Origin: Labrenzia sp. DG1229
Lineage (GTDB): Bacteria > Pseudomonadota > Alphaproteobacteria > Rhizobiales > Stappiaceae
Length of the DNA: 64,000 nucleotides
Direction: 5' to 3'
NCBI RefSeq assembly: GCF_000521215.1
Contig: NZ_KI928918.1
Location: 16,341-80,340 of the forward strand
Part shown: positions 1 through 64,000 of the stretch, piece by piece
Layout: every line of letters starts with the position of its first letter
How positions within the stretch are numbered: the first letter of the stretch is position 1
Position numbers and translations under genes: made by a program
Notes under the pieces: generated by a model
What the model was told of the DNA's origin: nothing
Database searches by the model: none
What the model saw: only the letters and a program-made list of their open reading frames with translations

Positions 1-314
1 GTGCCTTGAAAAATTGACGTGAAACGGACGGCCGGTATTCCGAGGGTGCGATCGAGGATCGGACGCATGATGAAAAGCAAGGTCGCCATAAAAGCGATGG
101 TGGCAAGAAGTGCGCCGCCCATGTCGAAAGTTGGAAAGCTTGTGAAATCGGCTTGCGATATTGTTTGAAACAGAACGGCAGGAAACAAAACGAGATAGGC
201 GAGCCTTTCGACACCGCGCCATTGCTCATCCGTGATCAGCCCGGTTTTTGCGATCAGGTATCCTGAGGCAATGACAAGGATGACCGGAAGGAGAGCGGCG
301 ATTGTCGCGGACAT
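1..314 (-). CDS. AEC (auxin efflux carrier) family permease, 3' end cut off by window
   Basis: The reverse strand reads open from an ATG at 314 to the window edge, giving about 104 residues that begin MSATIAALLPVILVIASGYL. Hydrophobic segments alternate with short loops, and the pattern of a first helix, then GLITDEQWRG, then LAYLVLFPAVLFQTI is typical of the N-terminus of AEC-type transporters, inner-membrane carriers of organic acids or unknown solutes. Only about the first third of a normal 300-residue protein is visible, so the substrate cannot be judged. No clear Shine-Dalgarno sequence precedes the start. The family call is from pattern memory and is moderately sure. Confidence 0.75.
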   Translation of the reverse strand, partial: MSATIAALLPVILVIASGYLIAKTGLITDEQWRGVERLAYLVLFPAVLFQTISQADFTSFPTFDMGGALLATIAFMATLLFIMRPILDRTLGIPAVRFTSIFQG

Positions 315-421
315 GAATTGGCTTTTGCATGTGACGGAAACCAACGGTCTGGAAGCAGGGCTGGCGTCCGCGGAAGGGAGAAGCCTTTTACGCCTATAAA
401 TGTCAGAGGGAAAGGGGAAGA

Positions 422-1065
422 CTACCCTGTCAGGGGGCTTATGTCCGGAGCAGGCAATTCTCCCCTCAGGATTGCGCGAACGCGCATGAGCGCAAAGCCA
501 AGCAGGTTCAATCCACGCCACTTGGTCGGATCGTTCAAGTCTGGATTTGAGGTTCCCATACCAATTCCCCAGGCTTTGTCCCTCGGTGCAGCTTCGACAA
601 GTATGTCGTCGCCTGTTGCCTCGAGAATCGCACGTAGGTTCGCGGTTTGGCCAAACTTTGCAACGTTTCCACTCGTCACGAGATCGAATCTGCAACGAGC
701 CCATTCATCGTGTGAAAAGGGACTGACCTTGCGTCCTAAGGCCTTGCAGTCCTTCGGCTTTCAGTAATTTTCTCAAGAACGTCAGTGTCACCAAAAAGCC
801 GAGCCTTGCCTGCCATCATAAACTGCTCAGACCAACGATATTTGATGTCGTTAACAGTGAAATCCGTTTCGAAAAACTGACTGAAAACCTGTAGTCCAGG
901 TTGCTTTCCGGCTGTCACTGTGTGACCGAAAAAGGGTTTTATGGAGCAAGGTCCGCCCGAACGATATCTATCCTGCAAGGACGCCAGATCAAGAACCAGT
1001 CCAGGAGCGGCAAGATTGTTTTGTTTGTGTTCGGACGAGTCTTTGGCCATTGTTAGATCCATCAA
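422..1065 (-). pseudogene. NADAR-family (YbiA/RibX-like) protein gene, broken by a one-base frameshift
   Basis: Two adjacent reverse-strand pieces in different frames together make one NADAR domain. The first (1065-736) holds FFGH, FSQFFETDF and EQFMMAGKARLFGD. The second (679-422, open further upstream) holds KALGRKV, WARCRFDLV, GNVAKFGQ, LVEAAPRDKAWGIG and WRGLNLLGFALM. Reading joins smoothly if one base is restored near 757-760, just after LEKITE. NADAR proteins act on ADP-ribose or on reactive riboflavin-pathway intermediates as N-glycosidases. As written, translation ends at 736 and the C-terminal half is lost. It may be a true pseudogene or a sequencing error. The start could be ATG 1065 or the internal ATG 1050. 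Confidence 0.85.
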
Positions 1066-1363
1066 TTCCGCAACTTTCTGCAGCGTCTCGAGGATCGAAT
1101 AGCTGAGGGGTCATCATTAAGGTTGAGCAAGATGTTGGCACCCTGGGTTGTGCATCGCAAGTTAACAATGGTGTCGGCATTCGCAAAATGCGGAAATCTC
1201 AAATATTCTTTTCGTTATGCAGTTGTATGAAATCCGACACGGTAGGCCTCAAAGAATGAAGGTGTGCACAGAACAACGCCTCAGTCAAAGACAGCGTGCA
1301 ACGGAGAGACAAATCTCTACCGCAAGTAATTGAAGAATCTAATATATCCGGCGCACCGGACAA
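1066..1363. other. Intergenic, no gene seen
   Basis: No reading frame here resembles a protein family on either strand. A short inverted repeat, tccgg-cgca-ccgga, lies near 1346-1359, just beyond the end of ruvX on its reading strand, and could be a weak terminator for ruvX. Confidence 0.4.
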
Positions 1364-1846
1364 TCAGTCTGAACTCATGAAGCCGAGCCGGTCGAGAAAA
1401 CCCTGCAAAATGTAGGCGGCCGCCATCTTGTCGACGACTTCGGCACGTTTTGCCCGGCTGGAATCGGCTTCGAGCAACGTGCGTGTCACGGCAGCTGTTG
1501 AAAGGCGCTCGTCCCAAAAGGTGATCGGCAGCTCTGTCTTCTGGGCAAGGTTCCGCGCAAAGGCGCGGGTTGCCTGCGCGCGTGGCCCTTCGGTGCCATC
1601 CATGTTCAGCGGCAGACCGAGAACAATTCCGCCCACGTCCTGCTCAGCGCAAATTGCCAGCAGTCGCTCCGCATCAATTGTGAATTTCTTGCGCCGGATG
1701 GTTTCCATCGGGGAAGCAATGCCGCGTCCGAGATCGGAAAGCGCAAGACCGATGGTTTTGGTTCCCAGATCAAGTCCGATCAGGCGAGTATTCACCGTTA
1801 GCGCTGCCAAAAAGTTCTCAAGTGAGAGTGCGGGATCGTTTGCCAT
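1364..1846 (-). CDS. ruvX: Putative pre-16S rRNA nuclease / Holliday junction resolvase RuvX (YqgF)
   Basis: This 160-residue RNase H-fold protein matches YqgF/RuvX in length and motifs. [17 protein letters not shown] near residues 22-38 carries the first catalytic Asp, [16 protein letters not shown] lies mid-protein, WDERLST carries the acidic pair, and [15 protein letters not shown] is the C-terminal catalytic Asp helix. The family processes the 5' end of 16S rRNA precursor and has been proposed to resolve Holliday junctions. It is cytoplasmic and usually essential. The gene stands alone between the broken NADAR gene and the divergent metal-hydrolase gene. Confidence 0.93.
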
Positions 1847-1988
1847 GACCGGGCTTTATCAGGGCCGCCCCGAAAAGACCAGTTTGAACTCTCCGCGATC
1901 AAGTCTTTGTGCAACCAACCTGTTCTTGCGCAATTCAGGGCAAGGTCTATTCTCCAAGCTTGTCACTGTGTTCTCTCAGGAGATTCTC

Positions 1989-2693
1989 ATGAAGCTCACC
2001 TGGTACGGCCATTCTGCGTTCAAGATTGAATTTGACGACACATCCATTCTGATAGACCCGTTTTTGACCGGAAACCCGTCCTTTCCGCAGGAGCTGTCAG
2101 TGGATCAGGTGGCAGACAGCGTCACCCATGTGGTGCTTACTCACGGGCACGACGATCACATCGGAGACGCGGTGGAAATTCTGAAAAGAAACGGGGCTCA
2201 GCTCACCTCGAATTTCGAAATCTGTATGTGGGCCAACCGTCAGGGCGTCGACAATATCAGCCCCATGAATACCGGAGGCATGGTTGATGCCGGTCCGTTC
2301 AAAATAGCGCTGACAAAGGCCGAACATTCCTCCTCGAAACAAGGGGACGGCGAGGCAACTTATCTGGGCAATCCGCATGGGGTCATCATCGAAGTTCCCG
2401 GCAGCAAGGTGATTTACCACATGGGCGATACCGATATCTTCTCGGATATGGCCTTGATAAACGAGATCTACCGGCCGAAGATCGGGATCGTTCCGGTGGG
2501 AGATCGATTCACGATGGGCGGCAAAGTTGCGGCGATGGCCTGTACGCGTTTCTTCGATTTCGACACGATCGTACCGTGCCACTACGGGACGTTTCCGATC
2601 ATAGACGAAACCGCCGATGCCTTTGTCAACGCCATGGGTGCCGAGGCGAGCAGGGTAAATGCCATGAGACCGGGCGCGAATATCGAAATTTAG
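1989..2693 (+). CDS. UPF0173-type metal-dependent hydrolase (metallo-beta-lactamase fold)
   Basis: The protein has 234 residues from an ATG at 1989, with AGGAG about six bases upstream; a much longer upstream open frame overlaps antisense ruvX and is not used. MKLTWYGHSAFKIE, then ILIDPFLTGNP, then the metal motif THGHDDHIGD, AEHSS, YHMGDTDIFSD and the closing PCHYGTFP are the full set of zinc-ligand motifs of the UPF0173 branch (YtkL-like). The substrate of the family is not established. It is soluble and cytoplasmic, with no signal peptide. It is followed after 26 bases by a secreted cupin gene, possibly co-transcribed. Confidence 0.92.
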   Translation: MKLTWYGHSAFKIEFDDTSILIDPFLTGNPSFPQELSVDQVADSVTHVVLTHGHDDHIGDAVEILKRNGAQLTSNFEICMWANRQGVDNISPMNTGGMVDAGPFKIALTKAEHSSSKQGDGEATYLGNPHGVIIEVPGSKVIYHMGDTDIFSDMALINEIYRPKIGIVPVGDRFTMGGKVAAMACTRFFDFDTIVPCHYGTFPIIDETADAFVNAMGAEASRVNAMRPGANIEI

Positions 2694-2719
2694 GAAAGAC
2701 AGTGAGCGGCGAGGCCAAG

Positions 2720-3274
2720 ATGAATTCCAGACTGTTTCCATTCGGCCTTTTTCTGGCCGCCTGTCTTGCAACGGCTTCTGCAACGGCTGCCGACAAGTCG
2801 ATCACACCCAATGGCAAACCTGCACCTTCTCAGCCGCTTGCCAAACCGGGCTCGCAGACAGCCGAGCCGAACGGATCTGCGACAACGGATAGCGGGTCTT
2901 ACGACAAGGTGAGACAGGTCTTTGCAGGCGATCTGACGGTAGCGGGTGAAAAGGTCGTGTTTCCCGAGGGAAATCAGTCGGTGAAAGCCCTTGAGATTAC
3001 GATGGAACCGGGCGAAGTCACTGGCTGGCACAAGCATGGGGCTCCACTGTTTGCCTATATTCTGGAAGGTGAGATCACTGTGATCTATGACGGCATCGGC
3101 AAGAAACTGTACCGCCAGGGAGAAGGCTTGCTGGAAGCCATGAATGTTACGCACCGGGGTGAAAACACGGGGGATGGGCCAACCAGGATCCTCGCCGTTT
3201 TTCTTCTCGGCGACAACTCGCACGCTGTCGTTGCCGAAGATCCGCCGGGTTCCGATCAGCAAAAGATCCAATGA
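2720..3274 (+). CDS. Secreted cupin-domain protein
   Basis: This 184-residue protein starts at ATG 2720. Residues 1-24 form a signal peptide (LFPFGLFLAACLATASATAA), followed by a Pro/Ser/Thr-rich linker to about residue 60. The single cupin barrel contains GEVTGWHKHGAPLFAYILEGEITV and NVTHRGENTGDGPTRILAVFL, giving likely metal-binding His residues. It is therefore probably a periplasmic small-molecule-binding or metal-binding protein. Function beyond the fold is unknown. It follows the UPF0173 hydrolase closely. Confidence 0.85.
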   Translation: MNSRLFPFGLFLAACLATASATAADKSITPNGKPAPSQPLAKPGSQTAEPNGSATTDSGSYDKVRQVFAGDLTVAGEKVVFPEGNQSVKALEITMEPGEVTGWHKHGAPLFAYILEGEITVIYDGIGKKLYRQGEGLLEAMNVTHRGENTGDGPTRILAVFLLGDNSHAVVAEDPPGSDQQKIQ

Positions 3275-3461
3275 CTGTTTCGTATGTCCGTTTGCCTTTC
3301 CAAAGAATTGCGGCCGGTGACATGAAGTGTTTCTAATCTTCTTTTGCCCAACATGAACAAAGTTTCACGGGAATTTCCGGCACGCGAGCATATCTAACCT
3401 TCAAGGCGCTGGCAGTGGGAATTTGACTTGGTATGGCCAGCTGATTTCGGAGGGCCTTCTC

Positions 3462-4535
3462 GTGCATTTGGTAAAGTCGGACAACCTCATCGACCGCGGC
3501 CTGCGAGCTGCGGAATACAACATTTTCGAGCAGAACAGGATATGGGCTCGCTATTCGAACGAGAAGCCTGATGTCGCGGCAAGCCTGATGAGAACTATCC
3601 GGGCACTTCATTCGAGAATGACGGATGACCGCGAGCTATCGGCACTGTCCGTCGGAGCCGGCAACGAACCGCAATTCAGGATCCTGCAGGCCGCATTTCA
3701 ACGCGGTCTCTGGCTTTACGACATAGACGGAGCTGCGCTTGCGACGATCCGGGAGCGGCAGGTGCGCCAGGCACTGGAAACGGTTCGTCTGGTGCAGGGT
3801 GACTACAGGCGTGATTTTCAGAACAGTTCCGTTGCCCGGCAATCACTCGAAACGATCTTCGATGGACAAAGGCAGGATCTCATCACGCTTCACCATTGCC
3901 TTTATTATTCGAAGGCCAGCGAGTGGCCTTGCCTGGTTAGGGCTCTTTACGATCAAGTGCTGACGCCAACCGGCGCAATTCACATGGTCATGATGTCGGC
4001 GAGAGAAACGGCTCCCTTTACGACGACCTGGCTCTACAATCATTTTGCCGGCGAGTATTTCGGGTCTTCAACAGATCAGGATTTGCCCGGCCTTCGACAC
4101 GAACTGAGCCACAACAAGGGTCTGATTGACTGCGAGTTTGTCTCGGAAACACACAAGGTCCAGTTCTGGGTCGATGATTTCGATCTCTTCATGTCCGTCG
4201 TCTGGATGATACTTCTTTATCCGCAAGGGCATGACTATTCCCTGGACCAGAAGATCGAGATTACGGAGTTTATCATCGAACACTTCTGGTTGCCGCAACG
4301 CCCGCTGGTGCAAACGCAGGACTACGTCACGCTGCACAAGTCTGGTTCCGACAGGGCGCCGTCATGGTATCGGGGAGCCGGTCTGAATACGGCGGCTGGC
4401 TCGTCGTTTGAAGTCCAGCCGGACTACGCGGATATGGATGTACACGGCAAGGACCGGCACACCTGGCCCCGTGGAACCGCCGATGCGCCTGAAGCGCATC
4501 GGCGCAAGGGAACTGCCGCATACGGTCCCCGGTAA
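3462..4535 (+). CDS. Class I SAM-dependent methyltransferase, histamine-N-methyltransferase-like
   Basis: I place the start at GTG 3462, because CGGAGGG (3448-3454) sits seven bases upstream; the frame is also open from a TTG at 3423. The product is 357 residues. LSALSVGAGNEPQF is the glycine-rich SAM motif I, LYDIDGAAL the acidic loop after strand 2, and LITLHHCLYYSKASEWPCLV resembles the HNMT/EgtD-type post-II motif. The last ~60 residues (from THKSGSDRAPSWYRG) are hydrophilic and look unlike the family. The substrate is unknown; small amines are a guess from the motif. No biosynthetic neighbours are present. Confidence 0.72.
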   Translation: MHLVKSDNLIDRGLRAAEYNIFEQNRIWARYSNEKPDVAASLMRTIRALHSRMTDDRELSALSVGAGNEPQFRILQAAFQRGLWLYDIDGAALATIRERQVRQALETVRLVQGDYRRDFQNSSVARQSLETIFDGQRQDLITLHHCLYYSKASEWPCLVRALYDQVLTPTGAIHMVMMSARETAPFTTTWLYNHFAGEYFGSSTDQDLPGLRHELSHNKGLIDCEFVSETHKVQFWVDDFDLFMSVVWMILLYPQGHDYSLDQKIEITEFIIEHFWLPQRPLVQTQDYVTLHKSGSDRAPSWYRGAGLNTAAGSSFEVQPDYADMDVHGKDRHTWPRGTADAPEAHRRKGTAAYGPR

Positions 4536-4623
4536 ACAGAACACCAGATCTGAAGATCGAAAACTGGTGTTCATTGCTTACAGTTGCTGTTGAAGCCGGC
4601 CTCCTTTGGCGGCGTTTGATCCG

Positions 4624-5820
4624 TCAGAGTCGGTTCAACAGGGCAGGGGTTGGCCAGGCATCGGCCGGCATTCCGAGTTTTTGCTGTACGTCCTGAACCG
4701 CCGCTCTTGTGCCTGCACCGAGGATGCCGTCGATCTTGCCGACGTCATACCCCTTGTTCCGAAGCTTCGTCTGGAGTTGCTTCATCTGGGCATCGTCGAG
4801 GCCCGGGTCCGGATTACCGGCATCGTAGCGGGGAGCACCGGCAAGGCGTGTGGCGAAATAGGCCGCCGATGTCGTGTAGATGAACGACTGGTTCCATTCC
4901 AGGTAAATGTTGTAGTTCGGATAGGCAAGGAAAGCCGGGCCCTTGCGTCCCTGTGGAAGCAGCAGCGAGGCGGGCAGATTTGAGGATATCGCACCCCAGC
5001 GCGGCTGCACACCGAGCGCCGCCCACTGGGCGCCTGTTTTGGTCTTGCCGAGGCCTGATTCCGCCCAATTGAGGTTTTGTGGAACGGCCACCTCCTGCAG
5101 CCAGGGTTCTCCCCGGCGCCAACCGAGATGATTGATGAAGGCACCAGCTGTCAGGATCGCGTCCGGCGCACTTTGCTTGAGGCGAACATGACCGTCGCCG
5201 TCTCCATCCTTTCCGAACTTGATGATGTCTTCCGGCAACATCTGAACCATGCCGATTTCGCCGGCCCATGCGCCCGTTGTGCGCTGCGGATCGAGATCGC
5301 TGTTCTGCACCATTTCGATTGCCGCAATCAACTGCGGGCGAAACAGTTCCGGCCGGCGGCAGTCATGCGCGAGTGTCGCCAGCGCGTTGACGGTATTGAA
5401 ATCCCCCTGCACGGCACCGAAATCGGTCTCCAGAGCCCAGAAAGCAGTGATGACAGGAGCAGGAACGCCATATTCATTTTCCGTACGCTGGAAAATGCCG
5501 GCGTATTTTTTCATGTTGGCAGCGCCGTTTTTCATGCGGTAGCTGGAAATTACCCGCTTGGAAAAGTCGAGGAAGGTCATCTTGAAGACACCCTGTGCCC
5601 TGTCGCTGGATAGGACCTTGCGGTCGATCCGGGCGCCTGAAAGTGTCCGGTCGGCTGCATTTGCGGACAAACCCTTCGCCACGGCTTCCTGTTTTACACC
5701 CGCAAGAAATTGCCCGAAATCACCACCGCATTGCTGGGCAGAAGCGGCACCTGTCAAAAGGCAAAGACTTGCTAAAAAGCCGGAAACGGATTTAAGCGTG
5801 AAATGCGCGCGGCGTGTCAT
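4624..5820 (-). CDS. Lytic murein transglycosylase (MltB-type, SLT_2 plus peptidoglycan-binding domain)
   Basis: I start at ATG 5820 (398 residues), because the signal peptide (HFTLKSVSGFLASLCLLTGAASA) begins there; an upstream in-frame ATG at 5880 would add 20 unlikely residues. The SLT_2 domain spans roughly 30-330. It includes FWALETDFG with the catalytic Glu, AWAGEIGMVQMLPEDI and AGAFINHLGWRRGEPW. A C-terminal peptidoglycan_binding_1 domain follows (LQTKLRNKGYDVGKIDGILG, then GTRAAVQ). The enzyme cleaves the MurNAc-GlcNAc bond with 1,6-anhydro formation in the periplasm during wall turnover. It is monocistronic by spacing. Confidence 0.93.
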   Translation of the reverse strand: MTRRAHFTLKSVSGFLASLCLLTGAASAQQCGGDFGQFLAGVKQEAVAKGLSANAADRTLSGARIDRKVLSSDRAQGVFKMTFLDFSKRVISSYRMKNGAANMKKYAGIFQRTENEYGVPAPVITAFWALETDFGAVQGDFNTVNALATLAHDCRRPELFRPQLIAAIEMVQNSDLDPQRTTGAWAGEIGMVQMLPEDIIKFGKDGDGDGHVRLKQSAPDAILTAGAFINHLGWRRGEPWLQEVAVPQNLNWAESGLGKTKTGAQWAALGVQPRWGAISSNLPASLLLPQGRKGPAFLAYPNYNIYLEWNQSFIYTTSAAYFATRLAGAPRYDAGNPDPGLDDAQMKQLQTKLRNKGYDVGKIDGILGAGTRAAVQDVQQKLGMPADAWPTPALLNRL

Positions 5821-5957
5821 GAAAAGTCCTGTCGTTCCTGTGTGTGGCCAGTGAAGGAGCGGGCCTGAAAAATCGGCCATAGTTGACTGTGCTTCGCCGG
5901 CAAGGTCAACAGGAACGGCTGACTAAGGTCGGTTCATCCACGAAGACCGTTTGATGC

Positions 5958-6455
5958 TCAGCGGCAGTCTCCGAAATCCGACCCGACAATGATGCCGCCT
6001 TCCGGCGTCCTCTTCAAAGGTGCATTGACACGGGCCGACGAACGGCAATTCGAGGAAGGGGAATTCTGAACGCCTGCAGCCGGGTATCCGGGCGTCGAAT
6101 GGAACGGTGCCACGTTCACACCGGACGTTTGCTGTTCGCACATCTGATACGCCATGTCGTAGAGCGCCTGCCAGCCGCCAGGCAGTGATCCCATGTTGTT
6201 CAACACTCCGAGTGCCCCGCCGGCGCGTGCGCCACGCCGGGCTCCTGACTGTCCCGCCCAGGCGCCGCCGACGACCGCCCCGGCCATGCCGCCGGAAACT
6301 GTATCCCCCACAACATCACCGCTTCCGACATAGGAATTTGCATAGTCGGTCGCATAGACGACACAATCGGTACCGCCGGCCTGCGCGGTCGTTGGCGGAA
6401 GCGTCCCCAGCACAAGAAAAAGGGCACTGGAAAATATGGCCTGTCGTTGAAACAT
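5958..6455 (-). CDS. Secreted glycine-rich (glycine-zipper-like) protein
   Basis: The start is set at ATG 6455, because GGAG lies seven bases upstream; an earlier ATG at 6473 has no such site. The product is 165 residues. A signal peptide ends at about TAQAGG, followed by a small-residue stretch (VSGGMAGAVVGGAWAGQSG, GARRGARAGGALG) that resembles glycine-zipper outer-membrane or periplasmic proteins. Cysteines near CVVYA, MCEQQ, NCRSS and GDCR could form disulphides. No enzyme motif is visible; function unknown. Confidence 0.7.
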   Translation of the reverse strand: MFQRQAIFSSALFLVLGTLPPTTAQAGGTDCVVYATDYANSYVGSGDVVGDTVSGGMAGAVVGGAWAGQSGARRGARAGGALGVLNNMGSLPGGWQALYDMAYQMCEQQTSGVNVAPFHSTPGYPAAGVQNSPSSNCRSSARVNAPLKRTPEGGIIVGSDFGDCR

Positions 6456-6582
6456 GGTCGGTCTCCGGGACATTCGTCAGCAGGAGCAATGCCGAGCAAG
6501 CCATCATCGCGTGTGTCGATGTGGATCGTCAGGCATCGCAAATTGCTGACGCCAAACCTACTGGAGCGGACTTAACAAGCTT

Positions 6583-7782
6583 CTACCGAACTGACTCGAT
6601 TTCCTCCCGGGAGGTTGGCCGTTCCAGATATTTCTGGCCGACAAAGCCTGTCTTTCCCTGATATGTGACACCGCACCACCAGGCTCCGCATTCCTGGAAA
6701 CCAACCTGCGTATCTTCAGGGATCACTGCGATGATTTCACCGTTCTTGTCTTCCGTCGAACGCATGTTGACAGAGGCCAGTGTTCGTCCCGTGTTTGAAT
6801 AAGAGACGTTGGTTTGCTCAGCACCCGATCGCGCCGGCAATCGTGATGCATTCTCATCGATCGCATTTTGTGAAGCAGAAACAACAGGTTCTATCGCTGC
6901 ACTTTCCCGTGTCTCCGCTGAAGAGGCCAAGGGGGAAGGGACGGGCGTCACGGTTGCGTTGCTGGCCAGGAGAGGATAGCCGGTCCGAATAGGCGGTTGT
7001 TCCGCATTCGCAGCAGCAATGCGACGATCACTCTGGTCCGTTGCGCGGGGCGGTGAAGAAGTCGAATTCGTCGCTGTTTTTTTTGAAACCCTTGCAAGCG
7101 TGACGGGATTGGGAGTGCTTGAACCGCCGACCGCGAATGCTTTTTGAATTCTGTCCTTGGCCTTTGCAATTTGAGCCGGCGTGGCGGACGGCCATTCGCT
7201 GGAGGCCTGATTTTCTTCCCCGGAAGCGAGGGTGTCCGATTTTTGCGAAGAGGGTGCATCAAGGGAGGGATTTGCCAAAATCAGCTCTGTTTCTACCGGC
7301 CGAGCGACGTTTTTTTCGGCATTCAGCATTTCGGGCAGTCCGAGTGCAAGCGCGGCCCCCCCGGCAAGGCCGATAATCAGAGTGCTGGCCAGCAGAAACC
7401 TGAAGCTGGGTCCACCAGAGTTTTTTGCGGAGTGTTTGGAGCGGCTATCCGTAACCTGGATCGGGTCGCTTTTTGGCAGTTCGCGGATGCTTCGGTTTTG
7501 AAGAACATTCGGCATTTCGAACAGGTCTTCTTCCCCGTCCTCGATCATCCTGGGTCTCTTGATATCAGGGGTGTGTTTGTTTTTTGCACCTGTGTGCAGT
7601 TGAAGTATTTTCGCAGCGAGTTCACTTGGATCGATACTCTGGAGCGTATTTCGAAACTCATCGTTCGACTGTGAGCCACTGATCAAGCGCGGGTCACAGG
7701 CCTCCGCTTGCTCTGGAGTTGGATCCTCATTGCGGCCTTTTCTGGTATCGCAAGTGTTGGCAGGCGCGGATACTGAATACAT
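6583..7782 (-). CDS. Single-pass membrane protein with C-terminal bacterial SH3 domain
   Basis: The start at ATG 7782 is decided by AGGAGG five bases upstream; a frame extension to 7827 is ignored. The product is 399 residues. A hydrophilic N-terminal ~125 residues (probably cytoplasmic) leads to one membrane segment (FLLASTLIIGLAGGAALALG). A long Ser/Pro/Ala-rich linker follows (disordered), then an SH3b-type domain in the last ~60 residues (ASVNMRSTEDKNGEIIAVIP, CGAWWCGVTYQGKTGFV). SH3b domains often bind peptidoglycan or peptides, so an envelope role is inferred. The next gene downstream on this strand also encodes an exported protein. Confidence 0.78.
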   Translation of the reverse strand: MYSVSAPANTCDTRKGRNEDPTPEQAEACDPRLISGSQSNDEFRNTLQSIDPSELAAKILQLHTGAKNKHTPDIKRPRMIEDGEEDLFEMPNVLQNRSIRELPKSDPIQVTDSRSKHSAKNSGGPSFRFLLASTLIIGLAGGAALALGLPEMLNAEKNVARPVETELILANPSLDAPSSQKSDTLASGEENQASSEWPSATPAQIAKAKDRIQKAFAVGGSSTPNPVTLARVSKKTATNSTSSPPRATDQSDRRIAAANAEQPPIRTGYPLLASNATVTPVPSPLASSAETRESAAIEPVVSASQNAIDENASRLPARSGAEQTNVSYSNTGRTLASVNMRSTEDKNGEIIAVIPEDTQVGFQECGAWWCGVTYQGKTGFVGQKYLERPTSREEIESVR

Positions 7783-8071
7783 TTGGCCCTCCTGATATCG
7801 CGGTTCGGGCGCGCGCTGGGCGGTCACCTAATCCTGATTATCGTTTTATTAATCTTCGTTAATGCGACCGCACACAGGCCGGATTGCGGCGACTCTGGGG
7901 AATTTCTCGTGAATTATGACAGGGCTGTGATTTTGCCGTGCCTGAAGCCGTGGACGTTTGCAAATGCCTAACCAGTCTTTGCGATGCTGAGAATCGATAC
8001 GGGCAAGTGAATGGCTGGTACGCGAAGCCAGATTTGCCGGCGCGGCCGCGGGACGAACGGACAAAAAAGAA

Positions 8072-9250
8072 ATGATACGTGGGATCTTGATAAAAACCGC
8101 TGGTGTTCTGGCCACAATCAGCCTGATGGGCGACGCCGCTTTGGCGCAGGAAGAAAAGCAGCTCAGGATCGGTTTCATGGCAACCCTGTCAGGACCTGCC
8201 GCCATTTACGGCGAACACATGCGCGACGGCTTCATGCTTGCGGTCAATCAGTCCAATGGAGCGCTTGGCGGCCTGCCGACAAATGTCCTCGTCGTCGACG
8301 ACAAGCTCAACCCGGACTATGCAGTTGAACAGGTCACGAAGCTGATCGACAAAAACGGCATTGACCTTCTCGTTGGCGTGAATTTTTCAAAGGTAATGCT
8401 TGCCGTCCACGATCCCGTCGTAAGATCCAGAACCTTGTTTATCGGAACAGGATCCGGTCCGGCGCCGATCGCCGGTCGCGATTGCAATCGGTACTTCTTT
8501 TCCACCGCGTCGCAGGACGATCAGGTCCATGAAACCATGGGCCGCTATGCCAGCCTCAAGGGATACCAGCAGGTTGTGACCATTGCCCCGGATTATGAGG
8601 CCGCCCGCGACGCGATCGCGGCGTTCCGCCGACATTTCAAAGGCCAGATAGCCCGGGAAATCTTTCCCAAGCTGGGACAAACCGATTTTTCTGCCGAATT
8701 TGACCAGATCGCGGGAATTGAACCGGACGCAATATACGCATTCATGCCCGGGGGGATGGGAGTGGAATTGGTCAGGCAGTTTCAGACATCTGGAATAAAG
8801 GGCATCATTCCCTTTCTGTCGTCCCAGACCGTGAACGGGGTGACCTTGCCACATTCAAAGGAGACGGGAGAGGGTCTGTTTTCAGCATCTCACTGGGCAC
8901 CAAACCTCGACAATCCGGCCAACAAACGGTTCGTTCGCGAATTCGGCCGTGCGTACGACTATGCTCCCTCTGTCTATGCCGCTCAAGGGTATGATGCAGC
9001 GAAGCTCATTCACTTTGCGCTTGAGTTGACTGGCGGTGTGAAAGATCAGGAAGCAATGCTTTCAGCTATCCACGCAGCCCCCTTCGAAAGTGTTCGCGGA
9101 GACTTCCGATTCAATTCCAATCAGTTTCCGATCCAGGATTTCTATCTGGTGGAAGGCGTCAGGCGCACCAGCAGGCTCTATGAAATGGAAGCGATTGCCC
9201 GCGTTTTCGATGACGTTGGGGATGCGTTTTCTGGCTCTTGCCGCATGTGA
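8072..9250 (+). CDS. Branched-chain-amino-acid-type periplasmic binding protein (Peripla_BP_6)
   Basis: This 392-residue exported protein has a signal peptide ending near GDAALA and a type I periplasmic-binding fold. KQLRIGFMATLSGPAAIYGE, RDGFMLAVNQSNGALGG and VLVVDDKLNPDYAVEQV are characteristic of LivJ-like ligand binders. SSQTVNGVTLPHSKETGEGL and VYAAQGYDAAKLIHFALE follow in the C-lobe. It would deliver amino acids, amides or aromatic acids to an ABC transporter. No permease or ATPase gene is next to it, so it is an orphan binding protein whose partner must lie elsewhere. The ligand cannot be read from the sequence. Confidence 0.85.
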   Translation: MIRGILIKTAGVLATISLMGDAALAQEEKQLRIGFMATLSGPAAIYGEHMRDGFMLAVNQSNGALGGLPTNVLVVDDKLNPDYAVEQVTKLIDKNGIDLLVGVNFSKVMLAVHDPVVRSRTLFIGTGSGPAPIAGRDCNRYFFSTASQDDQVHETMGRYASLKGYQQVVTIAPDYEAARDAIAAFRRHFKGQIAREIFPKLGQTDFSAEFDQIAGIEPDAIYAFMPGGMGVELVRQFQTSGIKGIIPFLSSQTVNGVTLPHSKETGEGLFSASHWAPNLDNPANKRFVREFGRAYDYAPSVYAAQGYDAAKLIHFALELTGGVKDQEAMLSAIHAAPFESVRGDFRFNSNQFPIQDFYLVEGVRRTSRLYEMEAIARVFDDVGDAFSGSCRM

Positions 9251-9353
9251 CCTGACAGGGGAGCAGTATTCTCGGTTCCTTTCTGAAACGGTCAGTCCAA
9301 AAATTGGTTCAGAAGGTCTTGCATTCCGGACTGCACGGTCCATATCATGGTGC

Positions 9354-9953
9354 ATGACGAAGACCAACGCTCAGTCCGCAACATCCAAAAGCCGCCCGGC
9401 CGGGCCGGGACGGCCACGCAATTTTGACGAGTCAACGGCTCTGGAACAGGCATTGTTCGTCTTCTGGAAAAAAGGCTACGAGGCCACTTCGCTGGAAGAT
9501 CTCACAAAGGCGATGGGCTTGAGCAGGTCGAGTTTTTATGCAGCCTTCGACAGCAAACAGGCCCTTTTTCTGAGGGCCTTGGAGCATTACTCGCGCAACG
9601 GGCTTCGCAACCTGAAAGATGTGGCAGAGACGTGTGATGGAAATCCCGTGGAAGCCATGATGCAGGCTCTCTCGGACCCGCAAGGCGGTTCGAAAGGCTG
9701 CATGCTGGTTAACTGCATAACCGAACTGGCACCGCATGACGCAGAAGTTGCCGAAATCGGCCGCCGACATCTCGAGAAGATCGAGGAGATTTTCGCGCAG
9801 GTTCTTGACCCCGCCAATCCGGATGCCGTTCGCGACAAGGCACGCGCCTATTCATCACTTGCGATCGGAACGCTTGCGCTTCGAAAGGCTGGAATCTCGG
9901 CAGACCGGATTGCCGATACTCTGAAACAAGCACAAACAATTCTTACTGCCTGA
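9354..9953 (+). CDS. TetR-family repressor, probable regulator of nemA
   Basis: The TetR-like part begins at ATG 9354 (199 residues); upstream in-frame residues overlap the preceding gene's 3' end. GRPRNFDESTALEQALFVFW and then the helix-turn-helix TSLEDLTKAMGLSRSSFYAAF cover residues ~20-60. KGCMLVNCITELAPHD in the C-terminal ligand domain contains Cys residues that fit an electrophile sensor of the NemR type. It lies 116 bases upstream of nemA on the same strand, with a palindromic operator between. It likely represses nemA, and electrophiles or quinones may release it; this is inferred. Confidence 0.85.
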   Translation: MTKTNAQSATSKSRPAGPGRPRNFDESTALEQALFVFWKKGYEATSLEDLTKAMGLSRSSFYAAFDSKQALFLRALEHYSRNGLRNLKDVAETCDGNPVEAMMQALSDPQGGSKGCMLVNCITELAPHDAEVAEIGRRHLEKIEEIFAQVLDPANPDAVRDKARAYSSLAIGTLALRKAGISADRIADTLKQAQTILTA

Positions 9954-10005
9954 CAAGAAATGTCCGGCGGAGTGAGAACAACATTGCCTGTGATCAAGCA
10001 GGCTC

Positions 10006-10031
10006 ATTTATGGACTGAACGTTCCATAAAT
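10006..10031. promoter_or_regulatory. Palindromic operator upstream of nemA
   Basis: A perfect inverted repeat has arms atttatgga (10006-10014) and tccataaat (10023-10031) with an 8-base spacer. It lies between the TetR gene and nemA, 38 bases before the nemA start. Its size and symmetry suit a TetR dimer site, so it is the probable binding site of the neighbouring regulator. Confidence 0.6.
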
Positions 10032-10069
10032 TGATTTGGCAACTCTAACGACAGAAAAAGGAACCGATA

Positions 10070-11173
10070 ATGTCTGACGCAAAACTGTTCGCGCCCGCCA
10101 GGGCCGGAGCGATTGAGTTGAAAAACCGCATTGTCATGGCACCGCTGACACGCAATCGGGCGAGGCCTGAAGACGATGCTCCGATCGAATTGCATGCTGA
10201 ATACTACGGACAGCGTGCGGGTGCAGGGCTGATAATCACGGAAGCTTCGCAAATTTCGCCACAAGGAAAGGGATATGCCTGGACCCCGGGCATTCATTCC
10301 GACGCACAGGTGGAAGGCTGGAAAAAGGTGATCGACGCCGTGCACGCAAAGGACGGCAAGATCGTCATCCAGCTCTGGCATGTCGGTCGGATTTCGCATC
10401 CCGTATTGCAGCCCGGTGGTGCCGACCCTGTCGCTCCATCGGCTATTGCAGCAAATTCAAAGACATTTGACGGAACACAGTTCGTCGATACTCCCAGGCC
10501 ACGTGCGTTGGAAGCGCACGAAATTCCCGGCATTGTCGAAGACTACCGAAAGGCGGCTGAAAACGCCAAGGCGGCCGGCTTTGACGGGATAGAGGTGCAT
10601 GCAGCAAATGGATATCTGATCGACCAGTTCCTGAGGGACGGATCCAACAATCGGAGTGATCAGTATGGCGGTTCGGTTGAAAACCGCGCGCGTTTTCTGA
10701 AGGAAGTCATGGATGCGGTCGTCGCGGTCTGGGGTGCTGACAGGGTCGGCGTTCGGCTGAGCCCGTTCTCCAATGCCAACGATATCGCAGACAGCAACCC
10801 GCAGGAAACGTTCTCCCATGCCATCAAGCTTCTGAACGGATATGGACTTGCCTATCTTCATCTGGTCGAAGGCCAGACGGGCGGGCCCCGGGACATACCT
10901 GAAGGCGGAGATCTTGCAGCGCTCTATGCGCTCTTTGAAGGGGCGAAGATGGGCAACAACGGCTATGACCGGGACTTGGCAATCGATGCCGTTCACTCGG
11001 ACGCAATCGATCTCGTCGCGTTTGGTCGCCCCTTTATTTCAAACCCGGATCTGGTCGACAGGCTTGCAAATGCCGCACCGCTGAACGCACTGGATCCAGA
11101 GACCCTCTATGGCGGTGGAGAAAAAGGCTACACGGATTATCCGACATTGGCCGAAAGCTCCGTAGCAGCATAA
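10070..11173 (+). CDS. nemA: Old yellow enzyme-type alkene reductase / N-ethylmaleimide reductase
   Basis: This 367-residue FMN TIM-barrel enzyme reduces activated C=C bonds (maleimides, enones) and often nitro compounds with NAD(P)H. LKNRIVMAPLTRNRA, LIITEASQISPQGKGY, GKIVIQLWHVGRIS, the substrate motif HAANGYLIDQFLRDGSN, SVENRARFLKEV and VAFGRPFISNPDLVDRL are the standard OYE/NemA blocks. It is soluble and cytoplasmic. The TetR gene and palindrome just upstream suggest electrophile-induced expression. A terminator hairpin follows at 11233-11270. Confidence 0.93.
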   Translation: MSDAKLFAPARAGAIELKNRIVMAPLTRNRARPEDDAPIELHAEYYGQRAGAGLIITEASQISPQGKGYAWTPGIHSDAQVEGWKKVIDAVHAKDGKIVIQLWHVGRISHPVLQPGGADPVAPSAIAANSKTFDGTQFVDTPRPRALEAHEIPGIVEDYRKAAENAKAAGFDGIEVHAANGYLIDQFLRDGSNNRSDQYGGSVENRARFLKEVMDAVVAVWGADRVGVRLSPFSNANDIADSNPQETFSHAIKLLNGYGLAYLHLVEGQTGGPRDIPEGGDLAALYALFEGAKMGNNGYDRDLAIDAVHSDAIDLVAFGRPFISNPDLVDRLANAAPLNALDPETLYGGGEKGYTDYPTLAESSVAA

Positions 11174-11232
11174 CAGGCTGTTGCCTCTTTCAGGCTGTCC
11201 GACATCCACCCCTCCAAGGCAGTCTGATAGAT

Positions 11233-11270
11233 AGCCGGTACAGGTCCTCCGCCTGTGCCGGCTTTCTTTT
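11233..11270 (+). terminator. Rho-independent terminator after nemA
   Basis: Arms agccggtacagg (11233-11244) and cctgtgccggct (11252-11263) form a 12-pair stem with one G-U pair. The loop is 7 bases and the stem is followed by ttctttt. It sits between the convergent nemA and DUF4345 genes. Confidence 0.8.
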
Positions 11271-11674
11271 CATGCGAATTGCCCAGATAACTTCACCCGG
11301 TCTGCATAGAGGACCGCGCACCAGGTGCCGAGGCCAACCTCGATGCCCATGGCAACAAGCAGGGAAACTGGTGGCAGGCCGTCAATCGGCAGGCTTATCA
11401 GTCGGCCGATGCCATAGGACAGGAGCAGTCCGGCGGATGCGAGCAGGGCAGGTCCCTCGAGCGCTCGCCTGAAGAGACCGCATAACGCGAGCGCCCCTGA
11501 CAGCAGGATAAAAACACCCGGGGCACGTATTTCGCTCATCATGGCGGCGGAAGGATCTAGCGCGAGCCCGTTGAGCGCATAGAGTGACGCGGGAAAAAAC
11601 GTGACCAGCGTTCCGATTGGCAAAAGGGTGAAGGCTGACAGTCCAAGCGCGATTTTTCTGTTCGGATTTGACAT
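11270..11674 (-). CDS. DUF4345-type small membrane protein
   Basis: I start at ATG 11674 with GGAG upstream (134 residues), rather than at the open-frame limit of 11785. Four hydrophobic segments are visible: IALGLSAFTLLPIGTLVTFF, VFILLSGALALCGLF, ALLASAGLLLSYGIGRLIS and LLVAMGIEVGLGTWCAVLYA. The pattern, including the loop with ALNGLALDPSAAMMSEIRA, resembles DUF4345 proteins of unknown function. It is divergent from an AraC regulator (start 11807), the usual arrangement for a target gene and its activator. Confidence 0.78.
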   Translation of the reverse strand: MSNPNRKIALGLSAFTLLPIGTLVTFFPASLYALNGLALDPSAAMMSEIRAPGVFILLSGALALCGLFRRALEGPALLASAGLLLSYGIGRLISLPIDGLPPVSLLVAMGIEVGLGTWCAVLYADRVKLSGQFA

Positions 11675-11806
11675 GAGAGATCTCCAAAAATTATCTGCGC
11701 TATCAATTTGTACAGGATGCTTCGGACTTTCTATGTCTTGGTATCTAAAAAACTTGCAGTTCATCCAGAAAGTTGGATCCTGCATATCCGGTTTCGGGAG
11801 GTATCC

Positions 11807-12775
11807 ATGACAGCAACTGATCAGTTGACACTGTCGTCACCTGCGACAATGACAGATCCGCTTGGGGACGTTTTTCATCTGCTCAGACTGACCGGGACTT
11901 TTTATTGTGCTCCCGAGTTGAGGGAGCCCTGGGGCATTGATGTGCCCGATCTCGAGGAACGGATGGTTCTCGTTGCAGTCACGGAGGGGGACTGTGTGCT
12001 CTTTCTTGAGGACGAGGCAGAGATCGAACTGAGGCCCGGCCAGTTGATACTTCTCCCTCACGGACGGCCAGTGAAACTGAAAAGCTCAAGGGACGTGACC
12101 GCCACCCCACTTTTCGACATCCCCGCCAAACGGCATAGTCCGAATTACGAAACCATGATCTTTGGTGGCAGTGGTCGTCTCACGCGCATGATCTGCGGCG
12201 TATTGAGGGTTGATCATGCCGTGGCAAAAAGGTTGATCGATCTGCTGCCGTCCAAGATTTTCCTCGACACTTTCGATCAGGGCGCGAGCACCTGGCTTCA
12301 CAGCACACTCCGGTATCTGTCCGAAGAAGCCGGAAACCCCAGGCCCGGGGGTGAGGTGGTGCTGACACGCCTGGCCGACATTTTGGTGGTCCAGGCGATC
12401 CGCAGCTGGCTTGAAAAGTCGGATGGGCACGAGGCCGGATGGATCGGCGCTCTCCGGCATCCGAAACTCGGACGCGCCCTGCAAGCCTTTCACCGCGAGC
12501 CTCATATCACCTGGACGGTCGCAAGGCTGGCAAGATACGCCGGTATGTCAAGATCGGCCTTTTCTGCCCGGTTCAAGGAAATGACGGGAGAAGGGGCCAT
12601 GCAATACGTGACGCGCTGGCGCATGCAACTGGCCTGGACCGAATTTCAGGATGGTGAGGCGTCACTCAGTCAGGTTGCAGCGCAGCTTGGCTACGATTCT
12701 GAAGCGGCCTTTTCAAGGGCATTCAAACGAGTTACCGGGCACACGCCCGGATCGGTCCGCCGGGTGTCGCGCTAG
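11807..12775 (+). CDS. AraC-family transcriptional regulator with cupin_6-type sensor domain
   Basis: The start ATG 11807 has GGGAGG six bases upstream; product 322 residues. The N-terminal ~200 residues form a cupin-like sensor (GDCVLFLEDEAEIELRPGQL, ILLPHGRPVKL). The C-terminal ~100 residues carry two helix-turn-helix motifs (WTVARLARYAGMSRSAFSAR and LSQVAAQLGYDSEAAFSRAF), the AraC signature. Its ligand is unknown. The divergent DUF4345 gene is the nearest likely target. Confidence 0.9.
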   Translation: MTATDQLTLSSPATMTDPLGDVFHLLRLTGTFYCAPELREPWGIDVPDLEERMVLVAVTEGDCVLFLEDEAEIELRPGQLILLPHGRPVKLKSSRDVTATPLFDIPAKRHSPNYETMIFGGSGRLTRMICGVLRVDHAVAKRLIDLLPSKIFLDTFDQGASTWLHSTLRYLSEEAGNPRPGGEVVLTRLADILVVQAIRSWLEKSDGHEAGWIGALRHPKLGRALQAFHREPHITWTVARLARYAGMSRSAFSARFKEMTGEGAMQYVTRWRMQLAWTEFQDGEASLSQVAAQLGYDSEAAFSRAFKRVTGHTPGSVRRVSR

Positions 12776-12987
12776 GCCCCCGGGAGTTACCAGGCGCGCT
12801 CGGCGTTTCAATTTGAAGCAACCGTACCGGAGCGTACTCTTTTTGTGTTTTCAGACCTTTCGTTCTGGTCAAAAACCTGTCAAACCCCATATCAATTCAA
12901 ATTCGGGCGCGGGTTTTCGGCCGGTGTCAGCAACTGTATTCAAGCTGACAAGGCCGGATTGTCTGCAGACTTTGGGAGAGACGAGAT

Positions 12988-14832
12988 ATGCCCCCGTATC
13001 GTTCCAGAACTTCCACTCATGGCCGCAACATGGCTGGTGCGCGCGGCCTATGGCGTGCAACAGGTATGAAGGACGATGATTTCGGCAAGCCGATCATCGC
13101 AATATCCAATTCCTTTACCCAGTTTGTGCCCGGACACGTTCACCTGAAAGACCTCGGGCAGCTTGTCGCGCGCGAGGTCGAAAAGGCTGGTGGCGTTGCG
13201 AAGGAATTCAACACGATCGCGGTGGATGATGGTATCGCCATGGGCCATGACGGCATGCTTTATTCGCTGCCGTCCCGCGAAGTGATTTCCGATGCGGTTG
13301 AATACATGGTCAACGGTCATTGTGCCGATGCCCTGGTGTGCATTTCCAACTGCGACAAGATCACGCCGGGCATGCTGAACGCGGCGATGCGCCTGAACAT
13401 TCCCGTTGTGTTCGTCTCTGGCGGCCCTATGGAAGCAGGCAAGGTTGTGCTGGAGAACGGTGTGCAAAAATCCGTCGATCTGGTGGACGCCATGGTCGCG
13501 GCGGCAGATGACAGGATGTCCGACGCCGATGTCCTTGCATTGGAGCAAAACGCATGTCCGACCTGCGGCTCGTGTTCAGGGATGTTTACGGCGAACTCGA
13601 TGAACTGTCTGACGGAAGCGCTCGGCCTGGCTTTGCCGGGCAATGGCTCCACGCTCGCAACCCATGCGGACCGCGAGCGGCTCTTTGTCGAGGCCGGTCA
13701 CCTGATCGTCGATCTCGCCAAACGCTATTACGAGCAGGATGATGAAAGTGTTCTGCCGCGTAATATCGCGAACTTCAAGGCGTTCGAAAACGCCATGACC
13801 CTCGATATATCGATGGGGGGGTCGACCAACACGATCCTGCATCTGCTGGCCGCATCCTATGAAGGGGAAATCGGCTTTACGATGGACGACATCGACCGGC
13901 TGTCGCGGCAAGTGCCTGTGCTTTGCAAGGTCGCCCCGGCGGTGGAAAACATCCATATGGAAGATGTTCACCGGGCCGGCGGCATCATGGCTATTCTTGG
14001 TGAACTGGATCGTGCGGGAAAACTGCATACCGACAATCCGACAGTTCACTCCACAACGATGGGGGAAGCCCTTGCACGTTGGGATATCCGTCAAACCAAT
14101 TCCGAAAGCGTGCACAATTTCTACAAGGCTGCCCCTGGCGGTGTTCCGACCCAGGTGGCCTTCAGTCAGAACCGGCGGTGGGACGAACTCGATCTCGACC
14201 GCCAAACGGGCGTCATTCGCGAAGGCGAGCATGCCTACAGCAATGACGGCGGCCTTGCGGTGTTGTACGGCAACATTGCTGAAGAAGGCTGTGTTGTAAA
14301 AACCGCAGGGGTTGACGATAGCATACTCAAGTTTACCGGTCCGGCGCGTATCTTTGAAAGCCAGGACAGTGCGGTTTCGGCGATTCTGACGAACAAGGTC
14401 AAATCCGGTGACGTGGTGCTGATCCGCTACGAGGGACCGCGCGGCGGGCCCGGCATGCAGGAAATGCTCTATCCGACCAGTTACCTGAAATCGAAGGGGC
14501 TGGGCAAGGAATGCGCTCTGGTCACGGACGGGCGTTTTTCCGGCGGAACCTCGGGCCTTTCGATTGGCCACATGTCTCCGGAGGCAGCGGAAGGTGGCGC
14601 TGTAGGCCTGGTCGAGGAAGGCGACACGATCGTCATCGACATCCCGAACCGGGTCCTGAAAGTCGACATTTCCGATGACGAACTGGCAAAACGCCGCGCC
14701 GGAATGGAAGCGAAGGGTGACAAGGCCTGGAAGCCGATCGAAACGCGCAAGCGCAAGATCACGAAGGCATTGCGTGCTTACGCCAAAATGACGACAAGTG
14801 CGGCCAAGGGAGCGGTCAGGGAAGTGGACTGA
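12988..14832 (+). CDS. ilvD: Dihydroxy-acid dehydratase (branched-chain amino acid synthesis)
   Basis: This 614-residue enzyme dehydrates 2,3-dihydroxy-isovalerate and its isoleucine-pathway homologue to the 2-keto acids, using an iron-sulfur cluster. The cluster ligands are visible in [19 protein letters not shown] and [20 protein letters not shown]. The C-terminal half holds [34 protein letters not shown] and [20 protein letters not shown]. Length equals the E. coli-type IlvD. It is monocistronic, with a strong terminator after it. The 212-base upstream gap shows no obvious leader-peptide ORF. Confidence 0.97.
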
Positions 14833-14860
14833 AGCGCTTCAATGTTGACTAGCAAGGGAC

Positions 14861-14890
14861 AAAGGCGGGTTGGCTGATCCGCCTTTTTTG
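14861..14890 (+). terminator. Rho-independent terminator after ilvD
   Basis: An aaaggcgg arm (14861-14868) pairs with ccgccttt (14879-14886) around a 10-base loop. The stem runs into six T residues, a classical intrinsic terminator 28 bases after the ilvD stop. Confidence 0.85.
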
Positions 14891-14966
14891 CGTGATGCAT
14901 TGCCAATGGGTGCACGCTACCACATATCCGGCTGACTTTCCTGCTGTGTTACCCACGGATCAATTA

Positions 14967-16058
14967 ATGGATTCACTTACTCAATTCGTTCTCGGTGCCG
15001 CCGTTTCAACCGCTTGCCTCGGACCGAGGATCGGACCACGCAAGGCAGTGTTGGTGGGTGGTCTGCTCGGTACACTGCCGGACCTGGATGTGTTTATTCC
15101 GTTTGACGACCCGATTGACAGCTTTGTCTATCATCGCGGCTGGTCGCATTCGATCTTCGTCCATGCCTTGGCCGCGCCGGTAATCGGTGAAGCATTGATG
15201 AGATTGTTCAAAGGCTTGCGGGATCAGCGCTGGTTGACATGGGGGGCGGTTTTTCTTGTCCTCACAACGCATGCGATCATCGATGCGATGACGGTGTATG
15301 GCACAAGGCTATTCTGGCCGTTTTACCCGGACCCGGTGGGCGTCGGCTCGGTGTTCATTATAGATCCGGTTTACACGATCCCGTTGCTCGTCGTTGTTAT
15401 CTATGCACTTTGCAAGAAAAACTGGACGTCACGACTTCGAAACTGGGTCGCAGGCGCATTGGTGTTGACGACCGGTTACCTTGGCCTCAGCGTAGTCCTC
15501 CAGCAATACGTGCAGTCGCAGGCGCGAACGGTATTTCAAAGCCAGGGCATGGAACCGGATGCCGTGTACGCCATTGCTGCGCCTTTCAACATTTTGCTTT
15601 GGAAAGTCATAGGGTTGCGGGAAAACGGCTACGACAATCTGTACTACTCCTTGCTTGACGGCAAAGGTGAGCCTGAGATTTACGAGCATCCCCGCCATCC
15701 GGAATTGGCGGCATGTCTGGCGAATACAGCGGCTTTCAAGAAGCTGGAGTGGTTCAGCAGGGGGTATTTCAGGACGGAACTTGTGGGTGACAAGGTTGTC
15801 GTTTCGGATCTGCGCATGGGCTTGACCCCTGGCTACGCCTTTCGTTTCGCGATCGGCCAGGTCGGCGAAAACGGCATTCAGCCGATTGCACCGCTCCGTG
15901 ATTCTGGCCTGGCGCGGATTGATGCCAATGACTGGGACTGGTTCGTGGAGCGGCTCCAGGGACGACCGAGTGTCAGGAAAGCGGAAGCCGACACAGGCGA
16001 TGCATTGCAGCTTCTGGCATCGGGTAGCTGCAAGGCGGGCGGAGCTGTATCCGGTTAA
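14967..16058 (+). CDS. YdjM/DUF457-type membrane-bound putative metal-dependent hydrolase
   Basis: I start at ATG 14967 (363 residues), where the family's MDSLTQFVLGAAVS begins, rather than 25 codons earlier. GTLPDLDVFIP, YHRGWSHSIFVHAL and TTHAIIDAMTVYGTRLFWPF are the conserved His/Asp motifs of this inner-membrane family. Several transmembrane helices lie between residues ~60 and 200, then a ~170-residue hydrophilic C-terminal part. Homologues are annotated as LexA-binding, inner-membrane-associated putative hydrolases; the reaction is unknown. Confidence 0.88.
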   Translation: MDSLTQFVLGAAVSTACLGPRIGPRKAVLVGGLLGTLPDLDVFIPFDDPIDSFVYHRGWSHSIFVHALAAPVIGEALMRLFKGLRDQRWLTWGAVFLVLTTHAIIDAMTVYGTRLFWPFYPDPVGVGSVFIIDPVYTIPLLVVVIYALCKKNWTSRLRNWVAGALVLTTGYLGLSVVLQQYVQSQARTVFQSQGMEPDAVYAIAAPFNILLWKVIGLRENGYDNLYYSLLDGKGEPEIYEHPRHPELAACLANTAAFKKLEWFSRGYFRTELVGDKVVVSDLRMGLTPGYAFRFAIGQVGENGIQPIAPLRDSGLARIDANDWDWFVERLQGRPSVRKAEADTGDALQLLASGSCKAGGAVSG

Positions 16059-16074
16059 ACGGCGAGCCCGGTAC

Positions 16075-17013
16075 TTAGTCGTTCAAGCCAGACTCGGCCA
16101 ACGGAACAAGGGCCGTTTCACCCAGGAGAGCATCGGGGTCGTGAATGGCGGGGACCTGCTGGCAATCTGCCGACTGAGCCTCGTTTTCGTCCTGGTGTTC
16201 CTTGAGCGCCGCGCAGATCGGTATCGCTGCCTGCCGTGTACCACCGGCCGCCACACTCATCACATCCAGCAGGGAGCCGTCCGTTTCATGAAGCGCCGAC
16301 GCAAGGTGCTTCGCAAACAGCGATATTGTCCGATCCGCCGAATAGTTGGCGGCCTGTCCGGCACCTGCTGAGGAAACCAGTGCTTCGGGACGTTCCTTGT
16401 GGTCGACCCTGTGCGCGTCGAAAAGGTGCATATTGACCGCATAGGAGTTGTTGGTATCAAGAACGAGGATAACCTCGGCGGCCGGGATTGTGTGGATCAT
16501 CGCCGCAAATGCTGGCGCCGATACCCAGGTGCCCTCGCTGATTGCATCTGTTGCTGTTTCGGGTCGTTGGTCTGCCCAAAACTCGAGGACGTAGCCATTG
16601 GTCTCGCCCAAAGGATCATCATCCTTCTGGCCCAAAGGCAGATTGGCGTAGATGATCAGACGATCTTCCGAACCAAGACGATTGGCCAACTCCGTGGCCT
16701 TTCGCTTCAAGGCAGAAGCATTGGCACCCTCGTTGATGAGCAGGTGAATGTTGTCCGGACCGGCATCAAGCCTCGGACCCAAGGCACTCACCACCTTGTC
16801 CAGGCTGTTGCGGCAAATTTCCGGCGATTGAGGGTTCCACGGCGGACAGTTTCCAATTCCAAGGATATGGTTTCGCAGTCCAATATCCTCTTGGGCACTT
16901 GCTCCAGGAACCAGAGCAAATGCTGCGACGACGCCTGCGATCAAGTAGGCGCCAGCCTTTTTGCAGCACGGCCTGTCAGACCATGCAGATTTCCTGTCGG
17001 CGCCGCCCGTCAT
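16075..17013 (-). CDS. Exported caspase-fold-like protein without visible catalytic dyad
   Basis: The start is ATG 17013 with GGGAG just upstream; product 312 residues. A signal peptide or anchor (GAYLIAGVVAAFALVPGASA) precedes the mature protein. The core alternates strands and helices as in caspase p20 domains (DNIHLLINEGANASALKRKA, EDRLIIYANLPLGQ, AAEVILVLDTNNSYAVNMHL). In active caspase-fold proteases the second strand ends in a His-Gly and the third in Asp-x-Cys. Here these positions read NLPLG and LDTNN, so no proteolysis is expected. The fold call is an inference of modest strength. Neighbour on the same strand: a TerB-like protein. Confidence 0.55.
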   Translation of the reverse strand: MTGGADRKSAWSDRPCCKKAGAYLIAGVVAAFALVPGASAQEDIGLRNHILGIGNCPPWNPQSPEICRNSLDKVVSALGPRLDAGPDNIHLLINEGANASALKRKATELANRLGSEDRLIIYANLPLGQKDDDPLGETNGYVLEFWADQRPETATDAISEGTWVSAPAFAAMIHTIPAAEVILVLDTNNSYAVNMHLFDAHRVDHKERPEALVSSAGAGQAANYSADRTISLFAKHLASALHETDGSLLDVMSVAAGGTRQAAIPICAALKEHQDENEAQSADCQQVPAIHDPDALLGETALVPLAESGLND

Positions 17014-17233
17014 TGTTTCTCCCGAGACCCCGTATTGTCGGATACTGCCTGTTGTAATGCCACCCGGTGAAGACAGTGCAAAATCAAACCTCGAATTCAA
17101 TAGAACTCCGTTGCAGTCCGTTAATCAACTTTCTTTTCAATCAAAGATGTTCCGTGAAACCAAATCTGTTCAGTATCACTTGGTATGTTCGGGTGATCTG
17201 ACAGACTGCAGAATTCCTTCAGACGAAATTTGT

Positions 17234-17758
17234 TCAACCTTGCAATTGCTTGAGCTTTTCTATGATGTGTATCGTGTCGTCTGTCAGGGTTCCCGTATCG
17301 GCGTTGCCGACATGAGTAACCATCTGGATCAGGTCCGGAATCGTGTCGCGCCCGCCAAGATGAACTGTTCTCTTGATCAGGCGGCGGATCATGTCGTCGG
17401 GATTGCTGCTTTGATTGGCAAGCCACCTTGAGAAAAGGTAAAGGTCGTCGGCTTCCGCAGCAGACATCTCAAACACGGTTTGCAGTTGCTCCAGAATGGC
17501 GTCTTGCTCCGCCCGTGAGATGCCGCCGTCCGTCTCGGCTGTCAAAACCAGCAATGTAGCAGCCGTCACACGTGGATCATCGACACCTTCGGTCGGATGC
17601 TGATTGGCACGGGTTCGAAAGCCGAAGCGGCGTGCCGCAGATTTGACGTCCTGGGCCGCTTCCAGAACAACCCGTGTGCTGTCGGCAGCCTGGCGGGCCC
17701 GGTAAATCCAGAACGCAGCGCCTGCGAGGGCGGCAAGAATTGCGAGCAGAATATGCAA
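17234..17758 (-). CDS. TerB-like protein with N-terminal membrane anchor
   Basis: This 174-residue protein begins with a hydrophobic segment (LLAILAALAGAAFWIY) that should anchor it. A helical domain from residue ~62 follows (VTAATLLVLTAETDGGISRA, EQDAILEQLQTVFEMSAAEA). The acidic ET-DGGIS motif and helix spacing match the TerB/DjlA-type tellurite-resistance fold, which has a proposed metal-binding site. Function unknown; no other ter genes are near. It lies between trpE(G) and the caspase-like gene, all on the minus strand. Confidence 0.7.
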   Translation of the reverse strand: MHILLAILAALAGAAFWIYRARQAADSTRVVLEAAQDVKSAARRFGFRTRANQHPTEGVDDPRVTAATLLVLTAETDGGISRAEQDAILEQLQTVFEMSAAEADDLYLFSRWLANQSSNPDDMIRRLIKRTVHLGGRDTIPDLIQMVTHVGNADTGTLTDDTIHIIEKLKQLQG

Positions 17759-17824
17759 ACGGAATCTCCTTCAATTTCCGCTCGCATCCTTAGCGCAATT
17801 ACCGCCAGCGTGTCTTGACAAAAA

Positions 17825-20011
17825 TTACAAGGCCTCTTCGCGTTCGCGGCTCTTCGCCGTAACAAGCCGGCTGACAACATTTTCGATGATCATGTGTCCT
17901 GCATCCTGATCCAGTGACATGATGGACTCCGGATGGAACTGGACAGCGGCAATGGCCTCTTTCTCGTGTTCTATTGCCATGACAACACCATCCTCGGTCT
18001 CAGCTGTTACGCGAATGTCGCCGGGTAGCGTCGCGCGCCTTGCAAACAACGAATGATAGCGGCCAACGATCACTGGCGCGTTGAGGCCGTCAAAGAGCAG
18101 GGAATTCCCCGAGATGCTGATCGGTGACGGTTTGCCGTGCATTGGAATATCCAGCTGGCCGAGTTCCGCACCGAAATACTCCGAAAGCGCCTGCAATCCG
18201 AGGCAGACGCCGAAGATCGGCAACGCGCGGGCGCGGGCTCGCCCGATTGTCGCTGCGCAGTCGAAGTCCTTCGGGTTGCCGGGTCCTGGTGACAGAACAA
18301 CCAGGTCCGGATTGACGTCGTGAAAGACATGGTCGGCAACCGGCGTTCTGTAGGTAACGACGTCGGCGCCCGTTTGCCGGAAATAATTCGCAAGTGTGTG
18401 CACGAAACTGTCTTCGTGATCCACGAGCAGGATCTTCAAGCCCTCACCAGGCTTGTGGGTTTCCGTCGTTTCGGCGGAACGGGTCGCCAGGCCAGCTTCG
18501 CGAACCGCCGCTCGCATGGCTTCCGCCTTGAGTTCGGTTTCCGCTTCTTCGTCTTCCGGAACACTGTCGTAAAGCAGTGTTGCGCCTGCCCGGATCTGCG
18601 CCAGTCCGTCCTTGATGCGGACGGTCCGGAGTGTCAGGCCCGTGTTCATGTCGCCATTGAAGAGAACGGCACCGATGGCCCCGCCGTACCAGGCACGCGG
18701 TGACTTTTCGTGATCCTCGATGAACTGCATCGCCCACCGTTTCGGCGCCCCTGTCACCGTGACCGCCCAGGTATGGGAGAGGAAGGCGTCCAGCGCATCC
18801 ATGTCCTCGCGAAGAGTACCTTCGATATGATCCACCGTGTGGATCAACCGGGAATACATCTCAATCTGCCGCCGACCGATCACCTTGACCGAGCCAGGGA
18901 CACAAACCCGGCTCTTGTCGTTTCGGTCGACATCGGAACACATGGTCAGCTCCGCCTCGTCCTTTGCCGAATTCAACAGCTTGCGGATCTGCGCCTCGTC
19001 CTCGATCGCATTCTTGCCGCGCCGGATCGTGCCGGAGATCGGGCAGGTCTCCACGCGGCGGCCACCTGTGACACGCACATACATTTCCGGCGAAGCCCCG
19101 ACGAGGTACTCGTTGTTGCCGAGGTTGAAAAAGAACGAGTAGGGGGAAGGGTTGATCTGGGCAAGGCGCCTGGAAACAGCCGAGGGCGGGTTGGCACAGG
19201 GCTCATAGAATGTTTGCCCTGGAACGGTCTCGAACAGATCGCCCCGCCGGAAATAATCCTTCGCCTTTTCGACCAGTTCGGCATATTCGCCCGGTTCATG
19301 ATCTCCCCGGCCAGGGTCTTTGTTAGCCGGTGCGTAGGAACTTTGTTCGCCCGTTCGTTCGAGGTCCTTCGTGGTCTTGCCGTTCACCACAAAATCGTAT
19401 TCCAGCACATAGGCCCGTTTTCCGTGGTGATCGACAATCAGGATTTCGTCCGGGAGAAACAGAACGACATCACGCTGATTGTGAGGTCTTTCCAGCTTCT
19501 GGTCGATCGGTTCGAACTGGAAGGCCACATCATAGCCGAAGGCTCCGTAGAGGCCGAGTTGGTCATCGCCGCAGGCAAAAAGGTCCTTCAGCGCCCGAAC
19601 GATTGAAAATGTCGACGGCTGACGGGAGCGTTCCTCTTCATTGAAGAGGCGGTCCGGTTTCTTGACCGTAAGTTCAATCCTGTCATGGCCGGCATCAAAG
19701 GTTTCAACGACATCGTGTGTTCGCAAGGCCTCGGCGATTGCGGGTATGAGTACCTTGCCCCGGTCGTTCAAGGCACGTATCTCGACCTTTCGGTCGGCAG
19801 CCTCCAGAACAAGAGGGGGATTGACCAGCGCCATGTCCCAGCGGGTGTAGCGGCCGGGGTACTCGTAGGACGAAGAAAGAACCGCGCCCAGTTCGCCGTC
19901 GAGCCGGTCGATCCAATCGGACGTTCCGGTTTCGTAGTCGGAGGGGCGTGAGGTCCGAAGGATCGTAATCCCGCTTTCGGTTTCATAGGTCTGATCTGCC
20001 AGTACCGGCAT
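17825..20011 (-). CDS. trpE(G): Anthranilate synthase, fused TrpE-TrpG
   Basis: This 728-residue fusion makes anthranilate from chorismate and glutamine, the first step of tryptophan synthesis. The TrpE part (about 1-510) holds [20 protein letters not shown], the catalytic [28 protein letters not shown] and [10 protein letters not shown]. The TrpG glutaminase (about 520-720) holds [24 protein letters not shown], the nucleophile in GVCLGLQAL (Cys603) and the QFHPES pair (His693, Glu695). Such fusions are typical of Rhizobiales-like alphaproteobacteria. A Trp-codon leader and attenuator stand just upstream, so expression should follow tryptophan supply. Confidence 0.97.
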
Positions 20012-20050
20012 GGTCTTTCCGTTCCCGTTTCTGGTGGCCGTTTGCGACGT

Positions 20051-20149
20051 TGGCGGCCTCTTAATGCACCAAGGCCGCCAGCGGTATCCCGCGGCGGCCT
20101 TTGGTGAATTGCTTGATCCTTTCAGAGCATGACTGTTCGCTGGCCGCCT
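20051..20149 (-). promoter_or_regulatory. trp attenuator: four mutually complementary GC segments
   Basis: On the minus strand, after the leader peptide's Trp codons, four segments can pair in turn. Segment A (20148-20142) overlaps the trpL stop; B is at 20101-20093, C at 20080-20071 and D at 20059-20051. A:B pairs over 7 bases, B:C over 9 and C:D over 9, the usual 1:2, 2:3, 3:4 design. No clear U-run follows the C:D hairpin, unlike a normal intrinsic terminator, so the mode of termination is uncertain. Confidence 0.75.
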
Positions 20150-20195
20150 ATATCGCGCCGCGCCACCACCATACTGCTTTCTGGGTCATCTTCAT
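20148..20195 (-). CDS. trpL: trp leader peptide with three tandem Trp codons
   Basis: An open frame of 15 codons reads [15 protein letters not shown] and stops at 20148, 136 bases before trpE(G) on the same strand. Three consecutive TGG codons (20171-20163) are the hallmark of a trp leader: ribosome stalling there when charged tRNA-Trp is scarce would switch the downstream hairpins. The start may be ATG 20195 or the third codon (ATG 20189); neither has a strong ribosome site. In rhizobia the terminated leader RNA and the peptide also act in trans; whether that holds here is unknown. Confidence 0.88.
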
Positions 20196-20416
20196 GAAAC
20201 GACGCATAGCTGAAGCGCGATGGGAAGGCAATGGTCTATTGTCAGTGGAGGAAAAAACAGTCGTTTTTGATCAATTTGCGGCCTTGGTCCACGCGTTATT
20301 TTCGCGAACTCTTGACCCGGGAACAAAGATGCTGTCTTGCAGTGCCTCGGCAGACATAAACGCCATGGGGAACCGGCGAGAAAACGTCGCGTTGGTCGGA
20401 CGGCATTGAGGGGCAC

Positions 20417-21817
20417 ATGGAACACTACGATCTTATCGTGATCGGCAGCGGGCCGGCGGGCCGTCGGGCGGCGATCCAGGCAGCGAAATTCGGGCGTGAC
20501 GTTCTGGTGGTGGAACGGGGCCGCAGGGTAGGCGGTGTCTCGGTTCACACCGGAACAATCCCCTCAAAAACACTGCGAGAGACAGTTCTGAACCTGACGG
20601 GATGGCGCGAGCGCGGATTTTACGGAAGCTCCTATCGTGTCAAGCAGGACCTGACCGCCGCCGATCTCAGGGCACGGCTCCACATCACGCTCAACCACGA
20701 AGTGGATGTTCTTGAACATCAGTTTTCCCGCAACAAGGTCCACACTGTCCGGGGTGAAGCACGCTTTGTCGACAGCCATATGATCGAGGTGGAAGGCGAT
20801 GCCGGAGAGATCCTGAAATACAGCGCGGACAAATTTGTCATCGCCGTCGGGACCAATCCCTTTCGTCCCGGCTATGTTCCCTTCGACGGCAAATTCGTGC
20901 TCGACAGCGATGAGATTCTCGATCTGGGCGAGATCCCACGCTCGATCGCCGTTATCGGGGCAGGGGTTATCGGCGTGGAATATGCCTCGATCTTCTCCGC
21001 TCTCGACGTTCACGTGACACTCATCGAACCCCGGGAAACGATGCTGGATTTTCTGGACAAGGAACTTGTCGCCGATTTCAACCATCAATTGCGGGACCGC
21101 GGAATCGCCATGCGCTTCGGAGCCAAGGTTGAAGCAATTGAAAAGCATGGTCCTGCGGATTGCGAGATCAAGCTGGAGGGGGGGCGGAGCGTTCGCTCCA
21201 ACGTCATCCTTTTTGCCGCCGGCCGCATGGGCGCGACACCTTCGCTCAATCTGGACAGTTGCGGGTTGTCGGTTGACCACCGTGGCCGCCTGAAGGTCGA
21301 TCCCGAAACGTTTCAGACTGAAGTTTCCCATATCTTTGCCGCCGGCGACGTAATCGGCTTTCCGAGTCTCGCCTCGACGTCGATGGAGCAGGGGCGTATC
21401 GCGTCGTGCCACGCTCTGGGCGAAGCAGCACACGATCCACCCGAGTACTTTCCATACGGAATTTACGCGGTTCCGGAAATCTCGACTGTCGGCATGACGG
21501 AAGAGGAAATCAAGGAACGCGGAATTCCATATGAGTGCGGTGTTGCAAGGTTTCGCGAAACGTCACGCGGACATATCATGGGCCTCGATACGGGCATGCT
21601 CAAGATGATCTTTTCGCTTAAGACCAGGCGGCTGCTTGGTTGCCATATTGTCGGGGAAGGGGCGACCGAACTGGTTCATATCGGTCAGGCAGTCTTGAAC
21701 CTGCGCGGCACGTTGGAATATTTTGTCGAAAACACTTTCAACTATCCGACACTCGCCGAAGCCTACAAGATTGCCGCGCTGGATGCGTGGAACCGGATGC
21801 CGCCTTTGGAAGATTAG
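20417..21817 (+). CDS. sthA: Soluble pyridine nucleotide transhydrogenase
   Basis: This 466-residue flavoprotein transfers hydride between NADPH and NAD+. It has the FAD motif DLIVIGSGPAGRRAAIQAAK and the NAD(P) motif IAVIGAGVIGVEYASIFSAL. The motif GTIPSKTLRE replaces the redox Cys pair of lipoamide dehydrogenases, which points to SthA rather than Lpd. IFAAGDVIGFPSLASTSMEQ and a C-terminal dimerisation domain (YPTLAEAYKIAALDAWNR) follow. It is cytoplasmic and balances NADPH. It is divergent from the trp leader, and 115 bases separate it from the next gene. Confidence 0.94.
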   Translation: MEHYDLIVIGSGPAGRRAAIQAAKFGRDVLVVERGRRVGGVSVHTGTIPSKTLRETVLNLTGWRERGFYGSSYRVKQDLTAADLRARLHITLNHEVDVLEHQFSRNKVHTVRGEARFVDSHMIEVEGDAGEILKYSADKFVIAVGTNPFRPGYVPFDGKFVLDSDEILDLGEIPRSIAVIGAGVIGVEYASIFSALDVHVTLIEPRETMLDFLDKELVADFNHQLRDRGIAMRFGAKVEAIEKHGPADCEIKLEGGRSVRSNVILFAAGRMGATPSLNLDSCGLSVDHRGRLKVDPETFQTEVSHIFAAGDVIGFPSLASTSMEQGRIASCHALGEAAHDPPEYFPYGIYAVPEISTVGMTEEEIKERGIPYECGVARFRETSRGHIMGLDTGMLKMIFSLKTRRLLGCHIVGEGATELVHIGQAVLNLRGTLEYFVENTFNYPTLAEAYKIAALDAWNRMPPLED

Positions 21818-21932
21818 ATTTCCGGCAAATTGCTGAAAGTGTTTCCTCTTTTGACAACATAGTTCTGGGACAACTTAGCAGATACGCTTGGCCGCGACCT
21901 GTACCTGAGTCGAATTGATGCGAAGGGCTGCC

Positions 21933-23354
21933 ATGGGCCGGACACTGCTTTTGAAGAACGCCGACATCCTTGTCACGATGGATGACGAGCGCCGTGAAAT
22001 CGAAAATGGCGGGCTCTTTGCCGAAGACGGAATGCTCACACGGGTCGGGCCCGCGGAGGAGCTGCCGAAGACCGCCGACGAAGTGATCGACGCGACCGGC
22101 CAGATCGTTCTGCCGGGTTTCGTCAACACTCACCATCACCTCAACCAGACGCTCACGCGCAATCTTCCCGCAGCGCAAAACAATAACCTCTTTCCCTGGC
22201 TTCAGGCCCATTACCGGATCTGGGCGAAGACCCACCCGGAAGCGTCCCGAAACAGCGCCCTCGTCGGTCTTGCAGAACTTGTGCTGTCGGGCTGTACCAC
22301 TGTTTTCGACCATTCCTATCTCTTTCAGAGTGGCAACAAGGTGGACTATCAGATCGAAGCGGCCCGGGATCTCGGTGTCCGTTTCCATGCAAGCCGTGGC
22401 TCGATGTCGCTGGGCGAGAGCAAGGGCGGATTGCCGCCGGACGACTGTGTTGAGGAAGAAGATGACATACTGAGGGACAGCATCCGGGTGATAGACCGCT
22501 ATCATGATGCGTCCCCGGGATCGATGACCCGGATTGTGGTTGCTCCGTGTTCGCCGTTTTCGGTGTCCGAAGACCTTTTGAGGGAAAGTGCACGCCTGGC
22601 GCGCGACAAGGGCGTCATGCTGCACACGCATCTGTGCGAGACGCTGGATGAGGAACGCTACACCCTTGAGCGTTTCGGCAAACGTCCCGTGGAGTGGATG
22701 GAAGGTCTTGACTGGACCGGCCCCGATGTCTGGTTCGCCCATGCAATCCATGTCGACGACGAGGAAATTCGCCTGTTCGCGGGCACCGGTTGCGGCGCAG
22801 CACATTGCCCATGTTCCAACATGCGGCTTGCCTCGGGTATTGCGCCGGTCAAGAAGTATATGGCGGCGGGTGTGAAGGTGGGGCTGGGTGTTGACGGCTC
22901 TGCCAGCAATGACGGGTCCAATATGCTTGGAGAAGTGCGACAGGCCATGCTGCTCGCCAGGCTGCAGCTGGGACTGATGCCGCCCGAAGGCCCCCGGAAG
23001 CATGCACTGCTGCCGCCATCACATCCGTTGCGCGCTGGTGAATGGATGACCGCGCGGGAAGCTCTGGAACTTGCCACGCGCGGCGGCGCAGCGGTGTTGG
23101 GACGGACAGACATAGGGTCTTTGGAAACAGGCAAGTGCGCAGATTTCTTCACCCTGAATCTTAACACGCTTCAATTTGCAGGCGGACTGCATGATCCCGT
23201 CGCTGCGGTCGTCTTTTGTTGCCCGCAAGGGGCTTCAACAACCGTCGTCAACGGCAAGGTCGTGGTCGATGACGGTCAGATCGTCACAATGGATATGGGC
23301 AAGGTTATCGCCGATCATAACCGGATGAGCCTCGAACTTGCAGCGGGTCACTAA
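21933..23354 (+). CDS. 8-oxoguanine deaminase-like amidohydrolase (Atz/Trz family)
   Basis: I start at ATG 21933, with AAGGG five bases upstream (473 residues); in-frame ATG 21918 and TTG 21915 are alternatives. Metal motifs are LPGFVNTHHHLNQTLTRNLP, LHTHLCET, AHAIHVDDEE and LGVDGSASNDGSNML. The cluster HCPCSNMRLASGIAP is typical of the 8-oxoguanine deaminase subgroup (product urate and ammonia), often labelled hydroxydechloroatrazine hydrolase. A guanine deaminase gene also occurs in this window at 45038-46396. Confidence 0.85.
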   Translation: MGRTLLLKNADILVTMDDERREIENGGLFAEDGMLTRVGPAEELPKTADEVIDATGQIVLPGFVNTHHHLNQTLTRNLPAAQNNNLFPWLQAHYRIWAKTHPEASRNSALVGLAELVLSGCTTVFDHSYLFQSGNKVDYQIEAARDLGVRFHASRGSMSLGESKGGLPPDDCVEEEDDILRDSIRVIDRYHDASPGSMTRIVVAPCSPFSVSEDLLRESARLARDKGVMLHTHLCETLDEERYTLERFGKRPVEWMEGLDWTGPDVWFAHAIHVDDEEIRLFAGTGCGAAHCPCSNMRLASGIAPVKKYMAAGVKVGLGVDGSASNDGSNMLGEVRQAMLLARLQLGLMPPEGPRKHALLPPSHPLRAGEWMTAREALELATRGGAAVLGRTDIGSLETGKCADFFTLNLNTLQFAGGLHDPVAAVVFCCPQGASTTVVNGKVVVDDGQIVTMDMGKVIADHNRMSLELAAGH

Positions 23355-23417
23355 CCGGACAGCTTTTTTACCGTAGCGTGGTCTCGGTTCGATCAATTGC
23401 AGTTTGGTCGATTTTGA

Positions 23418-24182
23418 TCAGCAGAGCCAGCAATTTTCCGGCAAGACAGCAGCCGTGACGGCTTGGCCGTCTCCGATCCAGCTCATGATGCCACTTTCGA
23501 CATTGACGACATTTGTAAAGCCGGCCTGCTCCGACAGGTACTGGGACAAGACCTTGCTGCGGGCTCCTGTCCGGCAGATGAGCACAACCTCATCCTCGGG
23601 ACCGGCGACAAGCTTCTGGAGCGAAGCGCCGAAATCCGGGTTAACATTGCCGTTTTCATCGAAAAAGGTCACGAGATGGCTACCGGCAACAACCCCGGTC
23701 TGTTTCCACTCGTCAGGCCTCCGGATATCGATCACGGTCGCGCCGGACGCAAGTTTTTCCTTCAGTTCGTTATTGCCGATATCGGAAAATTTCTTGCCTT
23801 TGACGTCCAGAAGCTCGATTTCGAACTTGAGCGTCGCATCGGGTGGAATGACGCCGCCGGCGCCGCGGGAGCCGTAGGCCATGTCAGGTGGAATGATCAG
23901 CTCACGCTTGCCGCCGACCTGCATACCTTCAACGCCTTTTTCCCATCCGGGAATGACACGGCGTTCACCAAGCGTGAAGGAGAAGGGTTGTCCTCGGTCC
24001 ACACTGGAATCGAACTTGGTCCCGTCCATCAGCCAGCCGGTGTAGTGAACGACGACGGTTTCGCCAACATTGGCTTCCTCGCCACTGCCTTTTTCGATAT
24101 CCCGTATCTGCAGTTCGCTTTGCGCTGCCGCGGGAAAGATCATGAATGCAGATATCAGAAGAGTGGACAGCCACTTAATCAT
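23418..24182 (-). CDS. Periplasmic FKBP-type peptidyl-prolyl isomerase fused to a rhodanese domain
   Basis: The start is ATG 24182, where a signal peptide begins (WLSTLLISAFMIFPAAA, cleavage near residue 21); the longer open frame to 24620 lacks a reason to be used. The product is 254 residues. The FKBP domain (~22-127) has VVVHYTGWLMDGTKFDSS, VIPGWEKGVEGMQVGGKREL and YGSRGAGGVIPPDATLKFEI. The rhodanese domain (~131-240) has VIDIRRPDEW and the active loop ICRTGARS with Cys203. It ends in NCWLC, another Cys pair. A periplasmic folding and thiol-sulfur or redox role is inferred. Confidence 0.88.
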   Translation of the reverse strand: MIKWLSTLLISAFMIFPAAAQSELQIRDIEKGSGEEANVGETVVVHYTGWLMDGTKFDSSVDRGQPFSFTLGERRVIPGWEKGVEGMQVGGKRELIIPPDMAYGSRGAGGVIPPDATLKFEIELLDVKGKKFSDIGNNELKEKLASGATVIDIRRPDEWKQTGVVAGSHLVTFFDENGNVNPDFGASLQKLVAGPEDEVVLICRTGARSKVLSQYLSEQAGFTNVVNVESGIMSWIGDGQAVTAAVLPENCWLC

Positions 24183-24293
24183 CACGCTTGTTCCATAAAT
24201 TGCCGGAAAGATGTTCGAAGACAGTCGGCGATCACTCGCCGGATTGCAAGTCACGCAACTTGAACGGGACATCAATTGAAAAGGAACTAATCG

Positions 24294-25335
24294 ATGATGT
24301 GGCGCTTTGGCACAATCCTTGTCGCGGTCTTTGCTGTCCATGTGACGGCTGCGGCACATGACACCCATGTTTCGGCTGCTGAGCTTGAATTGTCCTTGCC
24401 GATCGATTGCGGCTTCGGGCAGGACTGTTTTATCCAGAACTACGTCGATATTGATCCGGGACCGGACGTTCAGACCGCCATGTGCGCGCAGGCAGGCTAT
24501 GACGGTCACAAGGGAACGGATTTCCGGGTATTGAACACCAACCAGAATGCCAGCGTCATCGCCTCCGCGCCCGGCGTCGTAAAGGGTGTTCGAAACGACA
24601 TGCCGGACAGGCTCGTTCAATCAGCAGAAGATCGAAAGCGGATCGAGGGCAAGGAGTGCGGCAACGGAGTGGTGATTTCCCACGGGAACGGCTGGGAGAC
24701 CCAGTATTGCCACATGCGGCAAGGTTCCGTGATCGTTTCAAGCGGAGATCGTGTCGAGCGCGGCGATGTCCTCGGCGAGGTCGGTTTTTCCGGTTTCGCC
24801 GCCTTTCCGCATGTGCATCTTTCCTTTGAGGAAGAACGGCCAGGTTGTCGACCCGTTCCTTGGGCATCCGGAGGCCGCAGAGGATCGTCTTGCGCAGTGT
24901 GCGTCCGTTGCAGAGGCAAAAGCGGCTTACGACGGTTCGCTCTGGCAGGGTGACCTCGTTGCATTGTTGAAGGATGCCGACGGCGAGATCATTCAGACCG
25001 GGTTTGCGGACAGTGCGGTCAAGTCGATTGATCTGGAAACGGGGGCAGAAACCGAGCCCGGGGGACGGTCACCTGTTTTTGTCTTTTTCGCGCGACTGAT
25101 AAACCTGAAGAAGGGTGACCGGGTTGCGCTTCGTCTCGTCGGCCCCGAAGGCGTCATGGCGGAATCGGAAGGCGAACCGCTCGAGCGGCAAAAGGCACAA
25201 TGGGTTGCCTTTGCCGGCCGCAAGCTGAGGGGAGAGGCCTGGCCTGCCGGCGAATATGTCGGCACGGCCATGCTGATCAGAAACGAGCAGATCTTCCGGC
25301 AGGAAACGACCTTGTTCTCGCTGAGAACTCCGTAA
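24294..25335 (+). pseudogene. Exported M23-family metallopeptidase gene with a one-base frameshift
   Basis: The first frame (24294-24953) gives a signal peptide, then HKGTDF with the first His and Asp zinc ligands, GNGVVISHGNGWETQYCHM and FPHVHLSF with the HxH ligand, and then runs into nonsense. The continuation sits in the next frame (from 24829: RKNGQVVDPFLGHPEAAED, through TTLFSLRTP at 25335). One extra base near 24828 explains this. Restored length is about 346 residues. M23 enzymes cut peptidoglycan cross-bridges in the periplasm. As written, the zinc site is intact but the C-terminal domain is lost. Pseudogene or sequencing error. Confidence 0.85.
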
Positions 25336-25386
25336 ACAGTTCACGCGCGGCGATGGCCTTGCCTGAACTTGTTGGGTTGGCGGAAT

Positions 25387-27167
<1,781 letters not shown>

Positions 27168-27217
27168 TTACTATAAAATCAAATTAGGAATTAAGAGACT
27201 TAGGGTTCGTTTTTCTA

Positions 27218-28084
27218 ATGGATAAGTCCAGATTTGAGAACCTGCCGCTGGAGTGGGTGAGGGCGTTCGAGGTCGCGGCGCGTACTGGAAGTTTTACAGC
27301 CGCTGCGCAGGAAACCGGGTTGACTCAATCAGCGATCAGTCAGCGGATCGGCAAGCTCGAAAAGCGCCTGGAAACACAGTTGTTTTTGCGCCAACCGCGC
27401 AGTATTTCCCTGACGGTCGAGGGCGAGACCTGGGTTCCACACGTCCGTTCTGCCTTGGAAAGCCTGCGGGAAAGTTCCGAAGGAATATTTGGAATATCAC
27501 GCAATCGGGTGACGATCTCGGCAAGTGCATCGATCATTGAACTTTGGCTCATGCCTCGATTGTCCAGACTGTCATCTGAAATAGATGCGCAGATTTCCTT
27601 CAAGACACTTGTTCTTTCCACCGAAGTTCAGCAAGAACCCGGTGTCATTCAGATAAGATACGGGTCGGGAGATTGGCCTTACACGTATAAACTGCCACTC
27701 TACAGTGAAGTCATCGCACCCGTCGCCTCGCCGAAGCTTTTGGGAGGTTCCGCGGATTGGACGGGTCTGCCCCGGATAGCGGTCGTTGGACCTCGACCGG
27801 GCTGGAACGATTGGTCAGCCAGGTTCGGAACGCCGTCGACGCCGCTTGCCGATCTTCGCTTCGACACCTTTTTCGCAGCTCTATCTGCGGCAAGACAGGG
27901 TTTTGGGGTCACGCTTGCCTCTCTGCCACTTTGTCAGGAAGACTTGAAGACCGGACGCTTGCAACGCGTTTCATCTGAAAATCTGCCCCATCACCAGACA
28001 TACTGGTTGCTGGCGTCCAAGGAAGCAGTTTCAAGGAAACAATGGAACCTGCTGGAAAAGGGATTGAAGGCAATCGGCGACTGA
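27218..28084 (+). CDS. LysR-family regulator (GcvA-like), likely controls tmpAB
   Basis: This 288-residue protein has an N-terminal winged helix-turn-helix (EWVRAFEVAARTGSFTAAAQ, LTQSAISQRIGKLEKRL), FLRQPRSISLTVEG and a GcvA-like effector domain (YGSGDWPYTYKLPLYSEVIA; QGFGVTLASLPL). It is divergent from tmpA with only 95 bases between starts. This is the standard LysR/target layout, so it probably activates tmpAB in response to the phosphonate or a breakdown product. The upstream bases are AT-rich and lack a clear ribosome site. Confidence 0.9.
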   Translation: MDKSRFENLPLEWVRAFEVAARTGSFTAAAQETGLTQSAISQRIGKLEKRLETQLFLRQPRSISLTVEGETWVPHVRSALESLRESSEGIFGISRNRVTISASASIIELWLMPRLSRLSSEIDAQISFKTLVLSTEVQQEPGVIQIRYGSGDWPYTYKLPLYSEVIAPVASPKLLGGSADWTGLPRIAVVGPRPGWNDWSARFGTPSTPLADLRFDTFFAALSAARQGFGVTLASLPLCQEDLKTGRLQRVSSENLPHHQTYWLLASKEAVSRKQWNLLEKGLKAIGD

Positions 28085-28119
28085 AAGATCAGTGACAACG
28101 CCGCTCGTTTGTTGTGCGC

Positions 28120-28698
28120 CTATTTCCCCGCAATGGGATCGTTTGCGGTTCGGATGAGTTTCTCAAGAAGTGCAGAGAGCTGGTCTTGTTCGTTCGCCGT
28201 CAGACCTTCGACTGCACGGGCCTGCATGTCGACATACTGTGGGATCATGCGTTTGACCAGTTGCAGGCCTTTGTCGTTGACACACACGGTAAGGGCACGA
28301 CGGTCGTCGGGATGCGGGCAACGTTCAACCAGACCGGCTTTTTCCAGCTTGTCCACACGCGCAGTCATGCCGCCTGAACTCATCATCGTTGAGCGATAAA
28401 GCTCGGTCGGTGTCAGTTTGTAGGGAGGACCGGATCTGACCAATGTCGCCAGAACGTCGAATTCTCCCAGTTTCAGACCGATTTCCGCGTAGGCGGGGAC
28501 CAGGTAATCGCGATTCATCAACTGCGCCGCTTCGTTCAGGCGCCCGAGCAACACCATCGGCAGCAGTTGTTCGGCGACTTCCGGCACTTCCTTCTGCCAT
28601 TGCCGCCGCGCGCGTTCGGCCCGGTCGGTCATTAGGTCAGCTGGGTCGCCGAAAAGGTGTTTCGATGGTTTTGACCGTGTGTCGGAAGGTTTGTTCAT
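28120..28698 (-). CDS. MarR-family repressor
   Basis: This 192-residue protein has a central winged helix (GEFDVLATLVRSGPPYKLTP, TELYRSTMMSSGGMTARVDK) and the MarR wing LEKAGLVERCPHPDDRRALTV. It carries a ~50-residue charged N-terminal extension. It is divergent from an EamA-type transporter, and palindromic sites with the shared core ATCTTGA lie between the two genes. It probably represses that exporter and itself; the ligand is unknown. Confidence 0.92.
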   Translation of the reverse strand: MNKPSDTRSKPSKHLFGDPADLMTDRAERARRQWQKEVPEVAEQLLPMVLLGRLNEAAQLMNRDYLVPAYAEIGLKLGEFDVLATLVRSGPPYKLTPTELYRSTMMSSGGMTARVDKLEKAGLVERCPHPDDRRALTVCVNDKGLQLVKRMIPQYVDMQARAVEGLTANEQDQLSALLEKLIRTANDPIAGK

Positions 28699-28832
28699 AG
28701 CGTCGTCCCGGGAACGTAATGCTCTGCGTTTCTGCCAATATCAGAGGAATGAAATCCATCGACGGACAGTTCGGCGTCTCCAATGGTTTGGTGAACCGAC
28801 CTTTCCCTGTTCGATACCTGCTGTCAATATGC

Positions 28833-28871
28833 ATCAAGAATCTTGATATAAAGTATCTTGAAATAAAGATA
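28833..28871. promoter_or_regulatory. Tandem palindromic MarR operators
   Basis: A perfect palindrome, atcaaga-a-tcttgat (28833-28847), is followed by a second, tatctt-gaaata-aagata (28854-28871). Both share the core ATCTTGA, and they lie 65-104 bases before the transporter start. The symmetric ATCTTGA core is typical of MarR-family sites. Confidence 0.6.
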
Positions 28872-28936
28872 AAAAGTGATACCTATACCTCCAGGCGAAA
28901 ACCCGCTGTTGCCAAACAGATCAAAAGGACGATCAA

Positions 28937-29938
28937 ATGTCAGCCATGGCCAGACAGGATACGCAGTCGAGTTCCGGAGGTATCGAACAGGGGTACAAGT
29001 CTTCGGCAGGGGGAAGAAGCCCACTGGACAGGCCGCTTGTGCTTATGCTGATTGTCGGCTCGTTTCTGGGAGTTTCAACGGTATTTGCCAAGGCGGCTCC
29101 CGAAATCGGTTGGCATCCCATCGCGCTGTTGCAGTGGTCGATCCTCGGCGGAGCTATCGGGCTTTTTGCCGCCACAAGACTGGCCACTTTGAAAAACGGC
29201 AGCGCAAGGATCGCAAAGGAAGAGGGGCACCAACGACGGTTGTTGGTCTACATCCTGACCACGGGCCTTTTGTTCATCTTGCCGAACATGATCGCCGTGG
29301 CGGCCGCACCCAGGGTGGGAGCCGGGTTCGTGGCACTCTGTTTTGCGTTTCCCTTGGTGCTGACCTACGCCTTTGCGGTTGTCCTGCGTCTTCAGCGCTT
29401 CCAGTGGATCATGGGAGCCGGTGTGTTTTTCGGTGTCGCGGGCGGAATATTGCTGGCGATTTCAGGGTCGGAATTGTCCGCAGAAGCCTCTTTCTGGTCG
29501 ATGCTGGCGCTTGCTATTCCCTTCTTTCTGGCAGCAGGAAACATATACCGGACACTGAAATGGCCAAAGGGAGCAAAACCGGTAGATCTGGCACTCGGAA
29601 TGATGGTTGTGGGTTTTCTCGTCCTGTCGGCCTTCACCGCAACGTGGGGAATTCCCGTCGCTCCCGTTGCCTGGACGCACGAAGCGACAGGATTGCTCGC
29701 AGCGCAGACAGTCATCTTCGGACTTCAATACGGTCTTTATTTTCGGCTTCAGCAAACCGCAGGTCCGGTCTATCTCAGTCAGATAGGGTCCGTCGCAGCA
29801 GTTGTGGGCCTCGGTCTCGGGTATCTGGTGTTCAACGAAGTGCCGAATGCCGCGAAACTGGCTGCTGTGGCAGCTGTAGGCGTTGGCATTATTCTGGTCA
29901 CCCTTGGGCAGCGCCGGCTTTGGCGGTCCACCGACTAG
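28937..29938 (+). CDS. EamA/DMT-superfamily membrane transporter
   Basis: This 333-residue inner-membrane protein has about ten hydrophobic helices after a 30-residue polar N-terminus. Examples are VLMLIVGSFLGVSTVFAKAA, LLVYILTTGLLFILPNMIAV, WIMGAGVFFGVAGGILLAIS and AAVVGLGLGYLVFNE near the C-terminus. The two-repeat EamA layout marks the drug/metabolite transporter superfamily, usually exporters. AAGGA precedes the start. Control by the divergent MarR is likely. The substrate is unknown. Confidence 0.87.
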   Translation: MSAMARQDTQSSSGGIEQGYKSSAGGRSPLDRPLVLMLIVGSFLGVSTVFAKAAPEIGWHPIALLQWSILGGAIGLFAATRLATLKNGSARIAKEEGHQRRLLVYILTTGLLFILPNMIAVAAAPRVGAGFVALCFAFPLVLTYAFAVVLRLQRFQWIMGAGVFFGVAGGILLAISGSELSAEASFWSMLALAIPFFLAAGNIYRTLKWPKGAKPVDLALGMMVVGFLVLSAFTATWGIPVAPVAWTHEATGLLAAQTVIFGLQYGLYFRLQQTAGPVYLSQIGSVAAVVGLGLGYLVFNEVPNAAKLAAVAAVGVGIILVTLGQRRLWRSTD

Positions 29939-29942
29939 CTGT

Positions 29943-30836
29943 TCAGTTCCAGAGCCAGGCGGCGCCTCGTACACCTGAACTGTCGCCGTGGACGGCTTTG
30001 CGGATTGGTGTGTCGAACGTATCGGAAAAAATGTAAGGCACCATGGCGGGCGGCAGATCTTCATAGAGCTCATCGATGTTCGACATGCCACCGCCCAGAA
30101 CGAAAACATCCGGATCAAGCAGATTGGCGGACATTGCCAGTGACCGGGCGAGGCGGCTGACATAGGCCTCATAGACATGTGTTGCCACGGCGTCATTGGA
30201 ACGTTTGAGCGCCATGATCTCGTACCCCTTGAGCAAGGTTCCGGTTTTTTCCTTGTAGTGGAGCTGAAATCCGGTACCTGAACACCAGCGGTCAATAACG
30301 CCCCGGTGCCCGATCCAACTGTCCGGCCCCGGAAACTCGTCTTCCTTGAGCCAGGGAACGGTAATCGCACCCCATTCGCCGCCGATGCCATTTGCACCCT
30401 GATGCGCTCTGGCATCGATCGCAATCCCTGAACCGCAGCCGGTCCCGATGATAACGGCATGAACGATATGCGCACCTGCGCCGGCACCATCAGTCGCCTC
30501 GGAGACGGCAAGGCAGTTGGCATCGTTCTGGATACGCACAGGTCTGCCGATGACGTACTCAAGATCCTTGTCGAGTGGCTTGCCGTTCATCCAGGTGGAA
30601 TTCGCATTCTTGACGAGGCCCGACTTTGGCGACAGTGATCCCGGGATGCCGAGACCGAGCGTTCCCGATTGGCTGGTAGCCGTCTCTGCCTCGTTTACCA
30701 GATGTTTTACCGCTTCCAGGCATCCTTGGTAGTCGTCCCTGGGAGTATCGACTCTCTGTCGGAAGAGTTCACTGCCCTCGTTGGACAGCGCAATGATCTC
30801 GATTTTTGTTCCACCCCAGTCAATTCCAAGCCGCAT
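29943..30836 (-). CDS. ROK-family sugar kinase (Mak/fructokinase-like) lacking zinc ligands
   Basis: This 297-residue protein matches ROK kinases of the Mak type: LGIDWGGTKIEII (phosphate loop), IQNDANCLAVSEA with catalytic Asp105, IGTGCGSGIAI, GEWG, and a C-terminus of LDPDVFVLGGGMSN and HGDSSGVRGAAWLW. The usual zinc site is His in GEWGH plus CxCGxxGC. Here those positions are Ala157, Ser173, Ile175 and Val180, so no zinc should bind. Sugar phosphorylation (fructose or similar) is likely, but structure or specificity may differ. It is convergent with the EamA gene (4-base gap). Confidence 0.88.
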   Translation of the reverse strand: MRLGIDWGGTKIEIIALSNEGSELFRQRVDTPRDDYQGCLEAVKHLVNEAETATSQSGTLGLGIPGSLSPKSGLVKNANSTWMNGKPLDKDLEYVIGRPVRIQNDANCLAVSEATDGAGAGAHIVHAVIIGTGCGSGIAIDARAHQGANGIGGEWGAITVPWLKEDEFPGPDSWIGHRGVIDRWCSGTGFQLHYKEKTGTLLKGYEIMALKRSNDAVATHVYEAYVSRLARSLAMSANLLDPDVFVLGGGMSNIDELYEDLPPAMVPYIFSDTFDTPIRKAVHGDSSGVRGAAWLWN

Positions 30837-31330
30837 GTCGTTCCACCCGTGTCAGCAAGACAAATACAGGTTTTGCCCTTGCTCGATTTGTCTTCTTGAT
30901 TGCCGTCGCATTTCAGTTCTGTCCGGTCGGCAGCCGTCTCAAATTCGTTGAGGATGGCGATCTGGCCCGGGACAGAACCGACAAGGTCGATCGGTCAGTT
31001 CTCTCGCATTGCTCGCCGTCGTGCAGCCATGCATTGGTTCTTTGCACCACGCAAAGAAGAGTGCGCATAACGCTTCAGTGCGGAACCGGTCGCAAAAGAT
31101 AGCGCGCTTACCGATCCGAAGACTTCGTTTTCGTGTTCCCGAGTGACACATGAAGCGGAATGTTTGCACTGCATGAGGCTCTCGCGGTCAACAAGACAAA
31201 ATACGCGCGAAGCGCTCTTGGATCGGGCACCTTATTGGCAGAGAACCGGTTGCGATTGCAAGTAGCTGACCTACAAAACCAACCGAAACCGGGCTATGAG
31301 TTATAGGCCGCCTGTTGCAGAGGCGAAACT
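30837..31330. other. Intergenic, no gene seen
   Basis: This is about 0.5 kb between the ROK kinase start and the pirin terminator. Frames of up to ~125 codons exist, but their composition is rich in Cys, Arg and Ser with no family motif, as expected of chance frames. It should hold the ROK promoter; no repeat or RNA gene was recognised. Confidence 0.5.
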
Positions 31331-31364
31331 GAAAAATGCAGAGCCGGAAGTGACCGGCTCTGCA
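31331..31364 (-). terminator. Rho-independent terminator after pirin gene
   Basis: Arms tgcagagccgg (31337-31347) and ccggctctgca (31354-31364) form a perfect 11-pair stem with a 6-base loop. On the minus strand the stem is followed by TTTTTC, an intrinsic terminator 38 bases past the pirin stop. Confidence 0.88.
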
Positions 31365-31401
31365 TGCTGTCAGAAGGCAGGGTATTGCGGTATGCGGGCC
31401 T

Positions 31402-32337
31402 TTACGGCCCTGGACGGTCAGGAAGCGGGATAAACTCCTCTGCATCTCCCGGAACGGTGTCAAACCGCCCCAGTTTCCAGTCTTCCTTGGCTTGCTCGAT
31501 ACGTTCCTTTGATGACGAGACGAAATTCCACCAGATGTATCGGTTTCCATCCATCGGTTCACCTCCGAGCACGACGAAGCGGGCTGGAGCAGACGTCGTG
31601 TTCTCGATCACCAGATGGTCTCCAGGTTTGAATACCAACAGCTGCGCGGGGTCAAAGGACTGCCGGGCAATGGTGATCTGTCCCGATATCGTGTAAAGGC
31701 CGCGCTCTTCCCATCCCGCATCCAGAGGAACCTTTGCACCGGGTTCGAGCGAAATATCAGCATAAAACATGTCTGATGCGGTCCGCACCGGCGCCTCATG
31801 GCCATAGAGGTTGCCGGCAATCAGTTTCACCGAGGCCCCGTTATCTGCAAATTCAGGCTGCTCCTCTGTTCCATGGTGCTGGAATGAGGGGGCTCCTTCC
31901 TCCAGCTGCTTTGGCAGTGCCACCCAGCTTTGCAGGCCGAACAGCGGGCGTTTTTCCTGCAGACGTTCCGGGCGCTCGCGCTCGGAATGGACAATGCCCT
32001 TGCCGGCACTCATCCAGTTCAGCGCGCCCGGAGCGATTGCGATCTCGGTGCCGAGGCTGTCGCGATGGTACATTTCGCCTTCAAAGAGATAAGTGACCGT
32101 GGCAAGGCCGATATGCGGGTGAGGGCGCACGTCGATACCACCGCCCACCAACAGTTCAGCCGGACCCATCTGATCAAAGAAGATGAATGGGCCAACCATG
32201 CGCCGTCTTGCCGAGGGCAAGGCCCGTCGAACCGAAAAGCCACCAAGGTCAGAGGTTCGCGGGACGATAATCGTGTCGATAGGGTCGCAGCTTGTTGCAA
32301 CACCGGGAATTGGATCGGGACTGTTCAACCAGCTCAT
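31402..32337 (-). CDS. Pirin-family protein
   Basis: The start is ATG 32337 with AGGAG upstream (311 residues). The N-terminal cupin has the metal motif RPHPHIGLATVTYLFEGEMY, DSLGTEIAIAPGALNWMSAG and KGIVHSERE, giving a His/His/His/Glu metal site. FVVLGGEPMDGNRYIWWNFV is the C-terminal pirin cupin motif. Pirins bind iron, and some have quercetinase activity; the role here is unknown. It is divergent from a small kinase gene. Confidence 0.93.
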   Translation of the reverse strand: MSWLNSPDPIPGVATSCDPIDTIIVPRTSDLGGFSVRRALPSARRRMVGPFIFFDQMGPAELLVGGGIDVRPHPHIGLATVTYLFEGEMYHRDSLGTEIAIAPGALNWMSAGKGIVHSERERPERLQEKRPLFGLQSWVALPKQLEEGAPSFQHHGTEEQPEFADNGASVKLIAGNLYGHEAPVRTASDMFYADISLEPGAKVPLDAGWEERGLYTISGQITIARQSFDPAQLLVFKPGDHLVIENTTSAPARFVVLGGEPMDGNRYIWWNFVSSSKERIEQAKEDWKLGRFDTVPGDAEEFIPLPDRPGP

Positions 32338-32484
32338 CGGCTTCTCCTTGCCAATCAATGCACGTCTGAGGTCTAAATTGGGTCTGCGTGGTGAATGTGT
32401 CCACTGAACAGTGCGTTTCCATCTTTTCAGACAATCGGAAGAGTGTATAACGTCGGCCCGCAATTTCCTTATCAAGGTGCTTCC

Positions 32485-33012
32485 ATGAAACGGGTGATGA
32501 TCGTCGGTGGCCCGGGATCGGGCAAGAGCATGCTCGCGCGGCTTCTCGGCAAGCAGTCAGGCCTGCCCGTCTACCACATGGACAAGATCCACTATCGTGC
32601 GGGCTGGCTGGAGCGCACTCGGGAAGAAAAAGATCTTCTGACCCGCGAAGTGCACATGAAGGATTCCTGGATATTTGAAGGCGGCCATTCCAATACATAT
32701 GATGAGCGCGTCTCCAGGGCCGACACGTTTGTCTGGCTTGATATTCCCGTTGCCCTGAGGATATTCCGAGTGCTGAAACGATCGCTGCGGTATTACGGGC
32801 AATCGCGCCCCGATCTGGCCGAAGGATGTCCGGAACGTTTCAATTTGCAAACAATCGAGTTCTTGCACTTCATCTGGCGTACACGGCGCAGCGCGCGCGC
32901 CAGATTGATGAAGATCTATGAGAACCCTCCGCAACATCTCCGGGTTGTTCGCATTCGAACAAAGTCGGACTTCGCTGCCTTTTTGCAAGCTCCAACTGGC
33001 CAGACCTGCTAA
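32485..33012 (+). CDS. Small P-loop kinase/NTPase (adenylate-kinase-like, topology-modulation type)
   Basis: This 175-residue protein starts at ATG 32485. MIVGGPGSGKSMLARLLGKQ is the Walker A motif, followed by LPVYHMDKIHYRAGW and, in the middle, WIFEGGHSNTYDERVSRADT and FVWLDIPVALRIFRVLKRSL. This is the pattern of proteins labelled topology modulation protein or FlaR, which have an adenylate-kinase fold. The substrate is unknown. Its stop overlaps the thiE start by one base (TAATG), so the two are coupled. Confidence 0.8.
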   Translation: MKRVMIVGGPGSGKSMLARLLGKQSGLPVYHMDKIHYRAGWLERTREEKDLLTREVHMKDSWIFEGGHSNTYDERVSRADTFVWLDIPVALRIFRVLKRSLRYYGQSRPDLAEGCPERFNLQTIEFLHFIWRTRRSARARLMKIYENPPQHLRVVRIRTKSDFAAFLQAPTGQTC

Positions 33013-33656
33013 TGGAAACACGGATTTCAAGCATCGTCAGAAAGAGTGTGATGGATCTCGACCCGTTCTATCCGATCGTTGACAGTTCAAACTGGATTGG
33101 CCGACTTGTCCCGCTTGGCATCAAACTCGTCCAGTTGCGCATCAAGGATGCGTCGGAAGAAACACTACGGATGGAGATTGCGACGTCTCAGGCAACTTGC
33201 CGGAAGTATGGTTGTCAGCTCATCATCAACGATCACTGGCGCATTGCGGTCGATCTGGGCTGCGACTATGTTCACTTCGGGCAGGAAGATCTCGCAGATG
33301 CAGACCTGGATTCCATCCGGCGCGCTGGGCTGAGACTGGGTGTCTCGACCCATGACGGGGCGGAACTCGATGCCGCGCTTTCTGTCCAACCCGACTATGT
33401 GGCGCTGGGCCCGGTGTTTCCCACAAGTTCCAAGGCGCTTAGCTGGAAACCTCAGGGGATCGAAAAAATCGAAGGCTGGAAACGGAAGATCGGTGACTTG
33501 CCGCTGGTCGCGATCGGCGGCATCAGGCTTGAGCGCAGCAGGGACGTTCTGCAAGCCGGTGCAAACAGCGTCGCGATCATCAGCGATGTGACGAAAAATT
33601 CCACACCGGAGCAACGCACACTGGACTGGATCGCACAAACGCAGGATTGGCGTTAA
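33012..33656 (+). CDS. thiE: Thiamine-phosphate synthase-like protein
   Basis: This 214-residue TIM barrel matches ThiE: LVQLRIKDASEE, CQLIINDHWRIAVDLGCDYV, HFGQEDLADAD, LRLGVSTHDGAELDAAL, YVALGPVFPTSSKAL and VAIGGI. ThiE joins the thiazole phosphate and HMP diphosphate into thiamine phosphate in the cytoplasm. The start at 33012 is coupled to the previous stop; an internal ATG at 33051 is a plausible alternative nearer the conserved region. No other thi genes are adjacent and no TPP riboswitch was found. Confidence 0.88.
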   Translation: METRISSIVRKSVMDLDPFYPIVDSSNWIGRLVPLGIKLVQLRIKDASEETLRMEIATSQATCRKYGCQLIINDHWRIAVDLGCDYVHFGQEDLADADLDSIRRAGLRLGVSTHDGAELDAALSVQPDYVALGPVFPTSSKALSWKPQGIEKIEGWKRKIGDLPLVAIGGIRLERSRDVLQAGANSVAIISDVTKNSTPEQRTLDWIAQTQDWR

Positions 33657-34122
33657 CGGCAACCCTTGCGTTCGCAACGCAACTGATGCAGCTCTGACCT
33701 GGTTCAAGTCACATCAGATAGTCATCTGTATCAATGGCATGCGCCGTGGGAACACCGTCATGAGCATCGCCGTCGGTGGAAAAGGATTTTACGAATACAT
33801 GTTTCCCGACTTAAGCCAGGGTCGAAGGGCAAGTTCGTCTGGTTCGGTCTGGAGATTATCAATAGCATCCAGTTCGATTTGGAAAAATAAATATTGAATT
33901 GATTAATTTTTTTGTCGTCTGAAGAAAAGATAATAAGTATGGTTGCCTCCTCAAAAGCAATTAGAAATGTAAAATTCTGTGAGTATACGGAAAAATTACT
34001 TCTTGTTATTTCAATACATGGTTTTTTGCAACTTGATTGCGACTGTTCTCACATTGAGGCGTGCACGTTCGTGCGAGATCAATAAAACTTGCACCAGAAC
34101 ACATGGATGAAGAATTCATTTG
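33657..34122. other. AT-rich intergenic stretch, no gene seen
   Basis: This 466-base gap becomes clearly AT-richer than its surroundings from about 33880, with runs such as aataaatattgaattgatta. A 50-codon frame from ATG 33738 (start MRRGNTVMSIAVGGKGFYEY, stop before 33900) has no recognisable family. The base composition could mark a transferred or decayed segment, or only a long convergent intergenic region. Confidence 0.45.
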
Positions 34123-35001
34123 CTAGAAAATAATTTTGTCGCGCGCGACTTGATCGCGAAGAAATTCCTGAACGGCAGCGACATGACGCAGCGGTCGTGA
34201 ACTCTCGTGGGTCACCATCCAGTATGCCCGGCGCAGTTTCATTTCCGGCAATACGGCGATGAGTGCCTTGTCTTCGCGCGCGATAAAGTCGTGCAGTATG
34301 CCGATTCCCGCACCACCGCGAACGGCTTCTGTCTGGCCGAGGGCTGAGGCGATTTCAAAGCGGGCGGTCCAATCTTTGGAAAATTCTGTTCCATAGTTCA
34401 GTTGAGGGGAATAAAGCAGGTCTTCAACGTAGCCGATTAGATCGTGTGCGCTTAGATCGGAGGGGGAGGCGGGAATTCCCTTTATTTCCAGGTAGGTTCT
34501 GGACGCATAAAGGCCGAGGGCATAGTCAACCAGCTTGCCGGCGACCAGCCTTCCGGTTTCCGGCCGGTCAATCGTCACCGCGATATCGGCTTCCCGCCGC
34601 GACAACGAAAAGGAACGTGCGATGGGAACCAGTTGCACCGTCAAGCCAGGATGTCTCTCCGTTAGCTTGCCAAGGCGCGGGGCAAGGTAAGCCACCCCAA
34701 ACCCGTCAGGGGCACCTATTCGGACCGTTCCCGTAATTTCCGGCGTGTCGCCGCCGAGGTCCGCTTCCGCGGCAACGGCTTCGGCTTCCATGCGCTCGGC
34801 CCGGTCGAAAAAGCGGCTTCCCGCTTCCGTGAGTACACAGCCCGACGTTGATCGGTCGAACAATCGCGCACCGAGGCTTTCTTCCAACGAGGTAAGCCGT
34901 CTTGCTACGGTCGCATGGTTGAGGGTGAGGCGTTTTGCTGCCGCCAGGATCTGACCGGTTCTTGCAATGGTCAGAAAAATTCTGATGTCGTCCCAATTCA
35001 T
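34123..35001 (-). CDS. LysR-family regulator divergent from mmsA
   Basis: The start is ATG 35001 (MNWDDIRIFLTIARTG; 292 residues), where the winged helix begins; the open frame reaches 35067. The helix-turn-helix is LTLNHATVARRLTSLEESLG, followed by LFDRSTSGCVLTEAG and a substrate-binding effector domain (READIAVTIDRPETGRLVAG). It is of the subgroup in which a single regulator controls a divergent metabolic gene, here mmsA, 271 bases away. The effector is unknown. Confidence 0.9.
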   Translation of the reverse strand: MNWDDIRIFLTIARTGQILAAAKRLTLNHATVARRLTSLEESLGARLFDRSTSGCVLTEAGSRFFDRAERMEAEAVAAEADLGGDTPEITGTVRIGAPDGFGVAYLAPRLGKLTERHPGLTVQLVPIARSFSLSRREADIAVTIDRPETGRLVAGKLVDYALGLYASRTYLEIKGIPASPSDLSAHDLIGYVEDLLYSPQLNYGTEFSKDWTARFEIASALGQTEAVRGGAGIGILHDFIAREDKALIAVLPEMKLRRAYWMVTHESSRPLRHVAAVQEFLRDQVARDKIIF

Positions 35002-35155
35002 GAATTTTGTGACCTTGTCTCTGCCCCGGTCTATGCGTTGCTGATTTCGTGGAACTGTCAGAAGCACCGCATCCCGATCGTTTCAGGGATGACATTTCCA
35101 GGAGCGTTTGCAAGGTTATGGCAGCTAGATGACATAACTATAAAAAACGCACAAC

Positions 35156-35175
35156 AGATCCGGAAAACTGGATCT
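35156..35175. promoter_or_regulatory. Inverted repeat in the LysR-mmsA spacer
   Basis: Arms agatcc (35156-35161) and ggatct (35170-35175) flank an 8-base spacer, about 100 bases before the mmsA start. It could be an operator for the divergent LysR protein or another dimeric factor; six-base arms can arise by chance. Confidence 0.35.
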
Positions 35176-35272
35176 TGTATATAACAAAAATAAAAGCGAA
35201 AAACATCAGGACAAATTTACCGGGAGATCAGCCGCCGTCTGGCTGCCTCGGGCCAGATGGGAGATATACGAT

Positions 35273-36769
35273 ATGCAGAAAATCGGTCACTTTATTGACG
35301 GCAAGCACGTGGAAGGTACGTCTGGTCGTTTTGCCGACGTCTATAACCCGGCGGCGGGAGAAATCCAGGCGCAGGTTGCGCTCGCCAGTCAGGCTGAAAT
35401 GGACGCGGCGATCGCCAATGCCGCGGCGGCACAGCGCGGATGGGCGGCAACCAATCCGCAGCGTCGTGCCCGAGTCATGATGAAATTCGTCGACCTGCTC
35501 AACCGCGATATGGACAAGCTCGCGGAGGCTCTGTCCCGTGAACATGGCAAGACGCTTCCGGATGCCAAGGGAGATGTTATCCGTGGTCTGGAAGTCGCCG
35601 AATTCTGCATTGGTGCCCCACATCACCTGAAGGGTGAGTTCTCTGAAGGCGCAGGTCCCGGCATCGATATGTACTCCATGCGCCAGCCGCTCGGTGTTGT
35701 CGCCGGTATCACGCCGTTCAACTTTCCGGCCATGATACCGATGTGGAAATTCTGTCCGGCTATCGCGTGTGGCAACTCGTTCATTCTCAAGCCTTCCGAG
35801 CGCGATCCGTCCGTGCCGATCATGTTGGCGGAACTGATGATCGAAGCAGGGTTGCCGGCGGGTGTCTTGAACGTTGTCAACGGCGACAAGAGCGCGGTTG
35901 ACGCTATCTGCGACGCCGAGACCATTCAGGCCGTCGGTTTCGTCGGTTCCACACCGATCGCCCAGTACGTCTATTCCCGCTCGACAGCAAACGGCAAGCG
36001 GGCACAGTGCTTCGGCGGTGCCAAGAACCACATGATCATCATGCCGGATGCTGATCTGGATCAGGCTGCCGATGCACTGGTCGGTGCTGGCTATGGTGCC
36101 GCCGGCGAGCGTTGCATGGCCGTTTCTGTTGCCGTTCCTGTCGGTGAAACGACAGCAAACGCGCTCATTGAAAAGCTGGCGCCGAAGGTTGAAGCCTTGA
36201 AAATCGGACCGTATACGGCCGGCAATGACGTTGATTTCGGACCGCTTGTCACAAAGGAAGCACTTGGTCGTGTCAGGGGACTGGTGGACCAGGGTGTCAA
36301 GGAAGGCGCAAATCTGGTCGTCGATGGCCGTGATTTCTCCATGCAGGGCTATGAGGACGGTTTCTTCATGGGGGGATGCCTGTTCGACAATGTCACCAGG
36401 GACATGGACATCTACAAGACCGAAATCTTCGGCCCTGTCCTTTCTGTCGTCCGTGCTGAGAGTTACGAAGAAGCCCTGGATCTGCCGCTTAGTCATGAAT
36501 ACGGAAACGGCACTGCGATCTTCACACGTGACGGCGACACTGCGCGCGATTTTGCTTCCCGGATCAACATCGGCATGGTCGGCATCAATGTGCCGATCCC
36601 AGTGCCGCTTGCCTATCACACATTCGGTGGCTGGAAGAAGTCCGGTTTCGGAGACCTGAACCAGCATGGTCCGGACGGTTTCAAGTTTTACACCCGGACC
36701 AAGACCGTGACTTCTCGTTGGCCGTCGGGCCTGAAGGACGGTGCCGAATTTGTCATTCCGACAATGTAG
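35273..36769 (+). CDS. mmsA: CoA-acylating methylmalonate-semialdehyde dehydrogenase
   Basis: This 498-residue aldehyde dehydrogenase converts methylmalonate semialdehyde (or malonate semialdehyde) with CoA and NAD+ to propionyl-CoA or acetyl-CoA. Uses are valine, thymine and inositol breakdown. PFNFPAMIPMWKFCPAIACG and FILKPSERDPSVP form the NAD site, and YGAAGERCMAVS holds the catalytic Cys. FFMGGCLFDNV and the C-terminal SGFGDLNQHGPDGFKFYTRT are typical of MmsA. GGGAG precedes ATG 35273. It is probably controlled by the divergent LysR and ends at a strong terminator. Confidence 0.95.
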   Translation: MQKIGHFIDGKHVEGTSGRFADVYNPAAGEIQAQVALASQAEMDAAIANAAAAQRGWAATNPQRRARVMMKFVDLLNRDMDKLAEALSREHGKTLPDAKGDVIRGLEVAEFCIGAPHHLKGEFSEGAGPGIDMYSMRQPLGVVAGITPFNFPAMIPMWKFCPAIACGNSFILKPSERDPSVPIMLAELMIEAGLPAGVLNVVNGDKSAVDAICDAETIQAVGFVGSTPIAQYVYSRSTANGKRAQCFGGAKNHMIIMPDADLDQAADALVGAGYGAAGERCMAVSVAVPVGETTANALIEKLAPKVEALKIGPYTAGNDVDFGPLVTKEALGRVRGLVDQGVKEGANLVVDGRDFSMQGYEDGFFMGGCLFDNVTRDMDIYKTEIFGPVLSVVRAESYEEALDLPLSHEYGNGTAIFTRDGDTARDFASRINIGMVGINVPIPVPLAYHTFGGWKKSGFGDLNQHGPDGFKFYTRTKTVTSRWPSGLKDGAEFVIPTM

Positions 36770-36793
36770 CAGGGTCCAGATCTATTGATGATG

Positions 36794-36826
36794 AAAGGGG
36801 CGGCACGCTGAGCCGCCCCTTTTTTT
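36794..36826 (+). terminator. Strong terminator after mmsA (probably two-way)
   Basis: Arms aaaggggcggc (36794-36804) and gccgccccttt (36812-36822) form an 11-pair stem with a 7-base loop and a T tail to 36826. The A-run on the left gives a T tail on the minus strand too, which suits the convergent gene ending at 36828. Confidence 0.9.
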
Positions 36827-36827
36827 G

Positions 36828-37145
36828 TCAGGCAGCAACTGCGCTTGCTTCGACAACACGGTCTGCCGTGTAGTGAGACATTGAGATCAATCCATCGATT
36901 TCTGCCATTATGGCGACAAAGGCCGGATCCTTCATGACCTTGTTCGCTGCGTCCTTGGCAGTCGTCAGATCCTTCCAGAGAACAATGTCGGCGAACAGAT
37001 TGCTTTCCTCGCAGGACTCATAGGCAGTCCAGGAGATGAAACCGTCATAGTGTTTGACGGTGTCTTGCGCTGCTCTACGGGCAACGCGGGCTTTTTCGCT
37101 GTCTTTGACTTTGAAGATCACCACCTCAAGGCAGGGTTCACTCAT
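36828..37145 (-). CDS. Small dimeric alpha-beta-barrel (ABM-like) protein
   Basis: The start ATG 37145 is favoured because AAGGAG lies six bases upstream; ATG 37163 is in frame. The product is 105 residues. EVVIFKVKDSEKARVARRAA, FISWTAYESCEESNLFADIV and LWKDLTTAKDAANKVMKDPA give the strand-helix-strand pattern of antibiotic-biosynthesis-monooxygenase/EthD-like barrels, small cytoplasmic dimers of varied or unknown function. No catalytic assignment is possible. It is convergent with mmsA. Confidence 0.7.
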   Translation of the reverse strand: MSEPCLEVVIFKVKDSEKARVARRAAQDTVKHYDGFISWTAYESCEESNLFADIVLWKDLTTAKDAANKVMKDPAFVAIMAEIDGLISMSHYTADRVVEASAVAA

Positions 37146-37416
37146 CTCTTTCTCCTTGGACATTGGAGGGAAAATTCCCTGTTTGCCTTCTTCGCACACG
37201 CCTCCTGACAGCATTCCGTCAGGACACTGAAAACACGATGCGCCAAAACGTCCTCGATTTTTGACCGGTGTTTTGTGGAGAAACGCCGCACGAGAATGTA
37301 AGAGGTGTTCCTCGGATGGTTCCTTGCGCAGTGACGCAAACCATGATTGACGGGGAGACAATCCTGATCGTTGCGCAAATACGCGTCATACGATTTGCGG
37401 TGCACTGGGGAAGGGC

Positions 37417-39189
37417 TTGGAAAACAACGGAAAAGGTGGCCAGGAGATCGGTGATGCCGACATCTCCGACAAAACGGTGCTGAACCGGGCCGGGACGATT
37501 CTGGCGGTCGCCGATCTTCTCTGGATCCCGCAGGCCGGTCTCATTGCATGGCCACTTGGTCTGGTCCTTTCTGATGTAACCACCAACAGCCAAGCAGCAA
37601 ATTCAGAGCTGCCGATTTTGCTCCTGACATCTGTAGCTGGTCTTGTCATGATCGCGCTCATTCGAGTGTATCTGCAGACTCTGGCCCAGGGGCAGGCTCA
37701 TCGAGCAGCTCGACGAATTCAGAAAAAGGCTCGTGGCGACCTCCTGCATGCGGCGATAACACGTTCACCGGCGCTGAGTTTTCCGCCTTCAGGCGCCTTC
37801 GCTGCACATGTCACTGATCAGGTCGATCTGCTTGGTCCCTACTACCGGAACTATTGGCCACAATTCATGAGGCTGAAGCTGGTTCCGCTCGTAATCGTCC
37901 TTGTGACGGCTTCGTTCAGTTGGCTCGCTGCGTTGATCCTTGTGATCAGCGGCCCTGTCATACCGGTTTTCATGGCATTGATCGGTGCGCGCGCCAAGAC
38001 GGCCAGCGCCGATCAACAGGAGGAACTGGCACGGCTAAGCGGTATGCTTCTGGACCGGATCAGAGGATTGGAGACGCTCGTCCTGTTCGGTGCGGTTGGA
38101 AATACGAGATCCGAAATTCGTGACGCCGGTGAACGCTTCAGGCTCGGCACGATGCGGGTTTTGAAGGTCGCCTTCCTGTCGTCGACTGTCCTGGAGTTGT
38201 TCTCCGCTCTCGGGATTGCCTTTTCAGCAGTTTATGTCGGGTTTTCGCTTCTTGGTGATATCGAGTTCGGTGTCTGGGGGAAATCGCTCGGATACGCGCA
38301 AGGATTGTTCATCTTGTTGTTGGCGCCCGAGTTTTTTGCGCCTTTGCGATCTTTTTCCGCTGCCTACCATGACCGTGCAGCTGGGCTTGCCGCTCGTCTG
38401 AAATTGTCTGAAATGCTGGATACCATCGATGCGCCAGTTGCTGCCGTTTCCACAGTGAGGGCAGCCCATGATTCGCAAATGCACCTCGACAAGAATTGGC
38501 TTATCGATGCTCCCGGCATTTCCTTTGGCAACGTGACGATTGATCTGGCAGGTCACAAAATTTTCGATCGGTTCAATCTTCGGATCGCGCCCGGTGAAAC
38601 GCTGCTGATCACGGGCAGAAGCGGGTGCGGCAAGACGACATTGTTGGATCTTGTCCTGGGCTTTCGAATGCCTGACAGCGGTAATGTGCTCGTTGACGGG
38701 GATAATGTTTCGATAGTCGCTGACGCGTTGCGCCGGAAGGTCATGTATCTCGGGCAGGCGCCGCGGTTGTTCCATGGCAGCGTGAAGGCAAATCTGCTCA
38801 AGGCAATGCCGGATCCATCCAGGGTACAAGATGCCGACATCCAGACTGCGCTGCGCCTCGCAGGTGCTCATGAGCTGGTCAGCCGGCTGCCGCGTGGCCT
38901 GGCGACGCAACTTGGTGAAGACGGTTTCGGTCTGTCGGTCGGCGAAATCAGGCGGATCGCACTGGCGCGTGCCGCGATGCGCAAGGAAGCCAGGATACTG
39001 ATTGTTGATGAACCCACTGCCGGCCTCGACCCGGACACTGCTGCGGATGTGATCGAAGGTTTGAAAATACTGTCGAGGGAACGAACGTGCCTCATTGCGA
39101 CACATGATCCAGCTGTTCTGGAAATTTCTGGACGGCACCTTGATCTGGACACTGAAAAAACGCCTGTGGCGCCGGAGAACGTGAAATGA
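37417..39189 (+). CDS. cydD: Thiol-reductant ABC exporter subunit CydD
   Basis: The frame has no ATG before well inside the first membrane region, so I use TTG 37417, with GGGGAAGG upstream (590 residues). Six transmembrane helices cover residues ~25-320 (for example LVPLVIVLVTASFSWLAALI). The nucleotide-binding domain has Walker A GRSGCGKTTL, signature LSVGEIRRIALARA and Walker B ILIVDEPTAGLDPDTA. With CydC it forms a heterodimeric exporter of glutathione/cysteine needed for cytochrome bd assembly. Its stop overlaps the cydC start (ATGA). Confidence 0.93.
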   Translation: MENNGKGGQEIGDADISDKTVLNRAGTILAVADLLWIPQAGLIAWPLGLVLSDVTTNSQAANSELPILLLTSVAGLVMIALIRVYLQTLAQGQAHRAARRIQKKARGDLLHAAITRSPALSFPPSGAFAAHVTDQVDLLGPYYRNYWPQFMRLKLVPLVIVLVTASFSWLAALILVISGPVIPVFMALIGARAKTASADQQEELARLSGMLLDRIRGLETLVLFGAVGNTRSEIRDAGERFRLGTMRVLKVAFLSSTVLELFSALGIAFSAVYVGFSLLGDIEFGVWGKSLGYAQGLFILLLAPEFFAPLRSFSAAYHDRAAGLAARLKLSEMLDTIDAPVAAVSTVRAAHDSQMHLDKNWLIDAPGISFGNVTIDLAGHKIFDRFNLRIAPGETLLITGRSGCGKTTLLDLVLGFRMPDSGNVLVDGDNVSIVADALRRKVMYLGQAPRLFHGSVKANLLKAMPDPSRVQDADIQTALRLAGAHELVSRLPRGLATQLGEDGFGLSVGEIRRIALARAAMRKEARILIVDEPTAGLDPDTAADVIEGLKILSRERTCLIATHDPAVLEISGRHLDLDTEKTPVAPENVK

Positions 39190-40862
39190 CGGCTGTCTGG
39201 CAATTCATAAAGAGCCAGCAACGCTTCAGCAGGCTTCATTTCTGGGTCGGTATTGCGGTTTCCTTGCTACCGGTTGCTGCGGGCATTCTTCTGCTAGGAG
39301 TATCGGGCTGGTTCATCACGGCCGCGGCCCTGGCAGGACTGAGTGGCGCCTTTCTCAATATTTTTGCACCAAGCGCAATCATTCGCGCGCTTGCCATCAT
39401 CAGGACAGCCGGGCGCTACGGTGAGCGCGTGTTGACCCATGACGCGACCTTCAGGTTCTTGAGTGATTTGCGTAACCGCCTGTTTGAGGCTTACGCGATT
39501 GAGCCTGCGAAAAGGAAGCGGTCCGGCACTGTCTTGAACCGTTTGACGGCGGACATAGACGCGCTCGACGCAGTCTACCTGCGTCTCGTGGTCCCAATCG
39601 TGCTGACTGTGATAGTGGCGATTTTCCTGTTGGTCGTTTGGGCAACGGTTTCCCGGGCGGTCTTCATTGTTGGTCTGATTTTCATCGCAGCCTGGGCAAT
39701 TCTTGCGTGGCGGTCTTTTGACAATTCCGAACGGAATACCGTTCGCCGGGCGGATGCCGCCTCAGATGCGATGCGTCTGCGTGCGGCGGATCTTGCCGGG
39801 GGGAGGCGGGATATTGCGGTTTATGGTGGTCTTGGTGATGCCGCAGACCACATTCTGGCAGCAGACGGCCGGTTGATGGAAGTTGAGGAAAAGCTGGAGC
39901 AACGGTCGAACCGGCTCGTCGGTACATCGAGCCTGATCGGTCAGACTTTTCTTGCCTTTATGCTCCTTGTGTGCGCCTGGGATGTCGCAGATGGACGCCT
40001 GATGCTTGCACCCGCCGTTGGTCTTGTGCTGGTGGTCATGGCTTTGCCTGAACTGTTTTCGGCCATGCTTCCTGGCTTTGCAAATCTGCCGCGAACGGAA
40101 TTGGCTGCAAAACGTTCGATATCGGCGCGAATGTTGAATACGGGAATTGACGGGTCAACGGCAAAACCGCAGGCGCCAAGTGAGCGGGAAGATACAACGG
40201 ACGTTGTACTACGTTTCGAAACGGTGAGCTTCAACTATCCTGGAGCAGCGCGGCCCATTCTGGATAGTCTGTCGCTGGACGTTGGGCGCGGTGAGATCGT
40301 AGCTGTTGCAGGGCGCAGCGGCTGTGGCAAGACCACGGTCGCCTCGCTCGGGGCTCGGCTTCTGAATGCCGACAAAGGCACGATCTGGCTGAATGGGGCC
40401 GATATCAAGGATTTGCCGGAAAGTGACTTGCGCCGATCCGTAGCGGTTCTGAGCCAGCGGCCCTATCTTTTCAACGACACCGTAGCTGCGAATTTGCGCA
40501 TTGCCAATCCCGATGCCGGTGATGCCGAGTTATGGGAGGCGCTGGAACGATCCGCCTTGGCTGAGCGAATTGCTCAGGATGAGGATGGACTGCAGAGTAT
40601 TCTGGGCGAGGCAGGGCTTGGATTGTCCGGAGGCGAGCAACGCAGGCTTGCGTTGGCGCGAGCCTTCCTGATGCAACCTGGCCTGTACGTTCTGGACGAA
40701 ATGACAGAAGGTCTGGACGAGAAGACAGGGGCCGACGTTCTGGCGCGTTTTCTTGATTTCAGGACTGATCAGGCGGTCTTGATGATTGCGCACAAGCATC
40801 GTGAACTTGATGTTGCTGACCGTGTCGTGAGTTTGAGAAGCAGTGACACGCGGCGGCCCTGA
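39186..40862 (+). CDS. cydC: Thiol-reductant ABC exporter subunit CydC
   Basis: This 558-residue partner of CydD has six membrane helices in residues ~15-300 (IAVSLLPVAAGILLLGVSGW; TVIVAIFLLVVWATVS). The ATPase domain has Walker A AGRSGCGKTTVA, signature LGLSGGEQRRLALARAFL and Walker B LYVLDEMTEGLDEKT, in which Met replaces the usual Pro after the catalytic Glu. It is translationally coupled to cydD by a four-base overlap and followed, after 254 bases, by cydABX. The layout cydDC-cydABX suits joint production of the oxidase and its assembly factor. Confidence 0.93.
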   Translation: MTAVWQFIKSQQRFSRLHFWVGIAVSLLPVAAGILLLGVSGWFITAAALAGLSGAFLNIFAPSAIIRALAIIRTAGRYGERVLTHDATFRFLSDLRNRLFEAYAIEPAKRKRSGTVLNRLTADIDALDAVYLRLVVPIVLTVIVAIFLLVVWATVSRAVFIVGLIFIAAWAILAWRSFDNSERNTVRRADAASDAMRLRAADLAGGRRDIAVYGGLGDAADHILAADGRLMEVEEKLEQRSNRLVGTSSLIGQTFLAFMLLVCAWDVADGRLMLAPAVGLVLVVMALPELFSAMLPGFANLPRTELAAKRSISARMLNTGIDGSTAKPQAPSEREDTTDVVLRFETVSFNYPGAARPILDSLSLDVGRGEIVAVAGRSGCGKTTVASLGARLLNADKGTIWLNGADIKDLPESDLRRSVAVLSQRPYLFNDTVAANLRIANPDAGDAELWEALERSALAERIAQDEDGLQSILGEAGLGLSGGEQRRLALARAFLMQPGLYVLDEMTEGLDEKTGADVLARFLDFRTDQAVLMIAHKHRELDVADRVVSLRSSDTRRP

Positions 40863-41116
40863 ATTGTTTATTTTTTTCAAAGGATCTTGCCGCAGTTTTC
40901 TGCGATTTTAAGTTGTCGAACACGATCTGTCGCATTGACCTTGTGGTGTGGCTGCGCCACCATCCGAACCAGTTAGTGTATTGCTCTGAACCGGTTTTTT
41001 GACGGGAACGGAACGCGTATCCTCGCTCGAAAGAGTGTGAGGGAAGTGGCACCGGATCGGTTCAGAGGTCCGCCTGACCTTGAGCTCAAGCCGCCGGCTT
41101 GAAGAGGGGGAATACA

Positions 41117-42721
41117 ATGGAACTAAGCGTCGTCGATCTGTCACGGCTGCAATTTGCCATGACTGCGCTCTATCACTTTCTGTTCGTACCCTTGACCATT
41201 GGGTTGTCCATTCTGCTTGCGACAATGGAAACGGTCTATGTGATGACCGGTCGCGAGATCTGGAAGCGCATGGTCAAATTCTGGGGCACGCTCTTCGGAA
41301 TCAATTTTGTTCTCGGCGTCGCAACCGGGCTGACAATGGAATTTCAGTTCGGCATGAACTGGGCCTATTTCAGTCAGTATGTCGGCGACGTTTTCGGAGC
41401 ACCGCTCGCGATCGAAGGTCTGATGGCCTTCTTTATGGAAGCAACCTTTGTCGGTCTTTTCTTCTTCGGTTGGGACAAGCTTTCCAGGCGGCAGCACCTC
41501 GCAGCGACCTGGGCCGTGGCCATTGCTACGAATTTTTCCGCGCTCTGGATCCTGATCGCAAACGGCTGGATGCAGAACCCGATCGGTGCCGAATTCAATC
41601 CCGATACCATGCGCATGGAAGTCAGCAGCTTCTTTGACGTGCTTTTCAACCCTGTTGCTCAGGCCAAGTTCGTTCACACGGTATCGGCAGGTTATGTTAC
41701 GGCAGCCCTTTTCATGCTGGGTATATCCGCCTGGTACATGCTGCAGGGCAGACATCTGCAGATCGCCAAGCGCTCCATGACAATTGCCTCGGCATTCGGT
41801 TTTGCTTCAGCGCTTTCAGTCGTCGTCCTCGGCGATGAAAGCGGCTATGAGGCAAATCTGAACCAGAAGATGAAACTCGCAACAATAGAGGCCATGTGGC
41901 ACACCGAGCCGGCTCCAGCGGCCTTCAACGTTGTTGCCTGGCCCGACATGGAAAATCGCGAGAACATTTTTGCGATCGAGGTGCCGTATGTCATGGGCCT
42001 GATTGCGACACGGTCGCTCGATACGATCATTCCCGGTATTCACGAACTGGTTGACCGGTCCAAGGACCGGATCCGCCAGGGCGCGATCGCCTGGGACGCG
42101 CTGCAGAAAATCAGAGAAAATCCGGACACAGTGTCTGAAGAGGTCCGCGAGACGTTCCGTTACAACGCCAATTCACTGGGGTATGCCTATCTGCTTCTTC
42201 CCTATACCGACAACCCGATGGAAGCGACCACCGAGCAGATTGACGAAGCTGCATGGTCGACCGTTCCGAACGTCTTTCCGATGTTCTATGCCTTTCGCAT
42301 CATGGTCGCTTGCGGCTTCTTCTTCATCCTGTTGACATCGGTCTTCTTCTACTACTCTTCGTCCGGAAAACTCGACGTCCTGAGGGAAAAGCGGCGCTGG
42401 CTCCTGCATGTTGCCGTCTGGTCGATACCGCTTCCCTGGGTTGCTTGCGAGATGGGCTGGTTTGTTGCCGAATACGGTCGCCAGCCTTGGATCATAGAAA
42501 GTATGTTACCGACGTCGGCAGGAGTCTCAAGTCTGTCCGTTGCGGAAGTTCTCTTCACGCTGGCCGGGTTTGTTCTCCTGTACAGCACGCTTCTGGTGAT
42601 CGAGGTCACGTTGATGATCAAGTACATAAGGATCGGACCCGACGATGATGAAGCGGCAGAAACGCCGCCGCCTGCATCAGTACGCCCCGTGTCCGGCACA
42701 GTCCCAGTTCCTGCGGAGTAA
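41117..42721 (+). CDS. cydA: Cytochrome bd ubiquinol oxidase subunit I
   Basis: I start at ATG 41117 with GAGGGGG upstream (534 residues); TTG 41099 is in frame. CydA carries hemes b558, b595 and d and oxidises quinol. The heme His lies in MTALYHFLFVPLTIG; GRQPWIIESMLPTSAGVS is the conserved GRQPW motif. A long Q-loop is visible (LATIEAMWHTEPAPAAFNVV through ATRSLDTIIPGIHELVDR and RYNANSLGYAYLLLPYT), so this is the long-loop, E. coli bd-I type rather than the short-loop CIO type. Inner membrane; high-affinity respiration at low oxygen. Confidence 0.96.
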   Translation: MELSVVDLSRLQFAMTALYHFLFVPLTIGLSILLATMETVYVMTGREIWKRMVKFWGTLFGINFVLGVATGLTMEFQFGMNWAYFSQYVGDVFGAPLAIEGLMAFFMEATFVGLFFFGWDKLSRRQHLAATWAVAIATNFSALWILIANGWMQNPIGAEFNPDTMRMEVSSFFDVLFNPVAQAKFVHTVSAGYVTAALFMLGISAWYMLQGRHLQIAKRSMTIASAFGFASALSVVVLGDESGYEANLNQKMKLATIEAMWHTEPAPAAFNVVAWPDMENRENIFAIEVPYVMGLIATRSLDTIIPGIHELVDRSKDRIRQGAIAWDALQKIRENPDTVSEEVRETFRYNANSLGYAYLLLPYTDNPMEATTEQIDEAAWSTVPNVFPMFYAFRIMVACGFFFILLTSVFFYYSSSGKLDVLREKRRWLLHVAVWSIPLPWVACEMGWFVAEYGRQPWIIESMLPTSAGVSSLSVAEVLFTLAGFVLLYSTLLVIEVTLMIKYIRIGPDDDEAAETPPPASVRPVSGTVPVPAE

Positions 42722-42727
42722 AGCGCG

Positions 42728-43885
42728 ATGATCCTTTATGAAATGATCGACTACTCGACGCTGAAAGTCATCTGGTGGGTGCTGCTCGGCGTGCTTCTGA
42801 TTGCATTCGCCGTTACCGATGGTTTTGATATGGGAGTGGGGGCCTTGCTGCCTTTCATTGCCGAGACGGATATCGAACGAAGGGTGGTGATCAACACGAT
42901 CGGGGCGACCTGGGAGGGAAACCAGGTCTGGTTCATACTCGGTGGCGGAGCCATCTTCGCCGCTTGGCCGCCCCTCTACGCGATCAGTTTTTCCGGGTTT
43001 TATCTTGCGATGTTCGTGGTGCTTGCCGCCATGATCCTGCGGCCGGTAGCTTTCAAATACCGATCGAAAAACCCCGACCCCTCCTGGCGCAGCAGCTGGG
43101 ACTGGGCACTCTTTATCGGCTCTTTCGTTCCTGCGCTCGTCTTCGGTGTTGCCGTCGGCAATGTGATGCTTGGTGTACCTTACTCGCTCGACAATGATTT
43201 GAGGATGACCTACGAGGGCTCGTTCTTCGGGCTGTTCTCGCCATTCTCGCTTCTGTGCGGCTTGTTGTCTGTCAGCATGCTGGTTATGCACGGAGCCGTT
43301 TGGCTTGTCATGCGGGCATCGGGTGAGATTGCGCGGCGCGCCCGCAAATATGGGACGATAGCGGCCCTTTTCGCAATCCTCCTCTTCGCGCTCGGCGGAT
43401 ATCTGGTTGCAAGCGGATATGTCGACGGTTTCAGGATCACTTCCGAAGTTGACCCGAACATGCAGGCCAATCCGCTCGCCAAGCAGGCTGTTATCGAAGA
43501 CGGCGCCTGGATGATCAACTATGCCACATATCCCTGGTTATGGCTGGTTCCGGGTCTGGGATTCCTCGGCTTGTTCGGAACGCTGGTATTGCTTCAGACC
43601 CGTCTCGAACTGCTCATTTTCGTGTTCTCGAAATGGGCAATTGTGGGGATCATTGCAACGGTGGGCATCTCGATGTTTCCGTTCATTCTGCCGTCTTCGG
43701 TACAGCCCGAAGCGAGCCTCACCGTCTGGGATGCGTCTTCAACGCACAGGACACTGTTCAACATGCTGGTCGTAACAATGATCTTCCTGCCCATCATCCT
43801 TGTCTACACGGCATGGGTCTACAAGGTGCTCTGGGGCAAGGTCGACGAAGAAACTATCGAGCGCGACAATCACACGGCTTACTGA
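42728..43885 (+). CDS. cydB: Cytochrome bd ubiquinol oxidase subunit II
   Basis: This 385-residue membrane subunit begins six bases after cydA. IWWVLLGVLLIAFAVTDGFD, GATWEGNQVWFILGGGAIFA and FYLAMFVVLAAMILRPVAFK are signature segments. About eight or nine helices follow, ending with LVVTMIFLPIILVYTAWVYK. CydB pairs with CydA to stabilise the heme-bearing subunit. It is followed by cydX after a 12-base gap. Confidence 0.96.
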   Translation: MILYEMIDYSTLKVIWWVLLGVLLIAFAVTDGFDMGVGALLPFIAETDIERRVVINTIGATWEGNQVWFILGGGAIFAAWPPLYAISFSGFYLAMFVVLAAMILRPVAFKYRSKNPDPSWRSSWDWALFIGSFVPALVFGVAVGNVMLGVPYSLDNDLRMTYEGSFFGLFSPFSLLCGLLSVSMLVMHGAVWLVMRASGEIARRARKYGTIAALFAILLFALGGYLVASGYVDGFRITSEVDPNMQANPLAKQAVIEDGAWMINYATYPWLWLVPGLGFLGLFGTLVLLQTRLELLIFVFSKWAIVGIIATVGISMFPFILPSSVQPEASLTVWDASSTHRTLFNMLVVTMIFLPIILVYTAWVYKVLWGKVDEETIERDNHTAY

Positions 43886-43897
43886 GGAGACGATCGC

Positions 43898-44020
43898 ATG
43901 TGGTATTTTGCCTGGATCCTTGGAATGCCGCTGGCCTGCTGCCTGGCAATCCTGAATGCCATGTGGCTTGAACTCAGGTCGGACGACGAACGGCATGAAC
44001 GGGAAAGAAGAAAAACATGA
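43898..44020 (+). CDS. cydX: Cytochrome bd oxidase small subunit CydX
   Basis: A 40-residue frame starts at ATG 43898, with GAGGAG upstream, 12 bases after the cydB stop. It reads MWYFAWILGMPLACCLAILN and continues AMWLELR, then a charged tail. The MWYFxWILG start and the single helix are diagnostic of CydX, the third subunit of the bd-I type that stabilises hemes b595/d. It closes the cydABX operon. Confidence 0.95.
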   Translation: MWYFAWILGMPLACCLAILNAMWLELRSDDERHERERRKT

Positions 44021-44081
44021 GTTTGTAAATTAACCGGAACAGTCTGAACATTCGCCAACTCTGATTTGGAGGACCGGGCCA

Positions 44082-45026
44082 TTACCCTGCGATCCAGACA
44101 AAAAGCCCTATGCTGATCGCGTAGAGCGCAACTATGAGCAAGCCACCGCAAATAGTGATGGACGGTCTTGCTCCCCTTTCGTTGTCGAGCCAGAAGTCCA
44201 GTGCGCGGGTCGCCAGTGGCATGATTGCCCAGGTAAGCAGGAGGACGCTCAAGATGTTTGAGACGAACATGGAGAGCGGAAGGCCCAAACCGGATATATA
44301 AGGCGAAATGTAAAGCGTGATAAGCATGACAGTCGGGTAAAGCGTCAGGAGCACGACCATTGCCATTTTGAACTGGGACGGACCTGTGCTTCCGCCACCT
44401 GCCGCATTCGCAAACCAGTCTTCAAACCCCCGTCCAACGCGCCGGACATGAACATTGTCGAAATAGGCTTCCGCCCGCTTCAACATCTGCTTGTGAATGT
44501 CGGAAGCGAACCAGTCGTCCAGGTGTTTGCTGGAGTCGAAACGGAAAATGACGACCCATTCTTCCTGCACGCCTGGCAGAGGTTTGATCAATTCAGTGCC
44601 CAAGAACCCGGGAAACTTTTTCGCGGCTGCATCGATTTCAATCTGCCATTGCTGATAGGCTTTCTGGAAACCTGGTTTAACCATCTGGGAGACTACAACG
44701 GTGACCGGAACAGCAGACGGTATGGTGTTGGCTACAATTTGTTGGGTAGCCGGCTTGCCGAAGGTATCTTCTGATGCAGCAACCGCAACCTTGAATGTAT
44801 CGTCGTCTATCAAGGCTCTCAGGCTCTCGACGGTATCATACGTGACTACCTGAACCCACTGGTCCTGAACGCCCTCCAGCGGCCTCTGCAGGTTGACGTC
44901 AATCAATCCTTCGTGGCGCTTTGCAAGATTCACAAGGTCTTGATGCCATTGCATGTATGCATGTTCGTCGTAGCTGCCGGGGTCGCGCGACAGAACCAGA
45001 ACCGCGGTTTTTGTTGACTGCTGCAT
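44082..45026 (-). CDS. Membrane protein with two ABM-type alpha-beta-barrel domains
   Basis: This 314-residue protein has two tandem ABM-like domains: residues ~5-95 (TAVLVLSRDPGSYDEHAYMQ, WHQDLVNLAKRHEGLIDVNL) and ~105-200 (VTVVVSQMVKPGFQKAYQQW, FPGFLGTELIKPLPGVQEEW). Three hydrophobic helices near the C-terminus follow (MAMVVLLTLYPTVMLITLYI, MFVSNILSVLLLTWAIM, ICGGLLIVALYAISIGLFVW). Double-ABM membrane proteins of this shape are known but not understood. It lies 11 bases after guaD on the same strand and is probably co-transcribed. Function unknown. Confidence 0.8.
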   Translation of the reverse strand: MQQSTKTAVLVLSRDPGSYDEHAYMQWHQDLVNLAKRHEGLIDVNLQRPLEGVQDQWVQVVTYDTVESLRALIDDDTFKVAVAASEDTFGKPATQQIVANTIPSAVPVTVVVSQMVKPGFQKAYQQWQIEIDAAAKKFPGFLGTELIKPLPGVQEEWVVIFRFDSSKHLDDWFASDIHKQMLKRAEAYFDNVHVRRVGRGFEDWFANAAGGGSTGPSQFKMAMVVLLTLYPTVMLITLYISPYISGLGLPLSMFVSNILSVLLLTWAIMPLATRALDFWLDNERGARPSITICGGLLIVALYAISIGLFVWIAG

Positions 45027-45037
45027 GTTGAGAGGAC

Positions 45038-46396
45038 CTACTGGAGCGCGTTGCCGTTTTTTTGATACAGCAACTGCCCGCTGATATAGGTCGCCTCGAC
45101 CGCGCGTTCGTCTCCAAGCATCATCAAACCGAAAGCCTCATGCTCCATGCGCTCACGCTGTTGAATGTGCTCGGGCGCATCGGTGTCGATGATCGCGCAT
45201 TCCGCACGAAAGGCGAGGGAAGGTGTCGGCCGTGTGTCAAGCACTACCAAATCCGCAAATTTGCCGGGATCAAAGCTGCCGATTTCGTCTTCCAGCATCA
45301 GCGACCTGGCACCGCCCAGGGTTGCCAGATAAAGTCCCTTGAGAACAGAGAGCTTCTGCGACTGCAGCGCGGACACCTTGTAGGCGTCATTCAGCACGCG
45401 CAGTAGTGAGAAGCAATCGCCAGCCCCCATGTCTGTGCCCACACCGACCAGAATTGGTGTTTCCACCGATTTGGCTTTGTGAATCATGAAGAGGCCGCTC
45501 CCGAGATAAAGATTGGATGCGGGGCAGAACGAAATCGATGATTTCGACGCAGACATGCGCCGGAATGCATCATCGCTTAGGTGAATCGCGTGGCCGGCGG
45601 TGAATTTTGGACCGACAATGCCCGCCCGCTCATAGACATTCAGATAGTCCTTTGCTTCCGGGAAGGCTTCGGCGACCTGCGCTATTTCCTTATGATTTTC
45701 AGACATGTGGGTGTTCACCCAGGTATCCGGGTATTCGCCTTTCAATTGACCGCAGCGATCGAGCTGCTCGCGCGTCGAACCGAGTGCAAAACGGGGTGTG
45801 ATCGCATATTTGTTTCGCCCCTTCATGTGCCAACGCTCAATGAGATCCTTGCTGTTGGCGTAAAAACTGTCTGCTGTGTCGAGATATTCGGGAGGTGCCA
45901 GGCCGGGACGGTCGATGCCCGTCAGTCCCGCAATCATGCAGATGTTGCGCTCGCTGCAAGCCTCAAAAAAGGCGTCAACAGATTGTGGAAATGTTGTCGT
46001 GAACACCTGGGCGGTCGTTGTGCCGTTCGCGAGCAGCATATTCAGGAAACGGTCTGCGACGGTGCGTGCATAGACCTTGTCACGAAACTTGAGTTCGGTT
46101 GGAAACGTATATTTTTCCAACCACTCCAGCAATTGCTCGCCGAAAGCTGCAATCATCTCGGTTTGCGGATAGTGCACATGGGTGTCGACGAACCCCGGCA
46201 TGATCAGTCGATTGGCATGGAACGTGGTCTCAACATCAGAATACTTTCCAGCCAATTCTTCGTAAGATCCGAAGTCCGAGATTTTCTCACCATCAATTAT
46301 CAGGAGTCCGTCAGGTATGTAGCGAATTGCTTCTTCCTCGTCTTTGTAGAAGGGGTCGTACAAAAAATCGAGAAATGCACCTCTAATCGCCTTCAT
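45038..46396 (-). CDS. guaD: Guanine deaminase
   Basis: This 452-residue amidohydrolase converts guanine to xanthine and ammonia. The zinc motif is MPGFVDTHVHYPQTEMIAAF. LLEWLEKYTFPTELKFRD, the substrate motif RFALGSTREQLDRCG, NTHMSENHKEI, GHAIHLSDDAF and VGVGTDMGAGDCFSLLR match bacterial guanine deaminases. GGGAGG lies just before ATG 46396. It leads an operon with the double-ABM membrane protein. An 8-oxoguanine deaminase elsewhere in the window shares its fold. Confidence 0.94.
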   Translation of the reverse strand: MKAIRGAFLDFLYDPFYKDEEEAIRYIPDGLLIIDGEKISDFGSYEELAGKYSDVETTFHANRLIMPGFVDTHVHYPQTEMIAAFGEQLLEWLEKYTFPTELKFRDKVYARTVADRFLNMLLANGTTTAQVFTTTFPQSVDAFFEACSERNICMIAGLTGIDRPGLAPPEYLDTADSFYANSKDLIERWHMKGRNKYAITPRFALGSTREQLDRCGQLKGEYPDTWVNTHMSENHKEIAQVAEAFPEAKDYLNVYERAGIVGPKFTAGHAIHLSDDAFRRMSASKSSISFCPASNLYLGSGLFMIHKAKSVETPILVGVGTDMGAGDCFSLLRVLNDAYKVSALQSQKLSVLKGLYLATLGGARSLMLEDEIGSFDPGKFADLVVLDTRPTPSLAFRAECAIIDTDAPEHIQQRERMEHEAFGLMMLGDERAVEATYISGQLLYQKNGNALQ

Positions 46397-46712
46397 TTCT
46401 ACCTCCCGACAAAAATAGTATGTATTTTTGATCTTAAAGTATGTGCGACTTTACATCGAATTTCGATTGCTCAACAAAAATCCCGCATATCAAGATGGTG
46501 AACTCAAATTGTAGTTTAGCGGGAAAGGCTACATTGCGGAAAAATTAGCTGTCAGCCGCTTATGGTCGGCCAGGAGAGTTGGCAGTAAGAGTAGCTGCAA
46601 GTACGTGGGCTTGACTGACCCCTGATGAGCTTTCTCAGGACATTACTGCAGGTCCAGTTGAGAAAAACACGACCGTTTGGCCGGGTTTAAATGTCTGGAC
46701 CTGCTGTAACAC
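46397..46712. other. Intergenic: guaD promoter region and a long inverted repeat
   Basis: AT-rich sequence lies upstream of guaD on the minus strand, with no protein frame. A spaced repeat sits at 46648-46704 (listed separately) and a small hairpin cctga/tcagg near 46621-46639. No RNA gene recognised. Confidence 0.5.
46648..46704. repeat. Perfect 10-bp inverted repeat with 37-base spacer
   Basis: Arms gcaggtccag (46648-46657) and ctggacctgc (46695-46704) flank a spacer. The right arm ends 8 bases from the peroxiredoxin stop. It could be a terminator-like structure or the ends of a small palindromic element; there is no T-run. Confidence 0.5.
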
Positions 46713-47255
46713 CTAAGCGGCTTCAACCCTGACTGCTCTGAGTTGTTCCAGAATATTCTGTGGAGAGGAGACACCGTAAGGGTCGGTTTCGCAATTGTCG
46801 GAGAAACCATCCTCTTCGAACCATTGCTCGACAACACTGTTGTTGACAACAGCGCCATAACGCCAGGACCGCATTCCGAATCCGAGATTGTCCTTGGCGA
46901 CAAGCATGCCCATCTTGCGTGTGAATTCGCCGGACCCGTCCGGAATCACTTTTATGTTTTCGACTTGTTGTGCCTTGGCCCACGCATTCATGACAAAAGC
47001 GTCGTTGACGGAAATGCAGTAGATCTCATCGATGCCCTCTGCCTTGAACTCTTCATGGAGTTTCTCGAAATCCGGCAGCTGGAAGGTAGAACAGGTCGGT
47101 GTAAAAGCACCTGGAAGAGAAAACAGAACAACTCTCTTGTCCCTGAAGTAGTCGTCACTGGTTTTGTCTTCCCAGCGGAATGGATTTGGTCCCTCGATTG
47201 ATCCGTCACGGACGCGGGTGCGAAAGGTAACGAAGGGAATTTTCTTGCCGAGCAT
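46713..47255 (-). CDS. Peroxiredoxin (Prx5/redoxin type)
   Basis: This 180-residue protein reduces peroxides. RVVLFSLPGAFTPTCSTFQL contains the peroxidatic Cys55, with Thr52 two turns earlier as in Prx5. ISVNDAFVMNAWAKAQ and MLVAKDNLGFGMRSWRYGAV are further family blocks. A Cys near the C-terminus (DNCETDPYG) may resolve. It is cytoplasmic and stands alone. The ~25 bases before its start hold no clear ribosome site beyond a weak GGAG-poor stretch. Confidence 0.93.
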   Translation of the reverse strand: MLGKKIPFVTFRTRVRDGSIEGPNPFRWEDKTSDDYFRDKRVVLFSLPGAFTPTCSTFQLPDFEKLHEEFKAEGIDEIYCISVNDAFVMNAWAKAQQVENIKVIPDGSGEFTRKMGMLVAKDNLGFGMRSWRYGAVVNNSVVEQWFEEDGFSDNCETDPYGVSSPQNILEQLRAVRVEAA

Positions 47256-47766
47256 GGTTGAACTCCGAATATATCAATATCTACAAGGCGACGGGTTTTC
47301 ATGACGGATACTTTGTTGATTTCGGGAACGGGTAAACCGCCCGCCGGGTGCAGAGCACCGAGTATCCGGTAGAAATCGCCTATCGCAATTGCTGCATCGC
47401 CGCAAGGCGTAATTTTAACTAGAAATAAGTTAAATATGTACAATTGGTTGTAAGTAGAAGATTGGTAACTTATTGAAAAAATGAAATATATTCATTGTCG
47501 GCATCAGACGAGAAAACACATGACGCCTGGCAGTTGCTTCGGGATGAGGCTTCATGCCGCACCGCACAATCAATATCTGAAGGCAGTGTATCAACAAAAT
47601 GATTCCGATTTGCAGCTCACGCTACTCGAGCGGATCAAAACGCGTATGTTCACCTGGGAAGTTCGTCAGATGTTTGTATACAATTGCGGGATTGCTCCCT
47701 AAATTGATGCCGCCTCGAAAGGGCGACTCGGTATGGATATCTGCAAGTGGCAGGATTTGAATTTTG
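47256..47766. other. Intergenic between peroxiredoxin and TRAP operon
   Basis: This 511-base divergent spacer is AT-rich in its middle. A 73-codon frame (47481-47702) has no recognised family and is probably chance. It contains a TTGTATACAA palindrome (listed separately) that suggests GntR-type control of the TRAP genes. Confidence 0.45.
47674..47683. promoter_or_regulatory. TTGTATACAA palindrome, candidate GntR/FCD operator for the TRAP operon
   Basis: A perfect 10-base palindrome lies 84 bases before the dctQ start. The form TTGTAnTACAA or TTGTATACAA is common for FCD-type GntR regulators that control sugar-acid TRAP operons. No GntR gene is adjacent; the nearest lies at 57342-58073. Confidence 0.45.
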
Positions 47767-48240
47767 ATGCGTGCTGTGTTTTCAGGTGTGCGCCGGATAT
47801 GCATGGTCCTTGCCGTGATCGTCTTTATTGGACAATTGTCCATGGTTTTGATGCGCTATCTGCTGGGATATGGTTTTCTTGAAATCCAGGATGCGGTCAA
47901 CTATGCGTTTGCGGCTCTTGTCGCGTTGTCCGTGGCAGTGACTTTCAGCGCAGACAAACACGTACGCGTCGACGTACTCCGTCAGAAACTGAGCGGGAAT
48001 GCCAGTCGGCGGATCGATTGGCTGGGAGACCTTTTTCTGGCGCTACCCGTATTTTCAATCATGACCTGGATGGCTTACCCGCTGGTGCGAAGTTCGTGGG
48101 CGATCCTGGAAGGTTCTCCGGAAACCGGCGGGTTGCCAGGCCTTTTTCTGGTCAAGACCTGTCTGCTTGTTCTGCCGACCCTGATAGTGCTTCTGACGCT
48201 CGTCAGGGTCATTGGTTTCTTTCGGCGGAATGCGCCATGA
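47767..48240 (+). CDS. dctQ: TRAP transporter small membrane subunit DctQ
   Basis: This 157-residue protein starts at ATG 47767 (TTG 47764 is in frame). It has four hydrophobic helices: VLAVIVFIGQLSMVLMRYL, YAFAALVALSVAVTFSADKH, LFLALPVFSIMTWMAYPLV and CLLVLPTLIVLLTLVRVIGF. The conserved DctQ loop is EIQDAVNYAFAALVALS. It forms the membrane part of a sodium-driven TRAP importer with DctM. Its stop overlaps the dctM start (ATGA). Confidence 0.9.
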   Translation: MRAVFSGVRRICMVLAVIVFIGQLSMVLMRYLLGYGFLEIQDAVNYAFAALVALSVAVTFSADKHVRVDVLRQKLSGNASRRIDWLGDLFLALPVFSIMTWMAYPLVRSSWAILEGSPETGGLPGLFLVKTCLLVLPTLIVLLTLVRVIGFFRRNAP

Positions 48241-49793
48241 GCGCTGATATACTCTGGCTGTTGTTGATGACCGCGGCTGTCTTCTGCTGCATCATGTCCG
48301 GTGTTCCCGTCTTGCTCGCAATCGCCGGTGCCTCGACACTGATCGCTCTATTGGCGGCGATGGTGGGGGACTTCGACCTGGTGTTTTTCCAGGCGGTACC
48401 GCAGCGGGTCTTCGGCATCATGTCGAACCCGCTTTTGCTGGCGGTGCCCTTGTTCGTGTTCATGGGCCTGCTTCTGGAAAAGTCGCAGCAGGCGGAGCGG
48501 ATGCTCAAAAGCCTTTCGACAGCACTGGGTGGAAACCAGTCGGCGCTCGGGCTGTCCGTCGTGCTCGTGAGTGCGCTGATCGCGGCCTCGACCGGGATCA
48601 TCGGCGCAACCATCGTCATGCTCGGAACCATCATGCTGCCGGCGCTTCTCAAGGCAGGTATCAACAGACACATGAGCAGCGGACTGATCTGTGCCAGCGG
48701 AACCCTGGGACAGATTATTCCTCCTTCTATCGTTTTGATCTTGTTGGGGGACCAGGTTTCGAATGCTTATTTCGAGGCGCAACAGGAGGCGGGGAACTTC
48801 GCACCGGACCCTGTCACGGTTGGCGACCTGTTCGCCGGCGCATTGCTTCCGGGTCTCCTGCTGGTCGCGCTTTATGCCGGTTATGTTCTGTTCAGGCTGC
48901 GGCGCACGGACACCCAACCGGACAACACAATTGATCAATCCCGGATCACTTTCCAGGAGCTGACCTGGAGCATTGCTCCGACGCTAGGGCTGATCATTGC
49001 GGTGCTTGGAAGTATTCTCGTTGGCATTGCCACGCCTACGGAAGCTGCCAGCGTCGGTGTTGCTGGTGCGCTGCTGATCTCGGTTGGCGGGCAGGGCGGT
49101 AAACTCGCTCGGGTGGCCCTTGCCTGTGCCCTGCTCGCCGTAAGTCTTCTTTTCCTGCGCCAGTCCGGTATGCTGGGGCTGGTGTTCGAAGCGGGAAAGA
49201 TCAGCTGGACGGTCAAGTCGATCTATTCGGTTGCGCTGACAGCCACCGTACTGGGACTGCTCGTCACCATATCCACTTCGCTTGTAAGAAATGGCGTGCT
49301 GCTGGCAGCGCTGCGTGAGACCGTGACCATAACCGGCATGATCTTCGGCATAGTGATTGCGGCAAGTATTTTGTCCCTGGTTTTCAGGGGCTTTGACGGC
49401 GACGAGCATGTGGCCGAGTTGCTTCAAGCACTGCCGGGCGGCGCTTACGGCATGTTGTTCCTCACAATGCTGGTGATCTTTCTGCTAGGGTTCATTCTCG
49501 AATTCGTGGAAATCATATTCATTGTCGTGCCGATTGTTGGTCCGATCATCCTGCAGACAGACATCAGTCCCGTCTGGTTCGCGGTGCTGATTGCGCTTAA
49601 CCTGCAGACATCCTTCTTAACGCCACCATTCGGCTTCGCGCTGTTCTATTTCAGGTCCGTTGCACCGGAGGACATTCGAACGTCGCAGATCTATGTCGCC
49701 GTGATACCTTTCGTGGCGATCCAGCTGCTCGCACTTGGCCTTGTTGCCGTCTTTCCGGCGCTCGCGACCTGGCTGCCCGGAGTTTTGTTTTGA
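48237..49793 (+). CDS. dctM: TRAP transporter large permease subunit DctM
   Basis: I start at ATG 48237 in a four-base overlap with dctQ (518 residues). About 12-13 helices are visible. Motifs include SGVPVLLAIAGASTLIALL, LLAVPLFVFMGLLLEKSQQA, the GATIVMLGTIMLPALLKAG block, LGQIIPPSIVLILLGDQVSN and the C-terminal NLQTSFLTPPFGFALFYFRS. A somewhat long length compared with the usual ~430 residues comes from extra helices near 350-420, as in DctM-like 4TM-extended forms. It catalyses substrate import. Confidence 0.94.
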   Translation: MSADILWLLLMTAAVFCCIMSGVPVLLAIAGASTLIALLAAMVGDFDLVFFQAVPQRVFGIMSNPLLLAVPLFVFMGLLLEKSQQAERMLKSLSTALGGNQSALGLSVVLVSALIAASTGIIGATIVMLGTIMLPALLKAGINRHMSSGLICASGTLGQIIPPSIVLILLGDQVSNAYFEAQQEAGNFAPDPVTVGDLFAGALLPGLLLVALYAGYVLFRLRRTDTQPDNTIDQSRITFQELTWSIAPTLGLIIAVLGSILVGIATPTEAASVGVAGALLISVGGQGGKLARVALACALLAVSLLFLRQSGMLGLVFEAGKISWTVKSIYSVALTATVLGLLVTISTSLVRNGVLLAALRETVTITGMIFGIVIAASILSLVFRGFDGDEHVAELLQALPGGAYGMLFLTMLVIFLLGFILEFVEIIFIVVPIVGPIILQTDISPVWFAVLIALNLQTSFLTPPFGFALFYFRSVAPEDIRTSQIYVAVIPFVAIQLLALGLVAVFPALATWLPGVLF

Positions 49794-49809
49794 TCAGAGG
49801 AGATTTGAC

Positions 49810-50874
49810 ATGAAAAGAAGGGATTTTTTGAGGGCTGGGGCTGTTGCGGCACCTGCAACGCTTCTGGCAGCGCCTGCCATTGCCCAGGGCAAGGTGGAAT
49901 GGAAGTTGCCGACATCCTTTCCCGCAAAGGCACCCGGTGTCGGTACTAACGTGACGTCGTTCGCCGAGCGTGTTGCAGCCATGTCCGACGGTCAGCTGAC
50001 CCTCAAGGTCTTTTCCGGAGGCGAACTGGTGCCCCCCTTCGGGGTCGAGGATGCCGTCGAACAGGGCACAGCCGAGATCGGTCATTCGACGCCCTATTAT
50101 GCAGCTTCCAAGAACTCCGCATTGCACTTCTTTTCTGCCGTTCCCTTCGGTATGACCGCAGTGGAAACAACCGCCTGGCTCCGCTATGGCGGTGGGCAGG
50201 AGCTTTGGGACGGGATCTATGCCGAGCGCGGTCTGAAACCTTTCTATTCCGGCAATTCCGGCGTCCAGGCCGCCGGTTGGTTCAAGAAACCTATCGAAAG
50301 CCTCGATGATCTGGCTGGTCTTAATATGCGGATCGCGGGTCTCGGTGGCGAAGCCATGCGCAAACTGGGCGTCAATGCGGTTTTGCTTCCGCCTCCGGAA
50401 ATATTTCCGGCATTCCAGTCAGGTGCGATCGATGCTGCCGAATGGGTCGGGCCAATGCTGGACATGGCTTTTGGCCTCCAGAAAGTTGCCAAATACTGCT
50501 ACGTTCCGGCTTTCCACGAACCGTCCGCTGCGTTGGAAATCGTCGTCAACAAGGAGGCCTTTGACAGCCTGCCGACGCATCTCCAGGCGGTCATCGCCAA
50601 TGCAGCTGAAGCGACGTCTGTCGAAACGACGGCACAATTCGACTATTTCAATGCAGTTGCCATGCAGAAGCTGAAGTCGGACGGCGTGGCTTTCGGTGCG
50701 TTCCCCGAAGACGTGATTGCGGCACTGAAGAAAGCGGTCGGCGAAGTCATGGCTGAAAATGCTTCCGCCAATCCAAAATTCGCAGAAGTCCAAAAGAGCT
50801 ACGATGCATTTCTGGATCTTGCAAAAGACTATGCCATCGAAGTGAAAGCGGCCACCTTCACGCAACGGGTCTGA
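49810..50874 (+). CDS. dctP: TRAP transporter periplasmic binding protein DctP (Tat-exported)
   Basis: The start ATG 49810 has GAGGAG upstream (354 residues). KRRDFLRAGAVAAPATLLAA is a twin-arginine signal, cut after AIAQ. The mature protein has VEWKLPTSFPAKAPGVGTNV, FGVEDAVEQGTAEIGHSTPY, the MRIAGLGGEAMRKLGVNAV arginine motif that clamps carboxylates, and PPPEIFPAFQSGAIDAAEWV. The type, including MLDMAFGLQKVAKYCYVPAF, resembles binding proteins for 2-oxo or keto acids of the TakP group, so a monocarboxylate or 2-oxoacid ligand is suggested, not proven. Confidence 0.92.
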   Translation: MKRRDFLRAGAVAAPATLLAAPAIAQGKVEWKLPTSFPAKAPGVGTNVTSFAERVAAMSDGQLTLKVFSGGELVPPFGVEDAVEQGTAEIGHSTPYYAASKNSALHFFSAVPFGMTAVETTAWLRYGGGQELWDGIYAERGLKPFYSGNSGVQAAGWFKKPIESLDDLAGLNMRIAGLGGEAMRKLGVNAVLLPPPEIFPAFQSGAIDAAEWVGPMLDMAFGLQKVAKYCYVPAFHEPSAALEIVVNKEAFDSLPTHLQAVIANAAEATSVETTAQFDYFNAVAMQKLKSDGVAFGAFPEDVIAALKKAVGEVMAENASANPKFAEVQKSYDAFLDLAKDYAIEVKAATFTQRV

Positions 50875-51324
50875 CAAACCAGATTCCGGCGGCATTCCAT
50901 TCATGTCCGCCGGAACCGTCAATCAGTCCGATCCTTCGGGGTGATGTGAAACCGGCAATGCCCGGGGTTTCGTGACGAACCGGACGGTCCGGACTGGCCA
51001 ATGTCCGTGTTTTTGATGTCAGCGTTGGATTGCCTGACTGCAGTTTCACCCTCACGGCCTCCTGCCGCTGCTGCATCCAGTCAAGCCGGTCGAGTGTAGC
51101 GACTGGTATTGTCGAACCGGTAGGCGCAGGCCTTATCAGTTCCGCGATAGATCTTTTTCCCGATCCGCTCGATCGTGAGCGACAATGACAAGGATGATGT
51201 TTCGTCTCCGTCGATGTTCTCTGGGAACGGTCGTTGCCGGTGCGAGCCCGGCGGGCGATCGATCTGTTGACCGACCACCCGCCAGTAAGCCGCACCTACC
51301 GGGGGAACGCGGTCTGCGGCTTGA
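50875..51324. other. Intergenic between dctP and the sugar-dehydrogenase gene, no gene seen
   Basis: This 450-base convergent gap holds chance-like frames only, for example 86 codons on the minus strand at 51081-51338 and 146 codons at 50858-51295. None has a family motif. A 9-pair hairpin lies near the dctP end. Confidence 0.45.
50884..50915 (+). terminator. Hairpin after dctP, possible terminator
   Basis: Arms ttccggcgg (50884-50892) and ccgccggaa (50907-50915) pair perfectly around a 14-base loop, ten bases past the dctP stop. No T-run follows, so termination may be weak or Rho-assisted. Confidence 0.55.
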
Positions 51325-52317
51325 TCAAATGAGAGCAATCATGCGCTCCAGATTTACCATTGCCCGCACGCCGTCCCTGATGTCCGGCGCGTTCGACGGG
51401 CCTCCCTTCAACGCATTTGCGACGTCTGCAATGAGCGCGTTGTAGCCTTTGTGGTCCTCGTTTGCGGCGGCTGTGAAATTTGGTTTCCAGGACAGTGTGT
51501 CTGCGCCAACCAGGAATGTTGCTGCAGGGTCTTCAGCCTTGAAGGGCGGATCGCGATAGCAGGCCACGTTGATGACATTGTCCACTTCGAGACGAACATG
51601 GTCGCCCATGATCTGGATAAATTCCATCGGTGTGCCGCGTGACTGAACAGTTCCCATAATGACTGTCCCGATGACCCCGTTTCTGCATTCAAAATTGAGA
51701 TGGAAGAGAAGGTGGCCGGGTTTGGGCTCATTCTTGCGAAGTGCCATGTCGGTAAAGTCCGAACCGGCAAACCAGGGAATCAGGTCCATGTAGTGGACGC
51801 AGTGATGAAGATAGAAGCCTGAAAAATCGACTTCACCGGCAAAGTAGGTCGGGGCGGTCATGTAAGTTCCCGAGATGCCCAGGACATCTCCAAAATCGCC
51901 GCTTTTCAAGTAGTTGCCTGCAATTCTGTTGCCGGTCGAATACCGTTTCATGAACCCGAGCAGCACAGGTTTTCCATATTTGTCGGATGCCGAAGCAATT
52001 TCCGCCGTGTCGCCCGCATTCTTTGCAGGCGGCTTTTCCAGGAAAACCGGAAGGCCCTGCTTCAGAGCTTCGATTGAGGCAACATGGTGAAGGTCCGGCC
52101 CCACCGCCATGCCGATGGCATCAAGTCCCTTGTGAGCAATGAGGTCACGATAATCGGCATAGACTTCATCTGCGCCATACTGCCAGGCAGCACGCGTTGC
52201 GGCTTCCGCATTGACGTCGCATACCGCTGCAACTCTGAGGTCGTTGCGCCCGAGTTGCGGCATGAGCATCTGTGTGGCATGGCGACCGCATCCGATCCAT
52301 CCGATATTCAACGTCAT
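51325..52317 (-). CDS. Gfo/Idh/MocA-family oxidoreductase
   Basis: This 330-residue NAD(P)-dependent dehydrogenase has the Rossmann start [20 protein letters not shown], the EKP motif in [12 protein letters not shown] with the catalytic Lys, and the substrate region [15 protein letters not shown] with candidate catalytic His. It likely oxidises or reduces a sugar or inositol. It is the last gene of a minus-strand operon that starts with the GntR gene; its start overlaps the epimerase stop by four bases (ATGA). Confidence 0.9.
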
Positions 52318-53222
52318 TGGTTTGATCCCGCCATGGCCAGACAGGACCTGATGAGAGCAAGCCCCGTCCTGAGTTTTTCAGTTTCGTCTTCCCGCGGTGC
52401 GCGCCAATGGGCAATCGGCAGGCCGACCCTGTCGTCGTCGCGGCGGAATGGTTCCAGCGAAACCGGGCCGTCGTAACCGGTGTCTACGAGTGCCCGCGTG
52501 ATGGCCGGCCAGTCCAGATGTCCGGTTCCCGGAAAACCACGATGATTTTCGTTGGCTTGAAAATGTACGATCCGTGATCCCGCAGCGTGGATAGCGCCTG
52601 TGATGGAGCGTTCTTCCATGTTCATGTGAAAAGTGTCCAGAACGATACCGAGACCGGGTGATGACACCGCGTCCACGACCTCAATGGCCTGCGACGTTGT
52701 GCAGACGATATCTGTTTCGAACCTGTTCAGGGCTTCCAGCGCGAAGACGCAGCCCGCCTCTGCTGCGAATGGAGACACATTCGCAAGCCCTTCCTTCGTG
52801 CGATCCGATCGCATTCTTATTTGCTCCGCACTCCAGGCGGCCGGAGCACGTCCGGCGAAGACCAGAGGTTCACCATAGATCGGACCACCAATAACCCTTG
52901 CGCCAAGCTGCACTGCCACATCAACGCAGCGTTTCAGATACTCAATGCCACCCTCGCGGCAGGTGGCATCTTCGCTCGCGATGGAGCGTTGAAGGTTGAC
53001 ACGCGCTGCAAGCACGACGTCTATACCGGCGTCTTCCAGCGCCTGTCGTGTCTCCTTCAGGTCAAGGTTGTCACCGGGTTCGGGAACCAGCAGTTCGACA
53101 AAGTCGAAATCAAGATCACGAATGGACTGGAAGAGGCCGAGATTTGCGCGCGTGAATGGACGCACGAATTGCATGGAAATAATACCGACGGGATTTGTCA
53201 CTTTGGGGCCCTGTGTTGTCAT
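52314..53222 (-). CDS. Xylose-isomerase-like TIM-barrel sugar epimerase/isomerase
   Basis: I start at ATG 53222, which overlaps the permease stop (302 residues). The AP-endonuclease-2/xylose-isomerase-like fold shows in [70 protein letters not shown] and [10 protein letters not shown]. Glu, Asp, His and Glu at these places are the metal site of D-tagatose/D-psicose 3-epimerases. It probably converts a keto-sugar or related intermediate in the pathway fed by the adjacent ABC transporter. Confidence 0.88.
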
Positions 53223-54052
53223 CCCTTGACCGCTCCTTGAGTAAGGCCACTGATCAGGCGTTTTTGAACGATAAGGAATAGTATCGTGGCAGGCAGGGCG
53301 CCAATGATGCCGCCTGACGTCAGAAGACCCCACTCGACTTCGTATTCGCCGATAAGGGTCTGAATCGCGACTGTGATGGGTCTCACGTTCCGCCCGCCCA
53401 GAGTGAGGGCGTAAAGATACTCGTTCCATGCGGTGATGAAGATATAGATGCCTGTTGCGATGATGCCCGGTGTGCAAAGTGGCAGCACGACGCGCCACAG
53501 GGCGCCGAGGCGACTGCAGCCGTCTGTCATCGCTGCTTCATCAAGGCTCCTGGGAATACCGTTCATGTAGCTGGTCATCATCCAGACTGAAAACGGAATG
53601 GCGACCGTGGCATTGGCTATGATGAGGGCCAGATGCGTATCCAGGATGCCGAGGACCCGCATCATCACGAAAAGTGGCAGGATCAGAAGCACGACAGGAA
53701 ACATGTTGATGATAAGGAATTGCAGCAGAAGGTAGCGCTTGCCGCGGAATGAAAATCGCGAAAAGGAATAGGCGGCGGTGACCGACAGGGTCAGGCCAAC
53801 CACGACAGTTCCCGCTGCAATAATGAAGGAATGGATCAGATTCGTGAGGAAGCCGACCGTGGCAAACAGGCGGACGTAGTTTTCAATTGTCGCTCCGACC
53901 AGGCTCGGCCCTTCCGTGAAAAGTCGTTCTTCCGCTGTCAGCGAGGTCAGAAGCATCCACAAATAAGGTCCAAGGGTGAAAGTCAGAATTGCCAGCATCG
54001 GCAGATCGACCGTGAGAAGGCGCTTCAAAAGGGATTTTCGGCCAACCATCAA
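53219..54052 (-). CDS. Sugar ABC transporter permease (MalG-type, CUT1)
   Basis: This 277-residue membrane protein has six helices and the permease EAA loop ([30 protein letters not shown]). [20 protein letters not shown] opens the MalG-like N-terminal part, and [15 protein letters not shown] is a CUT1 hallmark. With the next permease, the binding protein and the divergent ATPase it imports an oligosaccharide, sugar or polyol. It overlaps both neighbours by four bases. Confidence 0.93.
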
Positions 54053-54999
54053 TCGATCCCCCGTCCTGCACGGCGCAGATAAACGACGACAAGTCCAAGC
54101 AGCATTAGGGTGAAAAGGACGGCCAGCGAAGATCCGTAACCGAAGTCGAGATTGGTTCGGGCCTTGATGAAGGCGTAAAGTGGCAGCGTGTACGTGGCAT
54201 AGCCTGGACCTCCTCCGGTCATCACGAAAATAACGTCAATCGAGTTGGCGACCCAGATAGTCCGTAGCAGGACGGCAGTAATCAGAACACCTGAAATGCC
54301 TGGCAGGGTTATGTGCCAGAACTGTCGAAGTGTGCTGGCGCCATCCAGTGACGCTGCCTCATAATAGCTTTTTGGGATGGACTGGAGCCCAGCAAGAATC
54401 ATGACCGCGAAGAAGGGGAAACCCTGCCAGGTAAGCGTCAGTATGATCGCATAAAGCGCGGTATCGGGATCGGCAAGCCAGGGAACGGATGCCTTGATCA
54501 GTCCCAGCCTGAGCATGAATTCGTTCAGGATCCCGTAATTGGCGTCATATATCCAGACCCACATGAGTGCGATGACGACGCTGGGCAGTGCCCAGGGAAT
54601 GATGACGAGCGCTCTGGCCAAAGGACGCCAGGGAAACTCCTGATTGAGCAGCAAAGCTGTCGCGAGTCCAAGCAGAAGCTGGGCCGGGATGGTCAGCGCG
54701 ATCCAGATGACGGTGTGTTTCAGAGAAATCCAGAACACTTCGTCACCAAGGGCCGTGGCGAAGTTCTTGAGGCCAACAAACGTGAAATCCTTGGGTTTCC
54801 AAAGAATGTAGTCGTGCAGACTCATCCAGGCAGCCTGGATCATCGGAAAGAAAACGATGGCGAGCGTGACCAGAACGGCAGGCGAAAGAAGTGCATAGGG
54901 GAGAACTTTTTTGGCCAGGGCTGCCCGGCCCATCGGTTCGTTCATCGTGAGCATGTCTATCTGTCCGCCTGGAGCCGATGATGTGAGCTTGGCATGCAA
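54049..54999 (-). CDS. Sugar ABC transporter permease (MalF-type, CUT1)
   Basis: This 316-residue protein has six helices (VLPYALLSPAVLVTLAIVFF first) and the EAA loop SYYEAASLDGASTLRQFWHI, TLPGISGVLITA. The ATG at 54999 has no ribosome site; ATG 54954, just before the conserved part, is a good alternative. It is the partner of the MalG-type permease downstream. A 128-base gap separates it from the binding-protein gene. Confidence 0.92.
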   Translation of the reverse strand: MHAKLTSSAPGGQIDMLTMNEPMGRAALAKKVLPYALLSPAVLVTLAIVFFPMIQAAWMSLHDYILWKPKDFTFVGLKNFATALGDEVFWISLKHTVIWIALTIPAQLLLGLATALLLNQEFPWRPLARALVIIPWALPSVVIALMWVWIYDANYGILNEFMLRLGLIKASVPWLADPDTALYAIILTLTWQGFPFFAVMILAGLQSIPKSYYEAASLDGASTLRQFWHITLPGISGVLITAVLLRTIWVANSIDVIFVMTGGGPGYATYTLPLYAFIKARTNLDFGYGSSLAVLFTLMLLGLVVVYLRRAGRGID

Positions 55000-55127
55000 T
55001 TTCGGGTTAGCGCATCCGGTGGTGTTTCCGGAGGCAGGGAGGAATTGCGATCCATGAATTTCCCGTTGATGAGGTCACCTTGAAGCGGAGTGCTTGGTTC
55101 CGAACCGAACACCCCGCCACAGCAAGC

Positions 55128-56345
55128 TCAAGGATTATAAAGTTTGTTGATTTCGGCGTTCATCTGCTCCGCGGTAATTTCTCCTGTCAGGGCACGCTGC
55201 ATGTTCACCGGCCAGACCGTGTTTACGAAATCTGATGTTTCGGGCGTGTTCGGCAGGAGATTTGCGAATGGCAGGGAGCCGACGGTTGCATCGACAAAAC
55301 GCTTTTCATGCAAGGTCCAGTTTTCGGAGTCCGACTTGGTAACGGGAAGCTGTCCGGTCGCCATGTTGAATTCCTTGTTGTTGCCTTCACTGGAAAGGAA
55401 CGAGATCCATTTCCAGGCGGCGTCCTTGTTTTGTGCCGATGAGAATATGGCTGTCGATTCATCGCCAAACGCCGTCCAGTGACCGCCACCGCACTCGGGA
55501 ACAGGCGCTGCGGAAACGGCGTCGCCGAGAGCTTCGACCATGCCGTTGGAAGATCCGATATGGTGAATGGTCATTGCCGTCTTGCCGGCCTTGAAAGCAC
55601 CTGTGACTTCCTTGAAGCCGTCATTGGGCGCCGATGGCGGAAAAACCTTGTCTTTCTGGAACAGATCAACCACCCACTGGGAACCTGCGACACCGGCGTC
55701 GCTCCCCAGGCTGTCCTTGGAAAAGTCAACACCGCTGCGGGACAGAACCAGGCTTCCCCAGTGATCGTGGCCACCTTTGCCTCCCCGGAAGCCAAAGCCG
55801 TAAACGTCGGTTTGACCATCGCCGTCAGTATCGCGTGTCAACTTGATTGCCGCATCACGGAAGTCGTCACATGTTTTGGGAACCTCCAGGCCCAGTTCCT
55901 CGAACATGTCCTGCCGGTAGTACAGGTATAGAACCACGTACTGAACCGGCAGATAATAGGAGTTGCCGTCAGAAGCCTGTGCGAGGTTCAGGAGATTGTC
56001 CTGCAAGTCGGCTTTCCCTTCCCAGGCATCGATCCTGTCGCCGATCGGCTCCAGCGCGCCCATTTCAACAAGGCGGGGTTGGGCAAACATCTTCACCATC
56101 GCCGCATCGGGTGCATTGCCTGCAACAATCGACGTGTAGAGATTGTCGTAATAACTGTTCCAGGGAATGTTCTCGGCTTCAATCTTGATGCCCGGATTTT
56201 CTGCTTCGAATTTGGCAACAAGTTCGGACATCGGATTGTCGGCGTTGTCGAAATGATACCAGAACCTGACAGTTTCATCCGCCTGGGCGGCAGCGGTTCC
56301 GGCCAGAAGGCCGAGGGCCAGTGTGACCGATACAAGTTTGGGCAT
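55128..56345 (-). CDS. Sugar ABC transporter substrate-binding protein (CUT1)
   Basis: This 405-residue exported protein has a signal peptide (LVSVTLALGLLAGTAAAQA) and the extracellular solute-binding family 1 fold: ETVRFWYHFDNADNPMSELV, KFEAENPGIKIEAENIPWNS, TDGDGQTDVYGFGFRGGKGG and KTAMTIHHIGSSNGMVEALG. The last resembles binders of sn-glycerol-3-phosphate-like or sugar ligands. It delivers the ligand to the two permeases downstream. The ligand is not identifiable from sequence alone. Confidence 0.92.
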   Translation of the reverse strand: MPKLVSVTLALGLLAGTAAAQADETVRFWYHFDNADNPMSELVAKFEAENPGIKIEAENIPWNSYYDNLYTSIVAGNAPDAAMVKMFAQPRLVEMGALEPIGDRIDAWEGKADLQDNLLNLAQASDGNSYYLPVQYVVLYLYYRQDMFEELGLEVPKTCDDFRDAAIKLTRDTDGDGQTDVYGFGFRGGKGGHDHWGSLVLSRSGVDFSKDSLGSDAGVAGSQWVVDLFQKDKVFPPSAPNDGFKEVTGAFKAGKTAMTIHHIGSSNGMVEALGDAVSAAPVPECGGGHWTAFGDESTAIFSSAQNKDAAWKWISFLSSEGNNKEFNMATGQLPVTKSDSENWTLHEKRFVDATVGSLPFANLLPNTPETSDFVNTVWPVNMQRALTGEITAEQMNAEINKLYNP

Positions 56346-56373
56346 GACTTCCTCCTCTTGAATTTATTTGTTT

Positions 56374-57345
56374 TCAGGTACCTGTTAGTTCGCGAAATGC
56401 CCTTCCGGCTTCCGTGGCAGCCAACCGTGCTTCGGGTAATTCGAGGCTCATTTGCATGAACCCATGGACGACGCCCGGATAAAGGATGTAGGGGTCCTTT
56501 CGGCCAAGGCTGCGCAGCCGCCGGACGAGATTTTCCGTATCTGAGCGAAGGGGATCGATCGCTGCCGCATTCAAAAAAAGCGGCGGAAGAGCAAGAAGCT
56601 GTGCGTCGCTTGCCTGCATTGGTGAAACCAGTGCAGTACTGCGTAGGTCCGTTTTGGCAACGTACCAGTCCCAGTAACGCTGCATTTTCTCTCGGGTCAG
56701 GCCCGGGCCGTCCCTTTGGTCGCAATAGGAGACGGTCTGAAAATTCGCATCGTAGACACCGTAAAATAGCAGCGCTGCGTCAGGAAGTGTCTTGCCATCA
56801 GCCTGCAGCGAGAGCAGCAGGGATAAGGCGAGGTTGGCTCCGGCGCTGTCGCCTGCAACAGCCGAAGGCCGCCCGCAATCGCGAAGTTTGTCGTGCCCAC
56901 CAAGAATTGCTTCCCAGACCGTCAAGCAGTCTTTCAGGCCGTCCGGATAGGGTGCTTCGGGCGCCAGCCTGTAGTCGAATGTCAGAACATGAGCCCCAGC
57001 TTCAAGACCCAGGAGGCGCGCTGCTCTTTCATGCGTATCGCGGCTGCACAATGCCCAGCCCCCCCCGTGAATGAACATAATCAGCCCGTTTGCATTTGAC
57101 GGGCTGAGCAATCTGCATTCGATCGTGTGACCTTCGGAAGCCGGAACGGCAAAATCGGTTGAAGTCATCTCCGGCAGGTCTGTATTCCAGCGCTGGTTTG
57201 TCTGCTCGGCCAGCGCGCGACCCTCGACCAGCGAAAGCTGCGTTGGGTCACCCAGACCGGCGTCTTCAATGGCCAATTTTTCCAGTAGCCACTGCATGCG
57301 CTCGGACGGTATGAGGTCAGAGGGATTTGGCACCGGCAATATCAT
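56374..57345 (-). CDS. Alpha/beta-hydrolase (HSL-type esterase)
   Basis: This 323-residue enzyme has the oxyanion motif IMFIHGGGWALCSRDTH, the nucleophile elbow AVAGDSAGANLALSLLLS (Ser), DPLRSDTENLV with the Asp, and PGVVHGFMQM with the His, all typical of hormone-sensitive-lipase-like acetyl esterases. It lies between the GntR gene (ATGA overlap) and the binding-protein gene, so it may deacylate the transported compound. No signal peptide; cytoplasmic. Confidence 0.9.
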   Translation of the reverse strand: MILPVPNPSDLIPSERMQWLLEKLAIEDAGLGDPTQLSLVEGRALAEQTNQRWNTDLPEMTSTDFAVPASEGHTIECRLLSPSNANGLIMFIHGGGWALCSRDTHERAARLLGLEAGAHVLTFDYRLAPEAPYPDGLKDCLTVWEAILGGHDKLRDCGRPSAVAGDSAGANLALSLLLSLQADGKTLPDAALLFYGVYDANFQTVSYCDQRDGPGLTREKMQRYWDWYVAKTDLRSTALVSPMQASDAQLLALPPLFLNAAAIDPLRSDTENLVRRLRSLGRKDPYILYPGVVHGFMQMSLELPEARLAATEAGRAFRELTGT

Positions 57346-58073
57346 TGGCCTGGCTCAGTTTTTCCCGCGTCACCAGTCAGGATGCTGGGTCCGAAATCAA
57401 CGATTGTCGTGATGTGATGAGACAATGCCTGGACAGCGTTTGCTTCATCTCCTGCAGCCAGGGCATCCAATATGGCGACATGGCGCTCGGCAGTTTCCAT
57501 GAGGCCGCGGTTGGGCTCCGAATTCAGGATCTTGAATCGATGATTGTGGATCAGGCAGCGGCGCAGGATTGGGCGCACGGTCGGCAAGTCGGCGGCGTTA
57601 TAAAGGTTCAAATGAAAGTTCCGGTCGTGCAGCGACAACTGGTATTCGTCATCATCCTTGGCCGCGGCGCGCATTCCGTTGAGATCGGCCTCAAGTTCCT
57701 TTCGCAGGAACGGGCCAAAGCGGCTCAGCACTCGTCTGACACCTCTGCATTCAATGTCATGCCGGATCAGGATAAGCTCACGTGCGTCTTCAATTCTGCT
57801 GTCCGCGACGAAAGTGCCGCGATGGTGCAGGCGTTCGACCAGACCATCGGTCTGAAGGAACATGAGAGCTTCACGCACAGTACTTTGACTGCATTCGAAA
57901 CGGTGGGCGAGTTCCAGTTCCAGGATGGTCGTGCCGGGGGGGAGCTGTCCCAGCATGATTTCCTTTTGCAGGCTTTCAAAGATGACGTGGCTGCGCTTTG
58001 CGCTTCTGCGCATCTGCTGTCTGGACCTGCCCATCTTGCTACTGCCCTGATTGTCGAAGCTTTCAGCCGCCAT
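57342..58073 (-). CDS. GntR-family (FCD-type) transcriptional regulator
   Basis: This 243-residue protein has an N-terminal winged helix (SHVIFESLQKEIMLGQLPPG, ECSQSTVREALMFLQTDGLV, LHHRGTFVAD) and a C-terminal all-helical FCD domain with metal-ligand His residues (LHDRNFHLNLYNAADL, AERHVAILDALAAGDEANAV). It begins the minus-strand sugar operon. A perfect 20-base palindrome sits 21 bases before its start, between it and the divergent ATPase gene. It likely represses both transcripts until the sugar or a product binds. Confidence 0.93.
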   Translation of the reverse strand: MAAESFDNQGSSKMGRSRQQMRRSAKRSHVIFESLQKEIMLGQLPPGTTILELELAHRFECSQSTVREALMFLQTDGLVERLHHRGTFVADSRIEDARELILIRHDIECRGVRRVLSRFGPFLRKELEADLNGMRAAAKDDDEYQLSLHDRNFHLNLYNAADLPTVRPILRRCLIHNHRFKILNSEPNRGLMETAERHVAILDALAAGDEANAVQALSHHITTIVDFGPSILTGDAGKTEPGQ

Positions 58074-58093
58074 ATCTCGATTGATCTCTTGTG

Positions 58094-58113
58094 TATCGAT
58101 AACGTTATCGATA
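58094..58113. promoter_or_regulatory. Perfect 20-bp palindrome, GntR operator
   Basis: TATCGATAACGTTATCGATA is its own reverse complement. It lies in the 182-base spacer between the divergent GntR and ATPase genes. A related half-site, cgataatgtaccgataatg, follows immediately. It is the obvious binding site for the FCD regulator. Confidence 0.75.
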
Positions 58114-58255
58114 ATGTACCGATAATGTGATGCCGGTCAAGCCTGTGCGGCAAGAGGAGTGTGAGCGACCCCGGCGGAATGCCAAATGCGCCAGGGTCGC
58201 GAGACATGGCACAAGGCAGTGGCAGCAGGCGTGCTGAGAGTATTTGGAGGTGGAC

Positions 58256-59323
58256 TTGGCCGAAATTCAACTTCAGGGGATTGTTAAGAAATACGGTACG
58301 TTCTGCGCTGTGAAGGGGGTTGACCTTGAAGTCGAGGACGGAGAGTTCGTTGCATTTGTCGGCCCGTCAGGATGCGGCAAGAGCACACTCCTTCGCATGA
58401 TTGCCGGTCTTGAGGAAATTACCGCCGGGCAACTCAGGATCGCCGGTAAAGTGGTGAATGATCTCGAGCCGCGAGCGCGGGATATCGCGATGGTGTTTCA
58501 GGACTATGCGCTTTATCCGCACATGTCGGTTGCCGAAAACATCGGCTTTGGATTGAAGATGCGTGGAATGACGGCGGACGAACGGCAGTCACAAGTGGCA
58601 CAGGCGGCCGACATCCTGCAGATTACCCAACTCCTGCACCGCAAGCCCGGCCAGTTGTCCGGTGGACAGCGTCAGCGCGTTGCGATGGGACGGGCAATCG
58701 TACGCCGGCCGAAGGTGTTCCTGTTTGACGAGCCCCTGTCGAATCTGGACGCCAAGTTGCGCGTGGACATGCGCACGCAGATCAAGCGCCTGCACGGTCT
58801 CCTCAAGACGACGACAATTTACGTCACCCATGACCAGGTTGAAGCGATGACGCTGGCGGACAGGGTGGTTATTCTCAAGGATGGTGAAGTGGTACAACAA
58901 GGGGCACCGGTCGACGTCTACACATCTCCGAAAACGCGATTTGTCGGGGAGTTTATCGGGTCGCCCAAGATGAACGTTCTGGATGGAACTTGCAGCACCG
59001 GGGAGGCCGGGGCGGCAATCAGGATCGGAGGCGTTCCGATTTCGTTGCCTGGGAAAAGATTTCCGGCGGAGGGAAAAATTCTTGTCGGCGTCAGGCCCGA
59101 GCATCTGACGCCTTGCGACGCGGGTGAAGCAATGTTTCAGACAACAATCGACGTTCTGGAACCGCTTGGGTCCGACACAATGGCAATCTGCATGCTGGAT
59201 GGACAGGAATTGACCGCCCGTCTTGCTCCCGATCCTGCCTTGCGTCCGGGCAACGCACTTCATTTGAAGGTAAGCCCGCAGGATGTTCATCTGTTCGATG
59301 CTGAGACGCACTTGCGGATTTGA
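58256..59323 (+). CDS. Sugar ABC transporter ATPase (UgpC/MalK type)
   Basis: I start at TTG 58256, since GGAGG (58246-58250) lies five bases upstream and the product then begins MAEIQLQGIVKKYG as in the family (355 residues); TTG 58244 and GTG 58250 overlap the ribosome site. Walker A is FVGPSGCGKSTLLRMIAG (residues ~36-44), the Q-loop MVFQDYALYPHMSVAENI, signature GQLSGGQRQRVAMGRAI, Walker B VFLFDEPLSNLDAKLR. A C-terminal OB-fold follows (TOBE; ILVGVRPEHLTPC). It energises the CUT1 permeases of the divergent operon. Confidence 0.93.
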   Translation: MAEIQLQGIVKKYGTFCAVKGVDLEVEDGEFVAFVGPSGCGKSTLLRMIAGLEEITAGQLRIAGKVVNDLEPRARDIAMVFQDYALYPHMSVAENIGFGLKMRGMTADERQSQVAQAADILQITQLLHRKPGQLSGGQRQRVAMGRAIVRRPKVFLFDEPLSNLDAKLRVDMRTQIKRLHGLLKTTTIYVTHDQVEAMTLADRVVILKDGEVVQQGAPVDVYTSPKTRFVGEFIGSPKMNVLDGTCSTGEAGAAIRIGGVPISLPGKRFPAEGKILVGVRPEHLTPCDAGEAMFQTTIDVLEPLGSDTMAICMLDGQELTARLAPDPALRPGNALHLKVSPQDVHLFDAETHLRI

Positions 59324-59507
59324 CGCTGGAAGGCCGAAGCAGTCGGTTCACCGCATTCAGGGGCAACTTTCAATCGGCACACCTCATCAGACACAAGCAA
59401 GCGCGCAAACCGTTTTATATCTTTGTGAAACCAAGGATCACACCTTTCAGGTTAGGTACTTGAGAGGCTAGCTGAACACGTTCCTGTCAACGCACCTGGT
59501 TCCAAGT

Positions 59508-59837
59508 TCAGTTATAGTAGAAAACTTCTTCCATCATGGACCACTGTTCACCGTCCGCGCGTGATGCCAGGGGTTCCTGGCAGGGGTCGGTCAGCGTCCA
59601 CCATCTCTGCGTTTCCGGGTCTTGCGCCATTCGTGCCATGTCAGCCGGAAAGTCCTCACCATGGTACTCGAGGTAGCCAAACAGAACGTTTTCCGGCTCG
59701 CGCAGAAAAATTGAATAATTGCGGATGTTGCTGCGGGAAATCTGCGCGAGAACACTTGGCCAGACGTCTGCGTGCAGTCGCTTGTATTCCTCAATCTTTT
59801 CAGCTCGAATGCCAACTACCATCCCGATACGTTGCAT
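59508..59837 (-). CDS. rhaM: L-rhamnose mutarotase-like protein
   Basis: The start is ATG 59837 with AAGGA upstream (109 residues); the frame runs on to 59948, but that is not used. QRIGMVVGIRAEKIEEYKRL, HADVWPSVLAQISRSNIRNY, FLREPENVLFGYLEYHG and WWTLTDPCQEPLASR cover the whole RhaM barrel, including the catalytic His and Tyr. It interconverts alpha and beta anomers of L-rhamnose or a similar deoxy-sugar. It lies 47 bases after the enolase-superfamily gene on the same strand, which points to sugar catabolism. Confidence 0.9.
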   Translation of the reverse strand: MQRIGMVVGIRAEKIEEYKRLHADVWPSVLAQISRSNIRNYSIFLREPENVLFGYLEYHGEDFPADMARMAQDPETQRWWTLTDPCQEPLASRADGEQWSMMEEVFYYN

Positions 59838-59884
59838 TTTCAATCCTTCATGTTCTGACAATCCATCCTTTGCATCATATGCGG

Positions 59885-60997
59885 CTAGGACGTCACACAG
59901 ACGTTGTGACCTGGGTCCGAAAGGCGGCCAATCGCTTCCCAGTCCCAATCAATACCCAGGCCAGGCTCATCGGAAGGGATAGCGAAACCGTTCTTCACGT
60001 TCATCGGTTTGCGCGTCACGTCGTCGAGTTGGGGGATGTATTCCAGTGTAGGAGCGTTGGGTACCGCACAAACAAGCGCAACATGCAGTTCCATCAAAAA
60101 GTGCGGGCAAACAGGGACGTTGAATGCCTCAGCCATGTGGGCAATCTTGAGCCATGGCGTAATTCCGCCGACCCGTGCCACATCGGCCTGCACGATGTGA
60201 CAGGCTCCTCTTTCAAGGTAATCCTTGAATTGGCTCAGACTGTACATGCTTTCACCCACGGCAATCGGAACGCGTGAGCGTTGTGCGAGGACCTGATGCG
60301 CACCGATGTCATCCGCGCGCATTGGTTCTTCAAACCAGTCGATGCCGACATCTGCCAACATGTCCGCACGCCGGATCGCCTCCGCGAGATCAAATGACTG
60401 GTTCGCATCAACCTTCACGCGGAATGCGTCGCCAACGGCTTCCTTCACAGCTGCAAGCCTGCTGCGATCTTCGGCGATCGTGGGTTTCCCTATTTTTATT
60501 TTGGCACCGGTGAAGCCTGCGTCCTTCATCGCGACCGCATCGGCAACAAGCGCTTCTTGCGGAAGCTGCAACCAGCCTCCTTCGGTCGTGTAGAGCGGGA
60601 CGGATTGCTTGACACCACCAGCCAGGCGCCAAAGTGGCAGGTTGGCGCGACGGCAACGCAAATCCCAAAGGGCAGTGTCAATGCAGGCAAGCGAAAGGGA
60701 GGTGATCGGGCCAACGGACGTTGCGTGGGTGGAAAACAGCAGATCTTGCCAGATGCCTCCGATTTCTTCTGCTTCTCGCCCCATCAATCTCGGCAGCAAC
60801 GTTTCTCGCAAGAGGCTGATGATCGCCGGTCCACCTGACCCGATGGTATAGCTGTACCCGGTTCCGACGTTGCCGTCGGCATCGGTCAACCGGAGAATGG
60901 GCGTTTCCTGACTCACGAAGGCCTGGATAGCATCGGTGCGTTCGACCTTGGGCTTGAGGTCAACCATAGTCAATTCCGCCCGCTTGATCACTGCCAT
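59885..60997 (-). CDS. Enolase-superfamily sugar-acid dehydratase (mandelate-racemase-like)
   Basis: This 370-residue enzyme has the capping domain in residues ~1-125 and the TIM barrel after it. GAKIKIGKP holds a KxK pair, FRVKVDANQSFDLAEAI the first metal Asp, DWFEEPMRAD the second Glu, VPIAVGESMYSLSQF the third Glu, and VCPHFLMELHVALV a His. This set suits acid-sugar dehydratases. Beside the mutarotase and lactonase-like genes, a dehydratase for L-rhamnonate, L-fuconate or a related acid is likely. The exact acid is not clear from sequence. Confidence 0.88.
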   Translation of the reverse strand: MAVIKRAELTMVDLKPKVERTDAIQAFVSQETPILRLTDADGNVGTGYSYTIGSGGPAIISLLRETLLPRLMGREAEEIGGIWQDLLFSTHATSVGPITSLSLACIDTALWDLRCRRANLPLWRLAGGVKQSVPLYTTEGGWLQLPQEALVADAVAMKDAGFTGAKIKIGKPTIAEDRSRLAAVKEAVGDAFRVKVDANQSFDLAEAIRRADMLADVGIDWFEEPMRADDIGAHQVLAQRSRVPIAVGESMYSLSQFKDYLERGACHIVQADVARVGGITPWLKIAHMAEAFNVPVCPHFLMELHVALVCAVPNAPTLEYIPQLDDVTRKPMNVKNGFAIPSDEPGLGIDWDWEAIGRLSDPGHNVCVTS

Positions 60998-61285
60998 GCG
61001 CTGCTTCCTTCTCTTCGCCTCAGGTCAGATGCATCGACGTGGTCACGGCAACAAGAAGCAGCACGGACAGTCCCTTGAGCCGAATGATGAAGGCACAATG
61101 GCGCGATGATCCCAAACCTACGTCTCGGACATTGACTTGGCCATGATCTGACCGCATGGGAATAGCTGCATCCAGCTGTCCGGTGCGCGTGACGCGGCGC
61201 GACAGGAGCAAAGTGCAGGACGCCGGTCGCCGGAGGTTGCAGCGCATGCGGGGTCTTGCATGACTGCACATCACAGTTCTCGCTG
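60998..61285. other. Spacer between lactonase and dehydratase genes
   Basis: This 288-base gap breaks the otherwise tight minus-strand set. Frames of ~80-100 codons exist on the minus strand, but their content (Arg/Cys/His-rich) is chance-like. It may hold an internal promoter for the dehydratase-rhaM pair. Confidence 0.4.
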
Positions 61286-62149
61286 TCAGTTCCTCGCATC
61301 AGGTTCCAGCCGATAAGCTGCCATTGCGTTTCTGAACGAAATGTCCGCCTGCTGATCGGCGGGAAGATCCGCGATCAAGTCCCGTGCCGTGTCCATAATT
61401 CTTCGGTATGGCGCAGCAAGAAGGCAGACAGGCCAATCCGAACCGAGCATGCATCGTTGCGGTCCGAATGACTTGATGATGTGGTTCGCATAGGGTGTCA
61501 GATTATCGATGGTCCACGCGTTCCAGTCTGCCTCGGTCGCCATGCCGGACAGTTTGACCCAGCAGGTCGGTGACGCATTGGCAAGGTCTTCGATGTGATC
61601 TGCCCATGGCTGCCAACCACCATTCGCGATTTCCGGTTTGGCTATGTGATCCAGCACCCAATGCATGTCTGGCAGGTTCCGCACCGCACCGATGGCTGCC
61701 GGCAATTCACGTGGACGCAATAACAGGTCGTAGGCAAGTCCTTGGGTATGAATGGCGGCCAGTCCACGCTGAACGTCCTCCCGCAACAGCCAGTTCTCGT
61801 CTTCCTCATCGTGGACCTGATGGCGAATGCCAACGAGATAAGCTCCACCTTTTCCTGATTTCAAGGTCGTGATCCGTTCAAAAACATCAGGCGAGGTCAA
61901 ATCGACCCATGCCACGACCCCGAGGATCAGGTCTGTATCATCTGCAACAGCCAGAAATTCCTGGGATTCTCCGAAACTGCTCCGGGTCTGCACCAGAATG
62001 GTGCCGGTCACGCCAGCCGGACCGGTTACCGCGCGCAGATCGTCCGTATCGAACCGACGCCGGATGGCATCAAGTTCTGCCGTCATCCAGGGATAGTCCG
62101 TATTTGCTGTATCCCAGAGGTGATGATGCGTGTCGATGAGACGGTTCAT
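61286..62149 (-). CDS. Amidohydrolase of the sugar-lactonase group (fuconolactonase-like)
   Basis: This 287-residue TIM-barrel protein has the metal motif LIDTHHHLWD, YPWMTAELDA, GVTGTILVQTRSSFGESQEF, WVLDHIAKPEI, WVKLSGMATEADW and CMLGSDWPVC with the catalytic Asp. This is the pattern of COG3618 lactonases that open L-fucono-1,5-lactone or L-rhamnono-lactone. Its start overlaps the ABC ATPase stop by four bases. It should hydrolyse the lactone before the enolase-type dehydratase acts. Confidence 0.9.
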   Translation of the reverse strand: MNRLIDTHHHLWDTANTDYPWMTAELDAIRRRFDTDDLRAVTGPAGVTGTILVQTRSSFGESQEFLAVADDTDLILGVVAWVDLTSPDVFERITTLKSGKGGAYLVGIRHQVHDEEDENWLLREDVQRGLAAIHTQGLAYDLLLRPRELPAAIGAVRNLPDMHWVLDHIAKPEIANGGWQPWADHIEDLANASPTCWVKLSGMATEADWNAWTIDNLTPYANHIIKSFGPQRCMLGSDWPVCLLAAPYRRIMDTARDLIADLPADQQADISFRNAMAAYRLEPDARN

Positions 62150-63672
62150 TCGGCAGCCTCCTCTGTGGAGCCATGAATGTGGTGCATGATGCGCTCGCTG
62201 ACGGCGTCGTAATTGCGATCATTCACGATCTCGCCTCGCAATTCGAACTCATCCATGACGAGAATTCGGTCGGCGACCGTGACCATTTCCGGCATGTCGC
62301 TCGTGATAAGCAATATTGAGGTGCCTGAGTCGGCAAGTTCCCGGATCAATTCGTGGACGTAGGCTTTGGTCTTGATATCAACGCCAACGGTTGGCTCGTC
62401 CACGATCAGGATTTTTACGTTTGCAGCCAGCCATTTGGCGACACTGACCTTTTGCTGGTTTCCACCCGAAAGATTGCCGACTATCTGCCGCAATGATGGC
62501 GTTCGCACTTCAAGCTTCTTGAGTACGGGATCGACAGCACTCTCAACCTTTCCGTCCGTCACGAGCCCGATCGCATTCATCAAGCGTTTCCAGACGGTGA
62601 TCCCGGCGTTTTCAAGGATCGAATGGATCAGGATCAATCCTTCGCCTTTGCGATCTTCACTGACATATCCGATACTGTAGTTGTGAAGAGCCTCAGCTAC
62701 AGAGCCTATCGAGGCTGTCTCGCCATTGATCAGGATATCGCCGGACGTAACTTTGCCGGCCCCGATCAGCGCTTTGGCAAGTTCCGTCCGCCCGGAGCCG
62801 ACAAGACCGTAAAGGCCCAGAACTTCCCCCTTGCGAAGCTGGAAACTTATGTTGCGATGTCCGTCCTGGGTCGCAACCTTCTGGACATCGAGCGCTACGT
62901 CGTGGCCGGAGTTGTCACGTTGGCTCCATTGCGGAATCTGCTCGCTTCTCCCGATCATGAGGCGAACGATATCTTGTCGGTCCAGTCCCGTCAGCGATCG
63001 GCTCTCGCAGGCGTTGTGGCCGTCGCGCAAGACTGTTACCCGGTCGCAGATTTCCTGGACTTCCTCAAGCTTGTGGCTGACGAAAACAAGGCTCGCACCA
63101 TCCTGACGCAGTCGGTTAAGGATACCGAACAATGTCTCCGTTTCGTGCTGGGTCAGTGACGCTGTCGGTTCGTCCAGCAACAGAATACGGGTGTCCAGTG
63201 ACAATGCCTTCGCAATTTCGACCAGCTGCATTCTGGCCACGTTGAGCTTGTCAACCTGGGTTTCGGGCCTGGCATCGATTTCCAGAAGATCGAGCCACTT
63301 CTGGGCTTCTGCATACAAGTTTGGATAGTCGATTTTCTTGAATGGCGTGGTGCTCAGTCGTTCCAGGAAGATGTTTTCGGCAATCGAGAACTGCGGGATC
63401 AGGTTTCGTTCCTGGTGGACGACACCAACCCCGCTTGAAATTGCGTCGCGAGGCGTCTGGGGTGAAAACGGTTTCCCGTCGAGCGTCATCAAACCACCGT
63501 CAGGTCTATGCACGCCGGTCATGATCTTGATCAGGGTGGACTTTCCGGCCCCGTTTTCACCCAGAAGCGCATGAATCGATCCAGGCGACAACGATAAGCT
63601 CACCTTGTCGAGAGCGAGCACGCCCGGAAAGACTTTCGTGACGTCGGTGGCTTCGAATACGTGGTTGCTCAT
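62146..63672 (-). CDS. Ribose-type sugar ABC transporter ATPase, two nucleotide-binding domains (CUT2)
   Basis: This 508-residue protein has two ATPase domains. The first has Walker A LLGENGAGKSTLIKIMTGVH and Walker B ILLLDEPTASLTQHE. The second has GLYGLVGSGRTELAKALIGA, where the normal Walker A Lys is degenerate, as in RbsA, and the signature GNLSGGNQQKVSVAKWL, then ILIVDEPTVGVDIKTKAYVH. The size and the two-domain plan define the CUT2 (RbsA/XylG) family for monosaccharides. It is coupled to the permease upstream by a four-base overlap. Confidence 0.94.
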   Translation of the reverse strand: MSNHVFEATDVTKVFPGVLALDKVSLSLSPGSIHALLGENGAGKSTLIKIMTGVHRPDGGLMTLDGKPFSPQTPRDAISSGVGVVHQERNLIPQFSIAENIFLERLSTTPFKKIDYPNLYAEAQKWLDLLEIDARPETQVDKLNVARMQLVEIAKALSLDTRILLLDEPTASLTQHETETLFGILNRLRQDGASLVFVSHKLEEVQEICDRVTVLRDGHNACESRSLTGLDRQDIVRLMIGRSEQIPQWSQRDNSGHDVALDVQKVATQDGHRNISFQLRKGEVLGLYGLVGSGRTELAKALIGAGKVTSGDILINGETASIGSVAEALHNYSIGYVSEDRKGEGLILIHSILENAGITVWKRLMNAIGLVTDGKVESAVDPVLKKLEVRTPSLRQIVGNLSGGNQQKVSVAKWLAANVKILIVDEPTVGVDIKTKAYVHELIRELADSGTSILLITSDMPEMVTVADRILVMDEFELRGEIVNDRNYDAVSERIMHHIHGSTEEAAE

Positions 63673-64000
63673 GACGCACCAGCAGCAGCCTTGCGCTGCT
63701 CCCTGACTTCACGGATACGGTTCACACTGACTGCCCAGAGGATCAATCCACCCAGGACGACCTGCACCAGGAATGGGTCGATGTTGAACAGCACCAGAAC
63801 CTGCGTGATGATTGCCACGATGGCGACACCGCAACAGGTGCCTCCGACGCTCACGCGCCCGCCGGTCAGGATCGCGCCACCGATAATCGGCGCGGCAAAG
63901 CTCAGGATCAGCCAATCGTCACCGATACTTGGTTGTCCCAGTTGTAACCGGGCAACCAGCATTATCCCTGCCAGCGCAGCAAGAAGACCTGATACCGAAT
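63669..64000 (-). CDS. Ribose-type sugar ABC transporter permease, 5' part beyond window
   Basis: The reverse frame stays open from 63669 to the window edge, so the gene starts outside. About 110 residues of the C-terminal end are seen: GLLAALAGIMLVARLQLGQP, FAAPIIGGAILTGGRVSVGG and FLVQVVLGGLILWAVSVNRI. These are strong RbsC/XylH features. It is the permease partner of the CUT2 ATPase that follows. A binding-protein gene is expected upstream. Confidence 0.92.
   Translation of the reverse strand, partial: SVSGLLAALAGIMLVARLQLGQPSIGDDWLILSFAAPIIGGAILTGGRVSVGGTCCGVAIVAIITQVLVLFNIDPFLVQVVLGGLILWAVSVNRIREVREQRKAAAGAS

Follow-up and report, generated by a model that had tools for sequence, protein, structure and literature searches.

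A trp leader of the Rhizobiales trpL kind in Roseibium, with conserved clade-specific segments behind its likely terminator hairpin

The leader that precedes trpE(G) in the stretch of Labrenzia sp. DG1229 DNA analyzed here (64,000 nucleotides, hereafter the window) is, to judge from comparison with its relatives, an attenuator of a known kind to which one Roseibium clade has added two segments, D and E, and an ACGGG block (Table 1). We think it quite probable that it acts as a ribosome-dependent transcription attenuator of the Rhizobiales trpL–trpE(G) kind. When tryptophan is low, the ribosome would stall at the Trp codons of the leader peptide, leaving segment A, 14 nt farther on, free to pair with B as it emerges; A:B would prevent timely formation of B:C, and RNA polymerase would read on into trpE(G). 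When tryptophan is high, the ribosome would reach the stop codon and cover A, B would stay free, B:C would form, and the polymerase would stop in a short U-tract, so that a leader RNA resembling rnTrpL/RcsR1 would be released. D, which would be made only in the read-through RNA, could take up C beside A:B, or A beside B:C. In our view its effect is most likely kinetic, so that it would settle the read-through RNA after the decision has been made.

The trpE(G) product of the window, whose source genome measures 7.6 Mb, shares 99% identity with that of Roseibium album CECT 5095 (L002), and by this measure the source genome is very close to R. album. No other trp genes were recognized by eye among the window ORFs at 15–25 kb, and blastn gave no plasmid match to the leader. 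The predicted fold of the 184-nt leader has an energy of −77.5 kcal/mol against a shuffle mean of −57.9 (z = −4.75), and none of 200 shuffles was as good. Read from the minus strand, complementarity amounts to 7 bp for A:B, 9 bp for B:C, and 9 bp for C:D; an earlier note, made from the letters alone, had given these coordinates and pairings correctly for its four GC-rich segments, and likewise the 15-codon minus-strand ORF with TGG TGG TGG and the ACGTCGC directly after D. In their cores A equals C and B equals D, so that the full-length leader could adopt either of two mutually exclusive folds, one combining A:B with C:D and the other B:C with A:D. Comparison of the leader across relatives, which the note had suggested, found the three-Trp-codon leader in 44 of 45 Roseibium genomes, the exception (L115) having one Trp codon. 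In a tree of TrpE(G), 32 Roseibium species form a clade with support 100/99 (the clade below; the placement of L122, which was in the wrong frame, was disregarded).

Table 1. Features of the trp leader region and their positions in the window
Feature	Position	Strand	Remarks
-35-like box TTGCCT	20226..20231	minus	Constant distance to trpL ATG in nearly all Roseibium leaders inspected
-10-like box CTATGC	20204..20209	minus	16 nt past the -35-like box, 8 nt ahead of trpL ATG
trpL leader ORF	20195-20148	minus	15 codons and stop; read directly; related ORFs in relatives
Three consecutive Trp codons TGG TGG TGG	20171-20163	minus	Three Trp codons in 32/32 clade species
Segment A GGCGGCC	20148-20142	minus	Shares one base with the trpL stop codon; putative antiterminator arm
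Segment B core AAGGCCGCC	20101-20093; with extensions 20089..20106	minus	5' arm of the predicted terminator hairpin; B:C covariation in 32 Rhizobiales leaders
Segment C core TGGCGGCCTT	20080-20071; with extensions 20067..20084	minus	3' arm of the predicted terminator hairpin; B:C covariation
U-tract TTGGTGCATTAA, short and interrupted	20061..20072	minus	First six bases paired within the extended stem (predicted fold)
Segment D AGGCCGCCA	20059-20051	minus	Complement of C (9 bp) and of A (7 bp)
Box E GCCACCA	20032..20038	minus	Conserved, identity 0.82; possible 7 bp with the Trp codons, candidate partner
ACGGGA and weak trpE(G) ribosome binding region	20015..20028	minus	ACGGG invariant in 32/32; ACGGGA identity 0.95; weak SD
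trpE(G), fused anthranilate synthase, 728 aa	17825..20011	minus	Pfam Chorismate_bind, GATase, Anth_synt_I_N

Relatives were taken as the best 80 of 396 loci with a related trpE(G) (28 Roseibium, 52 outgroup), and covariation was measured in 32 Rhizobiales leaders hand-chosen from these 80 for diversity, 12 of them from Roseibium. Leaders from Pseudovibrio, Stappia, Rhizobium, and others have one hairpin followed by a T-run, and this hairpin aligns with B:C of the window. Across the 32 Rhizobiales leaders, B:C is paired in 91.4% of cells and 7 of its 11 pairs are changed on both sides; the 25 double-changed cells compare with 8.2 expected, a number reached in none of 500 shuffles and lying above every slid control. 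Five of the six Ts in the 61-nt tail after C of the window fall within its first 10 nt (hypergeometric p = 2.4e-4). In all 32 clade species B:C is richer in trailing T than C:D, with a mean per 12 nt of 6.7 (range 5–8) after the B:C core and 2.0 (0–4) after C:D. Because of the covariation, the aligned T-runs in relatives, and the clustering of T after C, B:C and not C:D is, on this comparative evidence, the terminator homologue across the order. The earlier note had assigned the terminator to C:D, which these results do not support; its observation that no U-tract is present holds for C:D and fails for B:C.

The B:C stem is predicted to have 17 pairs and a 4-nt loop. The U-tract behind it is interrupted in the window (5 T in 12 nt) and scores 3.22, close to the clade mean of 3.36, whereas 51 outgroup leaders average 4.50 (range 2.70–5.64), six of them scoring no higher than the window; in this scoring, the candidate stem end with the most T behind it was taken, and L052 was left out. 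A consensus scan of positions 19500–20700 returned no promoter-like and two terminator-like sites, neither of the latter at B:C or C:D. Because the U-tract is weak and B:C is absent from this simple scan, termination at B:C may be poor in vivo.

A:B and B:C are mutually exclusive helices that share arm B, and A:B is most likely the antiterminator. In the 32 Rhizobiales leaders 92.9% of A:B cells are paired, but A is nearly invariant, and compensatory change is almost absent (three double-changed cells, a count reached in 69 of 500 shuffles). The more informative feature is where A lies. When the search for the A motif ran from the stop codon over about 30 nt, 92 of 97 leaders had its first base between −1 and +4 nt relative to the end of that codon (32/32 in the clade, 12/13 in other Roseibium, and 48/52 in the outgroup), the other five (L033, L036, L052, L080, and L115) being dropped as unmeasured, L052 after mis-anchoring at a chance TGGTGG. 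Its distance from the last Trp codon is 9–15 nt in these 92 leaders and 14–15 nt in the clade. A ribosome reaches roughly 12–15 nt ahead of its P site. One standing on the Trp codons would thus leave A largely free, and one that has reached the stop codon would cover it, which predicts read-through when tryptophan is low and termination when it is high. The Trp codons, A, B, and C have identities of 0.95–0.98 over the 32 clade species. The loop between A and B, to which no pairing is assigned, has an identity of 0.71, little below that of D; within it, the clade keeps a CATG core (20128–20131) nearly or fully invariant, and conservation of the TG of this core is at least 90% in the 32 Rhizobiales leaders.

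The transcript is predicted to start at or beside the trpL ATG, from the placement of the -35-like and -10-like boxes, so that trpL is probably leaderless. The TTGCCT–CTATGC–ATG layout is common to nearly all Roseibium leaders inspected. Identity over 31 promoters is 1.00 for the -35-like box, in part by construction because the box was sought by the pattern TTGC[CG], 0.68 for the -10 region, and 0.46 for the spacer; the evidence for a promoter is therefore the constant distance together with the diverged spacer. For S. meliloti, a trpL attenuator has been described whose rnTrpL RNA begins at the trpL ATG (PMC7298713), and RcsR1 and rnTrpL share the position from which they are transcribed (PMC7143759).

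The S. meliloti trpL–trpE(G) system (rnTrpL/RcsR1, peTrpL) shares with the present leader the gene it precedes, the consecutive Trp codons in a short peptide, and the start at ATG, which for Roseibium is a prediction. In relatives in the Rhizobiaceae that match RcsR1, A likewise lies at the stop codon and the terminator hairpin has the same core. The Rfam model RcsR1 (RF02552) reaches 19.7 bits in the window (E = 0.13) against a cut-off of 60, with its terminator stem aligned to B:C. Among five further loci searched, it gives 110 bits in Rhizobium (L074), where the match ends at the U-run of the B:C-equivalent hairpin, 83.5 in Ferirhizobium (L070), and nothing at the cut-off in L002, L018, and L037. 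Taken together, these comparisons indicate that the leader probably works like rnTrpL and that it sits at the same place; by Rfam's RcsR1 cut-off it is no member of that family. Unlike the S. meliloti system, the present leader has an interrupted U-tract, an extended terminator stem, the added D and E, a weak trpE Shine–Dalgarno sequence (SD), and a sub-cut-off RcsR1 score. In a literature search that covered mostly openly available papers, we found no description of D, E, or a Roseibium trp leader.

D lies 9–11 nt past C in 32 of 32 clade species. It pairs with C at 10 of 10 positions in 23 species, at 9 in five, and at 8 in four, as against shuffled tails (shuffled preserving letter composition only, not dinucleotides) that reach at least 8 in 53% of cases, at least 9 in 9.1%, and 10 in 0.5%. 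Because 53% of shuffles reach 8, the four species with 8 of 10, which belong to one subgroup, are no evidence by themselves apart from the fixed distance. Among 31 distinct rows, 18 of 19 departures in the inner eight C:D pairs keep a G-U pair, as do 5 of 12 in the outermost pair; no double changes occur in C:D among the clade rows, because C hardly varies. The identities of D (0.78), E (0.82), and ACGGGA (0.95) in the clade stand against 0.35 for the D–E spacer, 0.46 for the promoter spacer, and 0.52 for the stretch between ACGGGA and the ATG. The ACGGG adjoining E does not vary at all among the 32 species, and E itself is altered in L084, L086, L096, and the L104 group. D keeps its pairs with A in 99.1% and with C in 97.1% of cells; it fits C at 8–10 of 10 positions and A at 6–8, with both at 8 in L104, L106, L107, and L109, and it should be noted that the D window was picked by its fit to C. 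We favor C over A as the partner of D, short of regarding this as proven.

The trpE SD is weaker in the clade (mean −4.6 kcal/mol) than in the 52 outgroup leaders (−7.8), and −6 kcal/mol or better is reached by none of the 32 clade leaders and by 44 of the 52. We place no weight on Mann–Whitney values for the SD or the U-tract, which assume independent species; the clade is one event. Outside the clade, a weak SD is likewise present in L115 and L124–L126, and a D-like segment occurs at a different distance in L123, which suggests that the clade features may not have appeared simultaneously.

Fold calculations bear on what D could do. With a stalled ribosome and the window sequence up to D, the predicted structure is A:B with C:D if B:C is forbidden and B:C with A:D if it is allowed. 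At equilibrium with a stalled ribosome the clade leaders favor B:C by 12.3 kcal/mol; the read-through state must therefore be a kinetic one. We considered D as a thermodynamic lock and rejected this, the mean gain being 0.0 kcal/mol (range −5.5 to 11.8) in the 32 clade leaders; D serves both states, and its average effect on the balance of folds is nil in the clade. The gain in 33 Rhizobium leaders averages 2.0 kcal/mol.

In the E. coli trp attenuator, the first segment overlaps the Trp codons. What that system and the present one have in common is that the position of a ribosome on a Trp-codon ORF selects between exclusive hairpins; in Roseibium, however, A overlaps the stop codon, three segments suffice, and no U-run follows C:D. 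The earlier note's identification of a ribosome-stalling attenuator of trpE(G) is borne out by position, conservation, and covariation, but the classic E. coli segment logic that it invoked does not carry over. A scheme in which A:B is a protector, B:C the antiterminator, and C:D a terminator helped by Rho for want of a U-run behind it seems very unlikely to us. The four segments and their complementarities do exist and all 32 clade species retain D, yet the hairpin whose homologue has a U-run in relatives is B:C, trailing T is sparse after C:D, and, because A sits on the stop codon, the E. coli order of events would here invert the response. Neither a first segment masked by the stalled ribosome nor a 3:4 hairpin with a U-run was found. 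The Rho-assisted termination proposed in the note also gained nothing from a search, in itself a weak test, of the leader and the start of trpE(G), where the largest C-minus-G excess in 78 nt was 12, reached by 74% of shuffles. We give just as little credence to a decaying attenuator, in which the U-tract and SD have weakened as control became less important, with D and E as by-products: the weaker average U-tract and SD and the loss of two of three Trp codons in L115 would fit, but the high identities of the Trp codons, A, B, and C do not, nor does the conservation of D, E, and ACGGGA amid diverged spacers in 32 species.

Two other possibilities concern control of trpE(G) translation. One, which we regard as rather unlikely, is a two-stage switch in this clade, whereby the trpL ribosome would set termination and then, via D, E, and ACGGG, the translation or stability of the read-through mRNA. 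The other is a partial shift to translational control, compatible with the core mechanism, in which, as long as no ribosome occupies trpL, A:D and pairing of the Trp codons with E would close a long structure against the weak ribosome binding site, and a ribosome stalled at the Trp codons would open it. E and ACGGG are indeed conserved just upstream of trpE(G), the clade consensus fold closes A:D and pairs the Trp codons with the E region, and the clade SD is the weaker one. There is also a precedent of sorts in the LEU element of Actinobacteria, in which a run of leucine codons was described as pairing with the leuA Shine–Dalgarno box, although its authors favored a binding protein over leader-peptide control (PMC1262725). 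Both have a run of regulatory codons that possibly pairs near the start of the first gene; the LEU element has a proposed pseudoknot, whereas Roseibium has a terminator hairpin, and its pairing with E is only a candidate. Calculated for three ribosome positions in 96 leaders (32 clade, 12 other Roseibium, and 52 outgroup; L115 dropped), the energy needed to open the ribosome binding site in the clade is 11.2 kcal/mol with the RNA free, 11.9 with the ribosome stalled, and 10.5 with it at the stop codon, thus showing no fall on stalling. The free value exceeds the stalled one by more than 2 kcal/mol in 2 of 32 clade and 17 of 52 outgroup leaders, which runs counter to expectation; for the window alone the opening energy does fall on stalling, by 2.3 kcal/mol. 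Only 8 of the 32 clade species pair their Trp codons with the tail better than shuffles do (p < 0.05; 50 outgroup leaders were counted, L052 and L061 being dropped), the Trp codons show no covariation with E, and the changes in E in several members also speak against it, as does the fact that one clade is one event. Action on translation, which the earlier note had raised, is thus possible yet disfavored by the accessibility calculation, and we hold a partial shift of this kind to be unlikely. Finally, the released leader RNA and peptide could be the main product, acting on other RNAs, while D and E tune read-through marginally. This too is compatible with the core mechanism, and the shared position, a promoter placed for leaderless trpL, and the trans roles reported for S. 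meliloti rnTrpL and peTrpL (PMC7298713, PMC7143759) are in its favor; we nevertheless think it quite unlikely, as it leaves D and E, both outside the terminated RNA, unexplained.

A D-like segment is also found in Rhizobium. Reading all 33 leaders fetched from the genus (54 of 60 genomes matched the pattern), which are close relatives rather than independent cases, we found GC[CT]GCC within about 20 nt past the U-run in 31, the exceptions being L193 and L202. These leaders (L074 and L170–L202) share a D-like segment with Roseibium; by eye, most differ in having a GGAG-type SD and no E/ACGGG block. Because the D-like segment accompanies a long U-run there (GGCGGCTTTTTT), it is not enough to see D as a repair for an absent one. 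A D-like segment after a full U-run is also seen in L076, and in L074 it falls outside the Rfam RcsR1 match, past its end. For the reading of leaders away from model organisms, the point is that the terminator was found by order-wide covariation and not by counting segments. A complement of C behind the terminator, in the Roseibium clade and in Rhizobium, poses the question of whether RNA made past the termination point feeds back on the antiterminated fold. Should D and E act on translation, the leader would be a trp attenuator that operates at two levels.

A few individual leaders deserve mention. The trpL of L115 (genome G011) has its one Trp codon within the sequence TAKRWRDA, as read by eye, and retains A, B, and C, making it a naturally weakened sensor. 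In L097 (the same as L008), trpL contains an internal five-codon repeat, MNTILKAACLKAAWWWRGAK, apparently an in-frame duplication. In Roseibium G034 (L163, about 1460–1609 and 4030–4240) the intact trp leader is preceded, ∼2.5 kb upstream, by a partial second copy that runs from the -10 box through the B:C hairpin and lacks D and E. Between the two leaders are two opposite-strand genes, one with a phosphoribosyltransferase domain, and farther upstream is an ORF that by eye resembles a transposase; the arrangement has the look of an insertion at the trp terminator hairpin, accompanied by a direct duplication.
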